A stretch of 64,000 nt of DNA from the NCBI GenBank assembly GCA_029251405.1, contig JAQXDK010000052.1:1-64000 (forward strand). Reading direction: 5' to 3'. Position numbers and translations under genes: made by a program. A model generated the notes under the pieces. That model was not told the origin of the DNA and made no database searches. It saw nothing but the letters and a program-made list of their open reading frames with translations. Within the stretch, counting starts at the first letter, position 1. Each line of letters starts with the position of its first letter. Below, one piece after another: positions 1-64,000 of this stretch. Source of the stretch: Flavobacteriales bacterium. Lineage in GTDB: Bacteria > Bacteroidota > Bacteroidia > Flavobacteriales_D > Parvicellaceae.

Positions 1-11
1 CTACTATTTAT

Positions 12-1964
12 TTATTGTATAGTAATCTTTTGAGAATAAAATCCTTGAGAATTTTTAATATCAATTAAATATATTCCCTTAGAATAGTTATCGACGTTAA
101 CCTTAATCATTGAATTGAACTTTTCAGAACTAACTACTCTACCTGACATATCTTTAATAATTAATTCACTAGTCTCGTTAGAGTTAGAATTTATATTAAT
201 GAAGTTTGAAGCTGGATTAGGGTAAATTTCTACATTAATTAACCTTTCAGATATTCCAGTATTGTCTATAGAATTGTCCCCTAAGTTCAATCTAATTGCA
301 AACGCATTACCGTTTGAATATGCTTGATCTAATGGATACCAAATTGCACTTGACATTCCAGGTTGTACAACCGTTGCATCATCTATTATTCCGATATCAA
401 AAGTTCCACCACCACTGTAAAGTTCTAAAGCTGCATAATATTTTCCAGGTGTTATTGGTAAACTCTCAAAAACATTACCATTTTGAAAACCTACTGGAAT
501 TTCAATGTAACCATTTGCAACATCATTAGTGGTCACTAGATATAAATCAGAGGTGAAAATTGCATTTCCAAAGTTTCCAGTATTAAACTCTGTAGAATCA
601 ATAATGTATAGAATTACTTCTGCGTCTGCAACAGTATTAGTCGTAATTAAAGCCTTTACAGAATTTATGGTATCGTTATTTAAGAAAGGAAACATGGTAG
701 CACAAACTAAACCATCTGACGCATCAGTTGGCCACGAATAACTTCCGTAAGAACCTAGTGCTTGCGTACCAGATGGATGATTGTCAATACCATCTAAAGA
801 GTAGATATCAGTTGTTATTTCAAAACTTCTTTCTAAGACATTATCTCCAAAATTTGCACCACCCACTTGGTCAGAATCTGAACTTACTGTATAAGTACCT
901 TGGTAAACTCCAGTTCCAATTAACGAAAGGTCTGTCAATGTCTCAACAAAACTACTTGAGTCTGCATATAACGTATCAGTCATAGTTGCTGTTGCGGTAA
1001 ATGAACCAAAATCAGCGTTTAAAGTAACATTAGATTGTCCATTAACACCATCGTTTTTAACTTCTACTCCGACAATCCAGTCTAAATCCATTTGTGTAAT
1101 AGGAGTTCTTCCATATTCAGCAAATTCTGTAGTTTCACCGTAAATCCAAGCAGCATTATTCTGAACATTATTTAAATCTTTTCTAGAAATTTTAACATCG
1201 TCAACCGCCCAGTACCATGCCCAAAAGTCGTTGTCTTCATAATAAAACTGAATTAACACTTGAGATTGTCCGCCGATGTCAGCTGAAACATCAATACTTG
1301 TAATTTCTGGATTTCCAGAGTTCTGATCATTTGGATATCCTGAATTGTTGGTAATTTCATATTGAACCCATGAAGCTCCATTGTCGCCAGATACTCTTAC
1401 TCCTCTAGTATCCTGCCACCATCTGTAATTATGAGAAAATGATAAGACAACACTGTTTTCACCGGTTAAATCAATAGGTGCAGATGTTGTTGCAGTAACA
1501 AATATTGGTGTTCCGTCTCCATCAGCACCACCACAAGCATCAGAGTTAATAAATAAGTACCCGTTGGAAGCAGTTGCTGAGGCAAAAGGAGATAAAGCAC
1601 CTACAGGGATTAAATTAGCGTCTGTTTCAAACCTCCATTGTGCTGTTGATCCTGTGTTTGGATCAATTGCAACAGTCCCTGGAGAAGTACACGGAGAAGT
1701 TGAACTTATTGGTGTTGAGTTAGCATAATCAAAACCTCCAGTAATATTATATCCTGAATATGTACAAGAGTTGTCAAGAATCCAGTCACTAGCATTATCG
1801 AATTGATCCTCCCAAAGAACAACTCCTTTAGGTTGTGCTTCAAAATTCGGTCTAATTTTTTCGAGAATAACTTCATGCTTTTTTGCAAGCTGATTAGAAG
1901 ATGATTGGGCGCTAAAAGCAAAGCTAGTAAGCACACATAGTAGTGCAATGTAAATTTTTTTCAT
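12..1964 (-). CDS. T9SS-secreted surface protein, paralogue of the next gene
   Basis: This 650-residue protein has no function I can name. Residues 1-19 form a signal peptide ending FAFSA. Residues about 45-260 look like a MAM/concanavalin-type beta-sandwich, with the stretches VRVSGDNGASWVQY and WAVDDVKIS. A second domain lies at about 385-570 and contains YSLDGIDNHP and YYAALELYSGGG. The end, from residue 578 (VEIYPNPASNF to the terminal KITIQ), is a type A sorting domain, so export through the type IX system to the cell surface or medium is expected. The neighbouring gene encodes a protein of the same architecture, so the two are a tandem duplication. The ATG fits the signal peptide. An adhesin or polymer-binding role is only a guess. 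Confidence 0.85.
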   Translation of the reverse strand: MKKIYIALLCVLTSFAFSAQSSSNQLAKKHEVILEKIRPNFEAQPKGVVLWEDQFDNASDWILDNSCTYSGYNITGGFDYANSTPISSTSPCTSPGTVAIDPNTGSTAQWRFETDANLIPVGALSPFASATASNGYLFINSDACGGADGDGTPIFVTATTSAPIDLTGENSVVLSFSHNYRWWQDTRGVRVSGDNGASWVQYEITNNSGYPNDQNSGNPEITSIDVSADIGGQSQVLIQFYYEDNDFWAWYWAVDDVKISRKDLNNVQNNAAWIYGETTEFAEYGRTPITQMDLDWIVGVEVKNDGVNGQSNVTLNADFGSFTATATMTDTLYADSSSFVETLTDLSLIGTGVYQGTYTVSSDSDQVGGANFGDNVLERSFEITTDIYSLDGIDNHPSGTQALGSYGSYSWPTDASDGLVCATMFPFLNNDTINSVKALITTNTVADAEVILYIIDSTEFNTGNFGNAIFTSDLYLVTTNDVANGYIEIPVGFQNGNVFESLPITPGKYYAALELYSGGGTFDIGIIDDATVVQPGMSSAIWYPLDQAYSNGNAFAIRLNLGDNSIDNTGISERLINVEIYPNPASNFININSNSNETSELIIKDMSGRVVSSEKFNSMIKVNVDNYSKGIYLIDIKNSQGFYSQKITIQ

Positions 1965-2063
1965 TTTTGTTTCATTAAGTTTATCGAAACAATAATAAGA
2001 AAAAATAACAATTAAGTTTAGTAGAGTATTAATTTTTCTTGTTTGGGTTAAACAAAACAGATA

Positions 2064-3902
2064 TTATCTCAAAATTGATAGCTTTTTTGTATAAGATTTA
2101 GAGCTGTTTTTCACTTTAATAAAATAACTACCATTACTTAAATTTTTAAAGTCTATTTGGACGGTATTCAAAAAAGTTCCAGATAGTAAAGTTTCACCTC
2201 TCATATCAATTATTTCATAAAAACTATTTAGGTTGTTATCTATTTCAAGATTTATGTAATATTTCGCTGGATTAGGAAAAAAATTTATTTTAACATCATC
2301 ATTATCTACAACCCCAACATTCGCTCCTAGATTCATTCTTATTGCAAAAGCATTTCCATTGGTGTAAGCTTGGTCTCCGGGAAACCAAATAGCACTTGAC
2401 CATCCTGGTTGTATTACTGTATTATCGTCAAGAATTCTTATGTCATATGTGTTTCCCCCACTGTATAGTTCTAATGCTGCATAATAGTTTCCTGGTGGAA
2501 GTGTTAAATTTTCCCATGTTGAATTTCCTATTGAATAAGCAACGGGAATTTCTATGTAACCATTACTAATATCCTGAGGAGTTACTGTATATAAATCTGA
2601 AATGAAGTAAGAATTACTAAATAAACCATTTGTAAAACTTAAGGAATCTAAAATATATAAGATCACTTCACTTTGTGCAACTGAAGAACTTTGTAAATAT
2701 GCCCTTACAGAATTTACAACTTCTTGTTGTCGAAATGGATATAAAGTTGCACAAATTAAACCATCTGCTGCGCTGTTCCAAGAGTTACTTCCAAGTGAGC
2801 CTATAGATTCATAATCTGTAGGATGATTACCTAATCCATCTAAAGAATAAATATCACTTGTTACTTCAAAGTTTCTTAAGTATACATTATCATCAAAGTT
2901 CCCTGAACCTAAAGTGTCACCCATTGAACTAGCTGTTATCGTTCCAGTATAGTTTCCGATTGAAAGTGTAACAGGATTTAAACTTTCAACTGTTTTTATG
3001 GAATCACTAGCAATTGTAGAAGTTGTTGCGGAAGTTGTGAAATTTGTGGGTCCTGTAAAATCTCCATTTACAATAATATTATTTTGATCCATGGAACCGT
3101 AATTATAAACAGATGCGCCAACATAATAATTTTGTTCTGCTTGAGAAAGTGGAATTCTTCCATATTCTGCACCAAAACTATTCTCACCATATATCCAAGA
3201 AGATAGGTTTTGGACATCATTTTCTGGTGGAACTGTAATTTTTAAGTCATCGATTAACCAACCATAACCAGATCCATAGGAATCGTCGTTACTATCACTG
3301 GTCCACCTAAATCTAATTTTCACACCAGACTGACCTCCAACAAATGAAGAAATATTGATTCCTATAAGTTCTTGAACAGCCGGGTCGTTAGTAGTGACTT
3401 GATCGTTTAATTCAATTTGTGTCCAGCTAACTCCAAAGTCAGTAGATAATTCAACGAAAGTTTTGTCATAATTGAAAGCTCTGTATAATTGTTCAAATTC
3501 TAAGACCACAACAGGGTAGTTTGTCAAATCTAGAGTGTCGTTAAGTTCAATAATTGCATCCTGATAATCGACGGGTCCATTTATTAGATATTGAATCCCA
3601 TCAAAAACAGCAAAACCATCAGCTGCTGATGAAGATGCCATTGCTCCCATATATTGATCTACGTACTGCGGAGTAGTAGTCACAATTTGCCACTGTCCTT
3701 GTAAATTTGCAGCACTTATAGTCCAGTCGTTTATGTTGTTGAAAGTGTTATATGCAATAGTGTCACTGGTTGACTTTTGACTGTAAGAGCTGTAATTCAC
3801 TAGTGGTTTGTAGTCACAGGTATTAAAATGGCTATTTAAAATTTGCCCAAAAACTGCACTTTTAAAAAACAAGCAGATTAATAGAATATTTATTTTTCTC
3901 AT
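2064..3902 (-). CDS. T9SS-secreted surface protein, paralogue of the previous gene
   Basis: This 612-residue protein shares its architecture with the gene at 12-1964: a signal peptide (about 1-19), a jelly-roll-like domain containing VELSTDFGVSWTQ and GWLIDDLKI, a middle domain with YSLDGLGNHP, GYIEIPV and YYAALELYSGG, and a C-terminal sorting domain from residue 539 (INFFPNPAKYY). Similarity is clearest in the middle domain and continues to AFAIRMNLG just before the sorting domain. The stop of gcvP lies 9 bases upstream, so this gene may be read from the gcvP promoter. That is a curious pairing of a metabolic enzyme with a surface protein. Secretion by the T9SS is well supported; the molecular function is unknown. 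Confidence 0.85.
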   Translation of the reverse strand: MRKINILLICLFFKSAVFGQILNSHFNTCDYKPLVNYSSYSQKSTSDTIAYNTFNNINDWTISAANLQGQWQIVTTTPQYVDQYMGAMASSSAADGFAVFDGIQYLINGPVDYQDAIIELNDTLDLTNYPVVVLEFEQLYRAFNYDKTFVELSTDFGVSWTQIELNDQVTTNDPAVQELIGINISSFVGGQSGVKIRFRWTSDSNDDSYGSGYGWLIDDLKITVPPENDVQNLSSWIYGENSFGAEYGRIPLSQAEQNYYVGASVYNYGSMDQNNIIVNGDFTGPTNFTTSATTSTIASDSIKTVESLNPVTLSIGNYTGTITASSMGDTLGSGNFDDNVYLRNFEVTSDIYSLDGLGNHPTDYESIGSLGSNSWNSAADGLICATLYPFRQQEVVNSVRAYLQSSSVAQSEVILYILDSLSFTNGLFSNSYFISDLYTVTPQDISNGYIEIPVAYSIGNSTWENLTLPPGNYYAALELYSGGNTYDIRILDDNTVIQPGWSSAIWFPGDQAYTNGNAFAIRMNLGANVGVVDNDDVKINFFPNPAKYYINLEIDNNLNSFYEIIDMRGETLLSGTFLNTVQIDFKNLSNGSYFIKVKNSSKSYTKKLSILR

Positions 3903-3911
3903 AATTTTTTT

Positions 3912-6782
3912 TTAAATAATAGATTTTTCTTCTTTTGCGTATTGTTCAAGAGGTAGACAGCTACAAACTAAATTTCTGTCACCATAGGCATTATCTACTC
4001 TCCCAATTGGAGGCCAGAATTTATTATTCATTAAACTTACATTTGGGTAAACTGCTTTTTTTCTTGAATATTTATGTTTCCAATTATCATCAATAGCTTC
4101 ATAAGCGGTGTGAGGAGCGTTTTTCAGTACATTACTCTCTTGGTCGTAAACTTCATTTTTAATTTCGTTAATTTCTTCTTTGATACTAATCATTGCTTCG
4201 GCAAATCGATTTAACTCCTTTAAAGATTCACTTTCAGTGGGTTCAATCATAAGCGTTCCAGCAACTGGAAAGCTTACAGTCGGGGCATGAAATCCATAGT
4301 CCATTAATCTTTTTGCAATATCTTCTACTTCAACTGCAGCTTCTTTTTTAAATGACCTGCAATCAAGTATCATTTCATGTGCAACTTTTCCAGTTGGACC
4401 ACAATAAAGTACATTGTAGTGTTTTATCAATTTTGCTTTTAAGTAGTTTGCATTCAAAATCGCTATTTCTGTTGATTTTTTAAGCCCTTTTGCTCCCAGT
4501 AGTTTTATGTAACCGTAGGAAATAATTAGGATTAATGCACTTCCCCATGGAGCGCCATTAATTGCTTTGATTCCTTTTTCACCACCGGTTTTTATAATCG
4601 GATTTGTTGGTAAGAAAGGAGCTAAATGTTTAGCAACACCAATAGGACCCATTCCTGGTCCACCACCTCCGTGTGGTATAGCAAATGTTTTATGCAAGTT
4701 TAAATGACATACATCTGCTCCAATAAGACCTGGAGAAGTCAGCCCAACTTGAGCATTCATGTTTGCTCCGTCCATGTAAACTTGACCACCTGAGTCGTGA
4801 ATGATTGAAGTTATTTCTATAATATTTTCTTCAAAAACCCCGTGTGTTGAAGGATAAGTGACCATAAGTGCCGCTAAATCATCTGAATGCTTTTCAACTT
4901 TTATTTTAAGGTCTTCTAAATCGATATTACCTAAATCATCGCATTTAACGAGCACCACACTCATTCCAGCCATAACTGCACTTGCTGGGTTGGTGCCATG
5001 TGCACTGGTTGGAATCAGACAAATTTTCCGATGTCCTTCATTGTTAGAAAGGTGATAAGCTCTAATAACCATTAAACCACTGTATTCTCCCTGAGCTCCG
5101 CTGTTAGGTTGAAGTGAGACTTTATCAAACCCTGTTATTTCGGAAAGATCAGCAGCTAATTCTTTGAAAATTTGTTGGTAGCCTACAGTCTGATTTATTG
5201 GAGTAAACGGATGGAGATTAGCAAATTCTGGCCATGTGATAGGTTCCATTTCAGTTGCAGCATTCAACTTCATAGTACATGAACCAAGTGATATCATGGA
5301 ATGCATCAAAGACAAATCCTTATTTTCAAGTTTCTTAATATATCTCATCATTTCGGTTTCGGAATGGTAAGAATTGAAAATATTTTGATTTAATATATCA
5401 GATTTTCTTTCAAGGAATGAATTAGTAATATTACTAGTTTTAGAAATTGTTTTTGGGGTTGCTTTTTTAAATCTGAGAAGAGCTTTGGCTAACAAATTTA
5501 GTTGTTCCCAAGAAACAGTTTCATCAATAGAAATGGTAGCTAAATGATTTATATAACCAATATTAATTTGATTTTCTTCCAAGTGTTTTTTAAGATTCAC
5601 AAACGACTCTTCTTTAAAACAAATGGTATCAAATTGGTTTTTATTTTGTACATCAAATCCAGCTTCAATTAAGGTTTCTTTTAAAGTCTGAGTTTTGATT
5701 TGAATTTTTTTGGCAATTTCTTTTAATCCGTTTGGTCCATGGTAGACAACGTACATACTTGCCATAACTGCTAGGAGCGCTTGAGCAGTACATATATTTG
5801 ATGTTGCTTTTCCTCTTTTAATGTGTTGTTCTCTTGTTTGAAGTGCCATTCTTAAGGCTGGATTGCCGTGGACATCTAAAGAAACACCAATAATTCTACC
5901 AGGAATATGCCTTTTATGGGATTCTTTACAAGCGAAAAAAGCGGCATGTGGGCCACCATAACCCATGGGAACTCCAAATCTTTGTGTGGAACCAACTACA
6001 ACATCTGCTCCCCAACTTCCAGGACTATCAAGGATTACCAAACTCATTATATCAGCGATTACAGATACCTGGATATCTAGACTTTTAGCTTTTGTGGTAA
6101 AGCTGCTGTAGTCGTAAATTTCCCCATATGCATCTGGATACTGAATAATTGCTCCAAAAAACTCATTTGTTAATTCGATTTTTTCAGGATCACCTGTTAT
6201 GATTTCAATTTCAAGGGGTTCTGCTCTTGCAAAAAGAACATCTTTGGTCTGAAGAAAAATACTTTCACTAACAAAAAATTTATTTACGTTGGACTTAACC
6301 TGCCCTCTTGTTCTCATGTGATAAAACATTAACATAGATTCAGCAGCAGCAGTAGATTCGTCTAAAAGTGAGGCGTTAGCTAACTCCATTCCCGTTAAAT
6401 CGGTTACAAATGTTTGGAAATTTAATAAGGCTTCTAGTCTACCTTGTGCTATTTCTGCTTGATATGGAGTATATGCCGTATACCAACCAGGATTACACAA
6501 AATATTTCTTTTGATAACATTTGGTGTAATGGTTCCGTAGTAACCTTGACCAATATAGCTGTTAAAGTTTTTATTTTTAAGGGCTATTTTTTTTAATTTT
6601 GTTAAATATTCTTCTTCGGAAACAGCTTCTTCAACTTTTAATTCCTCATTTTTCAGTATAGAATTTGGTATGGTTTCTTTAATTAGTTCATTAATCGAAC
6701 CTACACCAACGGTCTCCAGCATTTGTTCAACATCATTGTCATTAGCACCTATATGTCTTCTTTCGAACGAATCTTGAGTCAT
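3912..6782 (-). CDS. gcvP: glycine dehydrogenase (decarboxylating), P-protein
   Basis: The P-protein of the glycine cleavage system decarboxylates glycine with PLP and passes the aminomethyl group to the H-protein lipoyl arm. The protein starts with the family hallmark SFERRHIGAND and carries the PLP-lysine motif HLNLHKTFAIPHGGGGPG, with the lysine codon at 4689-4691. It is the long single-chain form, with both halves fused, of about 956 residues. A start at 6827 is possible on paper, but a TATATTTG -7 promoter element at 6802-6809 (minus) lies downstream of it. The ATG at 6782 or 6785 is therefore the likely start. No gcvT or gcvH is nearby, and no glycine riboswitch is visible in the short leader. 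Confidence 0.97.
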   Translation of the reverse strand: MTQDSFERRHIGANDNDVEQMLETVGVGSINELIKETIPNSILKNEELKVEEAVSEEEYLTKLKKIALKNKNFNSYIGQGYYGTITPNVIKRNILCNPGWYTAYTPYQAEIAQGRLEALLNFQTFVTDLTGMELANASLLDESTAAAESMLMFYHMRTRGQVKSNVNKFFVSESIFLQTKDVLFARAEPLEIEIITGDPEKIELTNEFFGAIIQYPDAYGEIYDYSSFTTKAKSLDIQVSVIADIMSLVILDSPGSWGADVVVGSTQRFGVPMGYGGPHAAFFACKESHKRHIPGRIIGVSLDVHGNPALRMALQTREQHIKRGKATSNICTAQALLAVMASMYVVYHGPNGLKEIAKKIQIKTQTLKETLIEAGFDVQNKNQFDTICFKEESFVNLKKHLEENQINIGYINHLATISIDETVSWEQLNLLAKALLRFKKATPKTISKTSNITNSFLERKSDILNQNIFNSYHSETEMMRYIKKLENKDLSLMHSMISLGSCTMKLNAATEMEPITWPEFANLHPFTPINQTVGYQQIFKELAADLSEITGFDKVSLQPNSGAQGEYSGLMVIRAYHLSNNEGHRKICLIPTSAHGTNPASAVMAGMSVVLVKCDDLGNIDLEDLKIKVEKHSDDLAALMVTYPSTHGVFEENIIEITSIIHDSGGQVYMDGANMNAQVGLTSPGLIGADVCHLNLHKTFAIPHGGGGPGMGPIGVAKHLAPFLPTNPIIKTGGEKGIKAINGAPWGSALILIISYGYIKLLGAKGLKKSTEIAILNANYLKAKLIKHYNVLYCGPTGKVAHEMILDCRSFKKEAAVEVEDIAKRLMDYGFHAPTVSFPVAGTLMIEPTESESLKELNRFAEAMISIKEEINEIKNEVYDQESNVLKNAPHTAYEAIDDNWKHKYSRKKAVYPNVSLMNNKFWPPIGRVDNAYGDRNLVCSCLPLEQYAKEEKSII

Positions 6783-6801
6783 CATCAATAATTTAGAAAA
6801 G

Positions 6802-6809
6802 CAAATATA
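6802..6809 (-). promoter_or_regulatory. -7 promoter element of gcvP
   Basis: Read on the minus strand this is TATATTTG, an exact match to the Bacteroidota -7 consensus TAnnTTTG. It ends about 17 bases before the ATG at 6785. No convincing -33 TTTG was seen. It helps choose the gcvP start. Confidence 0.6.
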
Positions 6810-6861
6810 TATATACAACTCATTCATTTTATATTGTTACCGAAATGTTTAATTTTATTTT

Positions 6862-7524
6862 ATGAATATTATTAACATATTATCTTTTCTGATAATAATC
6901 TGTTTTAATTTTAATGTAAATGCTCAATTTGAAAAAGAACAATATCAAGATGTTGTTTTGCACCTTTTATCAGGAGACACAGTCCTGTACAAATTGTCAG
7001 AAAACAATACTTCTCACCTTACAGGATTTAAAAAAAATAATAATAATGATTTTTGGAAGTTTAAGATTTTTTCTAAAGAAGATGTGGCATTTTACACAGA
7101 CTCTAGTCAAAAAAAATCTTGGATGTATAAACCTGATTTTAAAAATGGTAAATTCTTAAATTACTTAGAGATGGAATCTTATTTGTCAGGTAAAAAAGAA
7201 GCAAAGTATAATTATAAACCTACAAAACATCTTTGTAGTGGTGTAGCCTTTGGTTTATTTGTGGGGTTATTAGATACCTATCAGAAAGATAAAGGTTTAT
7301 TAAGCAAAAAAAATACAACGTTATTAATTGCAACTCCATTATTGAGTTCAATTGTTCTTATTACAAAACGAAATAGAAAAAAAATTGATATGTCTGAAGA
7401 GCAAAACCAAAATATACAATTTGAAGATGGATTTTTTTCTTCTAAAAAATCAAAAAATCATGTAGCATCTTTTGCTGGAAGTTTATTAGCTGTTATTTCC
7501 ATCTTTGCGATTAATAACAATTAA
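6862..7524 (+). CDS. membrane-associated protein of unknown function
   Basis: I do not recognise this 220-residue protein. It begins with a clear signal peptide (MNIINILSF to FNVNA, residues 1-21), followed by a lysine- and asparagine-rich soluble stretch with the phrase VVLHLLSGDTVLYKL. The second half has hydrophobic segments near residues 125-140, 150-168 and 200-218, so membrane anchoring is likely. The N-terminal part resembles short secreted Bacteroidota proteins that mention a quantity to be converted (SGDTVLYKL), but that is not a function. It diverges from gcvP and sits 17 bases before the UbiA-like gene, so it may head that short operon. Confidence 0.7.
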   Translation: MNIINILSFLIIICFNFNVNAQFEKEQYQDVVLHLLSGDTVLYKLSENNTSHLTGFKKNNNNDFWKFKIFSKEDVAFYTDSSQKKSWMYKPDFKNGKFLNYLEMESYLSGKKEAKYNYKPTKHLCSGVAFGLFVGLLDTYQKDKGLLSKKNTTLLIATPLLSSIVLITKRNRKKIDMSEEQNQNIQFEDGFFSSKKSKNHVASFAGSLLAVISIFAINNN

Positions 7525-7541
7525 ATAATAAGGAATTCTTT

Positions 7542-8327
7542 ATGCTTAGAAGAACGATAGAATTTATTATTTTTTCAAATATCTGGATTAGTTTATGTGG
7601 AGTTGGACTCGCTGTAAGTTCTTTTTTTTTGTGCAATTTAAAATTGAATTTTTTCTTTCTAGGCCTGGTGTTTTTTGCTACTTTATTTGGTTATAATTTA
7701 CAAAACCTAAATAAGAAAACAATTCATAAAGAACGTTCCAAGCAAATTATTTGGATTCAATCCAATTTAATGAACATCAAAATACTTACTACCATATCCT
7801 TTTTTTTTGCGATAATTTTCTCATTTTTAATACTCAATATAAATTCAGTCTTATGTTCTGCTCCTTTTTTCTTTTTTGTGCTTTTTTACAGATACCCAAT
7901 TTTGAAAAAATATAATTTCAGAAAAATAAAAGGATTGAAAATTTTATTTATTTCAGTCTGTTGGTCTTGGACTTGCTGTGTCCTACCACAGTTAGTATTT
8001 TCTTCATCTGTAAATTGGATAATCGCGTTATTAGTATCAATATATGTTTTTATAATTACGATACCTTTTGATATTAGAGATATACGATTTGATCAAGGGA
8101 TTCAGACGATTCCTCAAATGATAGGGATTCAAAATTCTTATATTTTAATTATGTTTATGACCAGTATTTTATTTTTTATTTCCTTATTTACTGCTAACTG
8201 TAGGTTTGCTATTTTTTTAATTCTTACAGTTTTTGCACTAATACCATCTAAGAAAAAAAATAGTGAATTTTATTATTTATTTTTATTAGACGGATTGTTA
8301 TTAGTTATGCCAATTTTTGCAATATGA
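7542..8327 (+). CDS. UbiA-like integral membrane protein, probably degenerate prenyltransferase
   Basis: This is a 261-residue, very hydrophobic protein with about seven to eight predicted membrane helices. The motif IPFDIRDIRFD near residues 175-184 (D177, D180, D184) matches the second aspartate-rich motif of UbiA-family prenyltransferases. The first aspartate motif that normally binds the diphosphate-magnesium is missing: the corresponding loop reads YNLQNLNKK. The protein is also shorter than typical UbiA enzymes of about 290-300 residues. It may have lost transferase activity or use a different substrate. A purine-rich AAGGAA lies 10 bases before the ATG. Its stop overlaps the start of ansA by 4 bases, so the two are translationally coupled. 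Confidence 0.65.
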   Translation: MLRRTIEFIIFSNIWISLCGVGLAVSSFFLCNLKLNFFFLGLVFFATLFGYNLQNLNKKTIHKERSKQIIWIQSNLMNIKILTTISFFFAIIFSFLILNINSVLCSAPFFFFVLFYRYPILKKYNFRKIKGLKILFISVCWSWTCCVLPQLVFSSSVNWIIALLVSIYVFIITIPFDIRDIRFDQGIQTIPQMIGIQNSYILIMFMTSILFFISLFTANCRFAIFLILTVFALIPSKKKNSEFYYLFLLDGLLLVMPIFAI

Positions 8328-9352
8328 AAAAGTCTCAAATATTATTAATTTATACTGGTGGTACTATTGGTATGAAGGAGGATTCTGAAAATAAATCTTT
8401 GCAACCTTTTAATTTCAATCAAATAACAAAAGAAGTTCCTGAATTAAAGAAAATTAATTGTGTCATAGATGCTGTTTCTTTTGAAAAGCCTTTAGATTCT
8501 TCGGAAGTTAATTATGAGTTTTGGGAAGAAATAGGAGATAATATATTTGATAACTATTACAATTATGATGGTTTTGTTGTCCTTCATGGTACAGATACCA
8601 TGTCTTACACAGCTTGTGCATTAAGTTTCATGTTTAGAAATTTAGAAAAACCAATTATTTTAACAGGCTCTCAATTACCAATAGGAATGGTTAGAACGGA
8701 TGGGAAAGAGAATTTAATAACAGCTATTGAAATAGCATCAGCTAAAAGAAATAATGAATCTTTAGTTAAAGAAGTTGCAATTTATTTTGAATACCAACTT
8801 TTTAGAGGTAATAGAACTACTAAGGTTAGTTCAGAACATTTTGATGCTTTCATGTCTTATAATTATCCTGCTCTTGCAGAAATTGGTGTTGAAATAAAGT
8901 ATAATTTAAATAATATTTTAGTTCAAAAATCAAAACAACTTACTTACAATAAAGGCTTTAATCCGAATGTTTTGGTAGTGTTTTTTTACCCTGGGATTGT
9001 CATCAACCAAATTTTAAAATTGATGAAAGACAATTCTTCAAATGTTATTATTCTTTACAGTTTTGGTTCTGGAAATTTACCATCAAGTAATGAGTTATAT
9101 TCTTTTATTAAAGATGTCACCAACTCCAATAAAGTATTCTTAAATGCAAGTCAATGTGCCGCTGGTTCTGTCGATCAAAATAAATACGAGGGTGGTAGAT
9201 TATTGAGGAATGTAGGGGTTGTTGGAATGAAAGACATGACCATTGAAGCAATTATTGTCAAGTCCATGTTTTTGTTAAATAAATTTCCTAATGACAAACA
9301 AAAGTTTCTTGAATTTATCACCAAAGATCTAGCTGGTGAGTTGTCAGAATAA
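8324..9352 (+). CDS. ansA: type I L-asparaginase
   Basis: This enzyme hydrolyses L-asparagine to aspartate and ammonia. The 342-residue chain has both signature regions of the asparaginase/glutaminase family: TGGTIG at residues 11-16, with the nucleophilic threonine, and HGTDT at 88-92. The chain lacks a signal peptide, so it is cytoplasmic type I, close in length to E. coli AnsA (338). Its ATG overlaps the stop of the UbiA-like gene in an ATGA. The following 99 bases before exbB contain poly-T but no clear hairpin. Confidence 0.95.
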   Translation: MKKSQILLIYTGGTIGMKEDSENKSLQPFNFNQITKEVPELKKINCVIDAVSFEKPLDSSEVNYEFWEEIGDNIFDNYYNYDGFVVLHGTDTMSYTACALSFMFRNLEKPIILTGSQLPIGMVRTDGKENLITAIEIASAKRNNESLVKEVAIYFEYQLFRGNRTTKVSSEHFDAFMSYNYPALAEIGVEIKYNLNNILVQKSKQLTYNKGFNPNVLVVFFYPGIVINQILKLMKDNSSNVIILYSFGSGNLPSSNELYSFIKDVTNSNKVFLNASQCAAGSVDQNKYEGGRLLRNVGVVGMKDMTIEAIIVKSMFLLNKFPNDKQKFLEFITKDLAGELSE

Positions 9353-9451
9353 TCTTTTTTATAGTAGATAATTTTTTTTTTGGCAGAGAAGCTATATTTT
9401 TTTGTAATTTGGCTGCGCAAAAAATTAAAATTTAAAGTCAATATAATTAAC

Positions 9452-10288
9452 ATGAAAAAAGCAATTTTTATTTTAGGATTTCTAGGACTAATAATCACCA
9501 ATTCATTTACTGCTCAAAATGATTCGGCAGAAATTATTGTCAAAGATACAATTGAAGAAGCAACAGCTGAAGAAGAAGTGACTGCAGTAGAAGAAGAAGT
9601 AATAGCAGTGGAAGAATCTTCACCTGTAGTAGAAGAGGTTGTAGAAGAAGAGACATCTGTATCACAATCACTAAAACTCAAATTTATTGAGGGTGGACCA
9701 TTGTTTATGTCTTTTGTTTTAATTGCATTAATACTTGGATTGGCTCTTTCTATCGAAAGAATTATTTACTTAAACTTAGCAACAACTAACTCTAAAAAAT
9801 TATTAGAGGACATTGAAAATGCTCTTTCGAATGGTGGGGTTGATGCAGCCAAAGAGGTTTGTAGAAATACAAGAGGACCAGTTGCTAGTATTTTTCTTCA
9901 AGGATTAGAGAGAAGTTCAGAGGGTGTTGAAATGGTTGAAAAGTCAGTTATTGCTTATGGAGGTGTTCAAATGGGACTTTTAGAAAGAGGTCTTTCATGG
10001 ATAGGATTATTTATTGCTTTAGCTCCAATGTTAGGTTTTATGGGTACTGTTATTGGTATGATTCAAGCTTTTGATATTATCGAACTTAAAGGAGAGGCAA
10101 AACCCGACGAATTAGCAGGCGGTATTAAGGTTGCTTTAATTACTACAGTTTCTGGATTAATAGTTGCAATTATTCTTCAAATATTTTATAACTACATAGT
10201 ATCTAAAATAGATTCGTTAGTTAATCAAATGGAAGATGCTTCTATTTCTCTTATAGATGTTCTAGTTAAGCATAATCTTGGAAAATAA
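9452..10288 (+). CDS. exbB: MotA/TolQ/ExbB proton channel family protein
   Basis: This is the ExbB-type subunit of an inner-membrane proton-driven energy transducer, normally paired with ExbD and TonB to power TonB-dependent outer-membrane transport. The ATG at 9452 gives 278 residues starting MKKAIFILGFLG, a clear signal-type segment; a TTG at 9380 would add a charged, unlikely N-terminus. After the signal comes an acidic Glu/Val-rich stretch (about residues 24-70), then three membrane helices at about 85-105, 183-205 and 225-250. The central region has the family's conserved sequence LAPMLGFMGTVIGMI. Three genes follow with tight spacing, forming an exbB/unknown/exbD/exbD cluster. The acidic extension is typical of Bacteroidota ExbB proteins. 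Confidence 0.92.
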   Translation: MKKAIFILGFLGLIITNSFTAQNDSAEIIVKDTIEEATAEEEVTAVEEEVIAVEESSPVVEEVVEEETSVSQSLKLKFIEGGPLFMSFVLIALILGLALSIERIIYLNLATTNSKKLLEDIENALSNGGVDAAKEVCRNTRGPVASIFLQGLERSSEGVEMVEKSVIAYGGVQMGLLERGLSWIGLFIALAPMLGFMGTVIGMIQAFDIIELKGEAKPDELAGGIKVALITTVSGLIVAIILQIFYNYIVSKIDSLVNQMEDASISLIDVLVKHNLGK

Positions 10289-10308
10289 TTTTTAGTAAAA
10301 TTTCTAAA

Positions 10309-10905
10309 ATGGAAAACAACAATCAAACTTTAATTACTAAAATAGTAACCTATGCAATAGTGTTTTTTGGAATTCTATTTACTATTTGGGTAATGAATGA
10401 TGATAACCCATCAGAGATGAGTTATGAACAACAAAAGCAATGGTCTATTGTGGAGGCGAAAGAACAAGGATTAGCAACCAAAATGACAGCTTCAGAATTA
10501 AATGCTCATCTTTCTGAAAGAACAACCCAGATTACAGAAGAAAAAGAACAAACGCTCTGGAGTGATGTTTCTACTTTAATTAATTTTTCAATGTTTATCA
10601 TTTATTTAGCTATTGGATTGGTAATTGCAGCATTTATATACTTAGCCTATATCGACTCTAAAAAAGCAATTAAATCTTTAATAGGACTTGGAATATTTAC
10701 CTTTTTTATCCTTGCAGTTTATCTATTTTCTTACGATGTAAGTGATCAAGAATTGAATGATTACAATAGTAAATTATTAAATATCCAGGTTGTTAAATCT
10801 GATATTGTTATGGCAAAAATGGCCATTTCATCAACTATTGTTCTTATAGCTTTTGCTTGTATTGGATGGGTGGGAAGTCCATTTTTTAAATATCTTAAGA
10901 AATAA
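10309..10905 (+). CDS. four-helix membrane protein of unknown function in the exbB/exbD cluster
   Basis: This 198-residue protein is not recognised. It has membrane helices at about 11-28, 90-112, 122-142 and 170-192. A polar, mostly alpha-helical loop (about 30-85, rich in Glu, Gln and Lys) lies between the first two, and a shorter one between the last two. It sits 20 bases after exbB and 2 bases before the first exbD, so it is almost certainly co-transcribed with the proton-channel genes. I infer, without direct evidence, that it is an accessory subunit of this transducer. No catalytic motif is visible. Confidence 0.8.
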   Translation: MENNNQTLITKIVTYAIVFFGILFTIWVMNDDNPSEMSYEQQKQWSIVEAKEQGLATKMTASELNAHLSERTTQITEEKEQTLWSDVSTLINFSMFIIYLAIGLVIAAFIYLAYIDSKKAIKSLIGLGIFTFFILAVYLFSYDVSDQELNDYNSKLLNIQVVKSDIVMAKMAISSTIVLIAFACIGWVGSPFFKYLKK

Positions 10906-10907
10906 GA

Positions 10908-11603
10908 ATGGCAAAAAGAGAAATTGAAGAAATAAATGCGGGTTCGATGGCGGATATTGCATTCCTTCTACTCATATTTTTTCTAATCACCACTACTATG
11001 AATTTACCCCAAGTTCATGAAGAAAGGTTACCACAAAAATCAGACGTAGAGTTTTTACTTAACGAACGAAACGTACTTCAAATAATGGCCAATAAAAATG
11101 ATAAAATCGGAATTGAAGGAGAGTTTGCAGATATTTCAGATATCCAAGGGGCAGTAAAAAAATTCTATCAACACAAAAACGGAACAGCTAACCAGCCAGA
11201 ATATATTGAGGTAACTAGAAAAATATGCGAGGACACTTTAGAATCTCTTGAGAATGCTTTAAATGTATATCCAGATGCTCCTTTATTTAAAATTGAGCAA
11301 GATGCTTGGAGTAGAAGATTAAATGCTTGTCTTGCTTTTGGAGATGGATTTCAAACATTACCAAATAATGCTACTGTTTCTATCCAGTTAGATAATTCTA
11401 CTAAATACGTTACCTATATGAGTGTTTTGGACCAAATTATGCAAGGTCTTAATACTCTAAGAGATAGTTTATGTAGAGAAAAATTTGGTGTTTCTTTCGA
11501 GAAATTGAATGATAAAGTAGAAAGCGATAAACAAAAAATTTCAGCAATAAGACAAGTTTATCCTAAGAAAATAATGAAAGAAAAAAACAGGTCTGTTCAA
11601 TAA
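10908..11603 (+). CDS. exbD: ExbD/TolR family biopolymer transporter (first copy)
   Basis: ExbD is the peptidoglycan-facing partner of ExbB. A single N-terminal helix carries the proton-relay aspartate in GSMADIAFLLLIFF (D16), and the C-terminal part is periplasmic. At 231 residues it is longer than classical ExbD (about 140). It has an inserted Cys-containing segment (about 95-155) before the usual beta-alpha domain, including STKYVTYMSVLDQIM. Long ExbD forms of this sort are common in Bacteroidota. It begins 2 bases after the preceding gene and is followed by a second, shorter exbD. Confidence 0.93.
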   Translation: MAKREIEEINAGSMADIAFLLLIFFLITTTMNLPQVHEERLPQKSDVEFLLNERNVLQIMANKNDKIGIEGEFADISDIQGAVKKFYQHKNGTANQPEYIEVTRKICEDTLESLENALNVYPDAPLFKIEQDAWSRRLNACLAFGDGFQTLPNNATVSIQLDNSTKYVTYMSVLDQIMQGLNTLRDSLCREKFGVSFEKLNDKVESDKQKISAIRQVYPKKIMKEKNRSVQ

Positions 11604-11612
11604 TATTTAATT

Positions 11613-12074
11613 ATGTCTAAATTTTCAAAAGGTAAAAAGAAAAAAGATCCTGCAATTTCAACTGCAGCGCTTCCAGATATTGTCTTTATGCTTTTGTTCT
11701 TTTTTATGGTAACTACAGTTTTCAAGGAAAAAGAATCTAAAAAACTAGAAATTGACAAAGTTGCTATTAAAGAAACTATAGATCTTGAGAAAAATATTAA
11801 AGCATCTTATTTTTGGATAGGTAGAGTTCCTGGTAAAGTTGATGATTTTAGAGTTCAATTAGATGACGATCTTATAAACGATTATTCAGAGATTCGAGAT
11901 TACTTAACAAAACTTAGAAAAAATCCGGAATACTCTCAGGTTTGGGACTCTCGTTTCTTTAATGTTTTCAAAGTAGATAAAAAAACAGAAATGCGAATAG
12001 TTCGTAAGGTCCATGACGAACTTAAAGAAGCTGAAGCATTCAAAGTGGTTTATTCAGTCAATAGAGAGAAGTAA
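11613..12074 (+). CDS. exbD: ExbD/TolR family biopolymer transporter (second copy)
   Basis: The second ExbD of the cluster has 153 residues. A basic N-terminus (KGKKKKDP) precedes the helix containing the conserved aspartate in TAALPDIVFMLLFFF (D22). The periplasmic domain is close to the classical length. Paired ExbD proteins are typical of Bacteroidota Ton systems, where heteromers are assumed. The last 21 bases overlap the 3' end of the convergent CPBP protease gene. Confidence 0.93.
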   Translation: MSKFSKGKKKKDPAISTAALPDIVFMLLFFFMVTTVFKEKESKKLEIDKVAIKETIDLEKNIKASYFWIGRVPGKVDDFRVQLDDDLINDYSEIRDYLTKLRKNPEYSQVWDSRFFNVFKVDKKTEMRIVRKVHDELKEAEAFKVVYSVNREK

Positions 12075-12962
12075 TTCTTCTTCCCAAAATACTTTTTTTA
12101 CAATTACATACACAGATATGGCAACACCAAGTGGAATAAATAAATAGTTTCCCATTAAATCTAACTGATTGTCATTTAGATATCCACTTTTTAAAGCTTG
12201 CATACAACAAAGTGAAAATGAATTAAATCCAAAATGAAGTATTATAGTGATTAAAATATTATTACTGTATTCGTAGACGAGTCCTAATAATATGCTCGCA
12301 AAAATAATAGATAGTAAATTTTCTATTTGAAAATGAAGCAATCCAAAAATTAGGGACGTAATAAGCACACCAACAATTCTATTTCTAAATAATCCAACAC
12401 AAATATTTTGTAAAATCCCTCTAAAAAACAACTCTTCTCCTATAGCTGGGATAACAGCTAATAACAATAAATTAAAAAGGAATCCTGACAATGTATTGGT
12501 TATGAATCCTTCTTGAAGTTTTGTATTAAACTCTTGTTGGTTTTTTAAAAAATCTTGGGCAGATACAGGTAAAAAATCATATCCAATTTTTAGTGATATC
12601 AATAAAAAAAGTTGAGCTAATCCTAAAAGAATTAAAAAATACAACACCACTTTAACCATATCTTTTTTTATCTCAAACGATAAGTTTACAGTTATGGATT
12701 TAATTATTATAAAAAATAAAAAAGATGGAATCAGAAAGGTTCCTAACTGATCACAAAATGCAAGAACTTTGTGTGCATAAAGGTATTTGAAATCTTGATT
12801 TTGGAGATCATTGTAAATTTCTAATGAGGATAAATCCCATATTTTTTCAATGAATCCCATGGCGATCATGTTAAACAATATTTTAAACACTAAAATCAGA
12901 GAAATTGATAAGAAGAACAAACTGATATAATTTCTAGCAGTAAGTAATGTTTTCTTTTTCAT
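12054..12962 (-). CDS. CPBP family intramembrane metalloprotease
   Basis: This is a 302-residue polytopic membrane protein of the CPBP (Abi) family, related to type II CAAX prenyl proteases. It has about eight hydrophobic segments and the three family motifs in order: EELFFRG in IGEELFFRGILQN, FGLLHFQ, and a final HFGFNSF. These provide the glutamates and histidines that bind the metal. Substrates of such bacterial proteins are mostly unknown; some give bacteriocin immunity. Its end overlaps exbD by 21 bases on the opposite strand, and it diverges from dusB across 50 bases. Confidence 0.88.
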   Translation of the reverse strand: MKKKTLLTARNYISLFFLSISLILVFKILFNMIAMGFIEKIWDLSSLEIYNDLQNQDFKYLYAHKVLAFCDQLGTFLIPSFLFFIIIKSITVNLSFEIKKDMVKVVLYFLILLGLAQLFLLISLKIGYDFLPVSAQDFLKNQQEFNTKLQEGFITNTLSGFLFNLLLLAVIPAIGEELFFRGILQNICVGLFRNRIVGVLITSLIFGLLHFQIENLLSIIFASILLGLVYEYSNNILITIILHFGFNSFSLCCMQALKSGYLNDNQLDLMGNYLFIPLGVAISVYVIVKKVFWEEELLLSID

Positions 12963-12994
12963 AAACGAAACTATATTAATTAGTTCTTAATAGC

Positions 12995-13002
12995 TAACTT
13001 TG
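12995..13002 (+). promoter_or_regulatory. -7 promoter element of dusB
   Basis: TAACTTTG matches TAnnTTTG exactly and ends 11 bases before the dusB ATG, implying a very short leader. No clear -33 TTTG was seen. Confidence 0.55.
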
Positions 13003-13012
13003 TAGTTATATA

Positions 13013-14002
13013 ATGGTAAAAATAGGTAATATATCTCTAGGTAATTTCCCTTTGTTGCTGGCACCAATGGAAGACGTAAGTGACCCCCCATTTAGAGCCT
13101 TATGTAAAAAATATGGGGCCGATATGATGTATACTGAGTTTATATCATCTGAGGGATTAATTAGAGATGCGGTAAAAAGTGTACAAAAATTAGATATTTT
13201 TGAATACGAAAGACCTATTGGAATTCAAATTTTTGGATCAGAGATATCTTCAATGAGAAAAGCAACAGAAGTATGTCAAAGTGCAAATCCAGATATTATC
13301 GACATTAACTACGGGTGCCCTGTTAAAAAGGTAGCTTGTAAGGGAGCTGGGGCAGGTATCCTCCAGGATATTCCTAAAATGGTTGAAATGACAAAAGAAA
13401 TCGTTAACTCAACTAACTTACCAGTAACAGTGAAAACTAGACTAGGTTGGGATGAAAACTCCAAATATATTGTTGAAGCAGCAGAAAGATTGCAAGATGT
13501 AGGAATTCAAGCAATATCTATTCATGGAAGAACGAGAGCGCAGATGTATAAAGGTGAAGCAGATTGGTCTTTAATAGCAGATGTTAAAAACAATCCAAGA
13601 ATGAATATTCCTGTTTTTGGAAACGGAGATATCGATTCCCCTGAAAAGGCCTTAAGGTATAAGAACAAGTACGGTGTGGATGGTATAATGATAGGTCGAG
13701 CTAGTATAGGAAATCCGTGGTTTTTTAATCAGGTGAAGCACTTCCTGAAAACAGGCGATCATTTGCCTTTACCATCTATTGAGGAAAGAGTAAAAGTGGT
13801 TAAAGAACATTTAGACTTTAGTATAAAATGGAAAGGTGACAGATTAGGGATTGTTGAAATGAGAAGACATTATGCTAATTATTTCAAAGGAATTCCAAAT
13901 TTTAAACCAATTAGAACACAACTAGTTACATTAGAAACTTCTGAAGAACTTTATGATGTACTTAACAGTATTACAAATAAAATTGAATTAGAACCAGCAT
14001 GA
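13013..14002 (+). CDS. dusB: tRNA-dihydrouridine synthase
   Basis: This FMN enzyme reduces uridine to dihydrouridine in the tRNA D-loop. The 329-residue chain has the DusB-type N-terminus (PLLLAPMEDVSDPPFRALC), the catalytic cysteine in NYGCPVKKVACKGAGAGIL, and the FMN-phosphate region GIMIGRASIGNPWFF. The fold is a TIM barrel followed by a C-terminal helical tRNA-binding domain. The stop codon overlaps the start of the cobalamin adenosyltransferase by 4 bases, indicating an operon. DusB is the usual assignment in Bacteroidota, but the specific uridine position it modifies cannot be read from sequence. Confidence 0.94.
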   Translation: MVKIGNISLGNFPLLLAPMEDVSDPPFRALCKKYGADMMYTEFISSEGLIRDAVKSVQKLDIFEYERPIGIQIFGSEISSMRKATEVCQSANPDIIDINYGCPVKKVACKGAGAGILQDIPKMVEMTKEIVNSTNLPVTVKTRLGWDENSKYIVEAAERLQDVGIQAISIHGRTRAQMYKGEADWSLIADVKNNPRMNIPVFGNGDIDSPEKALRYKNKYGVDGIMIGRASIGNPWFFNQVKHFLKTGDHLPLPSIEERVKVVKEHLDFSIKWKGDRLGIVEMRRHYANYFKGIPNFKPIRTQLVTLETSEELYDVLNSITNKIELEPA

Positions 14003-14559
14003 AAATTTATACAAAAACTGGAGATGAAGGTGAAACATCACTTTTTGGAGGAAAAAGAGTAAAAAAAACCCATTTAAGTATCCAAGCTTACGGAACAGTT
14101 GATGAATTAAACTCTTGGATTGGGCTAATAAAAGACAATTTAAGTGCTGAAAAAAATTCTTTTTTAATTTCAGTTCAAGAGCAGCTTTTTACAGTGGGTT
14201 CGTATTTAGCAACTGGAGACAATAAAAAGATGATGGCCCATCTTCCATCTCTTTCAGAGGAACCCACAAAAAAACTTGAAAAAGCAATTGACGAAATACA
14301 GCAGCTACTACCTGAAATGAAAAATTTTATTTTACCTGGTGGTAGTACACTTTCTTCCTATTGTCATATTGCAAGATGTGTTTGCAGGCGAGCAGAAAGA
14401 TTAACGATTGAATCTTCAGAAACTACCGATATAAGCCCAATAATTATTAGTTATTTAAATAGGTTATCAGACTACTTATTTACTCTTTCAAGAAAAGTAC
14501 TCCTCGATGCTGAAATTTCAGAGCAACCTTGGATTCCCAACAAAAAAGAAAATAAATAA
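13999..14559 (+). CDS. PduO-type cob(I)alamin adenosyltransferase
   Basis: This enzyme transfers adenosyl from ATP to cob(I)alamin to make coenzyme B12. It has 186 residues with the family N-terminus MKIYTKTGDEGETSLFGG, which binds ATP, then YGTVDELNSWIG, and the signature RCVCRRAERL. It is the PduO (five-helix bundle) type, not CobA. No B12-dependent enzyme is in the window. The start lies inside the dusB stop (ATGA), suggesting coupled translation, although the functions look unrelated. Confidence 0.93.
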   Translation: MKIYTKTGDEGETSLFGGKRVKKTHLSIQAYGTVDELNSWIGLIKDNLSAEKNSFLISVQEQLFTVGSYLATGDNKKMMAHLPSLSEEPTKKLEKAIDEIQQLLPEMKNFILPGGSTLSSYCHIARCVCRRAERLTIESSETTDISPIIISYLNRLSDYLFTLSRKVLLDAEISEQPWIPNKKENK

Positions 14560-14581
14560 ATATTAATTTATTTGAAAAGTC

Positions 14582-14611
14582 TTTGCAGATTCATGAAAAA
14601 AATTACTTTTG
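14582..14611 (+). promoter_or_regulatory. promoter of the DUF2795 gene
   Basis: TTTG at 14582-14585 and TACTTTTG at 14604-14611 match the Bacteroidota -33 and -7 elements with an 18-base spacer. The downstream ATG is at 14633. This is the best two-part promoter in the window. Confidence 0.65.
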
Positions 14612-14632
14612 CCAAATCTTATAACTATTATT

Positions 14633-14854
14633 ATGTATTGGACTTTAGAATTAGCATCATATTTAGAAGACGCTCCTTGGCCGGCAGCCAAAGATGAGTT
14701 AATAGACTTTGCTATGAGGACAGGTGCTCCCCTAGAAGTTGTTGAAAATCTACAAGCTATTGAGGATGAAGGAGAGATATATGATAGAATTGAAGAGATT
14801 TGGCCTGACTACCCTACAAAAGAAGATTTCTTTTTCAACGAAGACGAGTATTAA
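14633..14854 (+). CDS. DUF2795 family small protein
   Basis: This is a 73-residue acidic protein. The ATG at 14633 gives MYWTLELASYLEDAPWPA, which matches the conserved start of this family. A TTG at 14609 sits inside the promoter and is rejected. The sequence AKDELIDFAMRTGAPLEVVENLQ is typical of DUF2795, a small Bacteroidota/Actinobacteria domain of unknown function. It has its own promoter and stands alone before secA. No function can be inferred. Confidence 0.85.
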   Translation: MYWTLELASYLEDAPWPAAKDELIDFAMRTGAPLEVVENLQAIEDEGEIYDRIEEIWPDYPTKEDFFFNEDEY

Positions 14855-14948
14855 AAAAATCGTCACTTTCAACTATTATATTTTTTAAGATGAACATGGG
14901 TAATAATTCCAACTATTCATCTATTTTTACATTCCGAAAATTTTACTA

Positions 14949-17900
14949 ATGCTTGATGGAATACTAAAAAAATTATTTGGTGACAAGAACCAAAAAGATC
15001 TTAATGAACTTCTTCCTATAGTTGATTCAACTAATGAAGCTTTTGAGAAAATACAAGATATTAGTGATGACGATCTTAGAAAAAAAACTCAGGATTTTAA
15101 AGATGTAATTAATAATGCTTGTAAAGATTTCAAAAATCAAGTTCAAGATTTAAAAGAACAAGCAAAATCAGATCAATTAAATATTTCTGAAAAAGAAGTT
15201 TTATACGAAAAAATTGAATCTATAGAAAAGAAAGAAAACGAGGTCATTGAAGAGACACTTTTAGAAATAATGCCTAGTGCTTTTGCAGTTGTTAAAGAAA
15301 CTTCTAGAAGATTAGCGGAAAATGGTTGTTTAAAAGTAAAAGCAAATGATAATGATATAAATCTTTCCAAAAAATTAGACGCAGTTTCAATTGACGGCGA
15401 TGTGGCTGTATGGTCTAAGAAATGGGATGCTGCAGGTACAGAAGTAGATTGGTCAATGGTCCATTACGATGTTCAATTGATGGGAGGTGCAGCACTTCAT
15501 AAAGGAAAAATTGCTGAAATGATGACAGGTGAAGGTAAAACATTAGTTGCCACGTTGCCTGTTTATCTAAATGCCATCGTTGGGAAAGGGGTTCATTTAA
15601 TTACAGTAAACGATTATTTGGCGAAAAGAGATTCTCAATGGATGGGTCCTATTTACCAGTTTCATGGTTTATCGGTAGATTGTATAGACCTCTATCAACC
15701 CCATTCACCAGAAAGAATTAAAGCTTATAACGCCGATATTACCTTTGGAACTAACAATGAGTTTGGTTTTGATTACCTAAGAGACAACATGGTTTCTGAA
15801 GTAGAAGGACTCGTTCAAAGAAAACACCACTACGCAATTATTGATGAGGTAGATTCTGTTTTAATAGACGATGCAAGAACACCGCTTATAATATCTGGAC
15901 CAGTACCAAAAGGTGACGAACAGGAATATGTGGGATTAAAACCAAAAGTTGAGAAGTTAGTCAATCACCAAAAAAAATTAATCAATACACTTTTAAATGA
16001 GGCAAAATCAAAAATTGCTAAATCAGAACAAGAAGGAGTAGATAAAAAAGAACAAAAGAAACTATACGAAGAAGGTTCTTTATCGTTATTTAGATCTTTT
16101 AGAGGATTGCCTAAAAATAAAGCTTTAATTAAGTATTTAAGTGAACCTGGTGTGAAAATTCATTTGCAAAAAACTGAAAATTTTTATTTACAAGACAACG
16201 CAAAAGAAATGCCCAACGCAGATGAGCCGTTATACTTTGTAATTGATGAAAAAAATAATACTATCGATTTAACTGAAAAGGGAATCGATTTAATATCTGG
16301 AGAAAATGATCCAGAATTTTATATTTTACCTGACATAGGAGCTAAGGTTGCTGAAATTGAACAAAAGAATTCAGACACACAGAAGAGAGCTGAGCTTAAA
16401 GACAAAATGATGTCTGATTACACCATCAAGGCTGAAAGAATCCATTCCATGAACCAATTATTGAAAGCCTACTCTTTATTTGAAAAAGATATTGAGTATG
16501 TTGTCATGGACAATAAAGTGAAAATTGTTGACGAGCAAACAGGAAGAATAATGGATGGTAGAAGGTACTCTGATGGACTTCACCAAGCAATTGAAGCAAA
16601 AGAAAATGTGAAAGTAGAGGCTGCTTCTCAAACTTATGCAACAATAACTTTACAGAATTATTTTAGAATGTATCATAAGTTAGCTGGAATGACAGGAACA
16701 GCTGAAACTGAGGCTAAAGAATTATGGGACATATATAAGTTAGATGTTGTGGTGGTAAAAACCAATAAACCTATTGTAAGAAATGACCAAAATGATTTAG
16801 TTTACAAAACGGGTAGAGAAAAATATCAAGCCATTATTAAAGAAATAGAAACCATTCGATCTGAAGGAAGACCAATTCTAGTTGGAACAACATCTGTTGA
16901 AGTATCTGAACTACTTTCTAGAATGCTTAAAATGAAAAAGTTACCCCACCAAGTGTTGAATGCCAAGCTCCATCAAAAAGAAGCTGAGGTTGTTACAGAA
17001 GCAGGTAAACCTGGGACTGTTACCATTGCAACCAATATGGCAGGTAGGGGAACAGATATCAAATTAGGTGTTGGCGTAAAAGAAGCTGGAGGTTTAGCCA
17101 TTATAGGTACTGAAAGACACGATTCTAGAAGAGTAGACAGACAGCTTAGAGGAAGAGCAGGTAGACAGGGAGATCCTGGTTCTTCTCAATTCTTTGTTTC
17201 TTTAGAAGATAATTTAATGAGACTTTTTGGTTCCGAGAGAATTGCGAAAATGATGGATAGAATGGGACATGAAGAAGGTGAGGTAATCCAACATTCCATG
17301 ATTACAAAATCAATCGAAAGAGCACAGAAAAAAGTAGAGGAAAATAATTTTGGGATACGTAAAAGATTGTTAGAGTTTGATGACGTTATGAATAGTCAGA
17401 GAACAGCGATTTATAACCGAAGAAAAAATGCACTTTTTGGTGATAAATTAGATTTAGACATAGATAATATGATTTTTGATATTTCTAATGTTATCATATT
17501 AAATGCTCAGCAAAATTCTGATTTTGAAGATTTTAAATATCAAGTAATATCTAATTTTGGGATTGAATCTCCATTTTCTGAAAAAGAACTTCTTGAAAAA
17601 GATGCCAGTGTACTAACTGATAGATTATATGAGTCGGCAAAAGAAAAATATCAGAGAAAAATCAATAATATAAAATCTCAAGCTTTTCCTGTTATTAAGA
17701 ATATTTATGAAAATCAGTCAGACACTATAGAAAATATTGTAATGCCATTTACTGATGGTAGAAAAGCTTTGAAAGTAGTTGCAAAGCTTGAAAAAGTGTA
17801 TGAAAGTGAAGGTGCTGAAGCTTTAAAAGCCTTAGAAAGAAATATTACTTTAGCTTTTATTGACAATGAATGGAAAGAGCATCTAAGAGAAATGGATTTT

Positions 17901-18338
17901 CTTAAGCAAAGTGTTTACCATGCACAATACGAACAAAAAGATCCGCTTCTAATTTATAAGTTAGAGGGTTATGAACTGTTCCAATCTATGATGGATAAAA
18001 TGAACAAAGACATCATTTCTTTTTTAATGAAATGTCAGCTTCACGATCCTAATGAAAATACAGTTTCTTCTGGTCCATCACCAAGGCCAAATCAAGATTT
18101 AAGTCAGCTTAAAGCTGGTAGAGAGGATGTTGCACAGTCCACTAGAATGAATAGTGAAATGGCCCAGCAAAATCAATCTCAGACTGTCAAACATTCACCT
18201 GTTATGGTTGCTAAAAAACCAGGTAGAAATGAAAAAGTTAAAATTTTAAATCTTCAAAACGGGGAGACAAAAGAGTTGAAATTCAAACAAGCAGAACCTT
18301 TGATAAATTCTGGTTCTTGGCAGATGGTAGAGATCTAA
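14949..18338 (+). CDS. secA: protein translocase ATPase SecA
   Basis: SecA is the motor that drives preproteins through SecYEG. The 1,129-residue protein has the Walker A MMTGEGKT (K197), the DEAD-like DEVDSVLIDDARTPLIISGP, the second nucleotide-binding fold with GTNMAGRGTDIKLG-type motifs and RQLRGRAGRQGDPG. It is longer than E. coli SecA (901) because of Bacteroidota-type insertions, including a Lys/Glu-rich coiled-coil segment at about residues 60-100 and one near 335-375. The C-terminus has no Cys-rich zinc motif; it ends GRNEKVKILNLQNG and a tail ending WQMVEI. Transcription is convergent with the SLC13 gene, with a 9-base gap. Confidence 0.98.
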   Translation: MLDGILKKLFGDKNQKDLNELLPIVDSTNEAFEKIQDISDDDLRKKTQDFKDVINNACKDFKNQVQDLKEQAKSDQLNISEKEVLYEKIESIEKKENEVIEETLLEIMPSAFAVVKETSRRLAENGCLKVKANDNDINLSKKLDAVSIDGDVAVWSKKWDAAGTEVDWSMVHYDVQLMGGAALHKGKIAEMMTGEGKTLVATLPVYLNAIVGKGVHLITVNDYLAKRDSQWMGPIYQFHGLSVDCIDLYQPHSPERIKAYNADITFGTNNEFGFDYLRDNMVSEVEGLVQRKHHYAIIDEVDSVLIDDARTPLIISGPVPKGDEQEYVGLKPKVEKLVNHQKKLINTLLNEAKSKIAKSEQEGVDKKEQKKLYEEGSLSLFRSFRGLPKNKALIKYLSEPGVKIHLQKTENFYLQDNAKEMPNADEPLYFVIDEKNNTIDLTEKGIDLISGENDPEFYILPDIGAKVAEIEQKNSDTQKRAELKDKMMSDYTIKAERIHSMNQLLKAYSLFEKDIEYVVMDNKVKIVDEQTGRIMDGRRYSDGLHQAIEAKENVKVEAASQTYATITLQNYFRMYHKLAGMTGTAETEAKELWDIYKLDVVVVKTNKPIVRNDQNDLVYKTGREKYQAIIKEIETIRSEGRPILVGTTSVEVSELLSRMLKMKKLPHQVLNAKLHQKEAEVVTEAGKPGTVTIATNMAGRGTDIKLGVGVKEAGGLAIIGTERHDSRRVDRQLRGRAGRQGDPGSSQFFVSLEDNLMRLFGSERIAKMMDRMGHEEGEVIQHSMITKSIERAQKKVEENNFGIRKRLLEFDDVMNSQRTAIYNRRKNALFGDKLDLDIDNMIFDISNVIILNAQQNSDFEDFKYQVISNFGIESPFSEKELLEKDASVLTDRLYESAKEKYQRKINNIKSQAFPVIKNIYENQSDTIENIVMPFTDGRKALKVVAKLEKVYESEGAEALKALERNITLAFIDNEWKEHLREMDFLKQSVYHAQYEQKDPLLIYKLEGYELFQSMMDKMNKDIISFLMKCQLHDPNENTVSSGPSPRPNQDLSQLKAGREDVAQSTRMNSEMAQQNQSQTVKHSPVMVAKKPGRNEKVKILNLQNGETKELKFKQAEPLINSGSWQMVEI

Positions 18339-18347
18339 TAAAAAACT

Positions 18348-19778
18348 TTAGTCCCAAAGTAAAGGCATCCCTAAATAAACCATTATTAATATTAAAATAA
18401 TTGAAAATAAATTTATAAGTAATCCTGCTTTTACCATGTCAGATACTTTTAACAATTTTGATCCAAACACTACTGCATTGGGTGGAGTAGCAACTGGTAA
18501 CATAAATGCGCATGAGGCAGCTAAAGTAGTCCCAACCATTAAAAGGTAGGGATTTATTTGTAATACATCAGCTATGGGAATCATGACGGGTAATAACATT
18601 GCTGTTGTAGCCATATTTGAAGTGATTTCTGTTAAGAAATTTACACCAGCAACAATAATTAGTATCACAAGGATGGAACTAGAAACAGTAACGAAAGATA
18701 GCTGTTCACCTATCCATGTATCAAGATGAGTAGTTTGAAATCCTTTAGCAATTGAAAGTCCTCCTCCAAAAAGTAATAATATTCCCCATGGTATATTGAT
18801 AGCATCTTTCCATTTCATCAAGGGTTTATTCTTGTCTTTTGAAGGGATGATAAATAGAATAATTGCACTGCAAATGGCTATCATGCTGTCATCAAAATAG
18901 GGAATAATTAAATTAATAGTACTTTTTCTAAATATCCAACATAGAATAGTTAATCCAAAAACCATTAATATTTTCTTTTCCTCATTGGATATCTTCCCCA
19001 TCTTATTTAGAATTTTTTTTATTTCTTGTTTCCCACCTGGAAATCCAGTTTTATTCAGTTTAAAAGCATATTTAGTAAGAAAAAACCAAATGAAAAGCAT
19101 TAAAATTATTGCAACAGGAAATCCTATTTTCATCCATTGAAAAAAAGAAATTTCAACATTAAAATTATCTTGTATAAATCCTGCGAAAATCAAGTTTGGA
19201 GGAGTGCCTATTAAGGTAGCTATTCCACCAGCTGAGGCACTGTATGCGACTCCTAACATTAATGCTTTACCGAATATTTTATTTTCATGCTCTTTTGTGT
19301 TTGGATGGTCGTTTAATTGACTAATTACAGAAAGTGCAATTGGAAGCATCATGACTGTAGTTGCAGTATTGGAGATCCACATGGATAAAAACCCAGTCGC
19401 CAACATGAAACCTAATATTATTTTGTCTGTACTTCCTCCAATTTTTAAAATAATATTAAGAGCAATTCTTTTATGTAAGTTCCATTTTTGGATAGCATTT
19501 GCAAGAATAAATCCACCAATAAATAGGAAAATATATTTATGTCCATAGTTAGCACCAGTTTCTTGAATATTTAAAATGTTATTCGATGGAAATAAAACAA
19601 TGGGAAGTAAAGCCGTAATAGCTATTGGAATTACTTCACTTATCCACCAAATAGCCATCCAACATATAACCCCCAAAAGCTTAAAACCTTCATTAGACAT
19701 TTCAGTAGGCGGATCAAGTATTAAAAAACACAGGTAGACTAGTGGACCTAAAATTTTAAAGATATTTCTAGAATTCAT
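18348..19778 (-). CDS. SLC13/DASS family sodium-coupled anion transporter
   Basis: This 476-residue inner-membrane transporter has about eleven helices and is likely to take up dicarboxylates or sulfate with sodium. Both duplicated family motifs are present: SNTATTVMMLPIA in the first half and TSNMATTAMLLPVMIP in the second, each with the SNT/SNM signature that builds the substrate and sodium sites. The phrase PPNLIFAGF is also typical. It is the last gene of a run starting at rsmA and its start lies immediately after the stop of the hydroxyacid dehydrogenase. Dicarboxylate versus sulfate specificity cannot be settled here. Confidence 0.92.
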   Translation of the reverse strand: MNSRNIFKILGPLVYLCFLILDPPTEMSNEGFKLLGVICWMAIWWISEVIPIAITALLPIVLFPSNNILNIQETGANYGHKYIFLFIGGFILANAIQKWNLHKRIALNIILKIGGSTDKIILGFMLATGFLSMWISNTATTVMMLPIALSVISQLNDHPNTKEHENKIFGKALMLGVAYSASAGGIATLIGTPPNLIFAGFIQDNFNVEISFFQWMKIGFPVAIILMLFIWFFLTKYAFKLNKTGFPGGKQEIKKILNKMGKISNEEKKILMVFGLTILCWIFRKSTINLIIPYFDDSMIAICSAIILFIIPSKDKNKPLMKWKDAINIPWGILLLFGGGLSIAKGFQTTHLDTWIGEQLSFVTVSSSILVILIIVAGVNFLTEITSNMATTAMLLPVMIPIADVLQINPYLLMVGTTLAASCAFMLPVATPPNAVVFGSKLLKVSDMVKAGLLINLFSIILILIMVYLGMPLLWD

Positions 19779-20720
19779 TTAAGATTTTAAAATAAATTTT
19801 TGTTTTATTTTATTAATAATTACTTCACCCATTTTTTTTTTGGATTCATATGTCCAACCCGCAATGTGAGGACTCAATATTACATTTTCAAAAGTTGTTA
19901 ATTCGTAAAAAAAATTATTATCAGTTTTTTCAATTCTAAAATCTCTAGTTTCAATTTCTAACACATCTAAACAAGCTCCAAGTATTTTTTTTGATTTTAA
20001 AGCTGCTACTAAATCTTTTAATACAACTGATTTTCCTCTTGCAGTATTGATTAGAAAGAAAGGGTTTTTAAATTTCTCTATGAATTTTTCATCAACCAAA
20101 CCAGTAGTTTCTTCACTTAACGGAGTATGAAGACTGACGAAGTTAGCTTCTTCAAAAATTTTATTTAACTCAACTTCTTCCACAATACTATTGCCAAACC
20201 CAGAAATATATTTATCGTAAGCGATTATCCTTATACCAAAGCCTGCAAGTCTTTGTGCGAATGCTTTCCCCATATATCCATAACCAATTATTCCCATGGT
20301 CTTGCCCATTAATTCAAATCCTCTGTTCTCTTCTCTTCTCCAAAGGCCATTTCTAACTTCTAAGTTTACTTTAGGAATATTATTTACTAAAGCTAATAGC
20401 ATTCCTAATGCGTGTTCGGCTAATGCATCGCAATTACCTTCTGGGCTCCTAAAAACTTCAATGTTGTTTTCTTTGCAATACTTTAAATCAATATTTTCTA
20501 GTCCCGATCCAGGTCTTCCAATAAATTTTAAATTTTTTGCAAGCTTTAAAACTTTTTTATCTAAAGAGAAACTGGACCTAATAATCAGTCCATCTAAAGT
20601 TGATGCATTTTTTTTAAAATCTTCAACTGACCAGTTTTTACCGTCTAGAATATCCCAATTCCAGTTTGCTAATGAGTCACTAATAACAGGATGAAAATCA
20701 TCTAATAAAACAACTCTCAT
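19779..20720 (-). CDS. D-isomer-specific 2-hydroxyacid dehydrogenase
   Basis: This 313-residue NAD-dependent dehydrogenase belongs to the D-3-phosphoglycerate dehydrogenase/lactate dehydrogenase family. It has the Rossmann motif GIIGYGYMGKAFAQRL and the catalytic triad: Arg in INTARGKSV, Glu in LEIETRDF, and His in SPHIAGWT. It lacks the C-terminal ACT domain of large SerA forms. It sits between mgtE (3 bases upstream) and the SLC13 transporter. Its substrate is not shown by sequence; 3-phosphoglycerate is one candidate, since no other serA is visible in the window. Confidence 0.9.
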   Translation of the reverse strand: MRVVLLDDFHPVISDSLANWNWDILDGKNWSVEDFKKNASTLDGLIIRSSFSLDKKVLKLAKNLKFIGRPGSGLENIDLKYCKENNIEVFRSPEGNCDALAEHALGMLLALVNNIPKVNLEVRNGLWRREENRGFELMGKTMGIIGYGYMGKAFAQRLAGFGIRIIAYDKYISGFGNSIVEEVELNKIFEEANFVSLHTPLSEETTGLVDEKFIEKFKNPFFLINTARGKSVVLKDLVAALKSKKILGACLDVLEIETRDFRIEKTDNNFFYELTTFENVILSPHIAGWTYESKKKMGEVIINKIKQKFILKS

Positions 20721-20723
20721 AGT

Positions 20724-22073
20724 TTAAAAGTAAAGGGCCATTCCAATGAGAAAATATATAAGTAGGCCAATTATATCGTTGGTGGTTGTAATAAATGGAC
20801 CTGTAGCCAATGCCGGATCAATTTTATATTTGTTTAAAATAAGAGGAACAAAAGTTCCAAAGAGTCCAGCGTAGGTGAAAACAGCTACTAATGAAACCCC
20901 GATAGTGAGAGCTAGCGCAAAATCACTTCTAGTTATCCAGCAAAAAATTAATGCAATAATAGCGCAGATAAAGCCATTGAATAAAGCAACTGTTAATTCT
21001 TTTAAAAGCCTTTTAAAAATGGATTCGTAATTTAAAGTATTGTTGGCTAGAGACTGAACTATAATTGCAGAAGACTGAACACCAACATTTCCCCCCATAG
21101 CTAAAATTAAGGGTATAAAAGATGCCATAACAGCATTTTCTCTAAGATGTTCTTCAAAAAAACCAATGACGTAAGCCCCTAATATTCCTCCAAGTAACCC
21201 AATTAATAGCCAAGGTAGCCTTGCCCTGCTAATCACAAATAAGGAATCGGAGGACTCTACTTTTTCTGAGATTCCACTAGCCATTTGGTAATCTTTCTCG
21301 GCTTCTTCTTTAATTACGTCTAATGCATCGTCAATTGTAATTCTCCCTAAAAGCTTCTTGTCTTCGCTTAGAACAGGAATAACTACTAAATCATATTTTT
21401 CCATTTTAGAAGCCACAGATTCAGCTTCTTCAATATCTAGAACAGAAATGGAATCTTTCCTGTAAATATCTTTTATTAATGTGTCGTCTTTTGCGTATAA
21501 AAATCTTTTAAGAGATAAAATACCTTTAAATTTTTTGGTGGAATCAACTACGTAAATGGTATAAATTTGATCTACGTTTTCTACTTGTTCTCGTAATTTA
21601 TTGAGAGCGTCTTTAACAGTCCAGTTCCAATTTGCTGCAACAAAATCGACATCCATAATACCTCCAGCGCTATTCTCGTCATAGTTCATTAACATCGATA
21701 TGTCAGAAGACTGGTCGTTGTCTTTTAAAACATTTAGAACTTGTTCTTGAACTTCTTCAGGTAAATCTTGGATAATATCTGTTGCATCATCAGCATCCAT
21801 TTTATTTACAGAGTCAGCTATTTCTTCGGAAGAGAATGAGGCAAGGAATTGATCTCTTGTATCTTCTTCAATTTCAACTAAAACTTCAGAAGCCAATTCT
21901 TCGTCTAGAAGACGGTACAAAAATTGTGCACCTTTAAGGTCTATTAATTCTAGAATTTCAGCAATATCTGCAGGGTGTAGCGGCAGAATAGCGTCTGCTA
22001 TAAATTTACTATCCTCTTTTTCAAGAGCAATTATTATTTGATCTATAAATTCTTTAGTTAGGTCAAATTGCAT
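20724..22073 (-). CDS. mgtE: magnesium transporter MgtE
   Basis: This 449-residue magnesium channel has the MgtE N-domain (about 1-130, with LHPADIAEILE), two CBS domains (about 135-260) that sense magnesium in the cytosol, a linker helix, and five transmembrane helices (about 285-449). Pore region motifs include AMGGNVGVQSS and ATGPFITTTNDIIGLLIYF. The length fits the family. It follows rsmA and precedes the hydroxyacid dehydrogenase by 3 bases, so it is probably in one transcript with them. Confidence 0.96.
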   Translation of the reverse strand: MQFDLTKEFIDQIIIALEKEDSKFIADAILPLHPADIAEILELIDLKGAQFLYRLLDEELASEVLVEIEEDTRDQFLASFSSEEIADSVNKMDADDATDIIQDLPEEVQEQVLNVLKDNDQSSDISMLMNYDENSAGGIMDVDFVAANWNWTVKDALNKLREQVENVDQIYTIYVVDSTKKFKGILSLKRFLYAKDDTLIKDIYRKDSISVLDIEEAESVASKMEKYDLVVIPVLSEDKKLLGRITIDDALDVIKEEAEKDYQMASGISEKVESSDSLFVISRARLPWLLIGLLGGILGAYVIGFFEEHLRENAVMASFIPLILAMGGNVGVQSSAIIVQSLANNTLNYESIFKRLLKELTVALFNGFICAIIALIFCWITRSDFALALTIGVSLVAVFTYAGLFGTFVPLILNKYKIDPALATGPFITTTNDIIGLLIYFLIGMALYF

Positions 22074-22130
22074 TAGAACTGGTATTGGTAATAATATTAG
22101 CTAAAATATGAATTATAAACTGGAATACCT

Positions 22131-22895
22131 TTACTTAATTTCGGATTCTAATAACTTCGTTATTTCAATAAAATTCTCAACTGATAATTGTTCAGGTCTT
22201 TTAGTGAGTAAAACATGATCAATTTTCAAGTCTCCGAGCATTGATTTTAAGGAATTTCTTGCCATCTTCCTCCTCTGATTAAAAATTGCTTTTACAACTC
22301 TAAAAAATAATTTCTCATCGCAGTCTAATTTAATTACATCATTTCTTTCAATTCTTATTACTCCAGATTTGACTTTAGGTGGAGGATTAAAAGCATCTTC
22401 ATTAACTGTAAATAAATAATCAACATTATAAAATGCTTGTATTAATACTGATAGAATACCATATTTTTTAGTTCCAGTAGATGAGCATATTCTTTCTGCT
22501 ACTTCTTTTTGAAACATTCCTACCATTTGATCTATGATGTCCCTATTCTCATAAATTTTAAACATAATTTGAGACGAAATATTATATGGGAAATTTCCAG
22601 TAACGGAAAAATTACCATTAAAAATACTCTTCCATTCAATTTTTAATATGTCTTGGTTATGTACGGTAAGTTTAGGAAAATTTTCATTTAAATAAATAGT
22701 AGATTCTTTATCCAACTCGTAGGCAATAAGATTGATACTCTCGCCCATTAAAAACTGAGTTAGTGCACCAGTTCCAGGACCAATTTCTAATAAATTGACT
22801 TTGTTTTCAATTTTTATAGCCTCAGCTATTCTTTGGCTTACAGTATTATCCAATAAGAAATGTTGTCCTAAGTATTTTTTTGGTTTTACATTCAT
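22131..22895 (-). CDS. rsmA: 16S rRNA (adenine1518/1519-N6) dimethyltransferase
   Basis: RsmA (KsgA) dimethylates two adjacent adenosines in the 3' helix of 16S rRNA late in 30S assembly. The 254-residue chain has the family start KPKKYLGQHFLLDN, the SAM-binding LLEIGPGTGALTQFL, and the catalytic GNFPYNISSQIMF. It heads a minus-strand run of four genes and diverges from rbfA, another 30S assembly factor. A TAACTTTG -7 element lies 60 bases before the ATG. Confidence 0.97.
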   Translation of the reverse strand: MNVKPKKYLGQHFLLDNTVSQRIAEAIKIENKVNLLEIGPGTGALTQFLMGESINLIAYELDKESTIYLNENFPKLTVHNQDILKIEWKSIFNGNFSVTGNFPYNISSQIMFKIYENRDIIDQMVGMFQKEVAERICSSTGTKKYGILSVLIQAFYNVDYLFTVNEDAFNPPPKVKSGVIRIERNDVIKLDCDEKLFFRVVKAIFNQRRKMARNSLKSMLGDLKIDHVLLTKRPEQLSVENFIEITKLLESEIK

Positions 22896-22955
22896 TATCT
22901 AAAAGTCCTTTTCTTAGTTTGGGATTCATTAATTAAACCCTTGTTTTATTCAACT

Positions 22956-22963
22956 CAAAGTTA
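22956..22963 (-). promoter_or_regulatory. -7 promoter element of rsmA
   Basis: Read on the minus strand this is TAACTTTG, an exact TAnnTTTG match, about 60 bases before the rsmA start. No clear -33 partner was seen. Confidence 0.5.
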
Positions 22964-23035
22964 ACATACTTAGCTGACATTTAAGTATCTTCTAATCAAT
23001 ATACAATAGGATTGTGTTAAACTGCTGTGTTTTTC

Positions 23036-23043
23036 TAAATTTG
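23036..23043 (+). promoter_or_regulatory. -7 promoter element of rbfA, almost touching the ATG
   Basis: TAAATTTG is an exact TAnnTTTG match whose last base is only 8 bases before the rbfA ATG, with a weak TTGT at 23012 as a possible -33. If real, the transcript has a leader of a few bases or none. Confidence 0.55.
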
Positions 23044-23051
23044 CAATCTGT

Positions 23052-23384
23052 ATGAGTGTAAGACAAGAAAAAATTGCAAGTGTTATTAAGAAAGAATTAG
23101 GTAAATATCTACAACAAAATGCTGTTGTTGTTGCCAAAGGTGCTATGGTTACCGTTACTGTAGTAAGGATGAGTCCCGATTTATCAATTGCGAAAGTTTA
23201 CATTAGTATTTTTGGAGGTAAAAATAACAACGAGTCATTTGATAATATAGTAAATCAATCTAAATTAATAAGACACGAGATTAGTAAGATTGTAAGAAAT
23301 CAATTAAGGAAAATGCCAGAATTACATTTTTACAGAGACGATTCATTTGACTATGCACAAGAAATTGATAAACTCCTTCAATGA
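23052..23384 (+). CDS. rbfA: 30S ribosome-binding factor A
   Basis: RbfA binds immature 30S subunits and helps mature the 5' end of 16S rRNA. The protein is 110 residues, normal for the family, with the N-terminus MSVRQEKIASVIKKELGKYLQ, the KH-like beta strand MVTVTVVRMSPDLSIAKVYISIFG, and the C-terminal LRKMPELHFYRDDSFDYA. The ATG is just downstream of a promoter element. Its stop overlaps the methyltransferase start by 4 bases, beginning a four-gene plus-strand operon. Confidence 0.95.
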   Translation: MSVRQEKIASVIKKELGKYLQQNAVVVAKGAMVTVTVVRMSPDLSIAKVYISIFGGKNNNESFDNIVNQSKLIRHEISKIVRNQLRKMPELHFYRDDSFDYAQEIDKLLQ

Positions 23385-24148
23385 AAAAGCTTTACAAATT
23401 TTTATTAAATACTTTACCAAGACCATTATTAATTAGGCTTAGTTATATTTTTAAATTATTTGCTCCCCTTGCGTATTATGGATCTAAAGTTCATTGTCCG
23501 GTCTGTGAAAAAGATTTTAGAAAATTTCTTTCTTATGGATCAGCTACAGCACACAGAGAAAACGTATTGTGTCCTTTTGATTTAACACTTGAAAGACACC
23601 GGCTAATGTGGCTTTATTTAAAAAAGAGTAATTTTTTCACCAATTCTGAACAAAAAGTTTTACATATTGCTCCGGAACAATGTTTTTATCCAATTTTTAA
23701 AAAACAGAAAAATTTGGACTATTTAACTGCAGATATGGAATCTCCCATTGCGGATATACATTTTGATCTGCACGAAATCCCACTAAAAGAAAATACTTTT
23801 GATGTTATTTTCTGCAATCATGTTTTGGAACATGTAAATGATGACCATCAATGCATGAAAGAATTATATAGAGTCATGAAAAAAGGAGGATGGGGTATTT
23901 TTCAAGTCCCAATTGATTATAACAATAAAAACACTTATGAAGATGCTTCAATAACAGATCCTAAAGAAAGAGAAATCCACTTTTGGCAGAAAGACCACGT
24001 TAGACTTTACGGCTTAGATTATCCGGAAAGACTCAAAAAAGCAGGCTTTAAAATCACAGTCTTTAACCCTAAAGATTCTTTAAAGGAATACGATTATGAA
24101 AAACTGAGACTAAATCCTTCTGAACTTATTTACATAGTATCTAAATAA
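23381..24148 (+). CDS. class I SAM-dependent methyltransferase with N-terminal Cys motif
   Basis: This 255-residue protein has a Rossmann methyltransferase domain (about 90-215), with VIFCNHVLEHVNDDHQCMKELYRVMKKGGWG, broadly the methyltransferase type 11 fold. Before it is a CPVC motif (C39, C42) and a second site reduced to CPFD (C64). In relatives as I recall them, this is a second CxxC that completes a zinc knuckle. The first hydrophobic segment (about 1-35) may contact the membrane. The substrate is unknown. It overlaps rbfA by 4 bases and tsaE by 1 base, so it is in the same operon. Confidence 0.82.
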   Translation: MKKLYKFLLNTLPRPLLIRLSYIFKLFAPLAYYGSKVHCPVCEKDFRKFLSYGSATAHRENVLCPFDLTLERHRLMWLYLKKSNFFTNSEQKVLHIAPEQCFYPIFKKQKNLDYLTADMESPIADIHFDLHEIPLKENTFDVIFCNHVLEHVNDDHQCMKELYRVMKKGGWGIFQVPIDYNNKNTYEDASITDPKEREIHFWQKDHVRLYGLDYPERLKKAGFKITVFNPKDSLKEYDYEKLRLNPSELIYIVSK

Positions 24149-24567
24149 TGTCTTCATATTCTTTTGTTGTAAATAATATTTCTGATCTTGATCAGGTTGC
24201 TCATAAAATCCTGCAAATGAGTAAAACAAATAAAATATTTCTATTTGAAGGAGAAATGGGAAGTGGAAAAACTACTTTAATAAAAAAAATTGTAGCGTTA
24301 TTAGGAGTATCTGAATCCAACTCTCCAACTTTCAGTATCATAAACACCTATTTAGGTAGCAATAACCAAACAATATATCATGTTGATTGTTACAGGATTG
24401 AAAATGAAAGTGAAGTTGAAAATATTGGTTTATTAGAGATCTTAAATGAGCAAAATCTTTGTTTTGTAGAGTGGCCAAAAAAAATCCATAACTTTTTACC
24501 TGATAATTGCGTAAGTGTTATTATAAATTTAAAAGAAGACATACGTAAAATATTAATTCAGTCATGA
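24148..24567 (+). CDS. tsaE: tRNA threonylcarbamoyladenosine biosynthesis ATPase TsaE
   Basis: TsaE works with TsaB and TsaD to make threonylcarbamoyladenosine at position 37 of ANN-decoding tRNAs. The 139-residue protein has the Walker A GEMGSGKTT (K41), the SPTFSIINTY switch region, VDCYRIEN and FVEWPKKI, all expected in TsaE. It starts on the last base of the methyltransferase stop and overlaps the alanine dehydrogenase start by 4 bases. Confidence 0.95.
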   Translation: MSSYSFVVNNISDLDQVAHKILQMSKTNKIFLFEGEMGSGKTTLIKKIVALLGVSESNSPTFSIINTYLGSNNQTIYHVDCYRIENESEVENIGLLEILNEQNLCFVEWPKKIHNFLPDNCVSVIINLKEDIRKILIQS

Positions 24568-25784
24568 GTTTATCAAAAGACGCATTAAAGTCCTTGGCCC
24601 TTCAGGCATCACTTTCTCCACAGGAAGAAATGCTGGAAACAACAGTTAAAAATAAAAACCTATTTATTGGAATTCCTAAAGAAACAGAATTGCAGGAACA
24701 AAGAGTAGCTTTGGTTCCAGAATCTGTTGGTTTCTTAGTGGCTAATGGTCACAGAGTTGTCGTGGAATCAGGCGCTGGAGAAAGAGCTAATTTTTCAGAT
24801 TCAGACTACAGTGAATCAGGTGCAGAAATTTTATATAATTCTAAAGAAGTTTATCAAGCTGACATAATTCTAAAAGTGAGCCCTCCAAACGAAGAAGAAA
24901 TTTCTTTAATGAAATACAAGCAAATATTGTTTTCTGCTTTACAATTTACTGTTCAACCTAAGAATACTTTAGAAAAATTAATAGCTAAAAAAATTACAGC
25001 CATTGCTTGGGACTATATAGAAGATGAAAATGGTTCATTTCCTGTTATAAGGTCTATGGGAGAAATTGCAGGTACTACTTCCTTTTTAATTGCAGCTGAA
25101 TTAATGAGTAATGCAAATAATGGGAAGGGACTGATGTTAGGTGGTGTTGCCGGTATATCTCCACCAGAATTAGTTATTATAGGAGCTGGAACAGTTGGAC
25201 AATTTGCAGCTAATGCTGCTTTAGCATTAGGAGTCTCTGTAAAAGTTTTTGATAATTCTTTATATAAGTTAAGAAGATTGCAAAATGAAATAGGTAGAAA
25301 GGTTTCAACATCTGTTATACAACCAAAAGTTTTGGAAAAAGCTTTAAGAAGATGTGATGTTGCAATTGGTGCCATTAGTGCTCCAAATGGAAGGACTCCT
25401 TGTATCGTTAATGAAGACATGGTTAAGAAAATGAAAGCAGGAGCAGTAATTGTTGACGTAAGCATTGATAAAGGTGGATGTTTTGAGACCTCAAAAATTA
25501 CAACTCATCAAAATCCAACTTTTTTAAAACACGATGTAATTCATTATGGTGTTCCTAATATAGGTTCTAGAGTTTCTCGTACTGCAAGCTACAGCCTCAG
25601 TAATATATTTTCACCACTTTTAATTCAGATTGCTGATTCCGGAGGTTGTGAAAAACTTATTCAAAAATCTATAGGGTTTAGACACGGTGTTTACATTTAC
25701 AACGGAACTCTTACGTCATCTATTTTGGGAGAGGCTTTTGAATTACCTTATAAAGATTTGGATTTATTAATATCTGCTCTTTAA
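24564..25784 (+). CDS. ald: alanine dehydrogenase
   Basis: This enzyme interconverts L-alanine and pyruvate plus ammonia using NAD. The 406-residue chain has the alanine dehydrogenase/PNT N-terminus FIGIPKETELQEQRVALVPESV, the Rossmann LVIIGAGTVGQFAANAALALG, and the GAVIVDVSIDKGGCFETS region. About 30 residues precede the usual start, and this extension is typical of Bacteroidota members. The C-terminal half keeps VPNIGSRVSRTASYSLSN. It is the last gene of the rbfA operon and ends 8 bases from the convergent pdhB. Confidence 0.93.
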   Translation: MSLSKDALKSLALQASLSPQEEMLETTVKNKNLFIGIPKETELQEQRVALVPESVGFLVANGHRVVVESGAGERANFSDSDYSESGAEILYNSKEVYQADIILKVSPPNEEEISLMKYKQILFSALQFTVQPKNTLEKLIAKKITAIAWDYIEDENGSFPVIRSMGEIAGTTSFLIAAELMSNANNGKGLMLGGVAGISPPELVIIGAGTVGQFAANAALALGVSVKVFDNSLYKLRRLQNEIGRKVSTSVIQPKVLEKALRRCDVAIGAISAPNGRTPCIVNEDMVKKMKAGAVIVDVSIDKGGCFETSKITTHQNPTFLKHDVIHYGVPNIGSRVSRTASYSLSNIFSPLLIQIADSGGCEKLIQKSIGFRHGVYIYNGTLTSSILGEAFELPYKDLDLLISAL

Positions 25785-25792
25785 TAGGATTG

Positions 25793-26773
25793 TTATCTTA
25801 CGTAAAGACTAGATTTTACAGCATCAATAATTCTTTTAACACTTGGCAGTGCTTCTTCAATTAAAACTTTAGAAAACGCAAATGGAGTGTCTGCTTGCAT
25901 AACTCTCATAACGGGAGCATCTAAATAATCAAAAGCATATCTTTGAAGATGGAATGCAATCTCTCCAGAAATTGATGCCAATGGCCAACTTTCCTCAACT
26001 ACAACACATCTATTTGTTTTTTTAATTGACTCTACTAGGCAATCATAATCTATTGGTCTAACAGATCTTAGATCGATTACTTCACAAGAAACACCTTCTT
26101 TTTCTAAAACATCAACTGCTTCTTGAACCACTTTAAGAATTTTCCCGAAAGAAACTATAGTTATATGGTCTCCCTTCTTTTTAACTTCAGCTTTTCCTAT
26201 GGGAATCAAGTATTCACCTTCTGGTATTTCGCCCTTGTCACCGTACATTTTTTCAGATTCCATTATTAAAACAGGATCATTATCTCTGATTGCAGATTTT
26301 AAAAGTCCTTTGGCGTCATATGGGTTAGAAGGAGTTACAACTTTTAATCCTGGTACATGAGCATAAAATGATTCAAAACTTTGAGAGTGTGTAGCAGCTA
26401 ATTGACCTGCAGGACCATTTCCTCCTCTAAAGACGATAGGACAAGAATATTGTCCTCCACTCATTTGAAGCATTTTTGCTGCACTATTGATAATTTGATC
26501 TGAGGCTAATAAAGCGAAATTCCAGGTCATAAATTCAACAATAGGTCTTAAACCATTCATTGCTGCACCAACAGCAATACCTGCAAAACCAAGTTCCGCA
26601 ATAGGGGTATCTATCACTCTTTTGGGACCAAATTCATCCAGCATTCCTTGAGATACTTTGTAAGCACCATTATATTCTGCAACCTCTTCTCCCATAAGAA
26701 AGACCGTTTCGTCTTTTCTCATTTCTTCAACCATTGCTTCTCTTAGAGCTTCTCTATATTGAACCGTTCTCAT
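25793..26773 (-). CDS. pdhB: pyruvate dehydrogenase E1 component, beta subunit
   Basis: PdhB is half of the thiamine-dependent E1 of the pyruvate dehydrogenase complex. The 326-residue chain starts MRTVQYREALREAM, contains MGEEVAEYNGAYKVSQGM, ATHSQSFESFYAHVPGLKVV, and EVIDLRSVRPID. The E1 alpha, E2 and E3 genes are not in the window, so beta is encoded apart from its partners. That arrangement is familiar in Flavobacteriales. A TACTTTTG -7 element precedes it by 15 bases. Confidence 0.95.
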   Translation of the reverse strand: MRTVQYREALREAMVEEMRKDETVFLMGEEVAEYNGAYKVSQGMLDEFGPKRVIDTPIAELGFAGIAVGAAMNGLRPIVEFMTWNFALLASDQIINSAAKMLQMSGGQYSCPIVFRGGNGPAGQLAATHSQSFESFYAHVPGLKVVTPSNPYDAKGLLKSAIRDNDPVLIMESEKMYGDKGEIPEGEYLIPIGKAEVKKKGDHITIVSFGKILKVVQEAVDVLEKEGVSCEVIDLRSVRPIDYDCLVESIKKTNRCVVVEESWPLASISGEIAFHLQRYAFDYLDAPVMRVMQADTPFAFSKVLIEEALPSVKRIIDAVKSSLYVR

Positions 26774-26787
26774 AGTTTAAATTTCGC

Positions 26788-26795
26788 CAAAAGTA
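26788..26795 (-). promoter_or_regulatory. -7 promoter element of pdhB
   Basis: Read on the minus strand this is TACTTTTG, an exact TAnnTTTG match, 14 bases before the ATG at 26773. Confidence 0.55.
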
Positions 26796-26871
26796 AATCA
26801 TAAAATGAGAATTTTTAAATATTTAAAGGGTTTTTTCTAAAAATGGTACTAAAAAAATAAAATTGTTAAAC

Positions 26872-26895
26872 TTTTATTATGCATGCATAATAAAA
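26872..26895. promoter_or_regulatory. perfect 24-bp palindrome between pdhB and etfB
   Basis: The half-site TTTTATTATGCA is followed directly by its exact reverse complement, with no loop. The core is ATGCAT. It lies in the 191-base divergent region, about 77 bases upstream of the pdhB -7 element and about 36 bases upstream of the etfB -7 element. No gene ends here, so a terminator is unlikely. A binding site for a dimeric regulator is the best guess. Confidence 0.6.
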
Positions 26896-26930
26896 TGAAA
26901 TTAATTTAGAGTCAATTACAAAGAAATACA

Positions 26931-26938
26931 TAACTTTG
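26931..26938 (+). promoter_or_regulatory. -7 promoter element of etfBA
   Basis: TAACTTTG is an exact TAnnTTTG match, 26 bases before the etfB ATG. No -33 TTTG was seen at the expected distance, so activation by a factor bound upstream is conceivable. Confidence 0.55.
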
Positions 26939-26964
26939 AAAGGTAAATAAAAATTGTTTTTTTT

Positions 26965-27705
26965 ATGAAAATATTAGTCTGTATAAGTAAAGTTCCTGAC
27001 ACGACAAGTAAAATAAATTTCACTGATAACGACACAAAGTTTGATGAAAACGGTGTCCAATATATTGTCAATCCTTACGATGAATGGTATGCATTAGTAA
27101 GAGCACTTGAATTGATAGAATCAAATGGAGGTACTGTCACTACTATAACTATCGGCTCCTCTAAAGATGATCCGACTATAAGAAAAGCATTAGCAATTGG
27201 AGCAAACGATGCAGTTCGTATAGATGCCGAACCAACAGATTCATTCTTTGTTTCTAAACAAATAGCTGAATATGCAAAAAATGAAAATTACGATATAATT
27301 ATGACTGGTAAGGAAACTATTGATTATAATGGTGCTCAAGTTGGTGCAATGATTTCAGAATTAGTAGATATGCCTTTTGTTTCATTAGCAACTAAACTAG
27401 ATGTAGAAGGAACTAAAGCTACTTTAGAAAGAGACGTTCAAGCAGGAGTAGAAGTAGTAGAAGTAGAACTTCCAATTGTTCTCAGTGCAGCTAAAGGAAT
27501 GGCAGAACAAAGAATTCCAAACATGAGAGGCATTATGGCTGCAAGATCAAAACCTTTGAAAGTAGTTCCCCCATTTGAACAAAAAGAATTAACTACGGTT
27601 GTCAAGTTTGAATTACCAAACCCTAAAACAGGATGTAAGTATATAGATCCTGAAAATATGGACGAATTAGTAGAATTATTACACAATGAATCAAAAGTTA
27701 TTTAA
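26965..27705 (+). CDS. etfB: electron transfer flavoprotein, beta subunit
   Basis: EtfB pairs with EtfA to carry electrons from acyl-CoA dehydrogenases to the quinone pool. The 246-residue chain starts MKILVCISKVPDT and contains GSSKDDPTIRKALAIGANDA and the adenine-nucleotide-binding loop region AQVGAMISELVDMPFVSLATKL. The family signature VELPIVLSAAKGMAEQRIPNMRGIM is present. It is the first of a two-gene unit with etfA (2-base gap) and has a -7 element upstream. It diverges from pdhB. Confidence 0.97.
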   Translation: MKILVCISKVPDTTSKINFTDNDTKFDENGVQYIVNPYDEWYALVRALELIESNGGTVTTITIGSSKDDPTIRKALAIGANDAVRIDAEPTDSFFVSKQIAEYAKNENYDIIMTGKETIDYNGAQVGAMISELVDMPFVSLATKLDVEGTKATLERDVQAGVEVVEVELPIVLSAAKGMAEQRIPNMRGIMAARSKPLKVVPPFEQKELTTVVKFELPNPKTGCKYIDPENMDELVELLHNESKVI

Positions 27706-27707
27706 AT

Positions 27708-28652
27708 ATGTCAGTATTAGTATTTGTAGAAATCAATAACAAACTATCAAAATCAGTTCAGGAAGCAATTACCTACGGTAAAAACTTAGGTGCAGTTACT
27801 GTTGTAACCTATGGAGATGTCAACGACTCATTGCTTTTAGAAATGGGAAATTATGGAGCAGAGAATGTTCTTGTTTGTAGAAGTCTTAAAGAGAGAAACG
27901 AGCAATTACTTTCTAAACTGATAGTAAAAGCTGTAGAAAAAACCAATGCAGAGTACGTGATCCTTTCTCAAGATCAAACAGGAAAAGCTGTCGGTCCAAG
28001 AGTTGCTGCAAATTTAGGTGCAGGTCATATATCAGGTGCTATTGCTGTTCCGGAATCTTCTGAAGAATTTACTGTAAAAACAAATGTTTTTTCAGGAAAA
28101 GCGATTGCTTATGTAAGTGTTCATTCAGAAAAAAAAGTGATATCTGTATTACCAAATTCTATTCCTCCAAAAGAAGATAAAGTAGAAACATCTATAGTTG
28201 AATTCAATGAGAATTTAGGTGAAGGAAAAATAAAAGTTACTAAACTAAAACCGCTTGGAGATGGAATACCATTACCTGAAGCAGAGTTAGTAGTTTCTGC
28301 TGGAAGAGGACTGAAAGGACCAGAAAATTGGGGAATAGTGGAAGATCTTGCAAAATCTTTGGGTGCTACAACAGCATGTTCCAGGCCTGTAGCTGATATT
28401 GGTTGGAGACCTCATCATGAGCATGTGGGTCAAACAGGTGTAGCTATTCGACCAAACTTATATGTAGCTGCTGGAATTTCAGGTGCTATCCAACATTTAG
28501 CAGGTGTTAATGGAAGTAAGGTTATAGTTGTTGTTAACACTGATCCTGAAGCACCTTTTTTCAAAGCGGCAGATTATGGAGTTATCGGAGATGCTTTTGA
28601 AGTTTTACCAAGACTAACAGCATCAATCAATAATTTTAAATCTTCACAATAG
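27708..28652 (+). CDS. etfA: electron transfer flavoprotein, alpha subunit
   Basis: EtfA holds the FAD of the electron transfer flavoprotein. The 314-residue chain has the conserved C-terminal FAD domain with VSAGRGLKGPENWGIV, the LGATTACSRPVADIGWRPHHEHVGQTG segment, and VAAGISGAIQHLAGV. It starts 2 bases after etfB. An AT-only inverted repeat follows 12 bases after the stop. Confidence 0.97.
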   Translation: MSVLVFVEINNKLSKSVQEAITYGKNLGAVTVVTYGDVNDSLLLEMGNYGAENVLVCRSLKERNEQLLSKLIVKAVEKTNAEYVILSQDQTGKAVGPRVAANLGAGHISGAIAVPESSEEFTVKTNVFSGKAIAYVSVHSEKKVISVLPNSIPPKEDKVETSIVEFNENLGEGKIKVTKLKPLGDGIPLPEAELVVSAGRGLKGPENWGIVEDLAKSLGATTACSRPVADIGWRPHHEHVGQTGVAIRPNLYVAAGISGAIQHLAGVNGSKVIVVVNTDPEAPFFKAADYGVIGDAFEVLPRLTASINNFKSSQ

Positions 28653-28664
28653 AAATAATAGATT

Positions 28665-28684
28665 TTAATTATCTTTATAATTAA
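28665..28684. repeat. AT-rich inverted repeat after etfA
   Basis: TTAATTAT and ATAATTAA form an 8-bp stem around the loop CTTT. All pairs are A-T and no T-run follows on the plus strand, so it would be a weak terminator at best. Confidence 0.35.
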
Positions 28685-28710
28685 GAGAGGAATTCACTAT
28701 TTATTATTTT

Positions 28711-29304
28711 ATGGAGAAAATTAAGTTAGATATTGCGGGGTTATCTTATAGTCAGACGCAGTCAGGTGCTTATGCATTAGTTCTCTCAGAAGTCATTGGA
28801 AAAAGAAGGTTGCCTATCATTATTGGAGGCTTTGAAGCGCAAGCAATTGCAATTGAGCTAGAAAAAATGACTCCAAGTAGGCCTTTGACACATGATTTAT
28901 TTAAAAATTTTGCTGATAATTTTAAAATTAATTTAGTTGAGGTAATCATTTATAATCTCGTCGAAGGAATTTTTTTTGCTAAATTAATTTGTGAGCTAGA
29001 TGGAAAAGAAGTTGAAATCGACTCCAGAACTTCAGACGCTATTGCCTTAGCTGTTCGTTTTGAATCTCCTATATATACATATGAGTTTGTTTTGAATTCA
29101 GCCGGTATTATCTTAGATGATGAAGAGCTGAGTGAAAATGACGATATAACACCAGAAATAAATTTAGAAGACATTACCAACGACCCTGCAGAAAGATTAA
29201 CTCTAAAAGAGTTAAAAAAACAGCTTAAAAACTCTATTGAAAATGAAGATTATGAAGCAGCTTCTAGGTTCAGAGATGAAATTAATAAAAGGAAAGAAAA
29301 TTAA
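28711..29304 (+). CDS. bifunctional nuclease (DUF151) with C-terminal UVR motif
   Basis: This 197-residue protein has a bifunctional nuclease (BFN, DUF151) domain at about 3-130 with LPIIIGGFEAQAIAIELEKM and SRTSDAIALAVR, followed by an acidic linker. A UVR motif occupies about 164-195 (LTLKELKKQLKNSIENEDY and FRDEINKR), like the UvrB/UvrC contact motif. BFN domains have reported RNase and DNase activity in plant proteins; bacterial roles are unclear. It lies after etfA and overlaps the start of the next lipoprotein. The upstream GAGAGG could be a weak ribosome site. Confidence 0.9.
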   Translation: MEKIKLDIAGLSYSQTQSGAYALVLSEVIGKRRLPIIIGGFEAQAIAIELEKMTPSRPLTHDLFKNFADNFKINLVEVIIYNLVEGIFFAKLICELDGKEVEIDSRTSDAIALAVRFESPIYTYEFVLNSAGIILDDEELSENDDITPEINLEDITNDPAERLTLKELKKQLKNSIENEDYEAASRFRDEINKRKEN

Positions 29305-29770
29305 TAAAGCTTTTATATTTTACTTATTTTTTTTCTTTATTGGTTGTAAATCTTCAATCGAAAATAAAATTTTGGGAAACTGGGAAATAGATCATATTTC
29401 GTATTCAGATGGTTTCTATTCTAAAGTACCAGATGAAGAAAAGTACCAGATAAATTTAACAAATAAGAACTCAAAAAATTCTTTCCGAATTGACGAAGTC
29501 AATGGCATCTGGACAATTAAGGATTCTTCGCTTTATTTCGAAAATATACCAATTTCTAAAACACTAATAGATTCTATTTTTGTTGTAAATGATAGTTTTG
29601 GAAATTCTTCAATTATATTCCAAAATGGAGCACAAAAAATAGCAACATTTAAAGATGGAAACCTTAGTCCAGAAAAAGTAATTTCTAAAATGAAGATAAT
29701 TTCTGTTAACTTAGAAGAGTTGAATCTTTTGATAGATGGTGACACTCACACATATGTAAAGTTAAATTAA
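29276..29770 (+). CDS. small lipoprotein of unknown function
   Basis: The ATG at 29276 gives 164 residues with a basic N-terminus (MKLIKGKKINKAF), a hydrophobic stretch, and the lipobox FFIGC. The mature part starts KSSIENKILGNWEIDHISYS. The segments LGNWEIDHIS and GIWTIKDSSLYFE suggest a lipocalin-like fold seen in other Bacteroidota lipoproteins, but this is weak. An earlier ATG at 29237 would overlap the nuclease more and place a charged segment ahead of the signal, so I reject it. It overlaps the nuclease by 29 bases and precedes the nucleoside transporter by 4. Confidence 0.7.
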   Translation: MKLIKGKKINKAFIFYLFFFFIGCKSSIENKILGNWEIDHISYSDGFYSKVPDEEKYQINLTNKNSKNSFRIDEVNGIWTIKDSSLYFENIPISKTLIDSIFVVNDSFGNSSIIFQNGAQKIATFKDGNLSPEKVISKMKIISVNLEELNLLIDGDTHTYVKLN

Positions 29771-29774
29771 CACA

Positions 29775-31088
29775 TTGGATATATCTTTCATTTCAATTTT
29801 CAGAGGATTCTTAGGAATAATTTTCATTCTTGCAATTGCATTTCTATTTAGCGAAAAACGAAATAATGTGCAATGGAAAGTTGTAGGTTTAGGATTGGGA
29901 GTCCAAATATTATTAGCTTTTCTCATATTAAATCCATTTAATATTGCATTCTTAGATTATTTTAGACTAGGTTTTGACTTTTTAGGAAAAATTTTTGTTT
30001 CCATTTTAGATTTTAGTAAAGCTGGTGCAGAGTTTTTATTTGGATCTTTTTTAGATGCTGATAAACATGGATTTCTTTTTGCTTTTCAAGTTCTTCCAAC
30101 GATTATCTTTTTTTCTGCTCTTACAAGTCTCCTTTTTTATTTAGGAATAATTCAAAAAGTAGTGTATTGGTTAGCACTTTTAATGACTAAGGTTTTGAAG
30201 CTTTCTGGGGCTGAAAGTTTATCAGTTGCTGGTAATATTTTTCTTGGACAAACAGAATCTCCATTAATGATAAAGGCCTATTTATCTAAAATGAATAGAT
30301 CGGAAATTTTATTAGTCATGACTGGTGGAATGGCTACGTTAGCAGGTGGGGTTTTAGCAGCATATATTGCTTTTTTAGGAGGAGATGATACTGTAGAAAG
30401 ATTGAAGTTTGCTAAACATTTATTAGCAGCATCTTTTATGGCAGCTCCTGGCGCAGTAATAATATCTAAAATTTTAATTCCTCAATCTAAAGAAATTAAT
30501 TCCAATGTTGAGGTAACTAAAGATAAAATTGGTAGCAACGTTTTAGACGCTATTTCTAATGGAACTGTAGAAGGACTCAAACTAGCAGTTAATGTTGCTT
30601 CTATGTTATTGGTATTTATAGCTTTTCTGGCAATGGGTAATTTTATTCTCATAAAAATCGGTTCATTTACAGGGTTAAATGACTTTATAACTACTATTAG
30701 TGATGGCCAATTCAATGAGTTTTCTTTACAAGTAATTCTTGGATATATTTTTGCTCCCCTTATGTGGTTAATAGGAGTCTGTACAGAAGACATTACTCTT
30801 GTGGGTAGACTTATAGGAGAAAAGTTAATAATGACAGAGTTCATTGGCTATATTAGTTTAGGTGAATTAAAAACTGCTGGAGCATTTATGGAAGAAAAAT
30901 CTATTACTATGGCAACCTACATGCTGTGTGGATTTGCTAATTTCGCTTCCATTGGAATTCAAATTGGTGGTATTGGAGCCTTAGCTCCTAGCAAAAGGAA
31001 ACTACTTTCAGAGTTGGGTCTAAAGGCCCTTTTAGCTGGGACTTTAGCATCTTTGCTGTCAGCTACAATTGTAGGTATGACTTTTTAA
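29775..31088 (+). CDS. concentrative nucleoside transporter (CNT/NupC family)
   Basis: This 437-residue inner-membrane protein takes up nucleosides with sodium or protons. It has about ten hydrophobic segments and the CNT motifs AGNIFLGQTESPLMIKAYL, MTGGMATLAGGVLAAYIAFLG and GFANFASIGIQIGGIGAL. The start must be TTG at 29775: the first in-frame upstream stop is at 29763 and no in-frame ATG is close. It follows the lipoprotein by 4 bases and precedes thyA, so a nucleoside-to-thymidylate role in one transcript is sensible. Confidence 0.92.
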   Translation: MDISFISIFRGFLGIIFILAIAFLFSEKRNNVQWKVVGLGLGVQILLAFLILNPFNIAFLDYFRLGFDFLGKIFVSILDFSKAGAEFLFGSFLDADKHGFLFAFQVLPTIIFFSALTSLLFYLGIIQKVVYWLALLMTKVLKLSGAESLSVAGNIFLGQTESPLMIKAYLSKMNRSEILLVMTGGMATLAGGVLAAYIAFLGGDDTVERLKFAKHLLAASFMAAPGAVIISKILIPQSKEINSNVEVTKDKIGSNVLDAISNGTVEGLKLAVNVASMLLVFIAFLAMGNFILIKIGSFTGLNDFITTISDGQFNEFSLQVILGYIFAPLMWLIGVCTEDITLVGRLIGEKLIMTEFIGYISLGELKTAGAFMEEKSITMATYMLCGFANFASIGIQIGGIGALAPSKRKLLSELGLKALLAGTLASLLSATIVGMTF

Positions 31089-31165
31089 CTATTGGTTGAA
31101 AAGTTTTTACATTTTATTTATCTTTTTGATGAAATTGATTCTATTTTTAGACATCAATAAAATCC

Positions 31166-31990
31166 ATGGAACAATTTCATAAATTACTTAATCATATACT
31201 TGAAAATGGCACTCAAAAAGGGGATAGAACTGGAACTGGAACTATCAGTACTTTTGGATATCAAATGCGATTTGACCTTGCTAAAGGTTTCCCACTTCTG
31301 ACCACTAAAAAACTGCATTTAAAATCTATTATTCATGAACTTCTTTGGTTTATAAAAGGAGAAACAAATATTAAATATTTAAAAGAAAATAATGTTAAAA
31401 TATGGGACGCTTGGGCAGATGATAATGGAGATTTAGGTCCCGTTTATGGCCATCAGTGGAGGAATTGGAATTCAGATAATGTAGATCAAATTGAAGAACT
31501 AATCAATCAAATTAAAAACAATCCCAATAGCAGAAGAATGATCGTTTCTGCATGGAACCCAAGTGTTTTACCAGATACTTCAAAAAGTTTTTCTGAAAAT
31601 GTTTCAGATGGCAAAGCTGCATTACCGCCATGTCATGCTTTTTTTCAATTTTATGTTAGCGAAGGCAAGTTGTCTTGTCAACTTTATCAAAGAAGTGCGG
31701 ATACTTTTTTAGGAGTTCCATTTAATATTGCTTCCTATGCTTTATTCACCATGATGATTGCGCAAGTTACCAATTTAGATTTAGGAGATTTTGTTCATAC
31801 TTTTGGAGATGTGCATCTTTATAATAATCACATAGAGCAAGCGAAGGAACAATTATCTAGGGAATTAAGACCTTTACCAACAATGAAATTGAATCCAGAA
31901 ATAAAAGACTTGAATAATTTTAAGTTCGAGGATTTTGAACTTGAAAACTACCACCCTCACCCACATATTAAAGCTGCTGTCTCTGTATGA
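31166..31990 (+). CDS. thyA: thymidylate synthase
   Basis: ThyA methylates dUMP to dTMP with methylene-tetrahydrofolate. The chain is 274 residues, with the catalytic cysteine in [12 protein letters not shown] (C156), [17 protein letters not shown], and the terminal IKAAVSV. It is slightly longer than E. coli ThyA (264) because of a short insert before the catalytic loop ([14 protein letters not shown]). Its stop overlaps the folA start by 4 bases, so the two enzymes of the dTMP cycle are coupled. Confidence 0.98.
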
Positions 31991-32493
31991 TAGTTTCTTT
32001 AATCGTAGCGATTTCCAATAACAAAGTCATTGGAAAAAATAATCAGCTAATATGGAATCTCCCTAAGGATATGAAGTTCTTTATGGATACTACATTAGGG
32101 CACCCAGTAATAATGGGAAGAAAAAATTTTGAAAGTATACCGGAAAAATTTCGTCCTCTTAAAAATAGAACCAATATTATAATTACAAGAAATAAAAATT
32201 ATGAAGCCCTTGATTGTAAAGTAGTTCATTCTATCGAAGAAAGTTTAAAATGTATGGATTTTGGTAAAGAAGAAGTATTTGTAATTGGAGGTGGAGAAAT
32301 CTATAGAAAATTTTTAGAGCTGGACCTAATAGACAAAATGTATATTACCCATATTGATGAGTTTTTTGATGGAGATACTTTTTTCCCAGATTTTAATTTA
32401 GATAAGTGGATTTCAAAGGAAATATTAAATCATCAGAAGGACGATGAAAACCCTCATGACTTTAAAGTAATAGAATACTCTAAAAAAAATTAG
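31987..32493 (+). CDS. folA: dihydrofolate reductase
   Basis: FolA regenerates tetrahydrofolate after the ThyA reaction. The 168-residue enzyme has the standard [26 protein letters not shown] start, [13 protein letters not shown], and [13 protein letters not shown]. It begins inside the thyA stop codon and ends inside the convergent clpX stop codon, with a hairpin across both ends. Confidence 0.97.
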
Positions 32494-32517
32494 GCTACTT
32501 TAAGTTGGCTAATTTTT
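32485..32517. terminator. bidirectional terminator hairpin across the folA and clpX ends
   Basis: AAAAATTAG (32485-32493) pairs perfectly with CTAATTTTT (32509-32517) around a 15-base loop. Each strand ends in a T-run, so it could terminate both transcripts. Both stop codons lie within the left arm. Confidence 0.6.
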
Positions 32518-33728
32518 GATTTCGAAAATTGTTTTTCAGCATAAGAAAGGTCTACAACTAATTCTTTTGAGTCGTTTTCGGGAGCATTATACATGGACTC
32601 CGTAAGAATTGCCTCGCAAATAGATCTTAACCCTCGGGCTCCTAATTTTAGTAATATAGCTTTATCAACTATGAAATTTAAAACATCTTCATTGATTGTA
32701 AGTTGAATATTATCCATCTCAAAGAGCTTTACATATTGCTTTATTAAAGCATTTTGAGGATCTGTAAGAATACTTATCAGAGTTTCTTTAGTAAGAGGAT
32801 GTAAGTAAGTTAGGACTGGAAACCTTCCAATTAGTTCTGGAATTAGACCGTATTTTTTAATATCAAGCTGGTTTACATGAGATAATATATTTTCAGAGGT
32901 AAATTCTTCACCAGTTGCTGCATTAAATCCAATCGATTGGCTTTTTACTCGTCTACCAATGATTTTAGTGATACCATCGAAAGCTCCACCACATATGAAC
33001 AAAATATTCTTGGTATCAATTTGAACCATTTTTTGCTCGGGATGCTTTCTTCCACCTTGAGGGGGGACACTTACCTGAGCACCCTCTAGTAATTTCAGCA
33101 TTGCTTGTTGGACACCCTCACCTGAAACATCTCTTGTAATCGACGGATTATCACTTTTTCTAGCTACTTTATCTATTTCATCAATAAAGACAATTCCTTT
33201 TTCAGCAGCTTGAACATCATAGTCAGCAGCTTGTAATAGCCTAGATAAAATACTCTCAACATCTTCTCCAACATAACCGGCTTCCGTTAGAACGGTTGCA
33301 TCTGCGATACAAAAAGGAACGTTCAATAAATCAGCAATTGATTTAGCTAGGAGTGTTTTACCAGTTCCAGTTTCACCAACCATTATGACGTTTGATTTTT
33401 CAATTTCAATATTATTTTGAACTTGATTTTTTTGAAGTAATCTTTTGTAGTGATTGTAAACAGCAACTGACAAAACTTTTTTAGCCTCATCTTGTCCAAT
33501 TACATGAAGATTCAATCGATCTACAATTTCTTTTGGGGTTAAAAGTTTTAAGGATTTTTCAATTTCTTTTTTAGACTTTAAGCCTCCTTCTTCTTTGACA
33601 ATTAAATGAGCTTGTGTAATACAAGAGTCGCAAATATGACCAGTAATACCAGCAATTAAAATATTAACTTCTTTTTTTTCTCTTCCGCAAAAGGAACATC
33701 TAATACTTTCTTCTGAAGTCTTTGACAT
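32490..33728 (-). CDS. clpX: ATP-dependent Clp protease ATP-binding subunit ClpX
   Basis: ClpX unfolds substrates and feeds them to ClpP. The 412-residue protein has the N-terminal C4 zinc domain ([11 protein letters not shown] and CDSC), the Walker [17 protein letters not shown], Walker [14 protein letters not shown], and [13 protein letters not shown]. The IGF loop that docks ClpP appears as [12 protein letters not shown]. It is the last gene of tig-clpP-clpX, 3 bases after clpP. Confidence 0.98.
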
Positions 33729-33731
33729 TTG

Positions 33732-34415
33732 TTATTTTCTAATTAACACTTCATCTATCATGCCATATTTTTTGGCTTCTTCCGAAGTCATCCAGTAATC
33801 TCTGTCACTATCTTTCCAAACAGTTTTGTAATCTTTTTTGGTATGATGTGAAATGATTTCGTACAACTCCTTTTTTAATTTTTGAATTTCTCTAGCTGTA
33901 ATTTCTATATCAGATGCTTGTCCCTGGGCTCCACCTAATGGCTGATGTATCATGACCCTAGAATGCTTTAAACCTGTTCTTTTTCCATCTTTTCCAGCAC
34001 ACAATAATACGGCTCCCATAGAAGCAGCCATACCGGTACAAATAGTGGAAATATCTGGATTAATGTATTGCATAGTGTCGTAAATACCTAGTCCAGCATA
34101 GACCGATCCACCTGGTGAATTGATGTATATCTGAATATCTCTTTTAGCATCCATAGACTCTAAAAAAAGTAATTGTGCAGTAATAATATTGGCAACATAA
34201 TCATCAATTGCAGTACCAAGAAAGATAATTCTATCCATCATTAGTCTAGAAAACACATCCATTACAGCTATGTTCATTTGTCTTTCCTCAATAATATTTG
34301 GGGTCATCCCAACAGGAATATTTGGTAAAATAGAACTGTATTTGTCTAAAGATGAGCTGGAAATGCCCATGTGCTTTGTTGCAAATTTTCTGAATTCATC
34401 ACTACTGTTGTACAT
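33732..34415 (-). CDS. clpP: ATP-dependent Clp protease proteolytic subunit
   Basis: ClpP is the serine protease chamber used by ClpX. The 227-residue chain has IYINSPGGSVYAGLGIYDTM, the catalytic serine in CTGMAASMGAVLLCAG, histidine in SRVMIHQPLGGAQGQ, and the late aspartate in DRDYWMTSEEA. Its N-terminus is longer than the processed E. coli form. It lies between tig and clpX on the minus strand. Confidence 0.97.
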   Translation of the reverse strand: MYNSSDEFRKFATKHMGISSSSLDKYSSILPNIPVGMTPNIIEERQMNIAVMDVFSRLMMDRIIFLGTAIDDYVANIITAQLLFLESMDAKRDIQIYINSPGGSVYAGLGIYDTMQYINPDISTICTGMAASMGAVLLCAGKDGKRTGLKHSRVMIHQPLGGAQGQASDIEITAREIQKLKKELYEIISHHTKKDYKTVWKDSDRDYWMTSEEAKKYGMIDEVLIRK

Positions 34416-34442
34416 CGTTAGTCTTTTTTTAAAGTTAGGAAT

Positions 34443-35801
34443 TTATTGAGTTAGCTCAGCTACCTTTTTAGTAAAATCTTCATGATTCACGAATTTATCA
34501 TTAATTCTTAAAGTGTTTTTCAAGTATTCCATGACTTTCTTATCATAAATCATGTCATTAATTTTTCTCCCTTCTTCTTTGTTAGAAAGAACTTTTTCAG
34601 CAGTTTTTTTCAACTCTTCTTCTTCAGGAATCATCATGCCATATTGGATATATTGGTTGCCCATTAAATCCATTGTAAATTTTAATAATTCTTCACCGCT
34701 CACTTTAATACTTTGGTCTCTAATAATAAAATTTTCAATTAATTGCCATTTTAAACCGTCAGAGTAAGACTCATATTCTTTATCAATGTCTTCCTGCTTT
34801 GCTTCTTTATTTGAGGACAAAATCCATTTCTTTAAAAATTGATCTGGCAATTTTAACTTAAGTTTTTTAATGAGGGTTTTTGATATCTCACCTTTAAGCA
34901 GTTTGTCGATATCGGAAATAAACATTTTATTCAAATCATCTTTTACTTTTGACTTAAATTCTTCAATAGTTTTCACCTCTCCAGCTCCATATATTTTGTC
35001 GAATAAGGCAACATCTAAATTAGCTGGTTCTAGTGTTTTTACTTCATTTACAGTTAATAAAACCTCTCGTTTATAAATTTTTGCTCTTTCTTTATCTATA
35101 CCAAGCATTGCAGCCATGTCAGCTTCTCCTCTTGATATTTTTACAGGATCTATTTTGAAAGTATCTTTAGGTTGACTTCCTAATAATCTTTTCTTTGATT
35201 TTTTGTCGTTTATAAACTCTAGTGAGATGGTAGAACTATGGTTAAACCCTTCTGGAATAACATTACCACTTTCATCTAATTCTTTGAAATTTCCAAGAAT
35301 CATGTCTCTTTCTCCAGCTTTTTCTACGTTTATTAGCTTTCCGTATCGTCTTCCATAATCATCACTTTGCTTATTAATTAGCGAATCATCTACTTTTGGC
35401 TGATATCTTGTGAATTTATATCTGCCAGGTAATTCCAGTGTAAATTCAGGAGCAATTCCTAACTCATATTTAAATTCAAAATCACTTGGGTTGTTCCAGT
35501 CTACTTTAACATTATCGTCTTCAATTGGAAGTGGATTTCCCAGAATGTTGAGTTTATTTTCAGTGATATGATCATAAATTGATTTATTTAAAATTTTATC
35601 AATTTCTTCTGCAAGAATAGAAGGGCCGTATTTTTTTTTAATTACGCTTGTTGGTACATGTCCCTTTCTAAAACCAGGAAGCTGCATTTGCTTTCTGTAA
35701 TTTTTTAAAGAAGAATTATAAGTATCCTTATAATCATCATTTGAAATTTTAACTGTTAAAACTGCGTTTAAAGCATCTGTATTTTTAATACTAACGTCCA
35801 T
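34443..35801 (-). CDS. tig: trigger factor, ribosome-associated chaperone
   Basis: Trigger factor meets nascent chains at the ribosome exit and has peptidyl-prolyl isomerase activity. The 452-residue chain contains the ribosome-binding signature region PGFRKGHVPTSVIKKKYGPSIL. The middle domain is strongly diverged from the usual FKBP-type sequence; the C-terminal helical chaperone arms follow. It heads the tig-clpP-clpX order seen in many bacteria. No TAnnTTTG element lies just upstream. The region before it is a hairpin and then tRNA-Leu on the same strand. Confidence 0.93.
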   Translation of the reverse strand: MDVSIKNTDALNAVLTVKISNDDYKDTYNSSLKNYRKQMQLPGFRKGHVPTSVIKKKYGPSILAEEIDKILNKSIYDHITENKLNILGNPLPIEDDNVKVDWNNPSDFEFKYELGIAPEFTLELPGRYKFTRYQPKVDDSLINKQSDDYGRRYGKLINVEKAGERDMILGNFKELDESGNVIPEGFNHSSTISLEFINDKKSKKRLLGSQPKDTFKIDPVKISRGEADMAAMLGIDKERAKIYKREVLLTVNEVKTLEPANLDVALFDKIYGAGEVKTIEEFKSKVKDDLNKMFISDIDKLLKGEISKTLIKKLKLKLPDQFLKKWILSSNKEAKQEDIDKEYESYSDGLKWQLIENFIIRDQSIKVSGEELLKFTMDLMGNQYIQYGMMIPEEEELKKTAEKVLSNKEEGRKINDMIYDKKVMEYLKNTLRINDKFVNHEDFTKKVAELTQ

Positions 35802-35825
35802 ATTTTTGTTTTCTTATTAATCTAA

Positions 35826-35856
35826 AAATGGCATAAAGCTTATGCTTATGCCATTT
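35826..35856 (-). terminator. hairpin between tRNA-Leu and tig
   Basis: AAATGGCATAA and TTATGCCATTT form a perfect 11-bp stem around a 9-base loop. On the minus strand it is followed by TTTTT, as in an intrinsic terminator after the tRNA. It lies 25 bases before the tig start, so it also limits read-through. Confidence 0.6.
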
Positions 35857-35863
35857 AAGATGT

Positions 35864-35948
35864 TGGTGCGGGTAAAGGGAGTCGAACCCCCACGCCTTGC
35901 GGCACTAGATCCTAAGTCTAGCGTGTCTACCAATTCCACCATACCCGC
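35864..35948 (-). tRNA. tRNA-Leu (anticodon UAG)
   Basis: On the minus strand the 7-bp acceptor stem GCGGGTA/TACCCGC closes a full cloverleaf: D stem GTG/CAC, anticodon stem CTAGA/TCTAG with loop CTTAGGA, long class II variable arm GCC-GCAA-GGC, and T arm with TTCGACT. Anticodon TAG reads CUA leucine codons. The 3' CCA is encoded in the gene (35864-35866). A TAAATTTG -7 element lies upstream at 35983-35990. Confidence 0.97.
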
Positions 35949-35982
35949 ATTACTAAATGCTTTGTTTTGAAAAAGCAGTTTG

Positions 35983-35990
35983 CAAATTTA
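35983..35990 (-). promoter_or_regulatory. -7 promoter element of tRNA-Leu
   Basis: Read on the minus strand this is TAAATTTG, an exact TAnnTTTG match, 34 bases before the tRNA 5' end. Confidence 0.5.
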
Positions 35991-36032
35991 TTCAATTTTA
36001 TGAAATAGAAAAGCTCAAATTTTTTTTTCTAC

Positions 36033-36040
36033 TACCTTTG
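36033..36040 (+). promoter_or_regulatory. -7 promoter element of the flavin-reductase-like gene
   Basis: TACCTTTG matches TAnnTTTG and ends 19 bases before the ATG at 36060. Confidence 0.55.
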
Positions 36041-36059
36041 TTCAGTATAAATATTTAAA

Positions 36060-36953
36060 ATGCTTTCATTAAACCCAAAAGACCTTCCGATTCCTAAACT
36101 ACATCATTACTTATTAGGTGCTGTAGTTCCTAGACCAATTTGCTTTGCTAGCACCGTAGACGAAAATGGGAATTCAAATTTAGCACCGTTTTCTTTTTTC
36201 AATGTATTTAGCTCTAACCCACCAATTGCAGTTTTTTCACCATCAAGAAGCGGCAGAACAGGAAAGCATAAAGATACATTTAACAACATTCAAAAGGTAC
36301 GGGAAGTTGTAATAAATATGGTAAACTTTAAAATGGCAGAGCAAATGTCTTTAGCTAGTTCTCCTTATTCACCCGAAGTGGATGAATTTATAAAAAGTGG
36401 GTTTACCAAATTAAAATCAGATTTAGTCCAACCATACCGATTGAAAGAATCACCAGTACAACTGGAATGCAAAGTAATAGAAATAAAGGAATTGGGCCAA
36501 AAGGGAGGTGCAGGAAATTTAATCATTTGTGAAATTCTAAAAATTCATATTTGTGATAATGTATTAGATGCCAATCAAATGATTGACCAACAAAAAATTG
36601 ATTTAGTTGCTCGAATGGGAGGTAATTGGTATTCAAAAACAAATAAAAACTCGATGTTTGAAATTACCAAACCAATTTCTACAATTGGAATAGGTTTTGA
36701 TCAGATGCCTAAAGAAGTTTTAAATAGTAAAATTTTGACTGGAAACGATTTGGGGAAATTAGCTGGTGTAGAGTTTTTACCTGATGAAACATCAGTCAAT
36801 GATTTTAAGTTGATAGAGTTAGGTGAGATTTTTTTAGAATTGGAAGATGATGCAGAAAAATTAGAATTAAAGCTTCAACAAATAGCACAAGAATTTTTAC
36901 TTAATAATGATTTGGAAGCAGCATGGAAAACATTACTTTCGTTTAATAATTAA
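36060..36953 (+). CDS. flavin reductase-like FMN-binding split-barrel protein
   Basis: This 297-residue protein has the flavin-reductase-like split-barrel domain (about 15-190): LLGAVVPRPICFASTVDENGNSNLAPFSFFN, which binds FMN, and VREVVINMVNFKMAEQM. A C-terminal segment of about 90 residues follows with a run rich in Leu and Glu (LELEDDAEKLELKLQQIAQ), probably helical. The electron acceptor or substrate is unknown. It starts a plus-strand run of five genes. Confidence 0.88.
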   Translation: MLSLNPKDLPIPKLHHYLLGAVVPRPICFASTVDENGNSNLAPFSFFNVFSSNPPIAVFSPSRSGRTGKHKDTFNNIQKVREVVINMVNFKMAEQMSLASSPYSPEVDEFIKSGFTKLKSDLVQPYRLKESPVQLECKVIEIKELGQKGGAGNLIICEILKIHICDNVLDANQMIDQQKIDLVARMGGNWYSKTNKNSMFEITKPISTIGIGFDQMPKEVLNSKILTGNDLGKLAGVEFLPDETSVNDFKLIELGEIFLELEDDAEKLELKLQQIAQEFLLNNDLEAAWKTLLSFNN

Positions 36954-36961
36954 AAAAAGCT

Positions 36962-37309
36962 ATGGAACTTAAATTAAATGGAAAAGTGAAGTTGATATTG
37001 GACCTACAGTCTTGGGATTCGGGTTTTACTAAAAGAGAATTTGTTATTACAACTAATGAACAATACCCTCAAGATGTGAAGTTAGAGTGTATCAAAGACA
37101 AAACCAGTTTATTGGATGGTTTATCAGAGGGGGAAGACGTAGAAGTTTCCTTTAATGTACGTGGAAATGAGTACAATGGTAAGTATTATGTAAACTTACA
37201 AGCGTGGAGACTTAATAAAAGTGGTGGTGCAGCACCAGCTACAGAAGAAGCTCCAGCGGAACCAGATTTTGAACCTGTAGGAGACGATGATGACGACCTG
37301 CCATTTTAA
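36962..37309 (+). CDS. DUF3127 OB-fold protein with acidic SSB-like tail
   Basis: This is a 115-residue protein of the Bacteroidota family DUF3127. Residues about 1-85 look like a small OB fold (FTKREFVITTNEQYPQDVKLE, EVSFNVRGNEYNGKYYVNLQAW). A low-complexity Ala/Pro/Glu linker follows, then the end DDDDDLPF. The acidic tail ending in Pro-Phe closely resembles the C-terminal tip of single-stranded DNA-binding proteins, which recruits replication and repair partners. The match with the OB fold makes nucleic-acid binding plausible, but it is inference. It starts 8 bases after the previous gene. Confidence 0.82.
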   Translation: MELKLNGKVKLILDLQSWDSGFTKREFVITTNEQYPQDVKLECIKDKTSLLDGLSEGEDVEVSFNVRGNEYNGKYYVNLQAWRLNKSGGAAPATEEAPAEPDFEPVGDDDDDLPF

Positions 37310-37321
37310 TTAAATTTTTAA

Positions 37322-38710
37322 ATGTCCCTAATTGAAAAATATATAAAAGGGATTCGTTTTCTATTACCATCTCCATTTTCAATTGCGATCATATTAACTT
37401 TATTTACGTTAGTACTTGCTTTTTTTTGGCCCACTAACATCTCTTTTGAAACCCCATCTTCTTCAAATAAGATGGAATATATTCTCAAATCTTGGTACAA
37501 CGGTTTATGGAATGTAAAAGGTCTTGCATTCGCCGTACAAATGATGTTGATGCTATTATTGGGGCATGTTTTAGCAATAAGTAAGCCAATTGATAATGTA
37601 ATTAATAAATTATTACTCTTTTGTAGCAATAATGCTAGAAGCACGTTTATTATCACATTTACTACTTTAATAGTAAGTTGGTTTAATTGGGGTTTAGGCT
37701 TGGTTTTTGGTGCTATTTTTTGTGAAAAAATCATGAATTATGCAGCCAAAAATTCTATTGGACTAAATATGGGTTTAATTGGAGCTTGTGGTTATTCGGG
37801 ATTAATGATATGGCATGGAGGTATTTCAGGATCTTCTTTAATTAAAATTTCAGAGGTAGGACATTTATCAGATTTAGCTCCTGGAAGTGTAAAAAATAGT
37901 GTTCCTCAATTTATAGATTTTTCATTAACTGTATTTTCAAGTATGAATATTTTTGTGACAGTCTCTTTACTAATCATCTTGCCAGTGTCTATGTATTTTT
38001 TTGCAAAAAAATCCAGATTAAAAGTTCCTGAAAGAGTTTTTGAAAATAAGATGGAACAGAAAAAAAATAATTTGATAGGTTTTGAAAAATTTGACCATTC
38101 CAAATTAACTGGAATTCTTCTAGGACTATTAGTTTTACTTTTTTGTTGCTATTTGGCAATAACCCATGCAGCTACCAAATCTTTGCAGTTTATTAATCCA
38201 AATTATTTAAATTTATTCTTACTTGGTCTTGCATTATTTTTTCATAAAAGTTTCTATAATTTCATAAAAGCAATTGACAATGCTATTGGTGGAACAGCAG
38301 CAATATTAATTCAATTTCCTCTTTATTTTGGCATAATGGGTATTGTTACTGACATGGGAATTGTTTCTGATTTTGCAACCTATTTTCAAAGTATTTCCAC
38401 ACCATACACCTACCCACTTTATACTTTTTTAAGTGCTGGATTAGTCAATTTCCTAGTTCCTAGTGGCGGTGGACAGTGGTACATTCAAGGTCCTTTGATT
38501 ATACAATCAACTGTAGAAATGGGAATTTCTCTAGAAAAGAGTATTATGGCTATGGCCTACGGAGACCAACTTACTAATATGATGCAGCCCTTTTGGGCAC
38601 TACCTTTGTTGGGTATAACAGGTTTAAAGGCAAAAGAGATACTGCCATACACCTTAATTATGATGGTGATAGGGTTTTTGGTTTTTAGTGCTGCATTACT
38701 TATATTCTAG
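37322..38710 (+). CDS. atoE: short-chain fatty acid transporter, AtoE family
   Basis: This 462-residue inner-membrane protein has about twelve hydrophobic segments and belongs to the AtoE family. The start FIRFLLPSPF-type sequence (KGIRFLLPSPFSIAI), HGGISGSSLIKISEVGH, and SGGGQWYIQGPLI are characteristic. It is likely to move short-chain fatty acids or acetoacetate. It begins 12 bases after the DUF3127 gene, with no functional link evident. Confidence 0.9.
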   Translation: MSLIEKYIKGIRFLLPSPFSIAIILTLFTLVLAFFWPTNISFETPSSSNKMEYILKSWYNGLWNVKGLAFAVQMMLMLLLGHVLAISKPIDNVINKLLLFCSNNARSTFIITFTTLIVSWFNWGLGLVFGAIFCEKIMNYAAKNSIGLNMGLIGACGYSGLMIWHGGISGSSLIKISEVGHLSDLAPGSVKNSVPQFIDFSLTVFSSMNIFVTVSLLIILPVSMYFFAKKSRLKVPERVFENKMEQKKNNLIGFEKFDHSKLTGILLGLLVLLFCCYLAITHAATKSLQFINPNYLNLFLLGLALFFHKSFYNFIKAIDNAIGGTAAILIQFPLYFGIMGIVTDMGIVSDFATYFQSISTPYTYPLYTFLSAGLVNFLVPSGGGQWYIQGPLIIQSTVEMGISLEKSIMAMAYGDQLTNMMQPFWALPLLGITGLKAKEILPYTLIMMVIGFLVFSAALLIF

Positions 38711-38740
38711 AATTAGAGTTTAATTTTTTTTGGACACGTT

Positions 38741-39265
38741 ATGGTATCATATAAGGTTTTTAAATCTAAAAGATTAATAATTAGGCCGACTTTGGAAGGA
38801 GATGCTGAATTAATTTATCAATTAATGAACACTGATAATTTTATTAAATATGTAGGTGACAGACAAATAGATTCAATCAGTAGTGCAGAAAATTATATTA
38901 AGCTTAAAATGTTACCACAATTAGAAGCTAAAGGTTATTCAAATTACACATTAATTAATGCAATAAATGGAAGTAAAATTGGGATATGTGGTCTTTACGA
39001 TAGAAGTGGAATAGAAGGAATCGATGTTGGGTTTGGTATTTTACCAAAATTTGAGGGTCTTGGATATGCATATGAGTCGGCGTCTAGAATTATTAAAGCT
39101 GCATTTGAAGAGTTTAAAATTGAAGAATTAAAAGCGATTACAGATCAAAAAAATATTGCATCTCAAAACCTACTAAAGAAATTAGGATTTGAACTTAATG
39201 GTAAAATAGTTCTTCCAAATGAAGATGATGAATTGTTTTTATTTAGATTTAAAAAATTTAGATAG
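38741..39265 (+). CDS. GNAT family N-acetyltransferase
   Basis: This 174-residue protein is of the RimJ/RimL-like GNAT type: an early KSKRLIIRPTLEGDAELIYQLM, then VGFGILPKFEGLGYAYESASRIIKAAFE, which binds acetyl-CoA, and ITDQKNIASQNLLKKLGFE. The acceptor is unknown. It is 30 bases after atoE. Confidence 0.88.
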   Translation: MVSYKVFKSKRLIIRPTLEGDAELIYQLMNTDNFIKYVGDRQIDSISSAENYIKLKMLPQLEAKGYSNYTLINAINGSKIGICGLYDRSGIEGIDVGFGILPKFEGLGYAYESASRIIKAAFEEFKIEELKAITDQKNIASQNLLKKLGFELNGKIVLPNEDDELFLFRFKKFR

Positions 39266-39337
39266 TCAAAAATTAAACTTTATTATCATTACAAAATTCT
39301 ATATTTAAAATATATTATTGAGGTTAAAACAATTTTT

Positions 39338-39694
39338 ATGAAAAAGAATATTATTTATTTATTATTAACTATTTCTATCTCTTTTTCTTGTACTAAAAAT
39401 ACACAAATAACTTTTTATTGGGACGAAACAGGATGTTCAGATCCTTGGTTAGACTTCTACTTAGCAGATACTTTTTCTCAAGAAGCACAGATGAAAGCTA
39501 TAGAAGATTATTTATCCAACGAAAATATAGATTTAATATCCTTAGAGAGTCAATTTGATTCCTCTAAAATAGAATTATGCTTAGCTTGTCACTGTAAAAC
39601 TGGAAAAGTTTTTAAATTGATTATTCCCCAAAATGATAAAAGAAAAATGAAAAGCTTGGGAATAAACCAATTCGACCTTAACTTTTATCAATAG
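39338..39694 (+). CDS. small lipoprotein with a C-A-C-H-C-K-T-G cysteine motif
   Basis: This is a 118-residue protein with a lipoprotein signal (KKNIIYLLLTISISFSC, acylated Cys at about residue 18). The mature part has WDETGCSDPW and, near residue 90, LCLACHCKTGKVFKL. The closely spaced cysteines and adjacent His suggest metal or disulfide chemistry, but I do not recognise a named family. It sits 72 bases after the GNAT gene and 179 bases before sdhC. Confidence 0.72.
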   Translation: MKKNIIYLLLTISISFSCTKNTQITFYWDETGCSDPWLDFYLADTFSQEAQMKAIEDYLSNENIDLISLESQFDSSKIELCLACHCKTGKVFKLIIPQNDKRKMKSLGINQFDLNFYQ

Positions 39695-39844
39695 GATTAG
39701 TTAGGCTAATATTTCAATAGTAGTTGGAGATACGAGGCTTAAGAATTCAATATTAATTTATTTATAATTATTCTAAATTGATCTAAAATATTTGTTGTTC
39801 AATCATATTTTTTTGTACTACTCCCTTGACGTTATATTGTTTAT

Positions 39845-39852
39845 TACATTTG
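39845..39852 (+). promoter_or_regulatory. -7 promoter element of sdhCAB
   Basis: TACATTTG matches TAnnTTTG, 21 bases before the sdhC ATG. TTGAC at 39826-39830 is a possible -33 element. Confidence 0.6.
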
Positions 39853-39873
39853 CAATAGTTAAAATAATTAAAC

Positions 39874-40542
39874 ATGAGTAAATCGACTTTTTACACTTCA
39901 GTTGGATACAAAATATTGATGGCGCTCTCGGGACTATTTTTAATGATTTTTTTATTGCAACACTTTGTAATAAATTCTCTTTCACTCATAAGCCCAGATG
40001 CCTTTAATGAAGCTTCTCATTTCATGGGTACTAACCCAATTGTACAATTTCTCTTTCAACCTATATTAATATTTGGAGTTGTTTTTCATTTTATTATGGG
40101 TTTTTTCCTCGATCTAAGAAACCGAAAATCTAGATCTAATTCTTATGTCTACAACAAACCATCAGCAAATTCTTCTTGGTTTTCTAGAAATATGATAATC
40201 AGTGGAATTACTGTTTTAGCTTTTTTAGCAATCCATTTTATAGATTTTTGGATTCCGGAAATTAATTATAAATACATTCAGCAATCAACTGAAGATCCAA
40301 CTAGATACTATCATGAATTACATGAGAAATTCGCATTATTACCTAGGGTGATTGCTTACGTAGTAGCTTTCTTTTTCCTATCACTTCACCTATTACACGG
40401 ATTTCAGTCCTCTTTTCAAAGTGTTGGCGTTTCCACAAACAAAACAAGATTAACGTTTAACAAAATCGGGAATATTTTTGCAATAGCTGTACCTTTTGGA
40501 TTCATAGTAATTGCTTTGTTTCACTACCTAACTCAACATTAA
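39874..40542 (+). CDS. sdhC: succinate dehydrogenase cytochrome b subunit
   Basis: This 222-residue membrane anchor of complex II is the five-helix type B cytochrome that binds two b-type hemes and needs no SdhD. Conserved histidines are in [31 protein letters not shown] and [15 protein letters not shown]. It begins a three-gene unit with sdhA (5 bases) and sdhB (7 bases) and has its own promoter. Confidence 0.95.
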
Positions 40543-40547
40543 ATATT

Positions 40548-42551
40548 ATGGCAAAATTAAATTCTGGCGTACCAAAAGGAGAGTTAAAAGACAAATGGAC
40601 TCAATACAAAGACTCTATTGATTTAGTCAATCCAGCCAATAAAAGAAATATTGATGTAATTGTTGTTGGTACTGGATTAGCTGGTGGTTCTGCTTCAGCA
40701 ACATTAGCAGAGCTGGGATACAATGTGAAAACATTTTGTTATCAAGATAGTCCCAGAAGAGCTCACTCAATAGCAGCACAAGGTGGAATCAATGCTGCAA
40801 AGAATTATCAGGGCGATGGTGATTCAACATACAGACTATTTTACGATACCGTTAAAGGAGGTGATTACAGATCAAGAGAAGCGAACGTTTATAGATTGGC
40901 AGAAGTTTCTACAAATATTATTGATCAATGTGTAGCTCAAGGAGTACCTTTTGCTAGAGACTACGGTGGATTATTAGATAATAGATCTTTTGGTGGAGTA
41001 TTAGTTTCCAGAACTTTTTATGCCAAAGGACAAACCGGACAACAACTATTATTAGGTGCTTATTCTGCCATGAATAGACAAATAGCAAGAGGTAAAATTA
41101 AAATGCACAATCGTCACGAAATGTTGGACGTGGTCTTAGTGGACGGTAAGGCTAGAGGAATTATTGCTAGAAATTTGGTTACAGGTGAAATTGAAAGGCA
41201 TTCAGCTCATGCGGTAGTAATCGCATCTGGAGGTTATGGAAATGTATATTTCTTATCTACCAATGCGATGGGAAGTAATACTACTGCTGCTTGGAAAATT
41301 CATAAAAAGGGAGCATTTTTTGCCAACCCTTGCTACACCCAAATACATCCAACATGTATTCCAAGATCTGGTGATTACCAGTCTAAACTTACTCTTATGT
41401 CTGAATCTTTAAGAAATGATGGAAGAATTTGGGTTCCTAAAAATATGGATGATGTTAAAGCTCTTAGAGAAGGTACGTTAAAAGCTACTAATATAAAAGA
41501 AGAAGACAGAGATTACTATTTAGAAAGAAGATATCCAGCATTTGGAAACTTAGTCCCTAGGGATGTTGCTTCTAGAGCAGCTAAAGAAAGGTGCGATGCA
41601 GGTTACGGTGTTAACCAAACTGGAGAAGCAGTTTATTTAGATTTTAGTTCTGCCATTACAAGATATGGAAAAGAGCAGGCTTTACTAAAAGGCGAAGATG
41701 AAAACAATCATCAACTCGTGAAGAAACTAGGTCAAGAAATAGTAAAGTCCAAGTACGGGAACTTATTTCAGATGTATGAAAAAATTGTTGACGAAAATCC
41801 TTACGAAACTCCAATGATGATTTACCCTGCGGTTCATTACACAATGGGTGGCGTTTGGGTTGATTATAATTTAATGACTACTGTTCCAGGTCTTTATGCG
41901 ATAGGGGAAGCTAATTTTTCTGACCATGGATCTAACAGACTTGGAGCTTCAGCATTAATGCAAGGGTTAGCCGATGGATACTTTGTTCTACCTTACACAA
42001 TTGGAGATTATTTGTCCGATGATATTAGAACTGGCTCCATAAGTACGGATTCACCCGAGTTTGATGAAGCTGAAAATAATGTCAATAAATTATTGGACCA
42101 ATTAATAAATAATAAAGGAAAGCACTCTGTAGATTATTACCACAAAAAACTAGGGAAGATTATGTGGGATAAATGTGGAATGGCAAGAACTGAAACGGGA
42201 TTAAAGCAAGCTATTAAAGAAATTAAGGAGCTAAGAGAAGATTTTTGGAAAAATGTTATAGTTCCTGGAAACCGCAATGAATTAAATAAAGAATTAGAAA
42301 AGGCTGGTAGAGTGGCAGACTTTCTAGAGCTAGGAGAATTATTTGCAAAAGATGCTTTAACTAGAAATGAATCTTGCGGTGGTCACTTTAGAGAGGAATA
42401 TGCTACCAAAGAAGGAGAAGCTAAAAGAGATGACAAAAATTTCACGTTTGTTTCTGCGTGGGAATATGCTGGAGAACCTTCTGAAGCAAAACTCCACAAA
42501 GAGGAATTAGAATTTGAAAATATAGCGGTAAAAGAAAGGTCTTATAAATAA
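40548..42551 (+). CDS. sdhA: succinate dehydrogenase flavoprotein subunit
   Basis: SdhA oxidises succinate to fumarate using covalently bound FAD. The 667-residue chain has the dinucleotide motif [21 protein letters not shown], the FAD-attachment region [31 protein letters not shown] and [17 protein letters not shown]. It is longer than the mitochondrial form because of the type B C-terminal region. It is the catalytic partner of sdhB and sdhC. Confidence 0.98.
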
Positions 42552-42558
42552 CAAAAAA

Positions 42559-43305
42559 ATGAAATTAACCCTTAAAATCTGGAGACAAAAAAACAGTACT
42601 GATAAAGGTTCATTAGAGACATATCCTATTAGTGATGTGTCAGAACACATGTCTTTTCTGGAGATGTTAGATGTTTTAAACGAGGAACTTATAGAGAAAG
42701 GAATTGAACCCGTTGCATTCGATCATGATTGTAGAGAAGGTATATGCGGTATGTGTTCACTTTATATAAATGGAGAAGCCCATGGGCCCGATAGGAGAGT
42801 CACGACTTGCCAACTTCATATGAGGAAATTTAATGATGGAGATACCATCTTTATAGAACCATTTAGAGCTAATGCATTTCCAGTTGTCAAAGACTTAGTT
42901 GTTGACAGATCCTCTTTTGATAGAATTCAACAAGCTGGAGGTTTCGTTTCAGTAAACACTTCAGGTAATACCCAAGACGCAAACAGCATTCCTATACCAA
43001 AAGATGATGCAGATACAGCATTTGACGCTGCAACTTGCATTGGCTGTGGAGCTTGTGTAGCTTCTTGTAAAAACTCTTCTGCAATGCTTTTTGTTTCTGC
43101 GAAAGTTTCACAATTCTCTCTATTACCACAAGGTCAAGTTGAAGCAAAAGAAAGAGTCTTGAACATGGTTAATAAAATGGATGAAGAAGGTTTTGGAAAT
43201 TGTACCAATACTGGGGCTTGTGAGGTAGAGTGTCCAAAAGGAATTTCTTTAGACAACATATCTAGAATGAATAGAGAGTTTTTATCTGCTAATATTAAAA
43301 AATAA
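42559..43305 (+). CDS. sdhB: succinate dehydrogenase iron-sulfur subunit
   Basis: This 248-residue protein carries three clusters: [2Fe-2S] with CREGICGMC and a later CQ, [4Fe-4S] with [11 protein letters not shown], and the third cluster with [14 protein letters not shown]. It passes electrons from SdhA to the SdhC hemes and quinone. It is the last gene of the unit; a bidirectional hairpin follows 9 bases after the stop. Confidence 0.98.
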
Positions 43306-43314
43306 ATCAGATAG

Positions 43315-43332
43315 AATTTCTAATTAGAAATT
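43315..43332. terminator. bidirectional terminator palindrome after sdhB
   Basis: AATTTCTAATTAGAAATT is a perfect 18-bp palindrome, giving a 7-bp stem with the loop AATT. It overlaps the stop region of the convergent gene at 43320. T-rich sequence follows on both strands. Confidence 0.55.
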
Positions 43333-43811
43333 TGAGCTTTTATTATTTTTTCTACAGTTGCCCTGTAATACTCAAAGTCCCATCTTATTTGTTTAGTTAC
43401 ATAGTCATAATATGCAATTGAAATAGGTTCTTTTTCAAGGAATCCAACATCGTCATTTTTAGTGTTATGAAATAAAGTAATATCGGCTTTTAAAAATTGT
43501 TTCTTTTTTTTGTTGGGTACATTAACTGCGTCAATAATTAAGTGTTTGGAGACATAACTATCTTTAGAAAACACTATTTTATAAATCCCCCTTGTGGTTA
43601 ATTTTTTTTTAATTTTATTGCCAGATAATATATAATTTTGAAGTTCTGTATTGTTTCTGTAAATTTTAACTCTGCATTTTTTTAATCGACCCTTTCTGTT
43701 TTCCACAGGCAAAAGATTTATCTTCAGTTTAATATTTACTTTATTTTGGCTAATAAAGCTCCAACTCTTTAATAATAATAGGACTAAGGCTAATATTTTA
43801 ATGAATTTCAT
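43320..43811 (-). CDS. small secreted protein of unknown function
   Basis: This 163-residue protein has a signal peptide (KFIKILALVLLLLKSWSFIS) and a basic mature part. The segment KIVFSKDSYVSKHLIIDAVNVPNKKK resembles the carboxypeptidase-regulatory-like beta-sandwich found in many Bacteroidota surface and gliding proteins, with a typical FSKxxYVSK turn. No catalytic residue stands out. It is convergent with sdhB. It could be periplasmic or at the outer membrane; no role is assigned. Confidence 0.72.
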   Translation of the reverse strand: MKFIKILALVLLLLKSWSFISQNKVNIKLKINLLPVENRKGRLKKCRVKIYRNNTELQNYILSGNKIKKKLTTRGIYKIVFSKDSYVSKHLIIDAVNVPNKKKKQFLKADITLFHNTKNDDVGFLEKEPISIAYYDYVTKQIRWDFEYYRATVEKIIKAQISN

Positions 43812-43901
43812 TAGAGAGAATAATGCTTTAAAAAGAACTAATATATTCTATAATTAACCTTAAAAAAATTAATTTTTGTAATTAAATTAAAAGCAAATAG
43901 T

Positions 43902-44852
43902 TTAAAAGATTTCGCTAGCAATATTTTTAACGGCCTCTCCTTTACCCATGGTGTAAAAATGAAGTACCGGAACGCCATAATTAATTAACTCTTTTGATTG
44001 TTCAATGGCCCATTCAGTTCCTATTTTTTTAACTTCTTCATTAGACTTACATTTCTCCAATTCATTAGAAAATTCTTCAGGGAAGTTGGTGTTAAAGAAT
44101 TTGGGGATAAAAGACAGATGTCTAAGGTTAGTTATAGGTTTTAACCCTGGAATAATGGGGACCTGTATCCCAATAGCTCTACATTTATCTACAAATTCAA
44201 AAAACTTTTTGTTATCATAGAAAAGCTGAGTTACTATAAATTCAGCTCCTGCATCAACTTTTTCCTTAAGGTGTTTTAAGTCACTTTTAAGGTTCATTGC
44301 TTCAAAATGCTTTTCTGGATATCCAGCTCCACCAATACAAAAATTTGAAGGACTATTTCTAGTTTCTTCGTATAAATATTGACCATTATTCATTTCATCA
44401 ATTTGCTTTATAAGATCTATAGCAAATTTATTTCCACCTTTAGTTGGGACAAATGAAGATTCATTTTTCATTGGGTCACCCCGAAGAGCGAGAATGTTAT
44501 CAACTCCTAAAAATTTCAAATCTATAAGTGCACTTTCCGTGTCCTCTTTTGTAAATCCTCCGCAAATAATGTGCGGAATTGCATCAACTTTGTAGCGATT
44601 CATCAAAGCAGCACATATTCCCACAGTCCCTGGCCTTTTTCTGATAGAGACTTTTTTTAAAAGACCATTACCCATTTTTTTGTAGTCGTACTCTTCTCTA
44701 TGATAGGTTACATTAATAAAAGGAGGTTTAAATTCCATTAGAGGATCAATTCCTTCGCAAATATCCTCAATTCCTTTTCCTTTAAGTGGTGGGATAATTT
44801 CAAATGAGAAAATAGTTTTATTACTATTTTTAATATAATCAACAACTTTCAT
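43902..44852 (-). CDS. metF: methylenetetrahydrofolate reductase
   Basis: MetF reduces 5,10-methylene-THF to 5-methyl-THF for methionine synthesis. The start at 44852 gives 316 residues beginning MKVVDYIKNSNKTIFSFEIIPP; a farther start would add a non-matching leader. Family motifs include FSFEIIPPLKGKGIED, INVTYHREE, NILALRGDP, and GADFIVTQLF-type AEFIVTQLFYDN. It is FAD-dependent. It stands alone between the small secreted gene and lepA. Confidence 0.95.
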   Translation of the reverse strand: MKVVDYIKNSNKTIFSFEIIPPLKGKGIEDICEGIDPLMEFKPPFINVTYHREEYDYKKMGNGLLKKVSIRKRPGTVGICAALMNRYKVDAIPHIICGGFTKEDTESALIDLKFLGVDNILALRGDPMKNESSFVPTKGGNKFAIDLIKQIDEMNNGQYLYEETRNSPSNFCIGGAGYPEKHFEAMNLKSDLKHLKEKVDAGAEFIVTQLFYDNKKFFEFVDKCRAIGIQVPIIPGLKPITNLRHLSFIPKFFNTNFPEEFSNELEKCKSNEEVKKIGTEWAIEQSKELINYGVPVLHFYTMGKGEAVKNIASEIF

Positions 44853-44996
44853 AGTCACGGCAAAATAAAGTCTAATATTATTTAAAACCAAAATTATTCA
44901 TCTCTCTTATGATATTCATCTTAAACATTTAAATAATGTTTAATGAAATCCCCAAATAATATACTTGCCATATTAGACTTCTATGTGTTTATATAC

Positions 44997-45004
44997 TACA
45001 TTTG
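44997..45004 (+). promoter_or_regulatory. -7 promoter element of lepA, almost touching the ATG
   Basis: TACATTTG is an exact TAnnTTTG match, ending only 6 bases before the lepA ATG at 45011. It overlaps a TTG that could otherwise be read as a start, which argues for the ATG. The leader would be very short or absent. Confidence 0.6.
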
Positions 45005-45010
45005 CTTCAG

Positions 45011-46801
45011 ATGAAAAACATTAGAAACTTTTGTATTATTGCCCATATTGATCATGGAAAAAGTACGCTAGCTGATCGACTTTTACAGTCTACTAATACC
45101 ATCTCAGAAAGAGAGATGAAAGATCAAGCTCTAGATGATATGGACATTGAAAGAGAGCGGGGTATAACTATTAAAAGTCATGCTATTCAAATGGACTATG
45201 TCCATTTAGGGCAACCCTATAAGCTCAATTTAATTGACACACCTGGTCATGTTGATTTTTCATACGAGGTTTCCAGGTCTATTGCAGCATGTGAAGGTGC
45301 TTTATTAATTGTAGATGCTTCTCAGGGAATCGAAGCTCAAACAATTTCTAATCTTTATTTAGCTATTGAGAATGATTTAGAAATTATTCCAATTCTTAAT
45401 AAAATGGATTTACCTGGAGCAATGCCAGAAGAGGTCACGGATCAAATTATTGACTTGATTGGTTGTTCAGAAGAAGATGTTATTCAAGCTAGTGGTAAAA
45501 CAGGTTTAGGTATTGATGATATTCTTGAAAGAATCATAAGTAAAATACCAGCACCCAAAGGCAGTGACGATACACCTTTACAAGCCATGATTTTCGATTC
45601 AGTATTTAACCCTTTTAGAGGTATCATAGCATATTTTAGAGTTTTTGGAGGAGTAATCAAAAAAGGTCAAGAAGTAAAATTTTTCAATACCGGTAAAACT
45701 TACCATGCAGACGAAATAGGTGTCCTTAAAATGGATCTTAACCCAAAAAACGAATTAGGATCTGGTGATGTAGGCTACATAATAAGTGGTGTTAAAAAGG
45801 CAAATGAAGTTAAAGTAGGTGATACAATTACTTCCAACACAAACCCATGTGAAAAAGCTATTAAAGGTTTTGAAGATGTTAAACCCATGGTATTTGCAGG
45901 AATATATCCTGTTGAGACTGACGATTACGAAGAGTTGAGAAATTCTATGGAGAAATTACAGTTAAATGATGCGTCTTTGGTATTTGAACCTGAATCATCA
46001 GCTGCTTTGGGTTTTGGTTTCAGATGCGGTTTCCTAGGAATGCTTCACATGGAAATTATTCAAGAACGATTGGAAAGAGAATTTAACATGACTGTTATCA
46101 CAACAGTTCCCAATGTTTCTTATAGTGTCTTTTTGAAAAAAGATTTAAATGAAATTATAGTCAACAATCCATCTGAATTACCCGAACCTTCTAAAGTTGA
46201 ATGGATTGAAGAACCTTATATTAAAGCTCAAGTGATTACAAAAACAGATTATGTGGGTGCAGTAATGAATCTGTGTATTGAAAAAAGAGGAGAGCTTTCT
46301 AATCAAGTCTATTTAACTCAAGATAGAGTAGAATTATCTTTTCAAATGCCTCTTTCAGAAATAGTTTTTGATTTCTATGACAGACTTAAGTCCGTCAGTA
46401 GAGGTTATGCCTCTTTTGATTATTCTCCTACAGGATATAAGAGGTCAGACCTTATAAAACTAGACATTCTATTAAATGCTGAACAAGTCGATGCTTTGTC
46501 TGCCTTAGTCCATAGATCCAATGCTTTTACCCTTGGAAAGAAGATATGTTTAAAACTTAAAGAACTTATTCCAAGACAACAATTCGAAATCCCTATTCAA
46601 GCTGCAATTGGAGCTAAAATTGTTGCAAGAGAAACTATAAAAGCACTCAGAAAAGATGTTACTGCCAAGTGTTATGGAGGAGATATTACAAGAAAAAGAA
46701 AGTTATTAGAAAAACAGAAAGCAGGTAAAAAAAGAATGAGGCAAGTTGGGAGAGTAGAAGTTCCTCAAGAAGCATTTTTGGCGGTCCTTAAGTTAGATTA
46801 G
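45011..46801 (+). CDS. lepA: elongation factor 4 (LepA), ribosome GTPase
   Basis: LepA is a translational GTPase proposed to act on stalled or initiating ribosomes. The ATG at 45011 gives 596 residues starting [25 protein letters not shown], the P-loop, then [22 protein letters not shown], and the LepA C-terminal domain with [39 protein letters not shown] in shorter blocks. The TTG at 45002 lies in the promoter and is not used. The stop overlaps the convergent barrel gene by 4 bases. Confidence 0.97.
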
Positions 46802-49800
46802 AAAAAAGCTCTCATTTGCATACTGCCCGTATGAATGGCTTTATTATCTTCTGATTGCCTGCCATTGTAAGAAATAGAAAGTTGTAAATTATTTGACATT
46901 TTTTTCTGAAATCCAATTTTCCAAGTGACATTCCTTCCACTTTGAAGACCTTCTAACATTTCAAAACCTATAGTACTGTTGCTTTGACCATTATACTTTA
47001 TATTAACAAAGTGTATCTCAGCATTAAATAATCCTTTGTCTCTTTTACTTCTTCTAATCTCCATACCCAAATCATTTAAAAATGCTTTTTCGTTACCAAA
47101 TTCTACAGAATTCTCTTTCTCAGAATATCTACTTTTTAATGCAATTCTAAATAAGGTGTTGGGCTGATAGGAAAACCGATTACTAAACTCTGTGTTTTGG
47201 ATGTTAAAATTTCTGTTGATCATGTAAGTAGATGAATTTCTTTTGACATCTTTACTAACTTGGCTATTTAACATAAGTGTTTTATTCAAATTCCAGCGTA
47301 GTTTAAGTTGTTCTTTTTTAGTAGATTTAAAATCGGTTCCATTTATTAATAAATTCTTATTCGCAAAAAGTTGTGTAACTAATTCTAGACTGTATTTAGA
47401 GTTAGATCTGTTGAAAAAAAGACTGTTCCTTAGACTATTAGATAGTTGTTGAATTATGGGGTTATCTGCATTTACAAGTGGATTTACAAGAACTTTAATA
47501 TTCAAGTCATTGGTTTTTTTCTGAGTATTTAATGCTGTCTGGTTGTAAAATTTTTGTAGCAATTTCCCGAACGCAGTAGGTGTTTTAATTAGTTTTTTAA
47601 AATTTATATTTAAGTTTTGATTGTACTGGAAATTATAAATTTTCACATAGTTATTATTGGGGGTAAATACTCTTATGTAACTCGCTTGATCGTTGAAAGC
47701 GGCAATCTCAAATTCATTTAATTCCTTTATGTCATTTTCATTATAATCAATCCAAGTATAGACGCCTTGTCCTGCAGGAACTTCTATATAAATAAACTCT
47801 TTTTGAAGCTCTAATCCAGAACCAATTTCAACAAATGAATTGGTGTTTATACCTCCTTTAAAAATTTTAAGATTATAATTAAGTCTACTTGCTAGAGAAT
47901 TTTCGGGTAATATTTCTGTTAAACTTGAATCCAAAATCTGAAGCATTCTGTACGATAGAGAGTAGTTTAAACGAAAACTACTATTATTAACTATCCCAAT
48001 ACTCAAGCCAGGACTAATTGCCTTAGTAGCTTTATCCAGAAGCGACCTGCTCTTAAACCAATCGTATCTTTCTTGATAGAAAAATTGAATAGAGTTTTTT
48101 GAAGAATCTAAATTTTCCAGATAAAACTTCCAATCATAAAATCTGTAACTGTTAGTGCTTAATGTATCAGCTGAGAAAAACTGATTATTCTCATTAATGT
48201 CTTCAAACCCAATTTTAAATTTATTTAATGGAATATAGAGCTTAGTTTTGTGTCTCAAAAAATTAGACTCAAATGTCCCGTTAGAATTTAATAAGCTAGC
48301 ATCAAAGTCTAAAAACACATCTTTATTCCAATTGATTTTAATTTCATTTTTAAAACCGTTAAAGTCTTCTCTAATCCAAAAAGAATTAATACCATATTTT
48401 AAAAAACCGTTTTCTAAATGAGTAAGATCAATTTTTGCAGAACTTAAAATTTGATCTTGTTTCTTTATTAATTGTTGGATATTCCAATTTCTTTCAAATT
48501 CTACTTCTCGAAATCTCTCAATTCGCTCGTAATTTTTTGAAATACTTTCAATCCCTAGCTCTTGATTTATTCTCCATTTTTGATTTATTTTTTTTTGATA
48601 TTCAAAAATGAATCTTCCAGCAAATCCAAAATTGTCATTATTACCAACTTTCGAAAAGGTATTTAAGTCCATATTTGAACTGCTTATCTCGTATTTTAAA
48701 TTGCTAGACAACCATTTTCTATTTCCTCCCACGGTTAGTATTTGTCTTTTTTTTGGAGTAACCAATTTTTTAACTGGACTGTAATTCCCGTTTTTAACCA
48801 ATCCTATAGAAGGAATTGTATCTGGTGCAACCCATTTAAAAACTTTACCAAGAGCATTATTGTCTGCTAATACATAATCACCATTTCCGTTTCCAACATT
48901 GCTAAAAATTAACTGATAAATAGCTTCTTCTTGATTTGTCGAGTATCTATAAACTTCATAACCTAAAGAGTCAATTTTACTATACATATTAAAGTTTTCA
49001 TTAAAACCTATACTATCAATTCCAGAACCAACAGCTAACTCTATATTGTCGCCTATACTTTGTAACGTTATTCTATCGTTAAGATCGAAGTCCTGTTGTA
49101 GAGGTTGGTTTTTACTATCTTGTTCTCCATAGGCATATATATAAAAAGTAGATTTATTTTTTTCAAACCTTGTAGAAGATTGTAAAAGTGATCGAGCATA
49201 ATTTTTGTCACTATATTGAAATTCAACGATAATTCTCTTGTCTTTTGTGATTAATGTTTTTGCAGTAAAACTAATCTCTGCAGTATTGTAATCAATGGTA
49301 TAATCATTGTTTTGTCCGCGTTCCAATAAATTACCATCTATATACACATTTTCAGTACCACTAAGAATGATGATGAAATCTTCATTTTCATTTCCAAAAA
49401 GTCGGTAAGGGCCTTGATTCCCTTCAATTCCCTGAATAACATTTCTTCCAAATTTACCTTTACTTATTGAGGCACTATTTTCTGTATTGATTTTATAATT
49501 AGGTTTAGTTATTTGTTTTCTGTACAATAAGCCCTGACCTCTTTTCTTATACTTTAAAAAATATCCGTCCTTATTTTTAACCCAAAAATCACCTGCTGTT
49601 ACATTCCAATTATTTTCAGAAATTTCAATAAAAACTTTATCAAAATCTTGCAATTGTTGGGTGTTTCCTTGTGGTTGAATTGGTATGTTCTCATCGGTTA
49701 CTGAAGCCAAAATTTTCATGGTTGGGCTTAACATTCCAGATAATTGGAGATTAAGGTTGGAATTTAGAGAAAAATCTTGATTATTTCCAATCATTAAACC

Positions 49801-50232
49801 TCTGGAAATACTTCCAGTTCTATTCAGACTGGTTCCTTTAAATAAATTATTAGAATTTTTATCGTTACTGATTATAATTGGGTTGTATAATTGATTTTCA
49901 CTTTTTTTTCTATTTAAAATTAGGGGGTGAATTAGATAATTTCTTCTAAAGTTTAATAAAAGTGGGTGGTACTTAAATATTAGCGTATCTCTAGGTGGAT
50001 TTTTAAAAATAACTTCACCTTTTGCAGCATCTAATTTGTAATAAGAGTTGTAATTTTTTTCATATTTATCCAAAACTTGAAAAGTTCTTGGATTTATCGA
50101 ATTTGAATCAATAATGAGTGTGTCACTATCAACCCATTTTTTCAAGATGATTTGAGAAAAGTTAAAGTCTTGGCAATAATTAGAGTCCCATAAAAAACAA
50201 ATTAAAATACCTACAATTATATTTTTAACCAT
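46798..50232 (-). CDS. large probable outer-membrane beta-barrel protein
   Basis: This 1,144-residue protein has a signal peptide ([19 protein letters not shown]) and no sorting domain. A near-N-terminal region reads [51 protein letters not shown] in successive short blocks, then a region with [32 protein letters not shown]. Such blocks occur in large Bacteroidota surface proteins. The second half is made of alternating polar/aromatic strands ([20 protein letters not shown]), and the chain ends MQMRAFF, a C-terminal phenylalanine fitting an outer-membrane barrel. The function is unknown; a channel, SprA-like secretion role or adhesin are candidates. Confidence 0.78.
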
Positions 50233-50427
50233 TGAAATTCAAAAGACACTCAGCCTCAGTTTTATTTGATAACGAAAGATAAATAGATTTGTTTTTAACA
50301 TTCGTAATTATTAATGTTTTTATTTAATTTAAAAATAGATGTTTTAAGAGCGTATTGTTTATAAGTAAAAATAGCTTTTGATATTTTCATAAAATTTGGA
50401 GCCATTTTTGTATAGTAATTATTATTG

Positions 50428-51414
50428 ATGAAAAAACACATTAGATATATATTTTTAGCTACAATTATTTTTCAAGCTTGTGTACCTGCTAGAAAATTTG
50501 AAGAAGTTTCTGAAAAACAAGAGGTTTGTGCAGCAGAACTTAAGACTTTAAAGTCTTTAAAAACTGAGCTTCAAACTGAAAATACTGAGTTGGAATCTTT
50601 GAATAAACAGCTAAATGAATTAAGTAAAAGACTCTTGGAGGATACTACTATTTTAGGTAAATCTCTGAGAATGAAAGAAAAGCAATACGATAAAATCGAC
50701 GAGCTTAACCAGAGAATACAAGATCAGTTAGAAATGTTACAAAAGGGCCAGTCTATAGAAAAACAGCGATTGATGGCAGATCTTGAAAAGAGAAAGTCAG
50801 ATTTATTAGTTGTTGAAGATCAGCTGAGAGCTTTTGAAATTGAATTGAATAACAAAAAAATTCAATTAGAAGACATGTCAGTTGAACTGCAAAAAAGAGA
50901 GCAAAGAGTAAATGAATTAGAAGAAATCATTGCAAATAAAGATGCTATTGTAAAAGCATTAAAAGACAAAGTAGCTCAAGCACTTTTAGGTTTTAGAGAC
51001 AAAGGATTGTCTGTTGTAGAAAAAGATGGAAAAGTCTATATAAGTATGGATGCAAAATTATTATTTGCTTCTGGAAGTACAAAAGTTGATTCAGAAGGTA
51101 TAAAAGCACTAAAAGAGCTGGCTAAAGTCTTAGAAGATCAACAAGATTTGGAAATATTGGTTGAAGGACATACGGATACTGATAAAATGAGGTCAAATTC
51201 TCATCCAACTGATAATTGGGAACTAAGTGTTCTTCGAGCAACTTCTGTCGTAAAAATTATGCTTGAAAATAGTAAAATGGATCCAACAACAGTAAGCGCT
51301 TCTGGTCGAAGTCAATATATTCCTATAGACGCAGGTGTTAAATCAAAAAACAGAAGAATTGAGGTTGTTTTAATCCCAAGATTAGACGAGTTATTTGAGA
51401 TTATTAATAACTAA
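50428..51414 (+). CDS. OmpA-family lipoprotein with long coiled coil
   Basis: The ATG at 50428 gives 328 residues starting MKKHIRYIF, with a lipobox IFQAC (Cys at about 18). A coiled coil of about 160 residues (rich in Glu, Leu and Lys, heptads around LKTLKSLKTELQTENTELES) leads to the OmpA peptidoglycan-binding domain: LLFASGSTKVDSEGIKAL, VEGHTDTDKMRSNS and NRRIEVVL. It is probably anchored in the outer membrane and tied to the wall. A TTTG and a CATTTTTG element (50377 and 50403) may form its promoter. Confidence 0.88.
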   Translation: MKKHIRYIFLATIIFQACVPARKFEEVSEKQEVCAAELKTLKSLKTELQTENTELESLNKQLNELSKRLLEDTTILGKSLRMKEKQYDKIDELNQRIQDQLEMLQKGQSIEKQRLMADLEKRKSDLLVVEDQLRAFEIELNNKKIQLEDMSVELQKREQRVNELEEIIANKDAIVKALKDKVAQALLGFRDKGLSVVEKDGKVYISMDAKLLFASGSTKVDSEGIKALKELAKVLEDQQDLEILVEGHTDTDKMRSNSHPTDNWELSVLRATSVVKIMLENSKMDPTTVSASGRSQYIPIDAGVKSKNRRIEVVLIPRLDELFEIINN

Positions 51415-51419
51415 TTTTA

Positions 51420-52034
51420 TTACTTCTTTTTCTTCTTGTAGAAGCCCATTTCATCAACATATTTAAAAACTTCAGGTGTTAAAAGATATCTAACGTCTTT
51501 ATTTTCAACTATTGCTTTTCTTATAAAGCTTGAAGATATTTTCATAACAGGGGCTTCACATCTCACGATATTGTGATGTTTGATAGTAATAATTGTTTCA
51601 GTAATATCCTCTTTTTTCTCTTGTTCCGTTAAAACTCTTGGATAAACGTATAAGTTATGTGATTGTAGTATTTTTTCATGGTTTTTCCATTTTTTAAAAG
51701 ATCTTAAATTGTCCTCTCCCATGATGAGATTAAATTCGTAACTAGGGTATTTTTCTTTCAAATAGGTTAAGGTGTTAATGGTGTAAGAAGGCTTTGGTAA
51801 ATTAAATTCATCGTCAGATGCCTTTAGTTTTGAATTTTTCTCCACGGCTATTCTAACTAAATTTAAACGATGATAATCTTCCAATAAAGATTCTTTCTTT
51901 TTTAAGGGGTTTAATGGACTAACAACTAGCCAAACCTCATCTAAGTTTGTGTAACCTGTCATATAATTAGAAATAATTAAATGACCGACGTGAATGGGGT
52001 TGAAAGTCCCAAAATATAGTCCAATTTTTTTCAT
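51420..52034 (-). CDS. nadD: nicotinate-nucleotide adenylyltransferase
   Basis: NadD makes nicotinate adenine dinucleotide, the penultimate step of NAD synthesis. The 204-residue chain has the nucleotidyltransferase motif GLYFGTFNPIHVGHLIIS, LIMGEDNLRSFKKWKN, and the ISSSFIRKAI signature. The basic C-terminal end (YKKKKK) is unremarkable. It is directly downstream of gmk with a shared boundary, and ends 5 bases from the convergent OmpA gene. Confidence 0.95.
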   Translation of the reverse strand: MKKIGLYFGTFNPIHVGHLIISNYMTGYTNLDEVWLVVSPLNPLKKKESLLEDYHRLNLVRIAVEKNSKLKASDDEFNLPKPSYTINTLTYLKEKYPSYEFNLIMGEDNLRSFKKWKNHEKILQSHNLYVYPRVLTEQEKKEDITETIITIKHHNIVRCEAPVMKISSSFIRKAIVENKDVRYLLTPEVFKYVDEMGFYKKKKK

Positions 52035-52616
52035 TTAATTTTCTAAAAAGGTTTTGACAATTTCTGTAATTTTTTGCGATGCAATATCTAAATTATCATT
52101 TTCTATTATTTGATCGTACTTAGATAAGTGCTTCATCTCATTTTTTGACTTGTCAAGTCTTGTCTTCAAAGATTGTGTACTCTCAGTATTTCTTTTTTTT
52201 AATCTCTTAGAAAGTTCTTCTATAGATGGAGGTTTAATAAATATCGAAAGAGCATTTCTAGAAAAATAATTTTTAAGAGAAATTCCACCTACAACATCAA
52301 CATCAAAAATCACATGCTTATTTAAATTCCAAATTCTATTAATTTCTTCTTTAAGAGTACCATAGAAATTATTAGGATACACTTCTTCCCACTCTATAAA
52401 TTTATCCCCCTCTATTTTGGATTTAAATCCTTCTGTAGATAAGAAATAATAATCTTTTTTATCAGTCTCGTTTTCTCTTGGTTTTCTGTTGCAAGCTGAA
52501 ATAGAAAATTCAATGGGTAAATTGGAATTTAATAACCTCTTTACTAAGGTTGTTTTACCAGCGCCAGATGGTGCAGAAACTATAATTACTTTTCCTGAAA
52601 AGTTTGACTTGATCAT
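52035..52616 (-). CDS. gmk: guanylate kinase
   Basis: This 193-residue enzyme phosphorylates GMP to GDP. The P-loop is in IIVSAPSGAGKTTLVKRLL, the GMP-binding ISACNRKPRENETDKKDYYFL is typical, and IKPPSIEELSKRLKKR covers the lid. It overlaps yicC by 4 bases upstream and nadD begins directly after its stop. Confidence 0.97.
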   Translation of the reverse strand: MIKSNFSGKVIIVSAPSGAGKTTLVKRLLNSNLPIEFSISACNRKPRENETDKKDYYFLSTEGFKSKIEGDKFIEWEEVYPNNFYGTLKEEINRIWNLNKHVIFDVDVVGGISLKNYFSRNALSIFIKPPSIEELSKRLKKRNTESTQSLKTRLDKSKNEMKHLSKYDQIIENDNLDIASQKITEIVKTFLEN

Positions 52617-53485
52617 AAAATATTTAAAACTTGTTCTTTAATCTTCTCAAGTTCATCTTTCATCCCGACAACTAATTTCTGAATAGAGATATTATGGGCT
52701 TTAGAACCAAGAGTGTTAATTTCTCTTCCCATTTCCTGTGTAATAAAACCAAGCTTTTTACCAGATCCGTTCTCCTTAAGAGCTTCTGCAAAATGTTGAC
52801 AATGTTCACTTAATCTTACTTTTTCTTCTGTAATGTCAATTTTCTCTGCATAATAAATTAACTCTTGCTCCAATCTTTTTTCATCTACTTTAGACTTTAA
52901 TTCAAGTTCTTCTATGGCCTTTAGAAGTTTATTTTTCACTTTTGGTAATCGCTCTTCTTCAAATGAACTAATAGTAGATAAATTCTTTAATATATTACTT
53001 AAATAATTTGACAATTCTTTCTCTAATGCTAAACCTTCTTTTTTTCTAAAGAGATCCATTTCTTTACAAGCTTTCTCAATCGCTTTTAATAATTGTTCCC
53101 CGCTTTCTTTATCTAAATTATCATTAGAATGTTGAATAATGTCAGGAAGTCTTAACGCGTATCCCAATAAGTTTTTATCGGAATTATAATCAAGCTCGTC
53201 CATAATATCTTTCAATTCATTATGATAATCAATAATTTTTTCTTTATCTAAAAAGGAAGATTTTCTATGGTTAATTTTTTCATAATGAATAGTTAATTCA
53301 ATTTTTCCTCTTTTTAGATTTTCTTTTAAAATTTTTCTAACCGAAAAGTCCATCTCCTTAAAAAGACTAGGTAACTTAAGTGATAGGTCTAAAAACTTAC
53401 TATTTAAAGATCGAATTTCAATATTTACATGGAAATTTTGTAATGTAATTTCTGACTTTCCAAAACCAGTCATTGATTGAATCAT
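52613..53485 (-). CDS. yicC: YicC family endoribonuclease-like protein
   Basis: This 290-residue protein has the full YicC pattern: MIQSMTGFGKSEITL at the start, VNIEIRSLNSKFLDLSLKLP, and the C-terminal EKVRLSEHCQHFAEAL plus EMGREINTLGSKAH. E. coli YicC has been described as an endoribonuclease; whether this one acts likewise is inferred. It lies upstream of gmk with a 4-base overlap. The yicC-gmk order is found in many bacteria. Confidence 0.93.
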   Translation of the reverse strand: MIQSMTGFGKSEITLQNFHVNIEIRSLNSKFLDLSLKLPSLFKEMDFSVRKILKENLKRGKIELTIHYEKINHRKSSFLDKEKIIDYHNELKDIMDELDYNSDKNLLGYALRLPDIIQHSNDNLDKESGEQLLKAIEKACKEMDLFRKKEGLALEKELSNYLSNILKNLSTISSFEEERLPKVKNKLLKAIEELELKSKVDEKRLEQELIYYAEKIDITEEKVRLSEHCQHFAEALKENGSGKKLGFITQEMGREINTLGSKAHNISIQKLVVGMKDELEKIKEQVLNIL

Positions 53486-53509
53486 AAAAAATTATTTTAA
53501 CAAAAGTAA

Positions 53510-54400
53510 TCATTTGATTTTTTTTTCTGAATTAAAACCAACAAAATACACTCCAACGAATATTAAAATGGAACAAATAATCCCTTTAGTTTCCAATTCT
53601 TCTTTTCCACTTAAAACAGCAATAAAACTTGCTAGTAAAGGTTGCAAATAAATATAAGTGCTCACAACAGTAGGACTTACATGTTTGACACCGTAAATAT
53701 TTAATAAGTAACAAAAGTAGGTAGTGAATAAAATAACAAATCCTATTTTCAAGACAATTTCTGAGCTCATTTCCCAATTTATTAGTTGAATTTCAAGAAA
53801 TCCAAAAGGAATAACTCCTATCAACCCAAAAGTGAAAATCCATTTTAAAACAGTAATAGGACTGTATTTAGACATTAAAGGTTTTACAAGGATTAAGTAC
53901 AGCCCATAACTAGTGGCATTTAAAAATATTAGAATGTCCCCTTTAACGCCTCCATTTAAAGCTGTTGATGGGTTTTCCATTATAATTGTTACTGCCCCAA
54001 CAAGTCCAATTATGATACCTACAACCTTAAGGAGTTTTAATTTCTCTTTTAAAATAAACATGGAGAGTACACTTACTATTATTGGGCTGGTAACCATAAT
54101 AATAGAAGCATGAATGGTTGATGTAAGTTCCAGTCCTTTAAAAAACATCAATTGATTAGCTGTTACTCCAAAGAATCCACACAATAAAAATCTTTTAATA
54201 TCAGCTCTAGAAATTTTCTCATAATAAAATAAGGAGGTAATCCAGAAAAGTATATTTGCTCCAACAACTCTTAGTAGTATAAATGCAAACGGACTTACAT
54301 ACCCTCCATTCATAACATCTTTGGCAAAACCATAATTTATCGCATAAATTAAATTGGCTCCAAATATGGCAAGGTGAGCATAAAATATTTTTTGTTTCAA
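53510..54400 (-). CDS. EamA/DMT family exporter
   Basis: This 296-residue inner-membrane protein has ten predicted helices in two EamA repeats, with IYAINYGFAKDVMNGGYVSP and the GLVGAVTIIMENPSTALNGG loop. DMT exporters usually move amino acids or metabolites, but the substrate is unknown. The only plausible start in frame is a TTG at 54398-54400: an in-frame TAA is just upstream. The stretch overlapping this TTG also reads TACTTTG on the minus strand, close to a -7 element. It ends 24 bases before yicC. Confidence 0.88.
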   Translation of the reverse strand: MKQKIFYAHLAIFGANLIYAINYGFAKDVMNGGYVSPFAFILLRVVGANILFWITSLFYYEKISRADIKRFLLCGFFGVTANQLMFFKGLELTSTIHASIIMVTSPIIVSVLSMFILKEKLKLLKVVGIIIGLVGAVTIIMENPSTALNGGVKGDILIFLNATSYGLYLILVKPLMSKYSPITVLKWIFTFGLIGVIPFGFLEIQLINWEMSSEIVLKIGFVILFTTYFCYLLNIYGVKHVSPTVVSTYIYLQPLLASFIAVLSGKEELETKGIICSILIFVGVYFVGFNSEKKIK

Positions 54401-54438
54401 AGTATATTAGTCAAATGAGTTTGAATATATTAAATTAT

Positions 54439-54446
54439 TAGATTTG
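54439..54446 (+). promoter_or_regulatory. -7 promoter element of the cystathionine gamma-synthase/lyase gene
   Basis: TAGATTTG is an exact TAnnTTTG match, 22 bases before the ATG at 54469. TTTG at 54420-54423 could be a -33 element with a short 15-base spacer. Confidence 0.55.
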
Positions 54447-54468
54447 CATACATTCTAAAATATTAATA

Positions 54469-55611
54469 ATGAAATTCAATACTAAAGTTATCCATGCAGG
54501 TGTTCATCCCGATGAGGCTACTGGTGCTATTATGACTCCTATTTATCAAACATCTACATACGTCCAAGATGAAATTGGTGTACATAAAGGTTATGAATAT
54601 TCACGAACAGGAAATCCTACTAGACAAGCACTAGAAAATAATTTAGCGGCTATTGAGGGCGGTAAATACGGAGCTTGTTTCGGTAGTGGATTAGCTGCTA
54701 TTGATGCGGTAATAAAAATGTTAAATCCTGGAGACGAAGTTATTTCTACCAATGATTTATATGGAGGATCTTACAGAATATTTACTACTATTTTTCAAAA
54801 GTATGGTATTAAGTTTCATTTTGTTGACATGTTGGATATTGACAACATTGAAGAAAAAATTAATTCTAATACCAAGTTGATTTGGTTGGAAACTCCTTCC
54901 AACCCGATGATGAATATTATAGACGTGAAAAAAGTTTGTCAAATTGCTAAAAAAAATAACATATTGGTTGGTGTTGACAATACATTTGCCACACCTTACC
55001 TTCAAAACCCGTTAGCTTTGGGTGCGGATTTAGTTATGCATTCAGTAACCAAGTATCTTGGTGGGCATTCAGATGTTGTGATGGGAGCTTTAGTAACAAG
55101 TGATAAGGTTATTGCAGATGAAATTTACAGAATTCAAAATTCAAGTGGTGCGGTATGTGGACCAATGGATTCCTTTTTAGTATTGAGAGGTATTAAAACT
55201 TTACACTTGCGTATGCAGAGACACTGTGAGAATGGTGAAAAAATTGCTCTTTTTCTAGACAACCATCCATTAATTGCCAAAGTGTATTGGCCAGGGCTCC
55301 AATCACATATTAACCACGATATTGCTAAAAACCAAATGAAGGGTTTCGGAGGAATGATATCTTTTACATTGGTTGGAGATGATATTGAAATGGCAAAAAA
55401 AGTAGTCAGCAAAACAGAATTGTTTACTTTAGCAGAGTCCCTTGGTGGTGTGGAGTCTTTAATAGGACACCCTTCCACAATGACTCATGCTTCTATACCT
55501 AGAGAAGAGAGATTGAAATCTGGTGTAGTAGATTCTTTGATTAGACTAAGTGTAGGTGTTGAGGATGTGACTGATTTAATCAGTGATTTAGAAAAAGCTT
55601 TAAAAATTTAA
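54469..55611 (+). CDS. cystathionine gamma-synthase/lyase family PLP enzyme
   Basis: This 380-residue PLP enzyme acts on cystathionine-type substrates. It has YEYSRTGNPTRQALE, GSGLAAIDAVIKML, the aspartate loop GVDNTFATPYLQNP, and the PLP lysine in HSVTKYLGGHSD. MTHASIPREERLKSGVVDSLIRLSVG matches gamma-synthase and gamma-lyase. Sequence alone does not separate synthesis (metB) from lyase. It has its own promoter and ends 2 bases before the secreted protease gene. Confidence 0.93.
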   Translation: MKFNTKVIHAGVHPDEATGAIMTPIYQTSTYVQDEIGVHKGYEYSRTGNPTRQALENNLAAIEGGKYGACFGSGLAAIDAVIKMLNPGDEVISTNDLYGGSYRIFTTIFQKYGIKFHFVDMLDIDNIEEKINSNTKLIWLETPSNPMMNIIDVKKVCQIAKKNNILVGVDNTFATPYLQNPLALGADLVMHSVTKYLGGHSDVVMGALVTSDKVIADEIYRIQNSSGAVCGPMDSFLVLRGIKTLHLRMQRHCENGEKIALFLDNHPLIAKVYWPGLQSHINHDIAKNQMKGFGGMISFTLVGDDIEMAKKVVSKTELFTLAESLGGVESLIGHPSTMTHASIPREERLKSGVVDSLIRLSVGVEDVTDLISDLEKALKI

Positions 55612-55613
55612 TT

Positions 55614-57773
55614 ATGAGAGTACTAATTACCACTTTTCTTTTAATGATATTTCAAATGTCATTCTTCAGTCAAAATTCCATTTCAAAAAAAATAGATTTA
55701 TCTAATTGTAGAGACGGGGAGTCAGTGGAGTATTGTAAGACTCATAAATTGATGAATAAGTTAAAAGAAGATCCTGAATTTGTCAAAGAGTACAATGCTT
55801 CTCAAATAGTTTTAAAAAAAATAGAAAATCAAATAGCTAACGGAAATCAGAATAGAGTGATTTATACAATTCCTTTAGTATTCCATGTTTTGCATAATGG
55901 TGGACCAGAAAACATTTCTAGGGCACAAATAGAAGATGCCGTAGCAATATTGAATAGAGACTATCGACTCCAAAATGCTGATGCTAACAATGTACAATCA
56001 GTTTTTGCAGGAATGCCAGCGGATATTGAAATAGAATTCCAACTTGCTACAAAAGCACCAAATGGCCAATGTTTTAGTGGTATTACTAGAACACAAAGTC
56101 CTCTCACAAACAGCGGTGCAAATGGTCAAAATCAAGTCTCAGCAATAATTGCTGGAAATGACGTATTTAATGGGTCTTGGCCTGGTAATAAATACTTAAA
56201 TATAATGGTAGTTAACGATGCAGATGGAGCAGCTGGTTACACGACCAACCCCAACAATTGGTCAGGGACAAGTATGAATAACGGAATTTGGGTACTACAC
56301 GACTATGTTGGTTCAATAGGTACTTCTGACACATATTCTAGTAGAACCTTAACTCATGAAGTAGGTCATTGGTTGAATTTAGATCATTTATGGGGAAATA
56401 ATAACAACCCTGGAAACGCATCAAGTTGTAGTCAAGACGACGCAGTAGATGATACCCCAAGATGTATTGGTGTTACGTCATGTAATTTAAATTCTAACAC
56501 TTGCTCTAATGATGCTGCAGATGGATATTGGACTTCAGACGTTATCGATAATGTAGAAAATTATATGGAATATTCTTATTGTAATAAAATGTTTACTAAT
56601 GGTCAAAAAAACAGAATGAGAGCTGCTTTGTTAAGCAGTGTTGGAGGTAGAAATAACATTTGGACTAGTTCTAATCAAATTGCTACTGGCTTAAATTCTA
56701 CCCCATCCTTATGTGCTGTAGGTATTAGAGTTGAGAGAGATATTGTATGTGGAGGTGACGATGTTCAATTTTTTGACGAATCTTACAATAACATTGTGAG
56801 CTGGGACTGGAGCTTCCCAAATGGTACCCCAAGTTCATCAACTAATCAAAACCCTATGGTATCTTACTCTGGATCTGGTGATTTTGACGTGACTCTAGAG
56901 GTTACTGATGCACTGGGTAATACCATGACTCAAACCTTTCCGAATTTTATTTCAGTAATTGGGAATCCAGGATATCCTCCTCCAATTTATGAAGGTTTTG
57001 AAAACATAGCTTCTTTACCAAGCAACGATTGGACTATTTACAACCCTGAGGGTCCAGGATTTGATGTGGTTGCCACTGGTTCCGCTAGTGGAGCCAAGTC
57101 TGTTAAGTTAGATAATTCTCAGGGACAAACGGGATCCGTAGATGAATTAATTAGTAATACTATCGATCTTTCTAACAGCGCTGCAGCTAGTATTTCTTTT
57201 AAATACGCATTCGCTAAAAGAAATAGTGGTAATTCTGATTACTTACAAATTTTTGCTAGTAAAGATTGTGGAGAGAGCTGGTTTATGAGAAAAAATATAT
57301 CTACTTCAATTTTAGGTACTATGGCTAATACAAATTCTAATTTTACTCCTAGTGGCTCTGATTGGAAAACTATTGTTATTAGTCCAAGTTCTTTTTCAAA
57401 TTATTTAGTAAGTGATTTTAGGTTTAAATTCAAATTTGTAAACGGAGGAGGAAATGATTTGTATATTGATGATATTAATTTATCGGGATCTTTATCTATT
57501 GAAGAAACTGAAAAAGTTTACGATTTTAAAGTCTATCCCAACCCTGTTGTTGAAAATTTATTAGTTTCTTTTAATTCATTAATTAATTTAAGTAACCCAT
57601 TAATTGAGATTTATGACGCTACTGGGAGAATTATTAAGTCTATAAATCTTCAAAACATTTCAAAAGGAGAAAACAATTTAGAGGTTTCTTCTATAGATTT
57701 AGATAGTGGGTGGTATATTTTAAAAATCATATCTGATGAAAAATCCATTTCAACTAAATTTTTAAAACAATAA
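55614..57773 (+). CDS. T9SS-secreted M43-type zinc metalloprotease
   Basis: This 719-residue protein has a signal peptide (about 1-20), a propeptide, and an M43 (cytophagalysin-like) catalytic domain with the zinc site HEVGHWLNLDH (H248, E249, H252, H258). The Met-turn region ENYMEYSYCNKMFT lies about 65-80 residues further on. A PKD-like domain follows at about 365-450, then a jelly-roll-like domain (about 455-640), and the type A sorting domain (VYPNPVVENLL to the end). Secretion through the T9SS and degradation of extracellular protein are likely. A lipoprotein gene follows at 5 bases. Confidence 0.92.
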   Translation: MRVLITTFLLMIFQMSFFSQNSISKKIDLSNCRDGESVEYCKTHKLMNKLKEDPEFVKEYNASQIVLKKIENQIANGNQNRVIYTIPLVFHVLHNGGPENISRAQIEDAVAILNRDYRLQNADANNVQSVFAGMPADIEIEFQLATKAPNGQCFSGITRTQSPLTNSGANGQNQVSAIIAGNDVFNGSWPGNKYLNIMVVNDADGAAGYTTNPNNWSGTSMNNGIWVLHDYVGSIGTSDTYSSRTLTHEVGHWLNLDHLWGNNNNPGNASSCSQDDAVDDTPRCIGVTSCNLNSNTCSNDAADGYWTSDVIDNVENYMEYSYCNKMFTNGQKNRMRAALLSSVGGRNNIWTSSNQIATGLNSTPSLCAVGIRVERDIVCGGDDVQFFDESYNNIVSWDWSFPNGTPSSSTNQNPMVSYSGSGDFDVTLEVTDALGNTMTQTFPNFISVIGNPGYPPPIYEGFENIASLPSNDWTIYNPEGPGFDVVATGSASGAKSVKLDNSQGQTGSVDELISNTIDLSNSAAASISFKYAFAKRNSGNSDYLQIFASKDCGESWFMRKNISTSILGTMANTNSNFTPSGSDWKTIVISPSSFSNYLVSDFRFKFKFVNGGGNDLYIDDINLSGSLSIEETEKVYDFKVYPNPVVENLLVSFNSLINLSNPLIEIYDATGRIIKSINLQNISKGENNLEVSSIDLDSGWYILKIISDEKSISTKFLKQ

Positions 57774-57778
57774 TCTTA

Positions 57779-58897
57779 ATGAAAAATCTTTTAATAGCAA
57801 TTATAATAGGGTTTCTAGTTTTTAATTCCTGTAAAACAGATTTTGAATTAAATGCACCTTACAAAACCATTCCTGTAGTCTATGGCCTATTGGACCAATC
57901 CTTAGATACTCAATTTGTAAAGATTAATAAATCTTTTTTAGGTAACTCAGATAATGTAGTGTCTGCTTCAATAACTGATTCCACTCAGTTCAAGTCACTT
58001 TCTGCAGTTTTAGAGCAATATAACCAAAGTAATGATTTAACTCGTACGGATAGTTTAAAGGAAATGTTAGTAGGGAGTTTAGATCCTGGAGTTTTTTATG
58101 AAGATTCACAAAAAATATATTATTTAGTTACTCCAAATGGTTATCTAGATGATGATTACACTTACAGATTAAATGTTTTTGCCGATTCAGTACCTGAAGA
58201 AAATTTAAATTTTGGAGGAACAACAGACCTAATTAATGGGGCAGGTTTGAATTTTAAATATCTTTCAAAAATTTCTCTACAAATTAATGGTTTTAGATGT
58301 GCGGATAACGATTTGGCAACCTTGGATGAATATTTCAATACCAATTTAGAGTGGAATACCACTTTGAACGGTAAAAGATACGAATTGGTTTTAAGACTTC
58401 ATTTTACAGAATATTTTGATGATGGTAGTATTCTTCCTAGGTACGTTGAGTGGGATTTAGGAGACCAAACAAGCATAAACACTGACGGTTCAGAAAGTAT
58501 GTTTAAAATTGTTTCGGGAAGTAGTTTTTTTGAAATGGTAAACAGCAAGTTGATTAACTACCCCTTAGAACAAGGTGTTCTTAAAAGAACTTTTGGAAGT
58601 AATGCCATCGAGTTTATTTTAACTGCTGGAAACGACGATTTAAATACTTATATGCAAGTTAATGAGCCAGTTACAAGTGTAGTTTCTACTCGGCCGATTT
58701 TCACAAATATAGATAATGGCATAGGATTATTTGCGAGCAAATACAGTAGAAATTTAAGTTCGTTTATGTCTAATGGTACAGTTTTAGAATTATGTAAAGG
58801 ACAACTTACGGGAGACTTTAAATTTTGTTGTGATTCTTCTGAACAAGTAATTGCCATTTCCAATTTAACTGGAGGAATAAATGTGAGTTGCAATTAA
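57779..58897 (+). CDS. lipoprotein of unknown function, possibly DUF4249-like
   Basis: This 372-residue lipoprotein has the signal KNLLIAIIIGFLVFNSC with the lipobox Cys at about residue 18. The mature part starts TDFELNAPYKTIPVVYGLLDQS, a phrase common in Bacteroidota lipoproteins of the DUF4249 kind, but the match is only by eye. Late cysteines are at ELCKG and FKFCCDSSEQ. It is 5 bases after the M43 protease, so a shared transcript is likely. Its stop overlaps that of the convergent ribF by 4 bases. Confidence 0.7.
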   Translation: MKNLLIAIIIGFLVFNSCKTDFELNAPYKTIPVVYGLLDQSLDTQFVKINKSFLGNSDNVVSASITDSTQFKSLSAVLEQYNQSNDLTRTDSLKEMLVGSLDPGVFYEDSQKIYYLVTPNGYLDDDYTYRLNVFADSVPEENLNFGGTTDLINGAGLNFKYLSKISLQINGFRCADNDLATLDEYFNTNLEWNTTLNGKRYELVLRLHFTEYFDDGSILPRYVEWDLGDQTSINTDGSESMFKIVSGSSFFEMVNSKLINYPLEQGVLKRTFGSNAIEFILTAGNDDLNTYMQVNEPVTSVVSTRPIFTNIDNGIGLFASKYSRNLSSFMSNGTVLELCKGQLTGDFKFCCDSSEQVIAISNLTGGINVSCN

Positions 58898-59832
58898 TCA
58901 TTGGTGTTATCTAAAATACTTTTAGCATGAACAATGTCATTAGAAATTTGTTTTTTAAGCTTTTCTAAATTAGGAAATTTAATTTCGTCTCTAATTTTAT
59001 TTACTGCTTGTACATTAATTGAAGCATCATAGATATCATTATCAAAATTGAAAAGATGAATTTCTATGGTTCTTATATTTTTATTGTCAATCGATGGTTT
59101 AAAACCAATATTCATAATACCTTTTATTGTTTCATTATTTAGTCTACATATTACACTGTAAACACCATTGGAAGGTATGATTTTGTCATCATTTCCAATT
59201 ACTATGTTTGCAGTTGGAAAACCAATGGTTTTTCCTAATCCGTTCCCATGAATTACTTTTCCTGAAAACTCAAAAAATCTGCCGCAGTAATCTTTGAATA
59301 AATGAATATTACCATCATCAATAGCTCGCCTAATTTTAGTGGAACTAATCTTGATTTCGTCAATTTCGTGCGCTTTTATCTCTTCTAGTTTAAAAGAATA
59401 TTTTTCATTAGAAGCTTTTAAAAGTTGAATGTTTCCTTCTCTGTTTCTTCCAAAATGATGGTCATAGCCAATAACAAGCGTGTTAGTTTTTAATTTATTT
59501 ACTAAAAGTTCAGAGATATATTCATCCGCGCTATATTTTGAAAATTCTTCACTAAATGGGTAAATAACTAAGTGGTCGAGACCTAACTCGTCAAGTATTT
59601 TAATTTTTTCGTCAATTGAGTTTATCAATTTTATTTTGCGATCCTTAAATAATACTTTCCTTGGATGCGGATCAAAAGTTAAAAGTACTGACTCACCATT
59701 ACAATTCTTAGCAATTTTTTGAAGCCTAGTTATTATCTTTTGATGTCCGTAGTGGACTCCATCAAAGGTGCCAACAGTTACAACAGGCTTTATTATCTCT
59801 TTACAAGAATCGATTCCATAGTGGACTCTCAT
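58894..59832 (-). CDS. ribF: bifunctional riboflavin kinase/FAD synthetase
   Basis: RibF converts riboflavin to FMN and FAD. The 312-residue chain has the FAD synthetase motif VGTFDGVHYGHQKIITRL, LVIGYDHHFGRNREGN, and SSTKIRRAID at the N-terminal half. The riboflavin kinase domain has GLGKTIGFPTANI and NIGFKPSID. It is convergent with the lipoprotein and diverges from atpD. Confidence 0.95.
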   Translation of the reverse strand: MRVHYGIDSCKEIIKPVVTVGTFDGVHYGHQKIITRLQKIAKNCNGESVLLTFDPHPRKVLFKDRKIKLINSIDEKIKILDELGLDHLVIYPFSEEFSKYSADEYISELLVNKLKTNTLVIGYDHHFGRNREGNIQLLKASNEKYSFKLEEIKAHEIDEIKISSTKIRRAIDDGNIHLFKDYCGRFFEFSGKVIHGNGLGKTIGFPTANIVIGNDDKIIPSNGVYSVICRLNNETIKGIMNIGFKPSIDNKNIRTIEIHLFNFDNDIYDASINVQAVNKIRDEIKFPNLEKLKKQISNDIVHAKSILDNTND

Positions 59833-59952
59833 TTATTTATTTTTTTTGCGAATTTACATTTAAAAAATAAATCACATGTAGCATTAAATTAAGTGTTCAT
59901 ATAATATGTTAGTATTTTATTAACATACAAGTACATATAATATAAATTATGT

Positions 59953-61491
<1,539 letters not shown>

Positions 61492-61502
61492 TTATTTAAT
61501 GT

Positions 61503-61736
61503 ATGGATGTCCAAATTGTAACACCAGATAAATCTTTATATAGCGGCCAAGCAGATCTAATAACTGTTCCTGGGACAAGTGGTTCCATTGGGATATTGAA
61601 TAATCATGCCCCTTTGGTGTCTTCTTTGAAAATGGGAGAAGTTAAAATCGTTTTAAATGATAAAGAAGAATTTTTTAACATTAAAGGCGGTGTTGTAGAA
61701 GTTTCTAATAATAAAGTTATTGTTCTTGCTTCATAA
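61503..61736 (+). CDS. atpC: ATP synthase F1 subunit epsilon (short form)
   Basis: This 77-residue protein is the N-terminal beta-sandwich of epsilon: MDVQIVTPDKSLYSGQADLITVPGTSGSIGILNNHAPLVS. It lacks the C-terminal helical pair (epsilon in E. coli is 139 residues) that inhibits the enzyme, so the short form may be less regulated. Short epsilon is seen in Bacteroidota. The last 20 bases overlap the 3' end of the convergent rnhB gene. Confidence 0.93.
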   Translation: MDVQIVTPDKSLYSGQADLITVPGTSGSIGILNNHAPLVSSLKMGEVKIVLNDKEEFFNIKGGVVEVSNNKVIVLAS

Positions 61737-62304
61737 GCTTGAAGCTTTTGCGATGATGTTTTGAAATTCCAAACTTAGAGATAGCAACTCTGTGTTTTTT
61801 TGTAGGATAACCTTTATTTTCCTCCCAACCGTAACCAGGATTTTCTAATGATAATTTTTTCATAATATCATCTCGAGTTGTTTTAGCTATTATGGATGCT
61901 GCTGCAATATTCATAAATTTACCGTCACCTTTAATTATGCATTCATGACTAATTTCCGGATATGCGTTAAATTTGTTACCATCTATAACTAAAAAATGAG
62001 GTTTTACTTTCAAATTTTTAATAGCGAGATGCATTGCTAGTAAGGATGCTTGAAGTATGTTTATTTTATCAATTTTTTTTTCAGATACAACCCCAACCCC
62101 GATAGCTAAAGCTTTAGAAATTATATCGTCTCTTAAGATAGACCTGATTTTCTCAGATATTTTTTTGGAATCATCTAATTGATTATTCTTATAGCCTAAA
62201 GGTAGTATTACAGCTGCAGCAACCACAGGGCCAGCTAAACACCCTCTACCAGCCTCATCACATCCAGCTTCCATGTGAGAAGTTAGAAACGGTTCTAACT
62301 TCAT
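61717..62304 (-). CDS. rnhB: ribonuclease HII
   Basis: RNase HII cuts RNA of RNA-DNA hybrids, including single ribonucleotides in DNA. The 195-residue chain has the active-site GCDEAGRGCLAGPVVAAAVIL and DDSKKISEKIR, plus the later FLVIDGNKFNAYP and GDGKFMNIAAASIIAKTTRD. The start overlaps glyS by 4 bases and the end overlaps atpC by 20 bases. Confidence 0.97.
   Translation of the reverse strand: MKLEPFLTSHMEAGCDEAGRGCLAGPVVAAAVILPLGYKNNQLDDSKKISEKIRSILRDDIISKALAIGVGVVSEKKIDKINILQASLLAMHLAIKNLKVKPHFLVIDGNKFNAYPEISHECIIKGDGKFMNIAAASIIAKTTRDDIMKKLSLENPGYGWEENKGYPTKKHRVAISKFGISKHHRKSFKLMKQEQ
61728..61749 (+). terminator. possible terminator of atpDC inside the rnhB end
   Basis: GCTTCA and TGAAGC form a 6-bp stem with a 6-base loop, followed by TTTT on the plus strand. 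It spans the atpC stop. The stem is short, so this is tentative. Confidence 0.4.
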
Positions 62305-63827
62305 AAAAGAACATTCATATTAACTTTTGAGTCTATGTATTCATTCAGTTCTAAAATAGGAATTCTCTTTTGTGTCATTGTATCTCTTTCTCGAATAGTA
62401 ACAGCTCCATCTTCAATGGTTTCGTAATCAATGGTAAGACAAAAAGGAGTTCCTAAAGCATCATTTCTCCTGTATCTTTTACCAATTGAGTCTTTTTCGT
62501 CGTAAATACAGTTAAAATTTAATTTTAGTCGATTGAATATTTCTTTTGCTTTTTCTGGTAATCCGTCTTTTTTGACCAATGGTAAAACAGCGACTTTATT
62601 GGGCGCTAAGCTATAGGGTAGGGAAAGAACAGTTCTTGATGTCCCATCATCAAGAGTTTCGTCTTTTAAACTGTGCGAAAAAAGTGCTAAAAACATCCTA
62701 TCAAGACCAATAGATGTTTCAATTACATAAGGTATGTAGCTTTCATTTTTCTCAGGGTCAAAATAACGTAATTTCTTTTTTGAAAGTTCTTCGTGCTGTT
62801 TCAAATCAAAATCGGTTCTGGAGTGTATTCCTTCTAACTCTTTAAAACCAAATGGAAATTTAAACTCTATGTCACAGGCCGCATCTGCATAGTGTGCTAA
62901 TTTAATGTGATCGTGAAATCTTAAAAAATCTTCTGGTATGCCAAGGGCTTTATGCCATTTTATTCTTTCATTTTTCCAGTGAGTGTACCATTTTTCTTGA
63001 GTTCCTGGAGCTATGAAAAACTGCATTTCCATTTGTTCAAACTCTCTCATTCTAAATATAAATTGTCTTGCTATAATTTCGTTTCTGAAAGCTTTACCAA
63101 TTTGCGCAATTCCAAAAGGTATTTTTTTTCTTCCAGTTTTTTGTACATTCAAATAGTTGACAAATATACCTTGTGCAGTTTCTGGTCTTAAGAAAATGCT
63201 TGAGGATTCTCCAGATACAGATCCCAACTCTGTCTTAAACATCAAGTTGAATTGTCTCACTTCAGTCCAGTTTTTGGATCCACTAACAGGACAAACAATA
63301 CCAAGTTCAATTATCAGTTCATAGATTGCATTTAAGTCGTCATTTTCAAATGCTTTTCCCATACTTTTTTCTATTCTCTCAATTTCTTCATTTCTTCTTT
63401 TAATGTTTGGGTTGGTATTTCTAAATTCTTTTTCATTAAAGTCGTCTCCAAATCTTTTTTTTCCTTTGGAAATTTCTTTATTTATTTTGTTTTCAATTTT
63501 ATTAATGTGTTCTTCTATTAAAACATCTGCTCTGTATCTTTTTTTTGAATCTTTATTATCTATTAGCGGATCATTAAAAGCATCAATATGTCCAGATGCT
63601 TTCCAAGTTTTTGGATGCATAAATATTGCTGCATCAATTCCAACAATATTTTCATTCATTTGCACCATTGACTGCCACCAATAGTTTTTAATGTTTTTTT
63701 TAAGTTCAACACCATTTTGACCATAATCATAGGTGGCGCTTAATCCGTCATAAATTTCACTACTTGGGAAAATAAACCCAAATTCTTTTGCGTGACTTAT
63801 TATTTTTTTAAAATGTTCTTCATTCAT
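62301..63827 (-). CDS. glyS: glycyl-tRNA synthetase (homodimeric type)
   Basis: This class II synthetase charges tRNA-Gly. The 508-residue, alpha2-type chain has the early FIFPSSEIYDGLSATYDYGQNGVELK region, motif 2 (FGIAQIGKAFRNEIIARQFIFRMREFEQMEMQFF in blocks), and the HVVETSIGLDRMF-type YVIETSIGLDRMFLALF. The C-terminal anticodon-binding domain starts KVAVLPLV. It overlaps rnhB by 4 bases. A TATTTTTG -7 element lies upstream. The gene symbol for this type varies. Confidence 0.96.
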   Translation of the reverse strand: MNEEHFKKIISHAKEFGFIFPSSEIYDGLSATYDYGQNGVELKKNIKNYWWQSMVQMNENIVGIDAAIFMHPKTWKASGHIDAFNDPLIDNKDSKKRYRADVLIEEHINKIENKINKEISKGKKRFGDDFNEKEFRNTNPNIKRRNEEIERIEKSMGKAFENDDLNAIYELIIELGIVCPVSGSKNWTEVRQFNLMFKTELGSVSGESSSIFLRPETAQGIFVNYLNVQKTGRKKIPFGIAQIGKAFRNEIIARQFIFRMREFEQMEMQFFIAPGTQEKWYTHWKNERIKWHKALGIPEDFLRFHDHIKLAHYADAACDIEFKFPFGFKELEGIHSRTDFDLKQHEELSKKKLRYFDPEKNESYIPYVIETSIGLDRMFLALFSHSLKDETLDDGTSRTVLSLPYSLAPNKVAVLPLVKKDGLPEKAKEIFNRLKLNFNCIYDEKDSIGKRYRRNDALGTPFCLTIDYETIEDGAVTIRERDTMTQKRIPILELNEYIDSKVNMNVLL

Positions 63828-63858
63828 TTATTAACGATCTTTAATTTAGAATTATCTA

Positions 63859-63866
63859 CAAAAATA
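63859..63866 (-). promoter_or_regulatory. -7 promoter element of glyS-rnhB
   Basis: Read on the minus strand this is TATTTTTG, an exact TAnnTTTG match, 31 bases before the ATG at 63827. Confidence 0.5.
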
Positions 63867-63924
63867 GAACTTCCGTTGAAAGGTCTATATTTAAATATTA
63901 ATTATTATGTACAATTAGTTTATT

Positions 63925-64000
63925 ATGATAGAAATCGAAGACAAGATTATTTCTAGAGATCTTTTTGAAAAAAAATTTGTTTGTGATCTTCAAAGTTGTA
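63925..64000 (+). CDS. DUF3109 family protein (start only, cut by the window end)
   Basis: The first 25 codons read MIEIEDKIISRDLFEKKF, then VCDLQSC. This matches the conserved N-terminus of the Bacteroidota DUF3109 family, where the cysteines begin a Cys-rich metal-binding motif (CxxxCKGACC-type, expected just beyond the end). The gene continues past the window. It diverges from glyS. Confidence 0.72.
   Translation, partial: MIEIEDKIISRDLFEKKFVCDLQSC

Follow-up and report, generated by a model that had tools for sequence, protein, structure and literature searches.

Results

The window (the whole 64,000-nucleotide stretch of DNA that was analysed) contains the divergent genes pdhB (25793-26773, minus strand) and etfB (26965-27705, plus strand), the latter encoding the electron transfer flavoprotein beta subunit (PF01012) and followed after a 2-base gap by etfA (27708-28652, plus strand), encoding the alpha subunit (PF00766, PF01012). 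The 191-base gap between pdhB and etfB (26774-26964) houses a 24-bp perfect palindrome without spacer, TTTTATTATGCATGCATAATAAAA (26872-26895, no strand assigned), whose sequence and position are exactly those given in the initial annotation; it includes the conserved core TATGCATGCATA (26878-26889, no strand assigned), referred to below as TATGCNNGCATA. It is the sole perfect palindrome of at least 20 bases in the window, the next longest having 18 bases, and no second copy was detected in the window at up to 3 mismatches. Palindromes of at least 24 bases are expected by chance 0.03 times per 64 kb of first-order Markov sequence and in 0.2% of 191-base gaps of the same composition, in agreement with the initial claim that chance was an unlikely source; palindromes of at least 14 bases arise by chance in 15% of such AT-rich gaps. 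Two 18-bp perfect palindromes are present at 37995-38012 and 43315-43332 (0.69 of at least that length expected by chance per 64 kb).

Promoters of the Bacteroidota type carry a -7 element with the motif TAnnTTTG. On the basis of this motif, the -7 element of the etfBA promoter is predicted to be TAACTTTG (26931-26938, plus strand), 41 bases after the core and starting 47 bases from the palindrome centre, and that of pdhB to be TACTTTTG (26788-26795, minus strand), about 90 bases from the centre; both distances match those first proposed (about 50 and 90 bases). The plus-strand AAAAGTA at the pdhB -7 element is kept in 9/9 aligned genomes of the genus, whether the palindrome is present or not.

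The palindrome is the full-length form of a motif, KTATGCNNGCATAM, whose exact core TATGCNNGCATA occurs three times in the window's own genome (G000, 2.23 Mb): before etfBA, before a MarR-family gene and inside one coding sequence. The second copy (C50:20051) is centred 39 bp before a gene of 143 amino acids, here called marR1, which heads a beta-oxidation operon: marR1; 6 bases on, a 794-amino-acid 3-hydroxyacyl-CoA dehydrogenase/enoyl-CoA hydratase (the fadB product); a thiolase; and an acyl-CoA dehydrogenase (Pfam matches: MarR; 3HCDH and ECH; acyl-CoA dehydrogenase). The third copy (C47:10476) sits inside a 741-codon frame, read without an HMM test as a putative isocitrate dehydrogenase, so that, as regards the many copies in non-regulatory places which, according to the initial annotation, would speak against a regulatory site, one of the three exact copies in this genome is intragenic. 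At up to one mismatch, TATGCNNGCATA has 38 places in the genome compared to 19 for the reversed control; the places inspected were the three exact ones, C52:11511 and one beside a second MarR gene, marR2. At C52:11510 a one-mismatch copy of the 14-mer TTATGCATGCATAA falls within a 598-codon open frame, and the marR2 place is a weaker site, CTATGCATGCATTG (minus strand), between marR2 and a thiolase-fadJ-like operon. The marR2 gene is divergent from this operon (L154:2915-3489, L156-L165), and the gap holds either CAATGCNNGCATTG (L157-L159) or hybrids such as CTATGCATGCATTG (the window's genus).

The MarR1 protein (143 residues) has a MarR-type winged helix-turn-helix domain (PF01047, 38.7 bits, cut-off 24.6) and matched MarR chains in the PDB (best E 1.6e-9). 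The five Pfam families matching it at E up to 0.001 are all MarR or other winged-helix families, SarA/Rot among them, with no GntR or TetR model. According to the curated models it is neither FabT (NF050133, 33.1 bits, cut-off 200) nor BilQ (NF045593, 51.7 bits, cut-off 125).

Across 40 genomes (own included, about 108 Mb), KTATGCNNGCATAM was found 86 times, compared to 5 times for the reversed pattern. Among the 75 of these 86 sites that were listed, 17 are at etfB, 35 at marR1 and 23 elsewhere, as judged by coordinates; this sorting, like the choice of the genomes counted as MarR1-bearing (E up to 1e-30), was done by hand from tables. The site is present in all 32 MarR1-bearing genomes and in 3/8 of the others (Fisher p = 8.5e-5), these three being G004 (63% complete, site at etfB), G009 and G007 (both inside a frame); the single KTATGCNNGCATAM counted in G030 is not its marR1 site. 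A palindromic motif at the promoter of the own gene is a trait of the MarR family, and the exact core TATGCNNGCATA lies within 160 bp upstream in 30/30 marR1 loci read, own included. The motif derived from 53 distinct marR1-locus sites widens to about WTRKTATGCNNGCATAMYAW, which the window palindrome fits.

A wider sample of the class gave a similar result. The fadB product was matched at E up to 0.001 in 144/149 genomes, in some of them via shorter paralogues only, and the best 30 of the 144 were taken as loci. A MarR homologue is present within the stretch in 24 of these 30 (own included), and the exact core is centred 30-56 bp upstream of it in 21/24, being absent from L227, L229 and L251; without the own genome and G032, which are common to both sets, the figure is 19/22. 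Inspection of G000 and a few other genomes showed fadB to follow marR1; in the class sample this order results from the way the loci were chosen. At L124, L126-L129 and L143 the marR1 promoter has a pair of sites, spaced 29 bp. In the incomplete genome G010, the MarR1 homologue (C17:25224-25655) has nine internal stops in the alignment and GTATGCATGCATAC just upstream; the stops may reflect gene decay, misassembly or a faulty alignment.

The etfB set consisted of 110 loci with 102 distinct upstream regions. Exact TATGCNNGCATA was found within 300 bp in 19 of them and with one mismatch in 6 more (25/102), whereas 59 permuted half-sites gave no exact match and, at up to one mismatch, a mean of 0.49 and a maximum of 4; some of the six one-mismatch sites may be chance or altered, because exact KTATGCNNGCATAM is absent from the genomes of L063, L074 and L079. 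Likewise, TTATGCATGCATAA was found at up to two mismatches within 400 bp in 23/102 upstream regions, whereas 60 shuffled palindromes averaged 0.37 such regions and reached 5 at most. Conservation in relatives, without which the initial annotation would have abandoned a regulatory reading, is incomplete: in family genomes with a found etfB, the site is kept in 13/21 and missing in 8/21 (hand count), and one sister clade of the genus has lost it. The identical 24 bp are common to G000, G002, G004 and G006, and a decayed version is present in G001, G003, G005, G009 and G010; the first three of these keep a full-length MarR1 frame and its own site. Because the site-keeping and the site-decayed groups are separate clades (support 99/96 and 98/98), and the next relative, G018, carries the site, a single loss in the sister clade is the simplest reading.

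Twenty of the 23 sites located elsewhere were read, followed by L037 (no clear gene adjoining) and L194 (inside a frame), leaving out G022:C12. Five of the 20 precede genes of fatty-acid or pyruvate metabolism: an Oxidored_FMN protein read as a FadH-like 2,4-dienoyl-CoA reductase (L220, site inside the longest frame but ahead of the likely start); a hotdog thioesterase (L219); a 4Fe-4S oxidoreductase, presumably EtfD-like (L213); and pyruvate carboxylase (L218, by HMM; L212, by eye). The others are inside frames or before genes without a clear link. In G200 there are sites before etfB, marR1, an acyl-CoA dehydrogenase and an aldehyde dehydrogenase, and one within coding sequence; the three sites of G198 precede a marR1, a patatin-like gene and one further gene.

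The distance from the core end to the predicted -7 element is mostly 7-13 bases at marR1 (the own marR1 promoter has a weak -7 match only, TATATTTA), and falls into three groups at etfB: 41-44 (11 promoters), 51-54 (5) and 25-27 (4) bases, again to predicted elements and covering the 20/25 site-bearing promoters with an exact TAnnTTTG. In the double-site marR1 promoters, the distal site is at about the etfB position. The etfB offsets were searched for an additional weak, proximal site, lying 29 bp downstream like that of the double-site promoters, and none stood out. A weak -33 element as a mark of activation at etfB was also considered and rejected: a -33 TTG is present in 4/20 promoters with the etfB site and in 11/56 without it. 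Because it is no rarer with the site, the -33 TTG cannot tell an activator from a repressor.

Other palindromes precede etfB in sister groups. Six MAGs (Saprospiraceae, Phaeodactylibacter and Chitinophagales labels) were picked because their etfB upstream regions showed TAGCGAANNTTCGCTA, which at up to one mismatch occurs 51 times in these Saprospirales/Chitinophagales MAGs, where the reversed control gives 9 matches. The 32 loci inspected (L252-L283) have it before etfB, fadB, acyl-CoA dehydrogenase, FadH-like and Fe-S oxidoreductase genes, with other copies by unrelated genes; some copies are paired, 61-64 bp apart, and no regulator gene was found beside the sites at these 32 loci. Four further genomes (Chitinophagaceae, Chitinophagales, Segetibacter and Bacteroidetes labels) were picked for TTAGTTGCATNAACAACTAA before etfB. 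At up to two mismatches, TTAGTTGCATNAACAACTAA occurs six times in these Chitinophagaceae-type genomes (L284-L289; control, 1): before etfB in 4/4 (by choice), once before a thiolase and once before a MarR gene unlike marR1. For the MarR encoded by this last gene (L289), TTAGTTGCATAAACAACTAA is a candidate operator.

Discussion

The palindrome at 26872-26895 is very probably a MarR operator, because the same motif lies before the regulator's own gene and before other fat-degradation genes in relatives. With high confidence, we predict it to be the MarR1 operator of etfBA, tying the electron-transfer flavoprotein (ETF) to fatty-acid oxidation. What the sequences show is that the motif is shared, specific and conserved, and that it co-occurs with MarR1. 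A MarR1 dimer would bind the operator with one TATGC half-site per subunit. Members of the MarR family act as homodimers whose DNA affinity is lost when a ligand binds. The site in the marR1 promoter directly precedes the predicted -7 element, where polymerase is expected to sit; this position points to autorepression, and MarR1 bound there would block transcription of the whole fad operon. The etfBA site, centred near -58 and upstream of the core promoter, may serve to tune ETF expression in step with the fad operon, ETF being the electron acceptor of the acyl-CoA dehydrogenases. When fatty acids are available, an acyl-CoA thioester would probably release (or switch) MarR1; this ligand is suggested by the genes and by the precedents of CouR and FerC (PMC5487221).

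The marR1 site is in a repressor position, and the position of the etfB site could fit restraint or activation. As to the effect on etfBA, we lean slightly towards repression or restraint by MarR1; activation is possible and is given less credence, and some other effect is unlikely. The activating variant of this reading, in which a dual MarR1 activates etfBA from upstream and represses its own operon, we regard as conceivable and somewhat doubtful. The etfB spacing groups put the site centres near -42, -58 to -61 and -68 to -71, which are activator-like positions, and the distal of the paired marR1 sites is placed at about the etfB position; however, the etfB promoters are related, so that the groups are partly inherited, the -7 elements are predicted, and a weaker -33 element does not accompany the site. 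Repressors make up most of the characterised MarR proteins, and the family also has activators (PMC5487221).

A different protein at the same site, namely the paralogue MarR2 as its main binder, is very unlikely. MarR2 is 38% identical to the MarR1 query and adjoins fatty-acid genes, the second, divergent thiolase-fadJ-like operon, and the gap in several genomes of the genus holds CTATGCATGCATTG, near-identical to the etfB core, so that MarR2 could also bind there. In three genomes outside the genus, however, the gap holds CAATGCNNGCATTG (L157, L158, L159), with the hybrid type in L160 and L162, while the etfB site is of the TATGC..GCATA type of every marR1 locus read, and MarR2-like matches (36-42% identity) are missing from genomes with the etfB site such as G011, G012, G016 and G019.

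The initial annotation had proposed the palindrome as the site of a regulator, which it did not name, acting on etfB or pdhB. The comparative data favour an operator, put forward MarR1 as its regulator and speak for etfBA over pdhB. A divergent pdhB is found within the stretch read in 21/25 site-bearing etfB loci, but the site is kept where pdhB is missing from the stretch (4/25) or more than 400 bp away (4/25), and 27 etfB loci have a divergent pdhB without the site. Since pdhB is not always a near neighbour of the site, etfBA is the likelier target, and regulation of pyruvate dehydrogenase through pdhB instead of etfBA has only a slight probability. Finally, AT-rich gaps do favour short palindromes, but a chance or non-regulatory repeat (cruciform, terminator, mobile fragment) can practically be discounted: 24 bases are rare, genomes of the order and class share the motif at etfB and marR1, and a loop-free palindrome is unable to make a normal terminator hairpin.

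The different palindromes before the same genes in some Saprospirales and Chitinophagaceae suggest regulator replacement, and sister groups seem to rely on different regulators to keep the same pathway together. We tentatively propose, as a possibility on which we would not yet rely, that beta-oxidation in Bacteroidia forms a single conserved regulon, in which one regulator and operator have been exchanged for another between lineages: MarR1 with TATGCNNGCATA in Flavobacteriales and other members of the class, a different MarR with TTAGTTGCATNAACAACTAA in Chitinophagaceae, and another regulator with TAGCGAANNTTCGCTA in Saprospirales, with etfBA always a member, and with MarR1 activator-like at etfBA and a repressor of its own operon. 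Beta-oxidation control has, to our knowledge, been well characterised in Proteobacteria and Firmicutes; the same does not apply to Bacteroidota, a major group of marine biomass degraders. For this pathway in Bacteroidota, the present data put a name to a candidate regulator and add its predicted operator and a list of targets, and the apparent operator replacement in sister lineages is a case of a regulon that keeps its members while its regulator changes.

The MarR1/etfBA system belongs to a known kind of regulation. No published description of the MarR1 regulon or its motif was found among the matches listed from the open-licence papers searched, in which the string TATGCATGCATA occurs in one nematode paper and nowhere else. 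The Proteobacterial beta-oxidation regulators FadR and PsrA belong to the GntR and TetR families; as is predicted for MarR1, they are associated with palindromic operators spread over beta-oxidation genes and with acyl-CoA or fatty-acid sensing, and unlike them MarR1 matches MarR and other winged-helix Pfam models. In CouR and FerC, which are MarR-family regulators, DNA binding is relieved by CoA thioesters (PMC5487221). They share with MarR1 the MarR-family control of a catabolic operon, but govern the catabolism of lignin-derived aromatic acids, whereas MarR1 would act on fatty-acid oxidation through the operator TATGCNNGCATA and with a putative ligand. FabT is a MarR-family regulator of fatty-acid synthesis whose DNA affinity is raised by acyl-ACP (PMC5487221, PMC13046290). 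It resembles MarR1 in its family, in its role in lipid metabolism and in having a gene that heads its own regulated operon (Enterococcus); it differs in controlling synthesis, and MarR1 scores 33 bits on the FabT model against a cut-off of 200.
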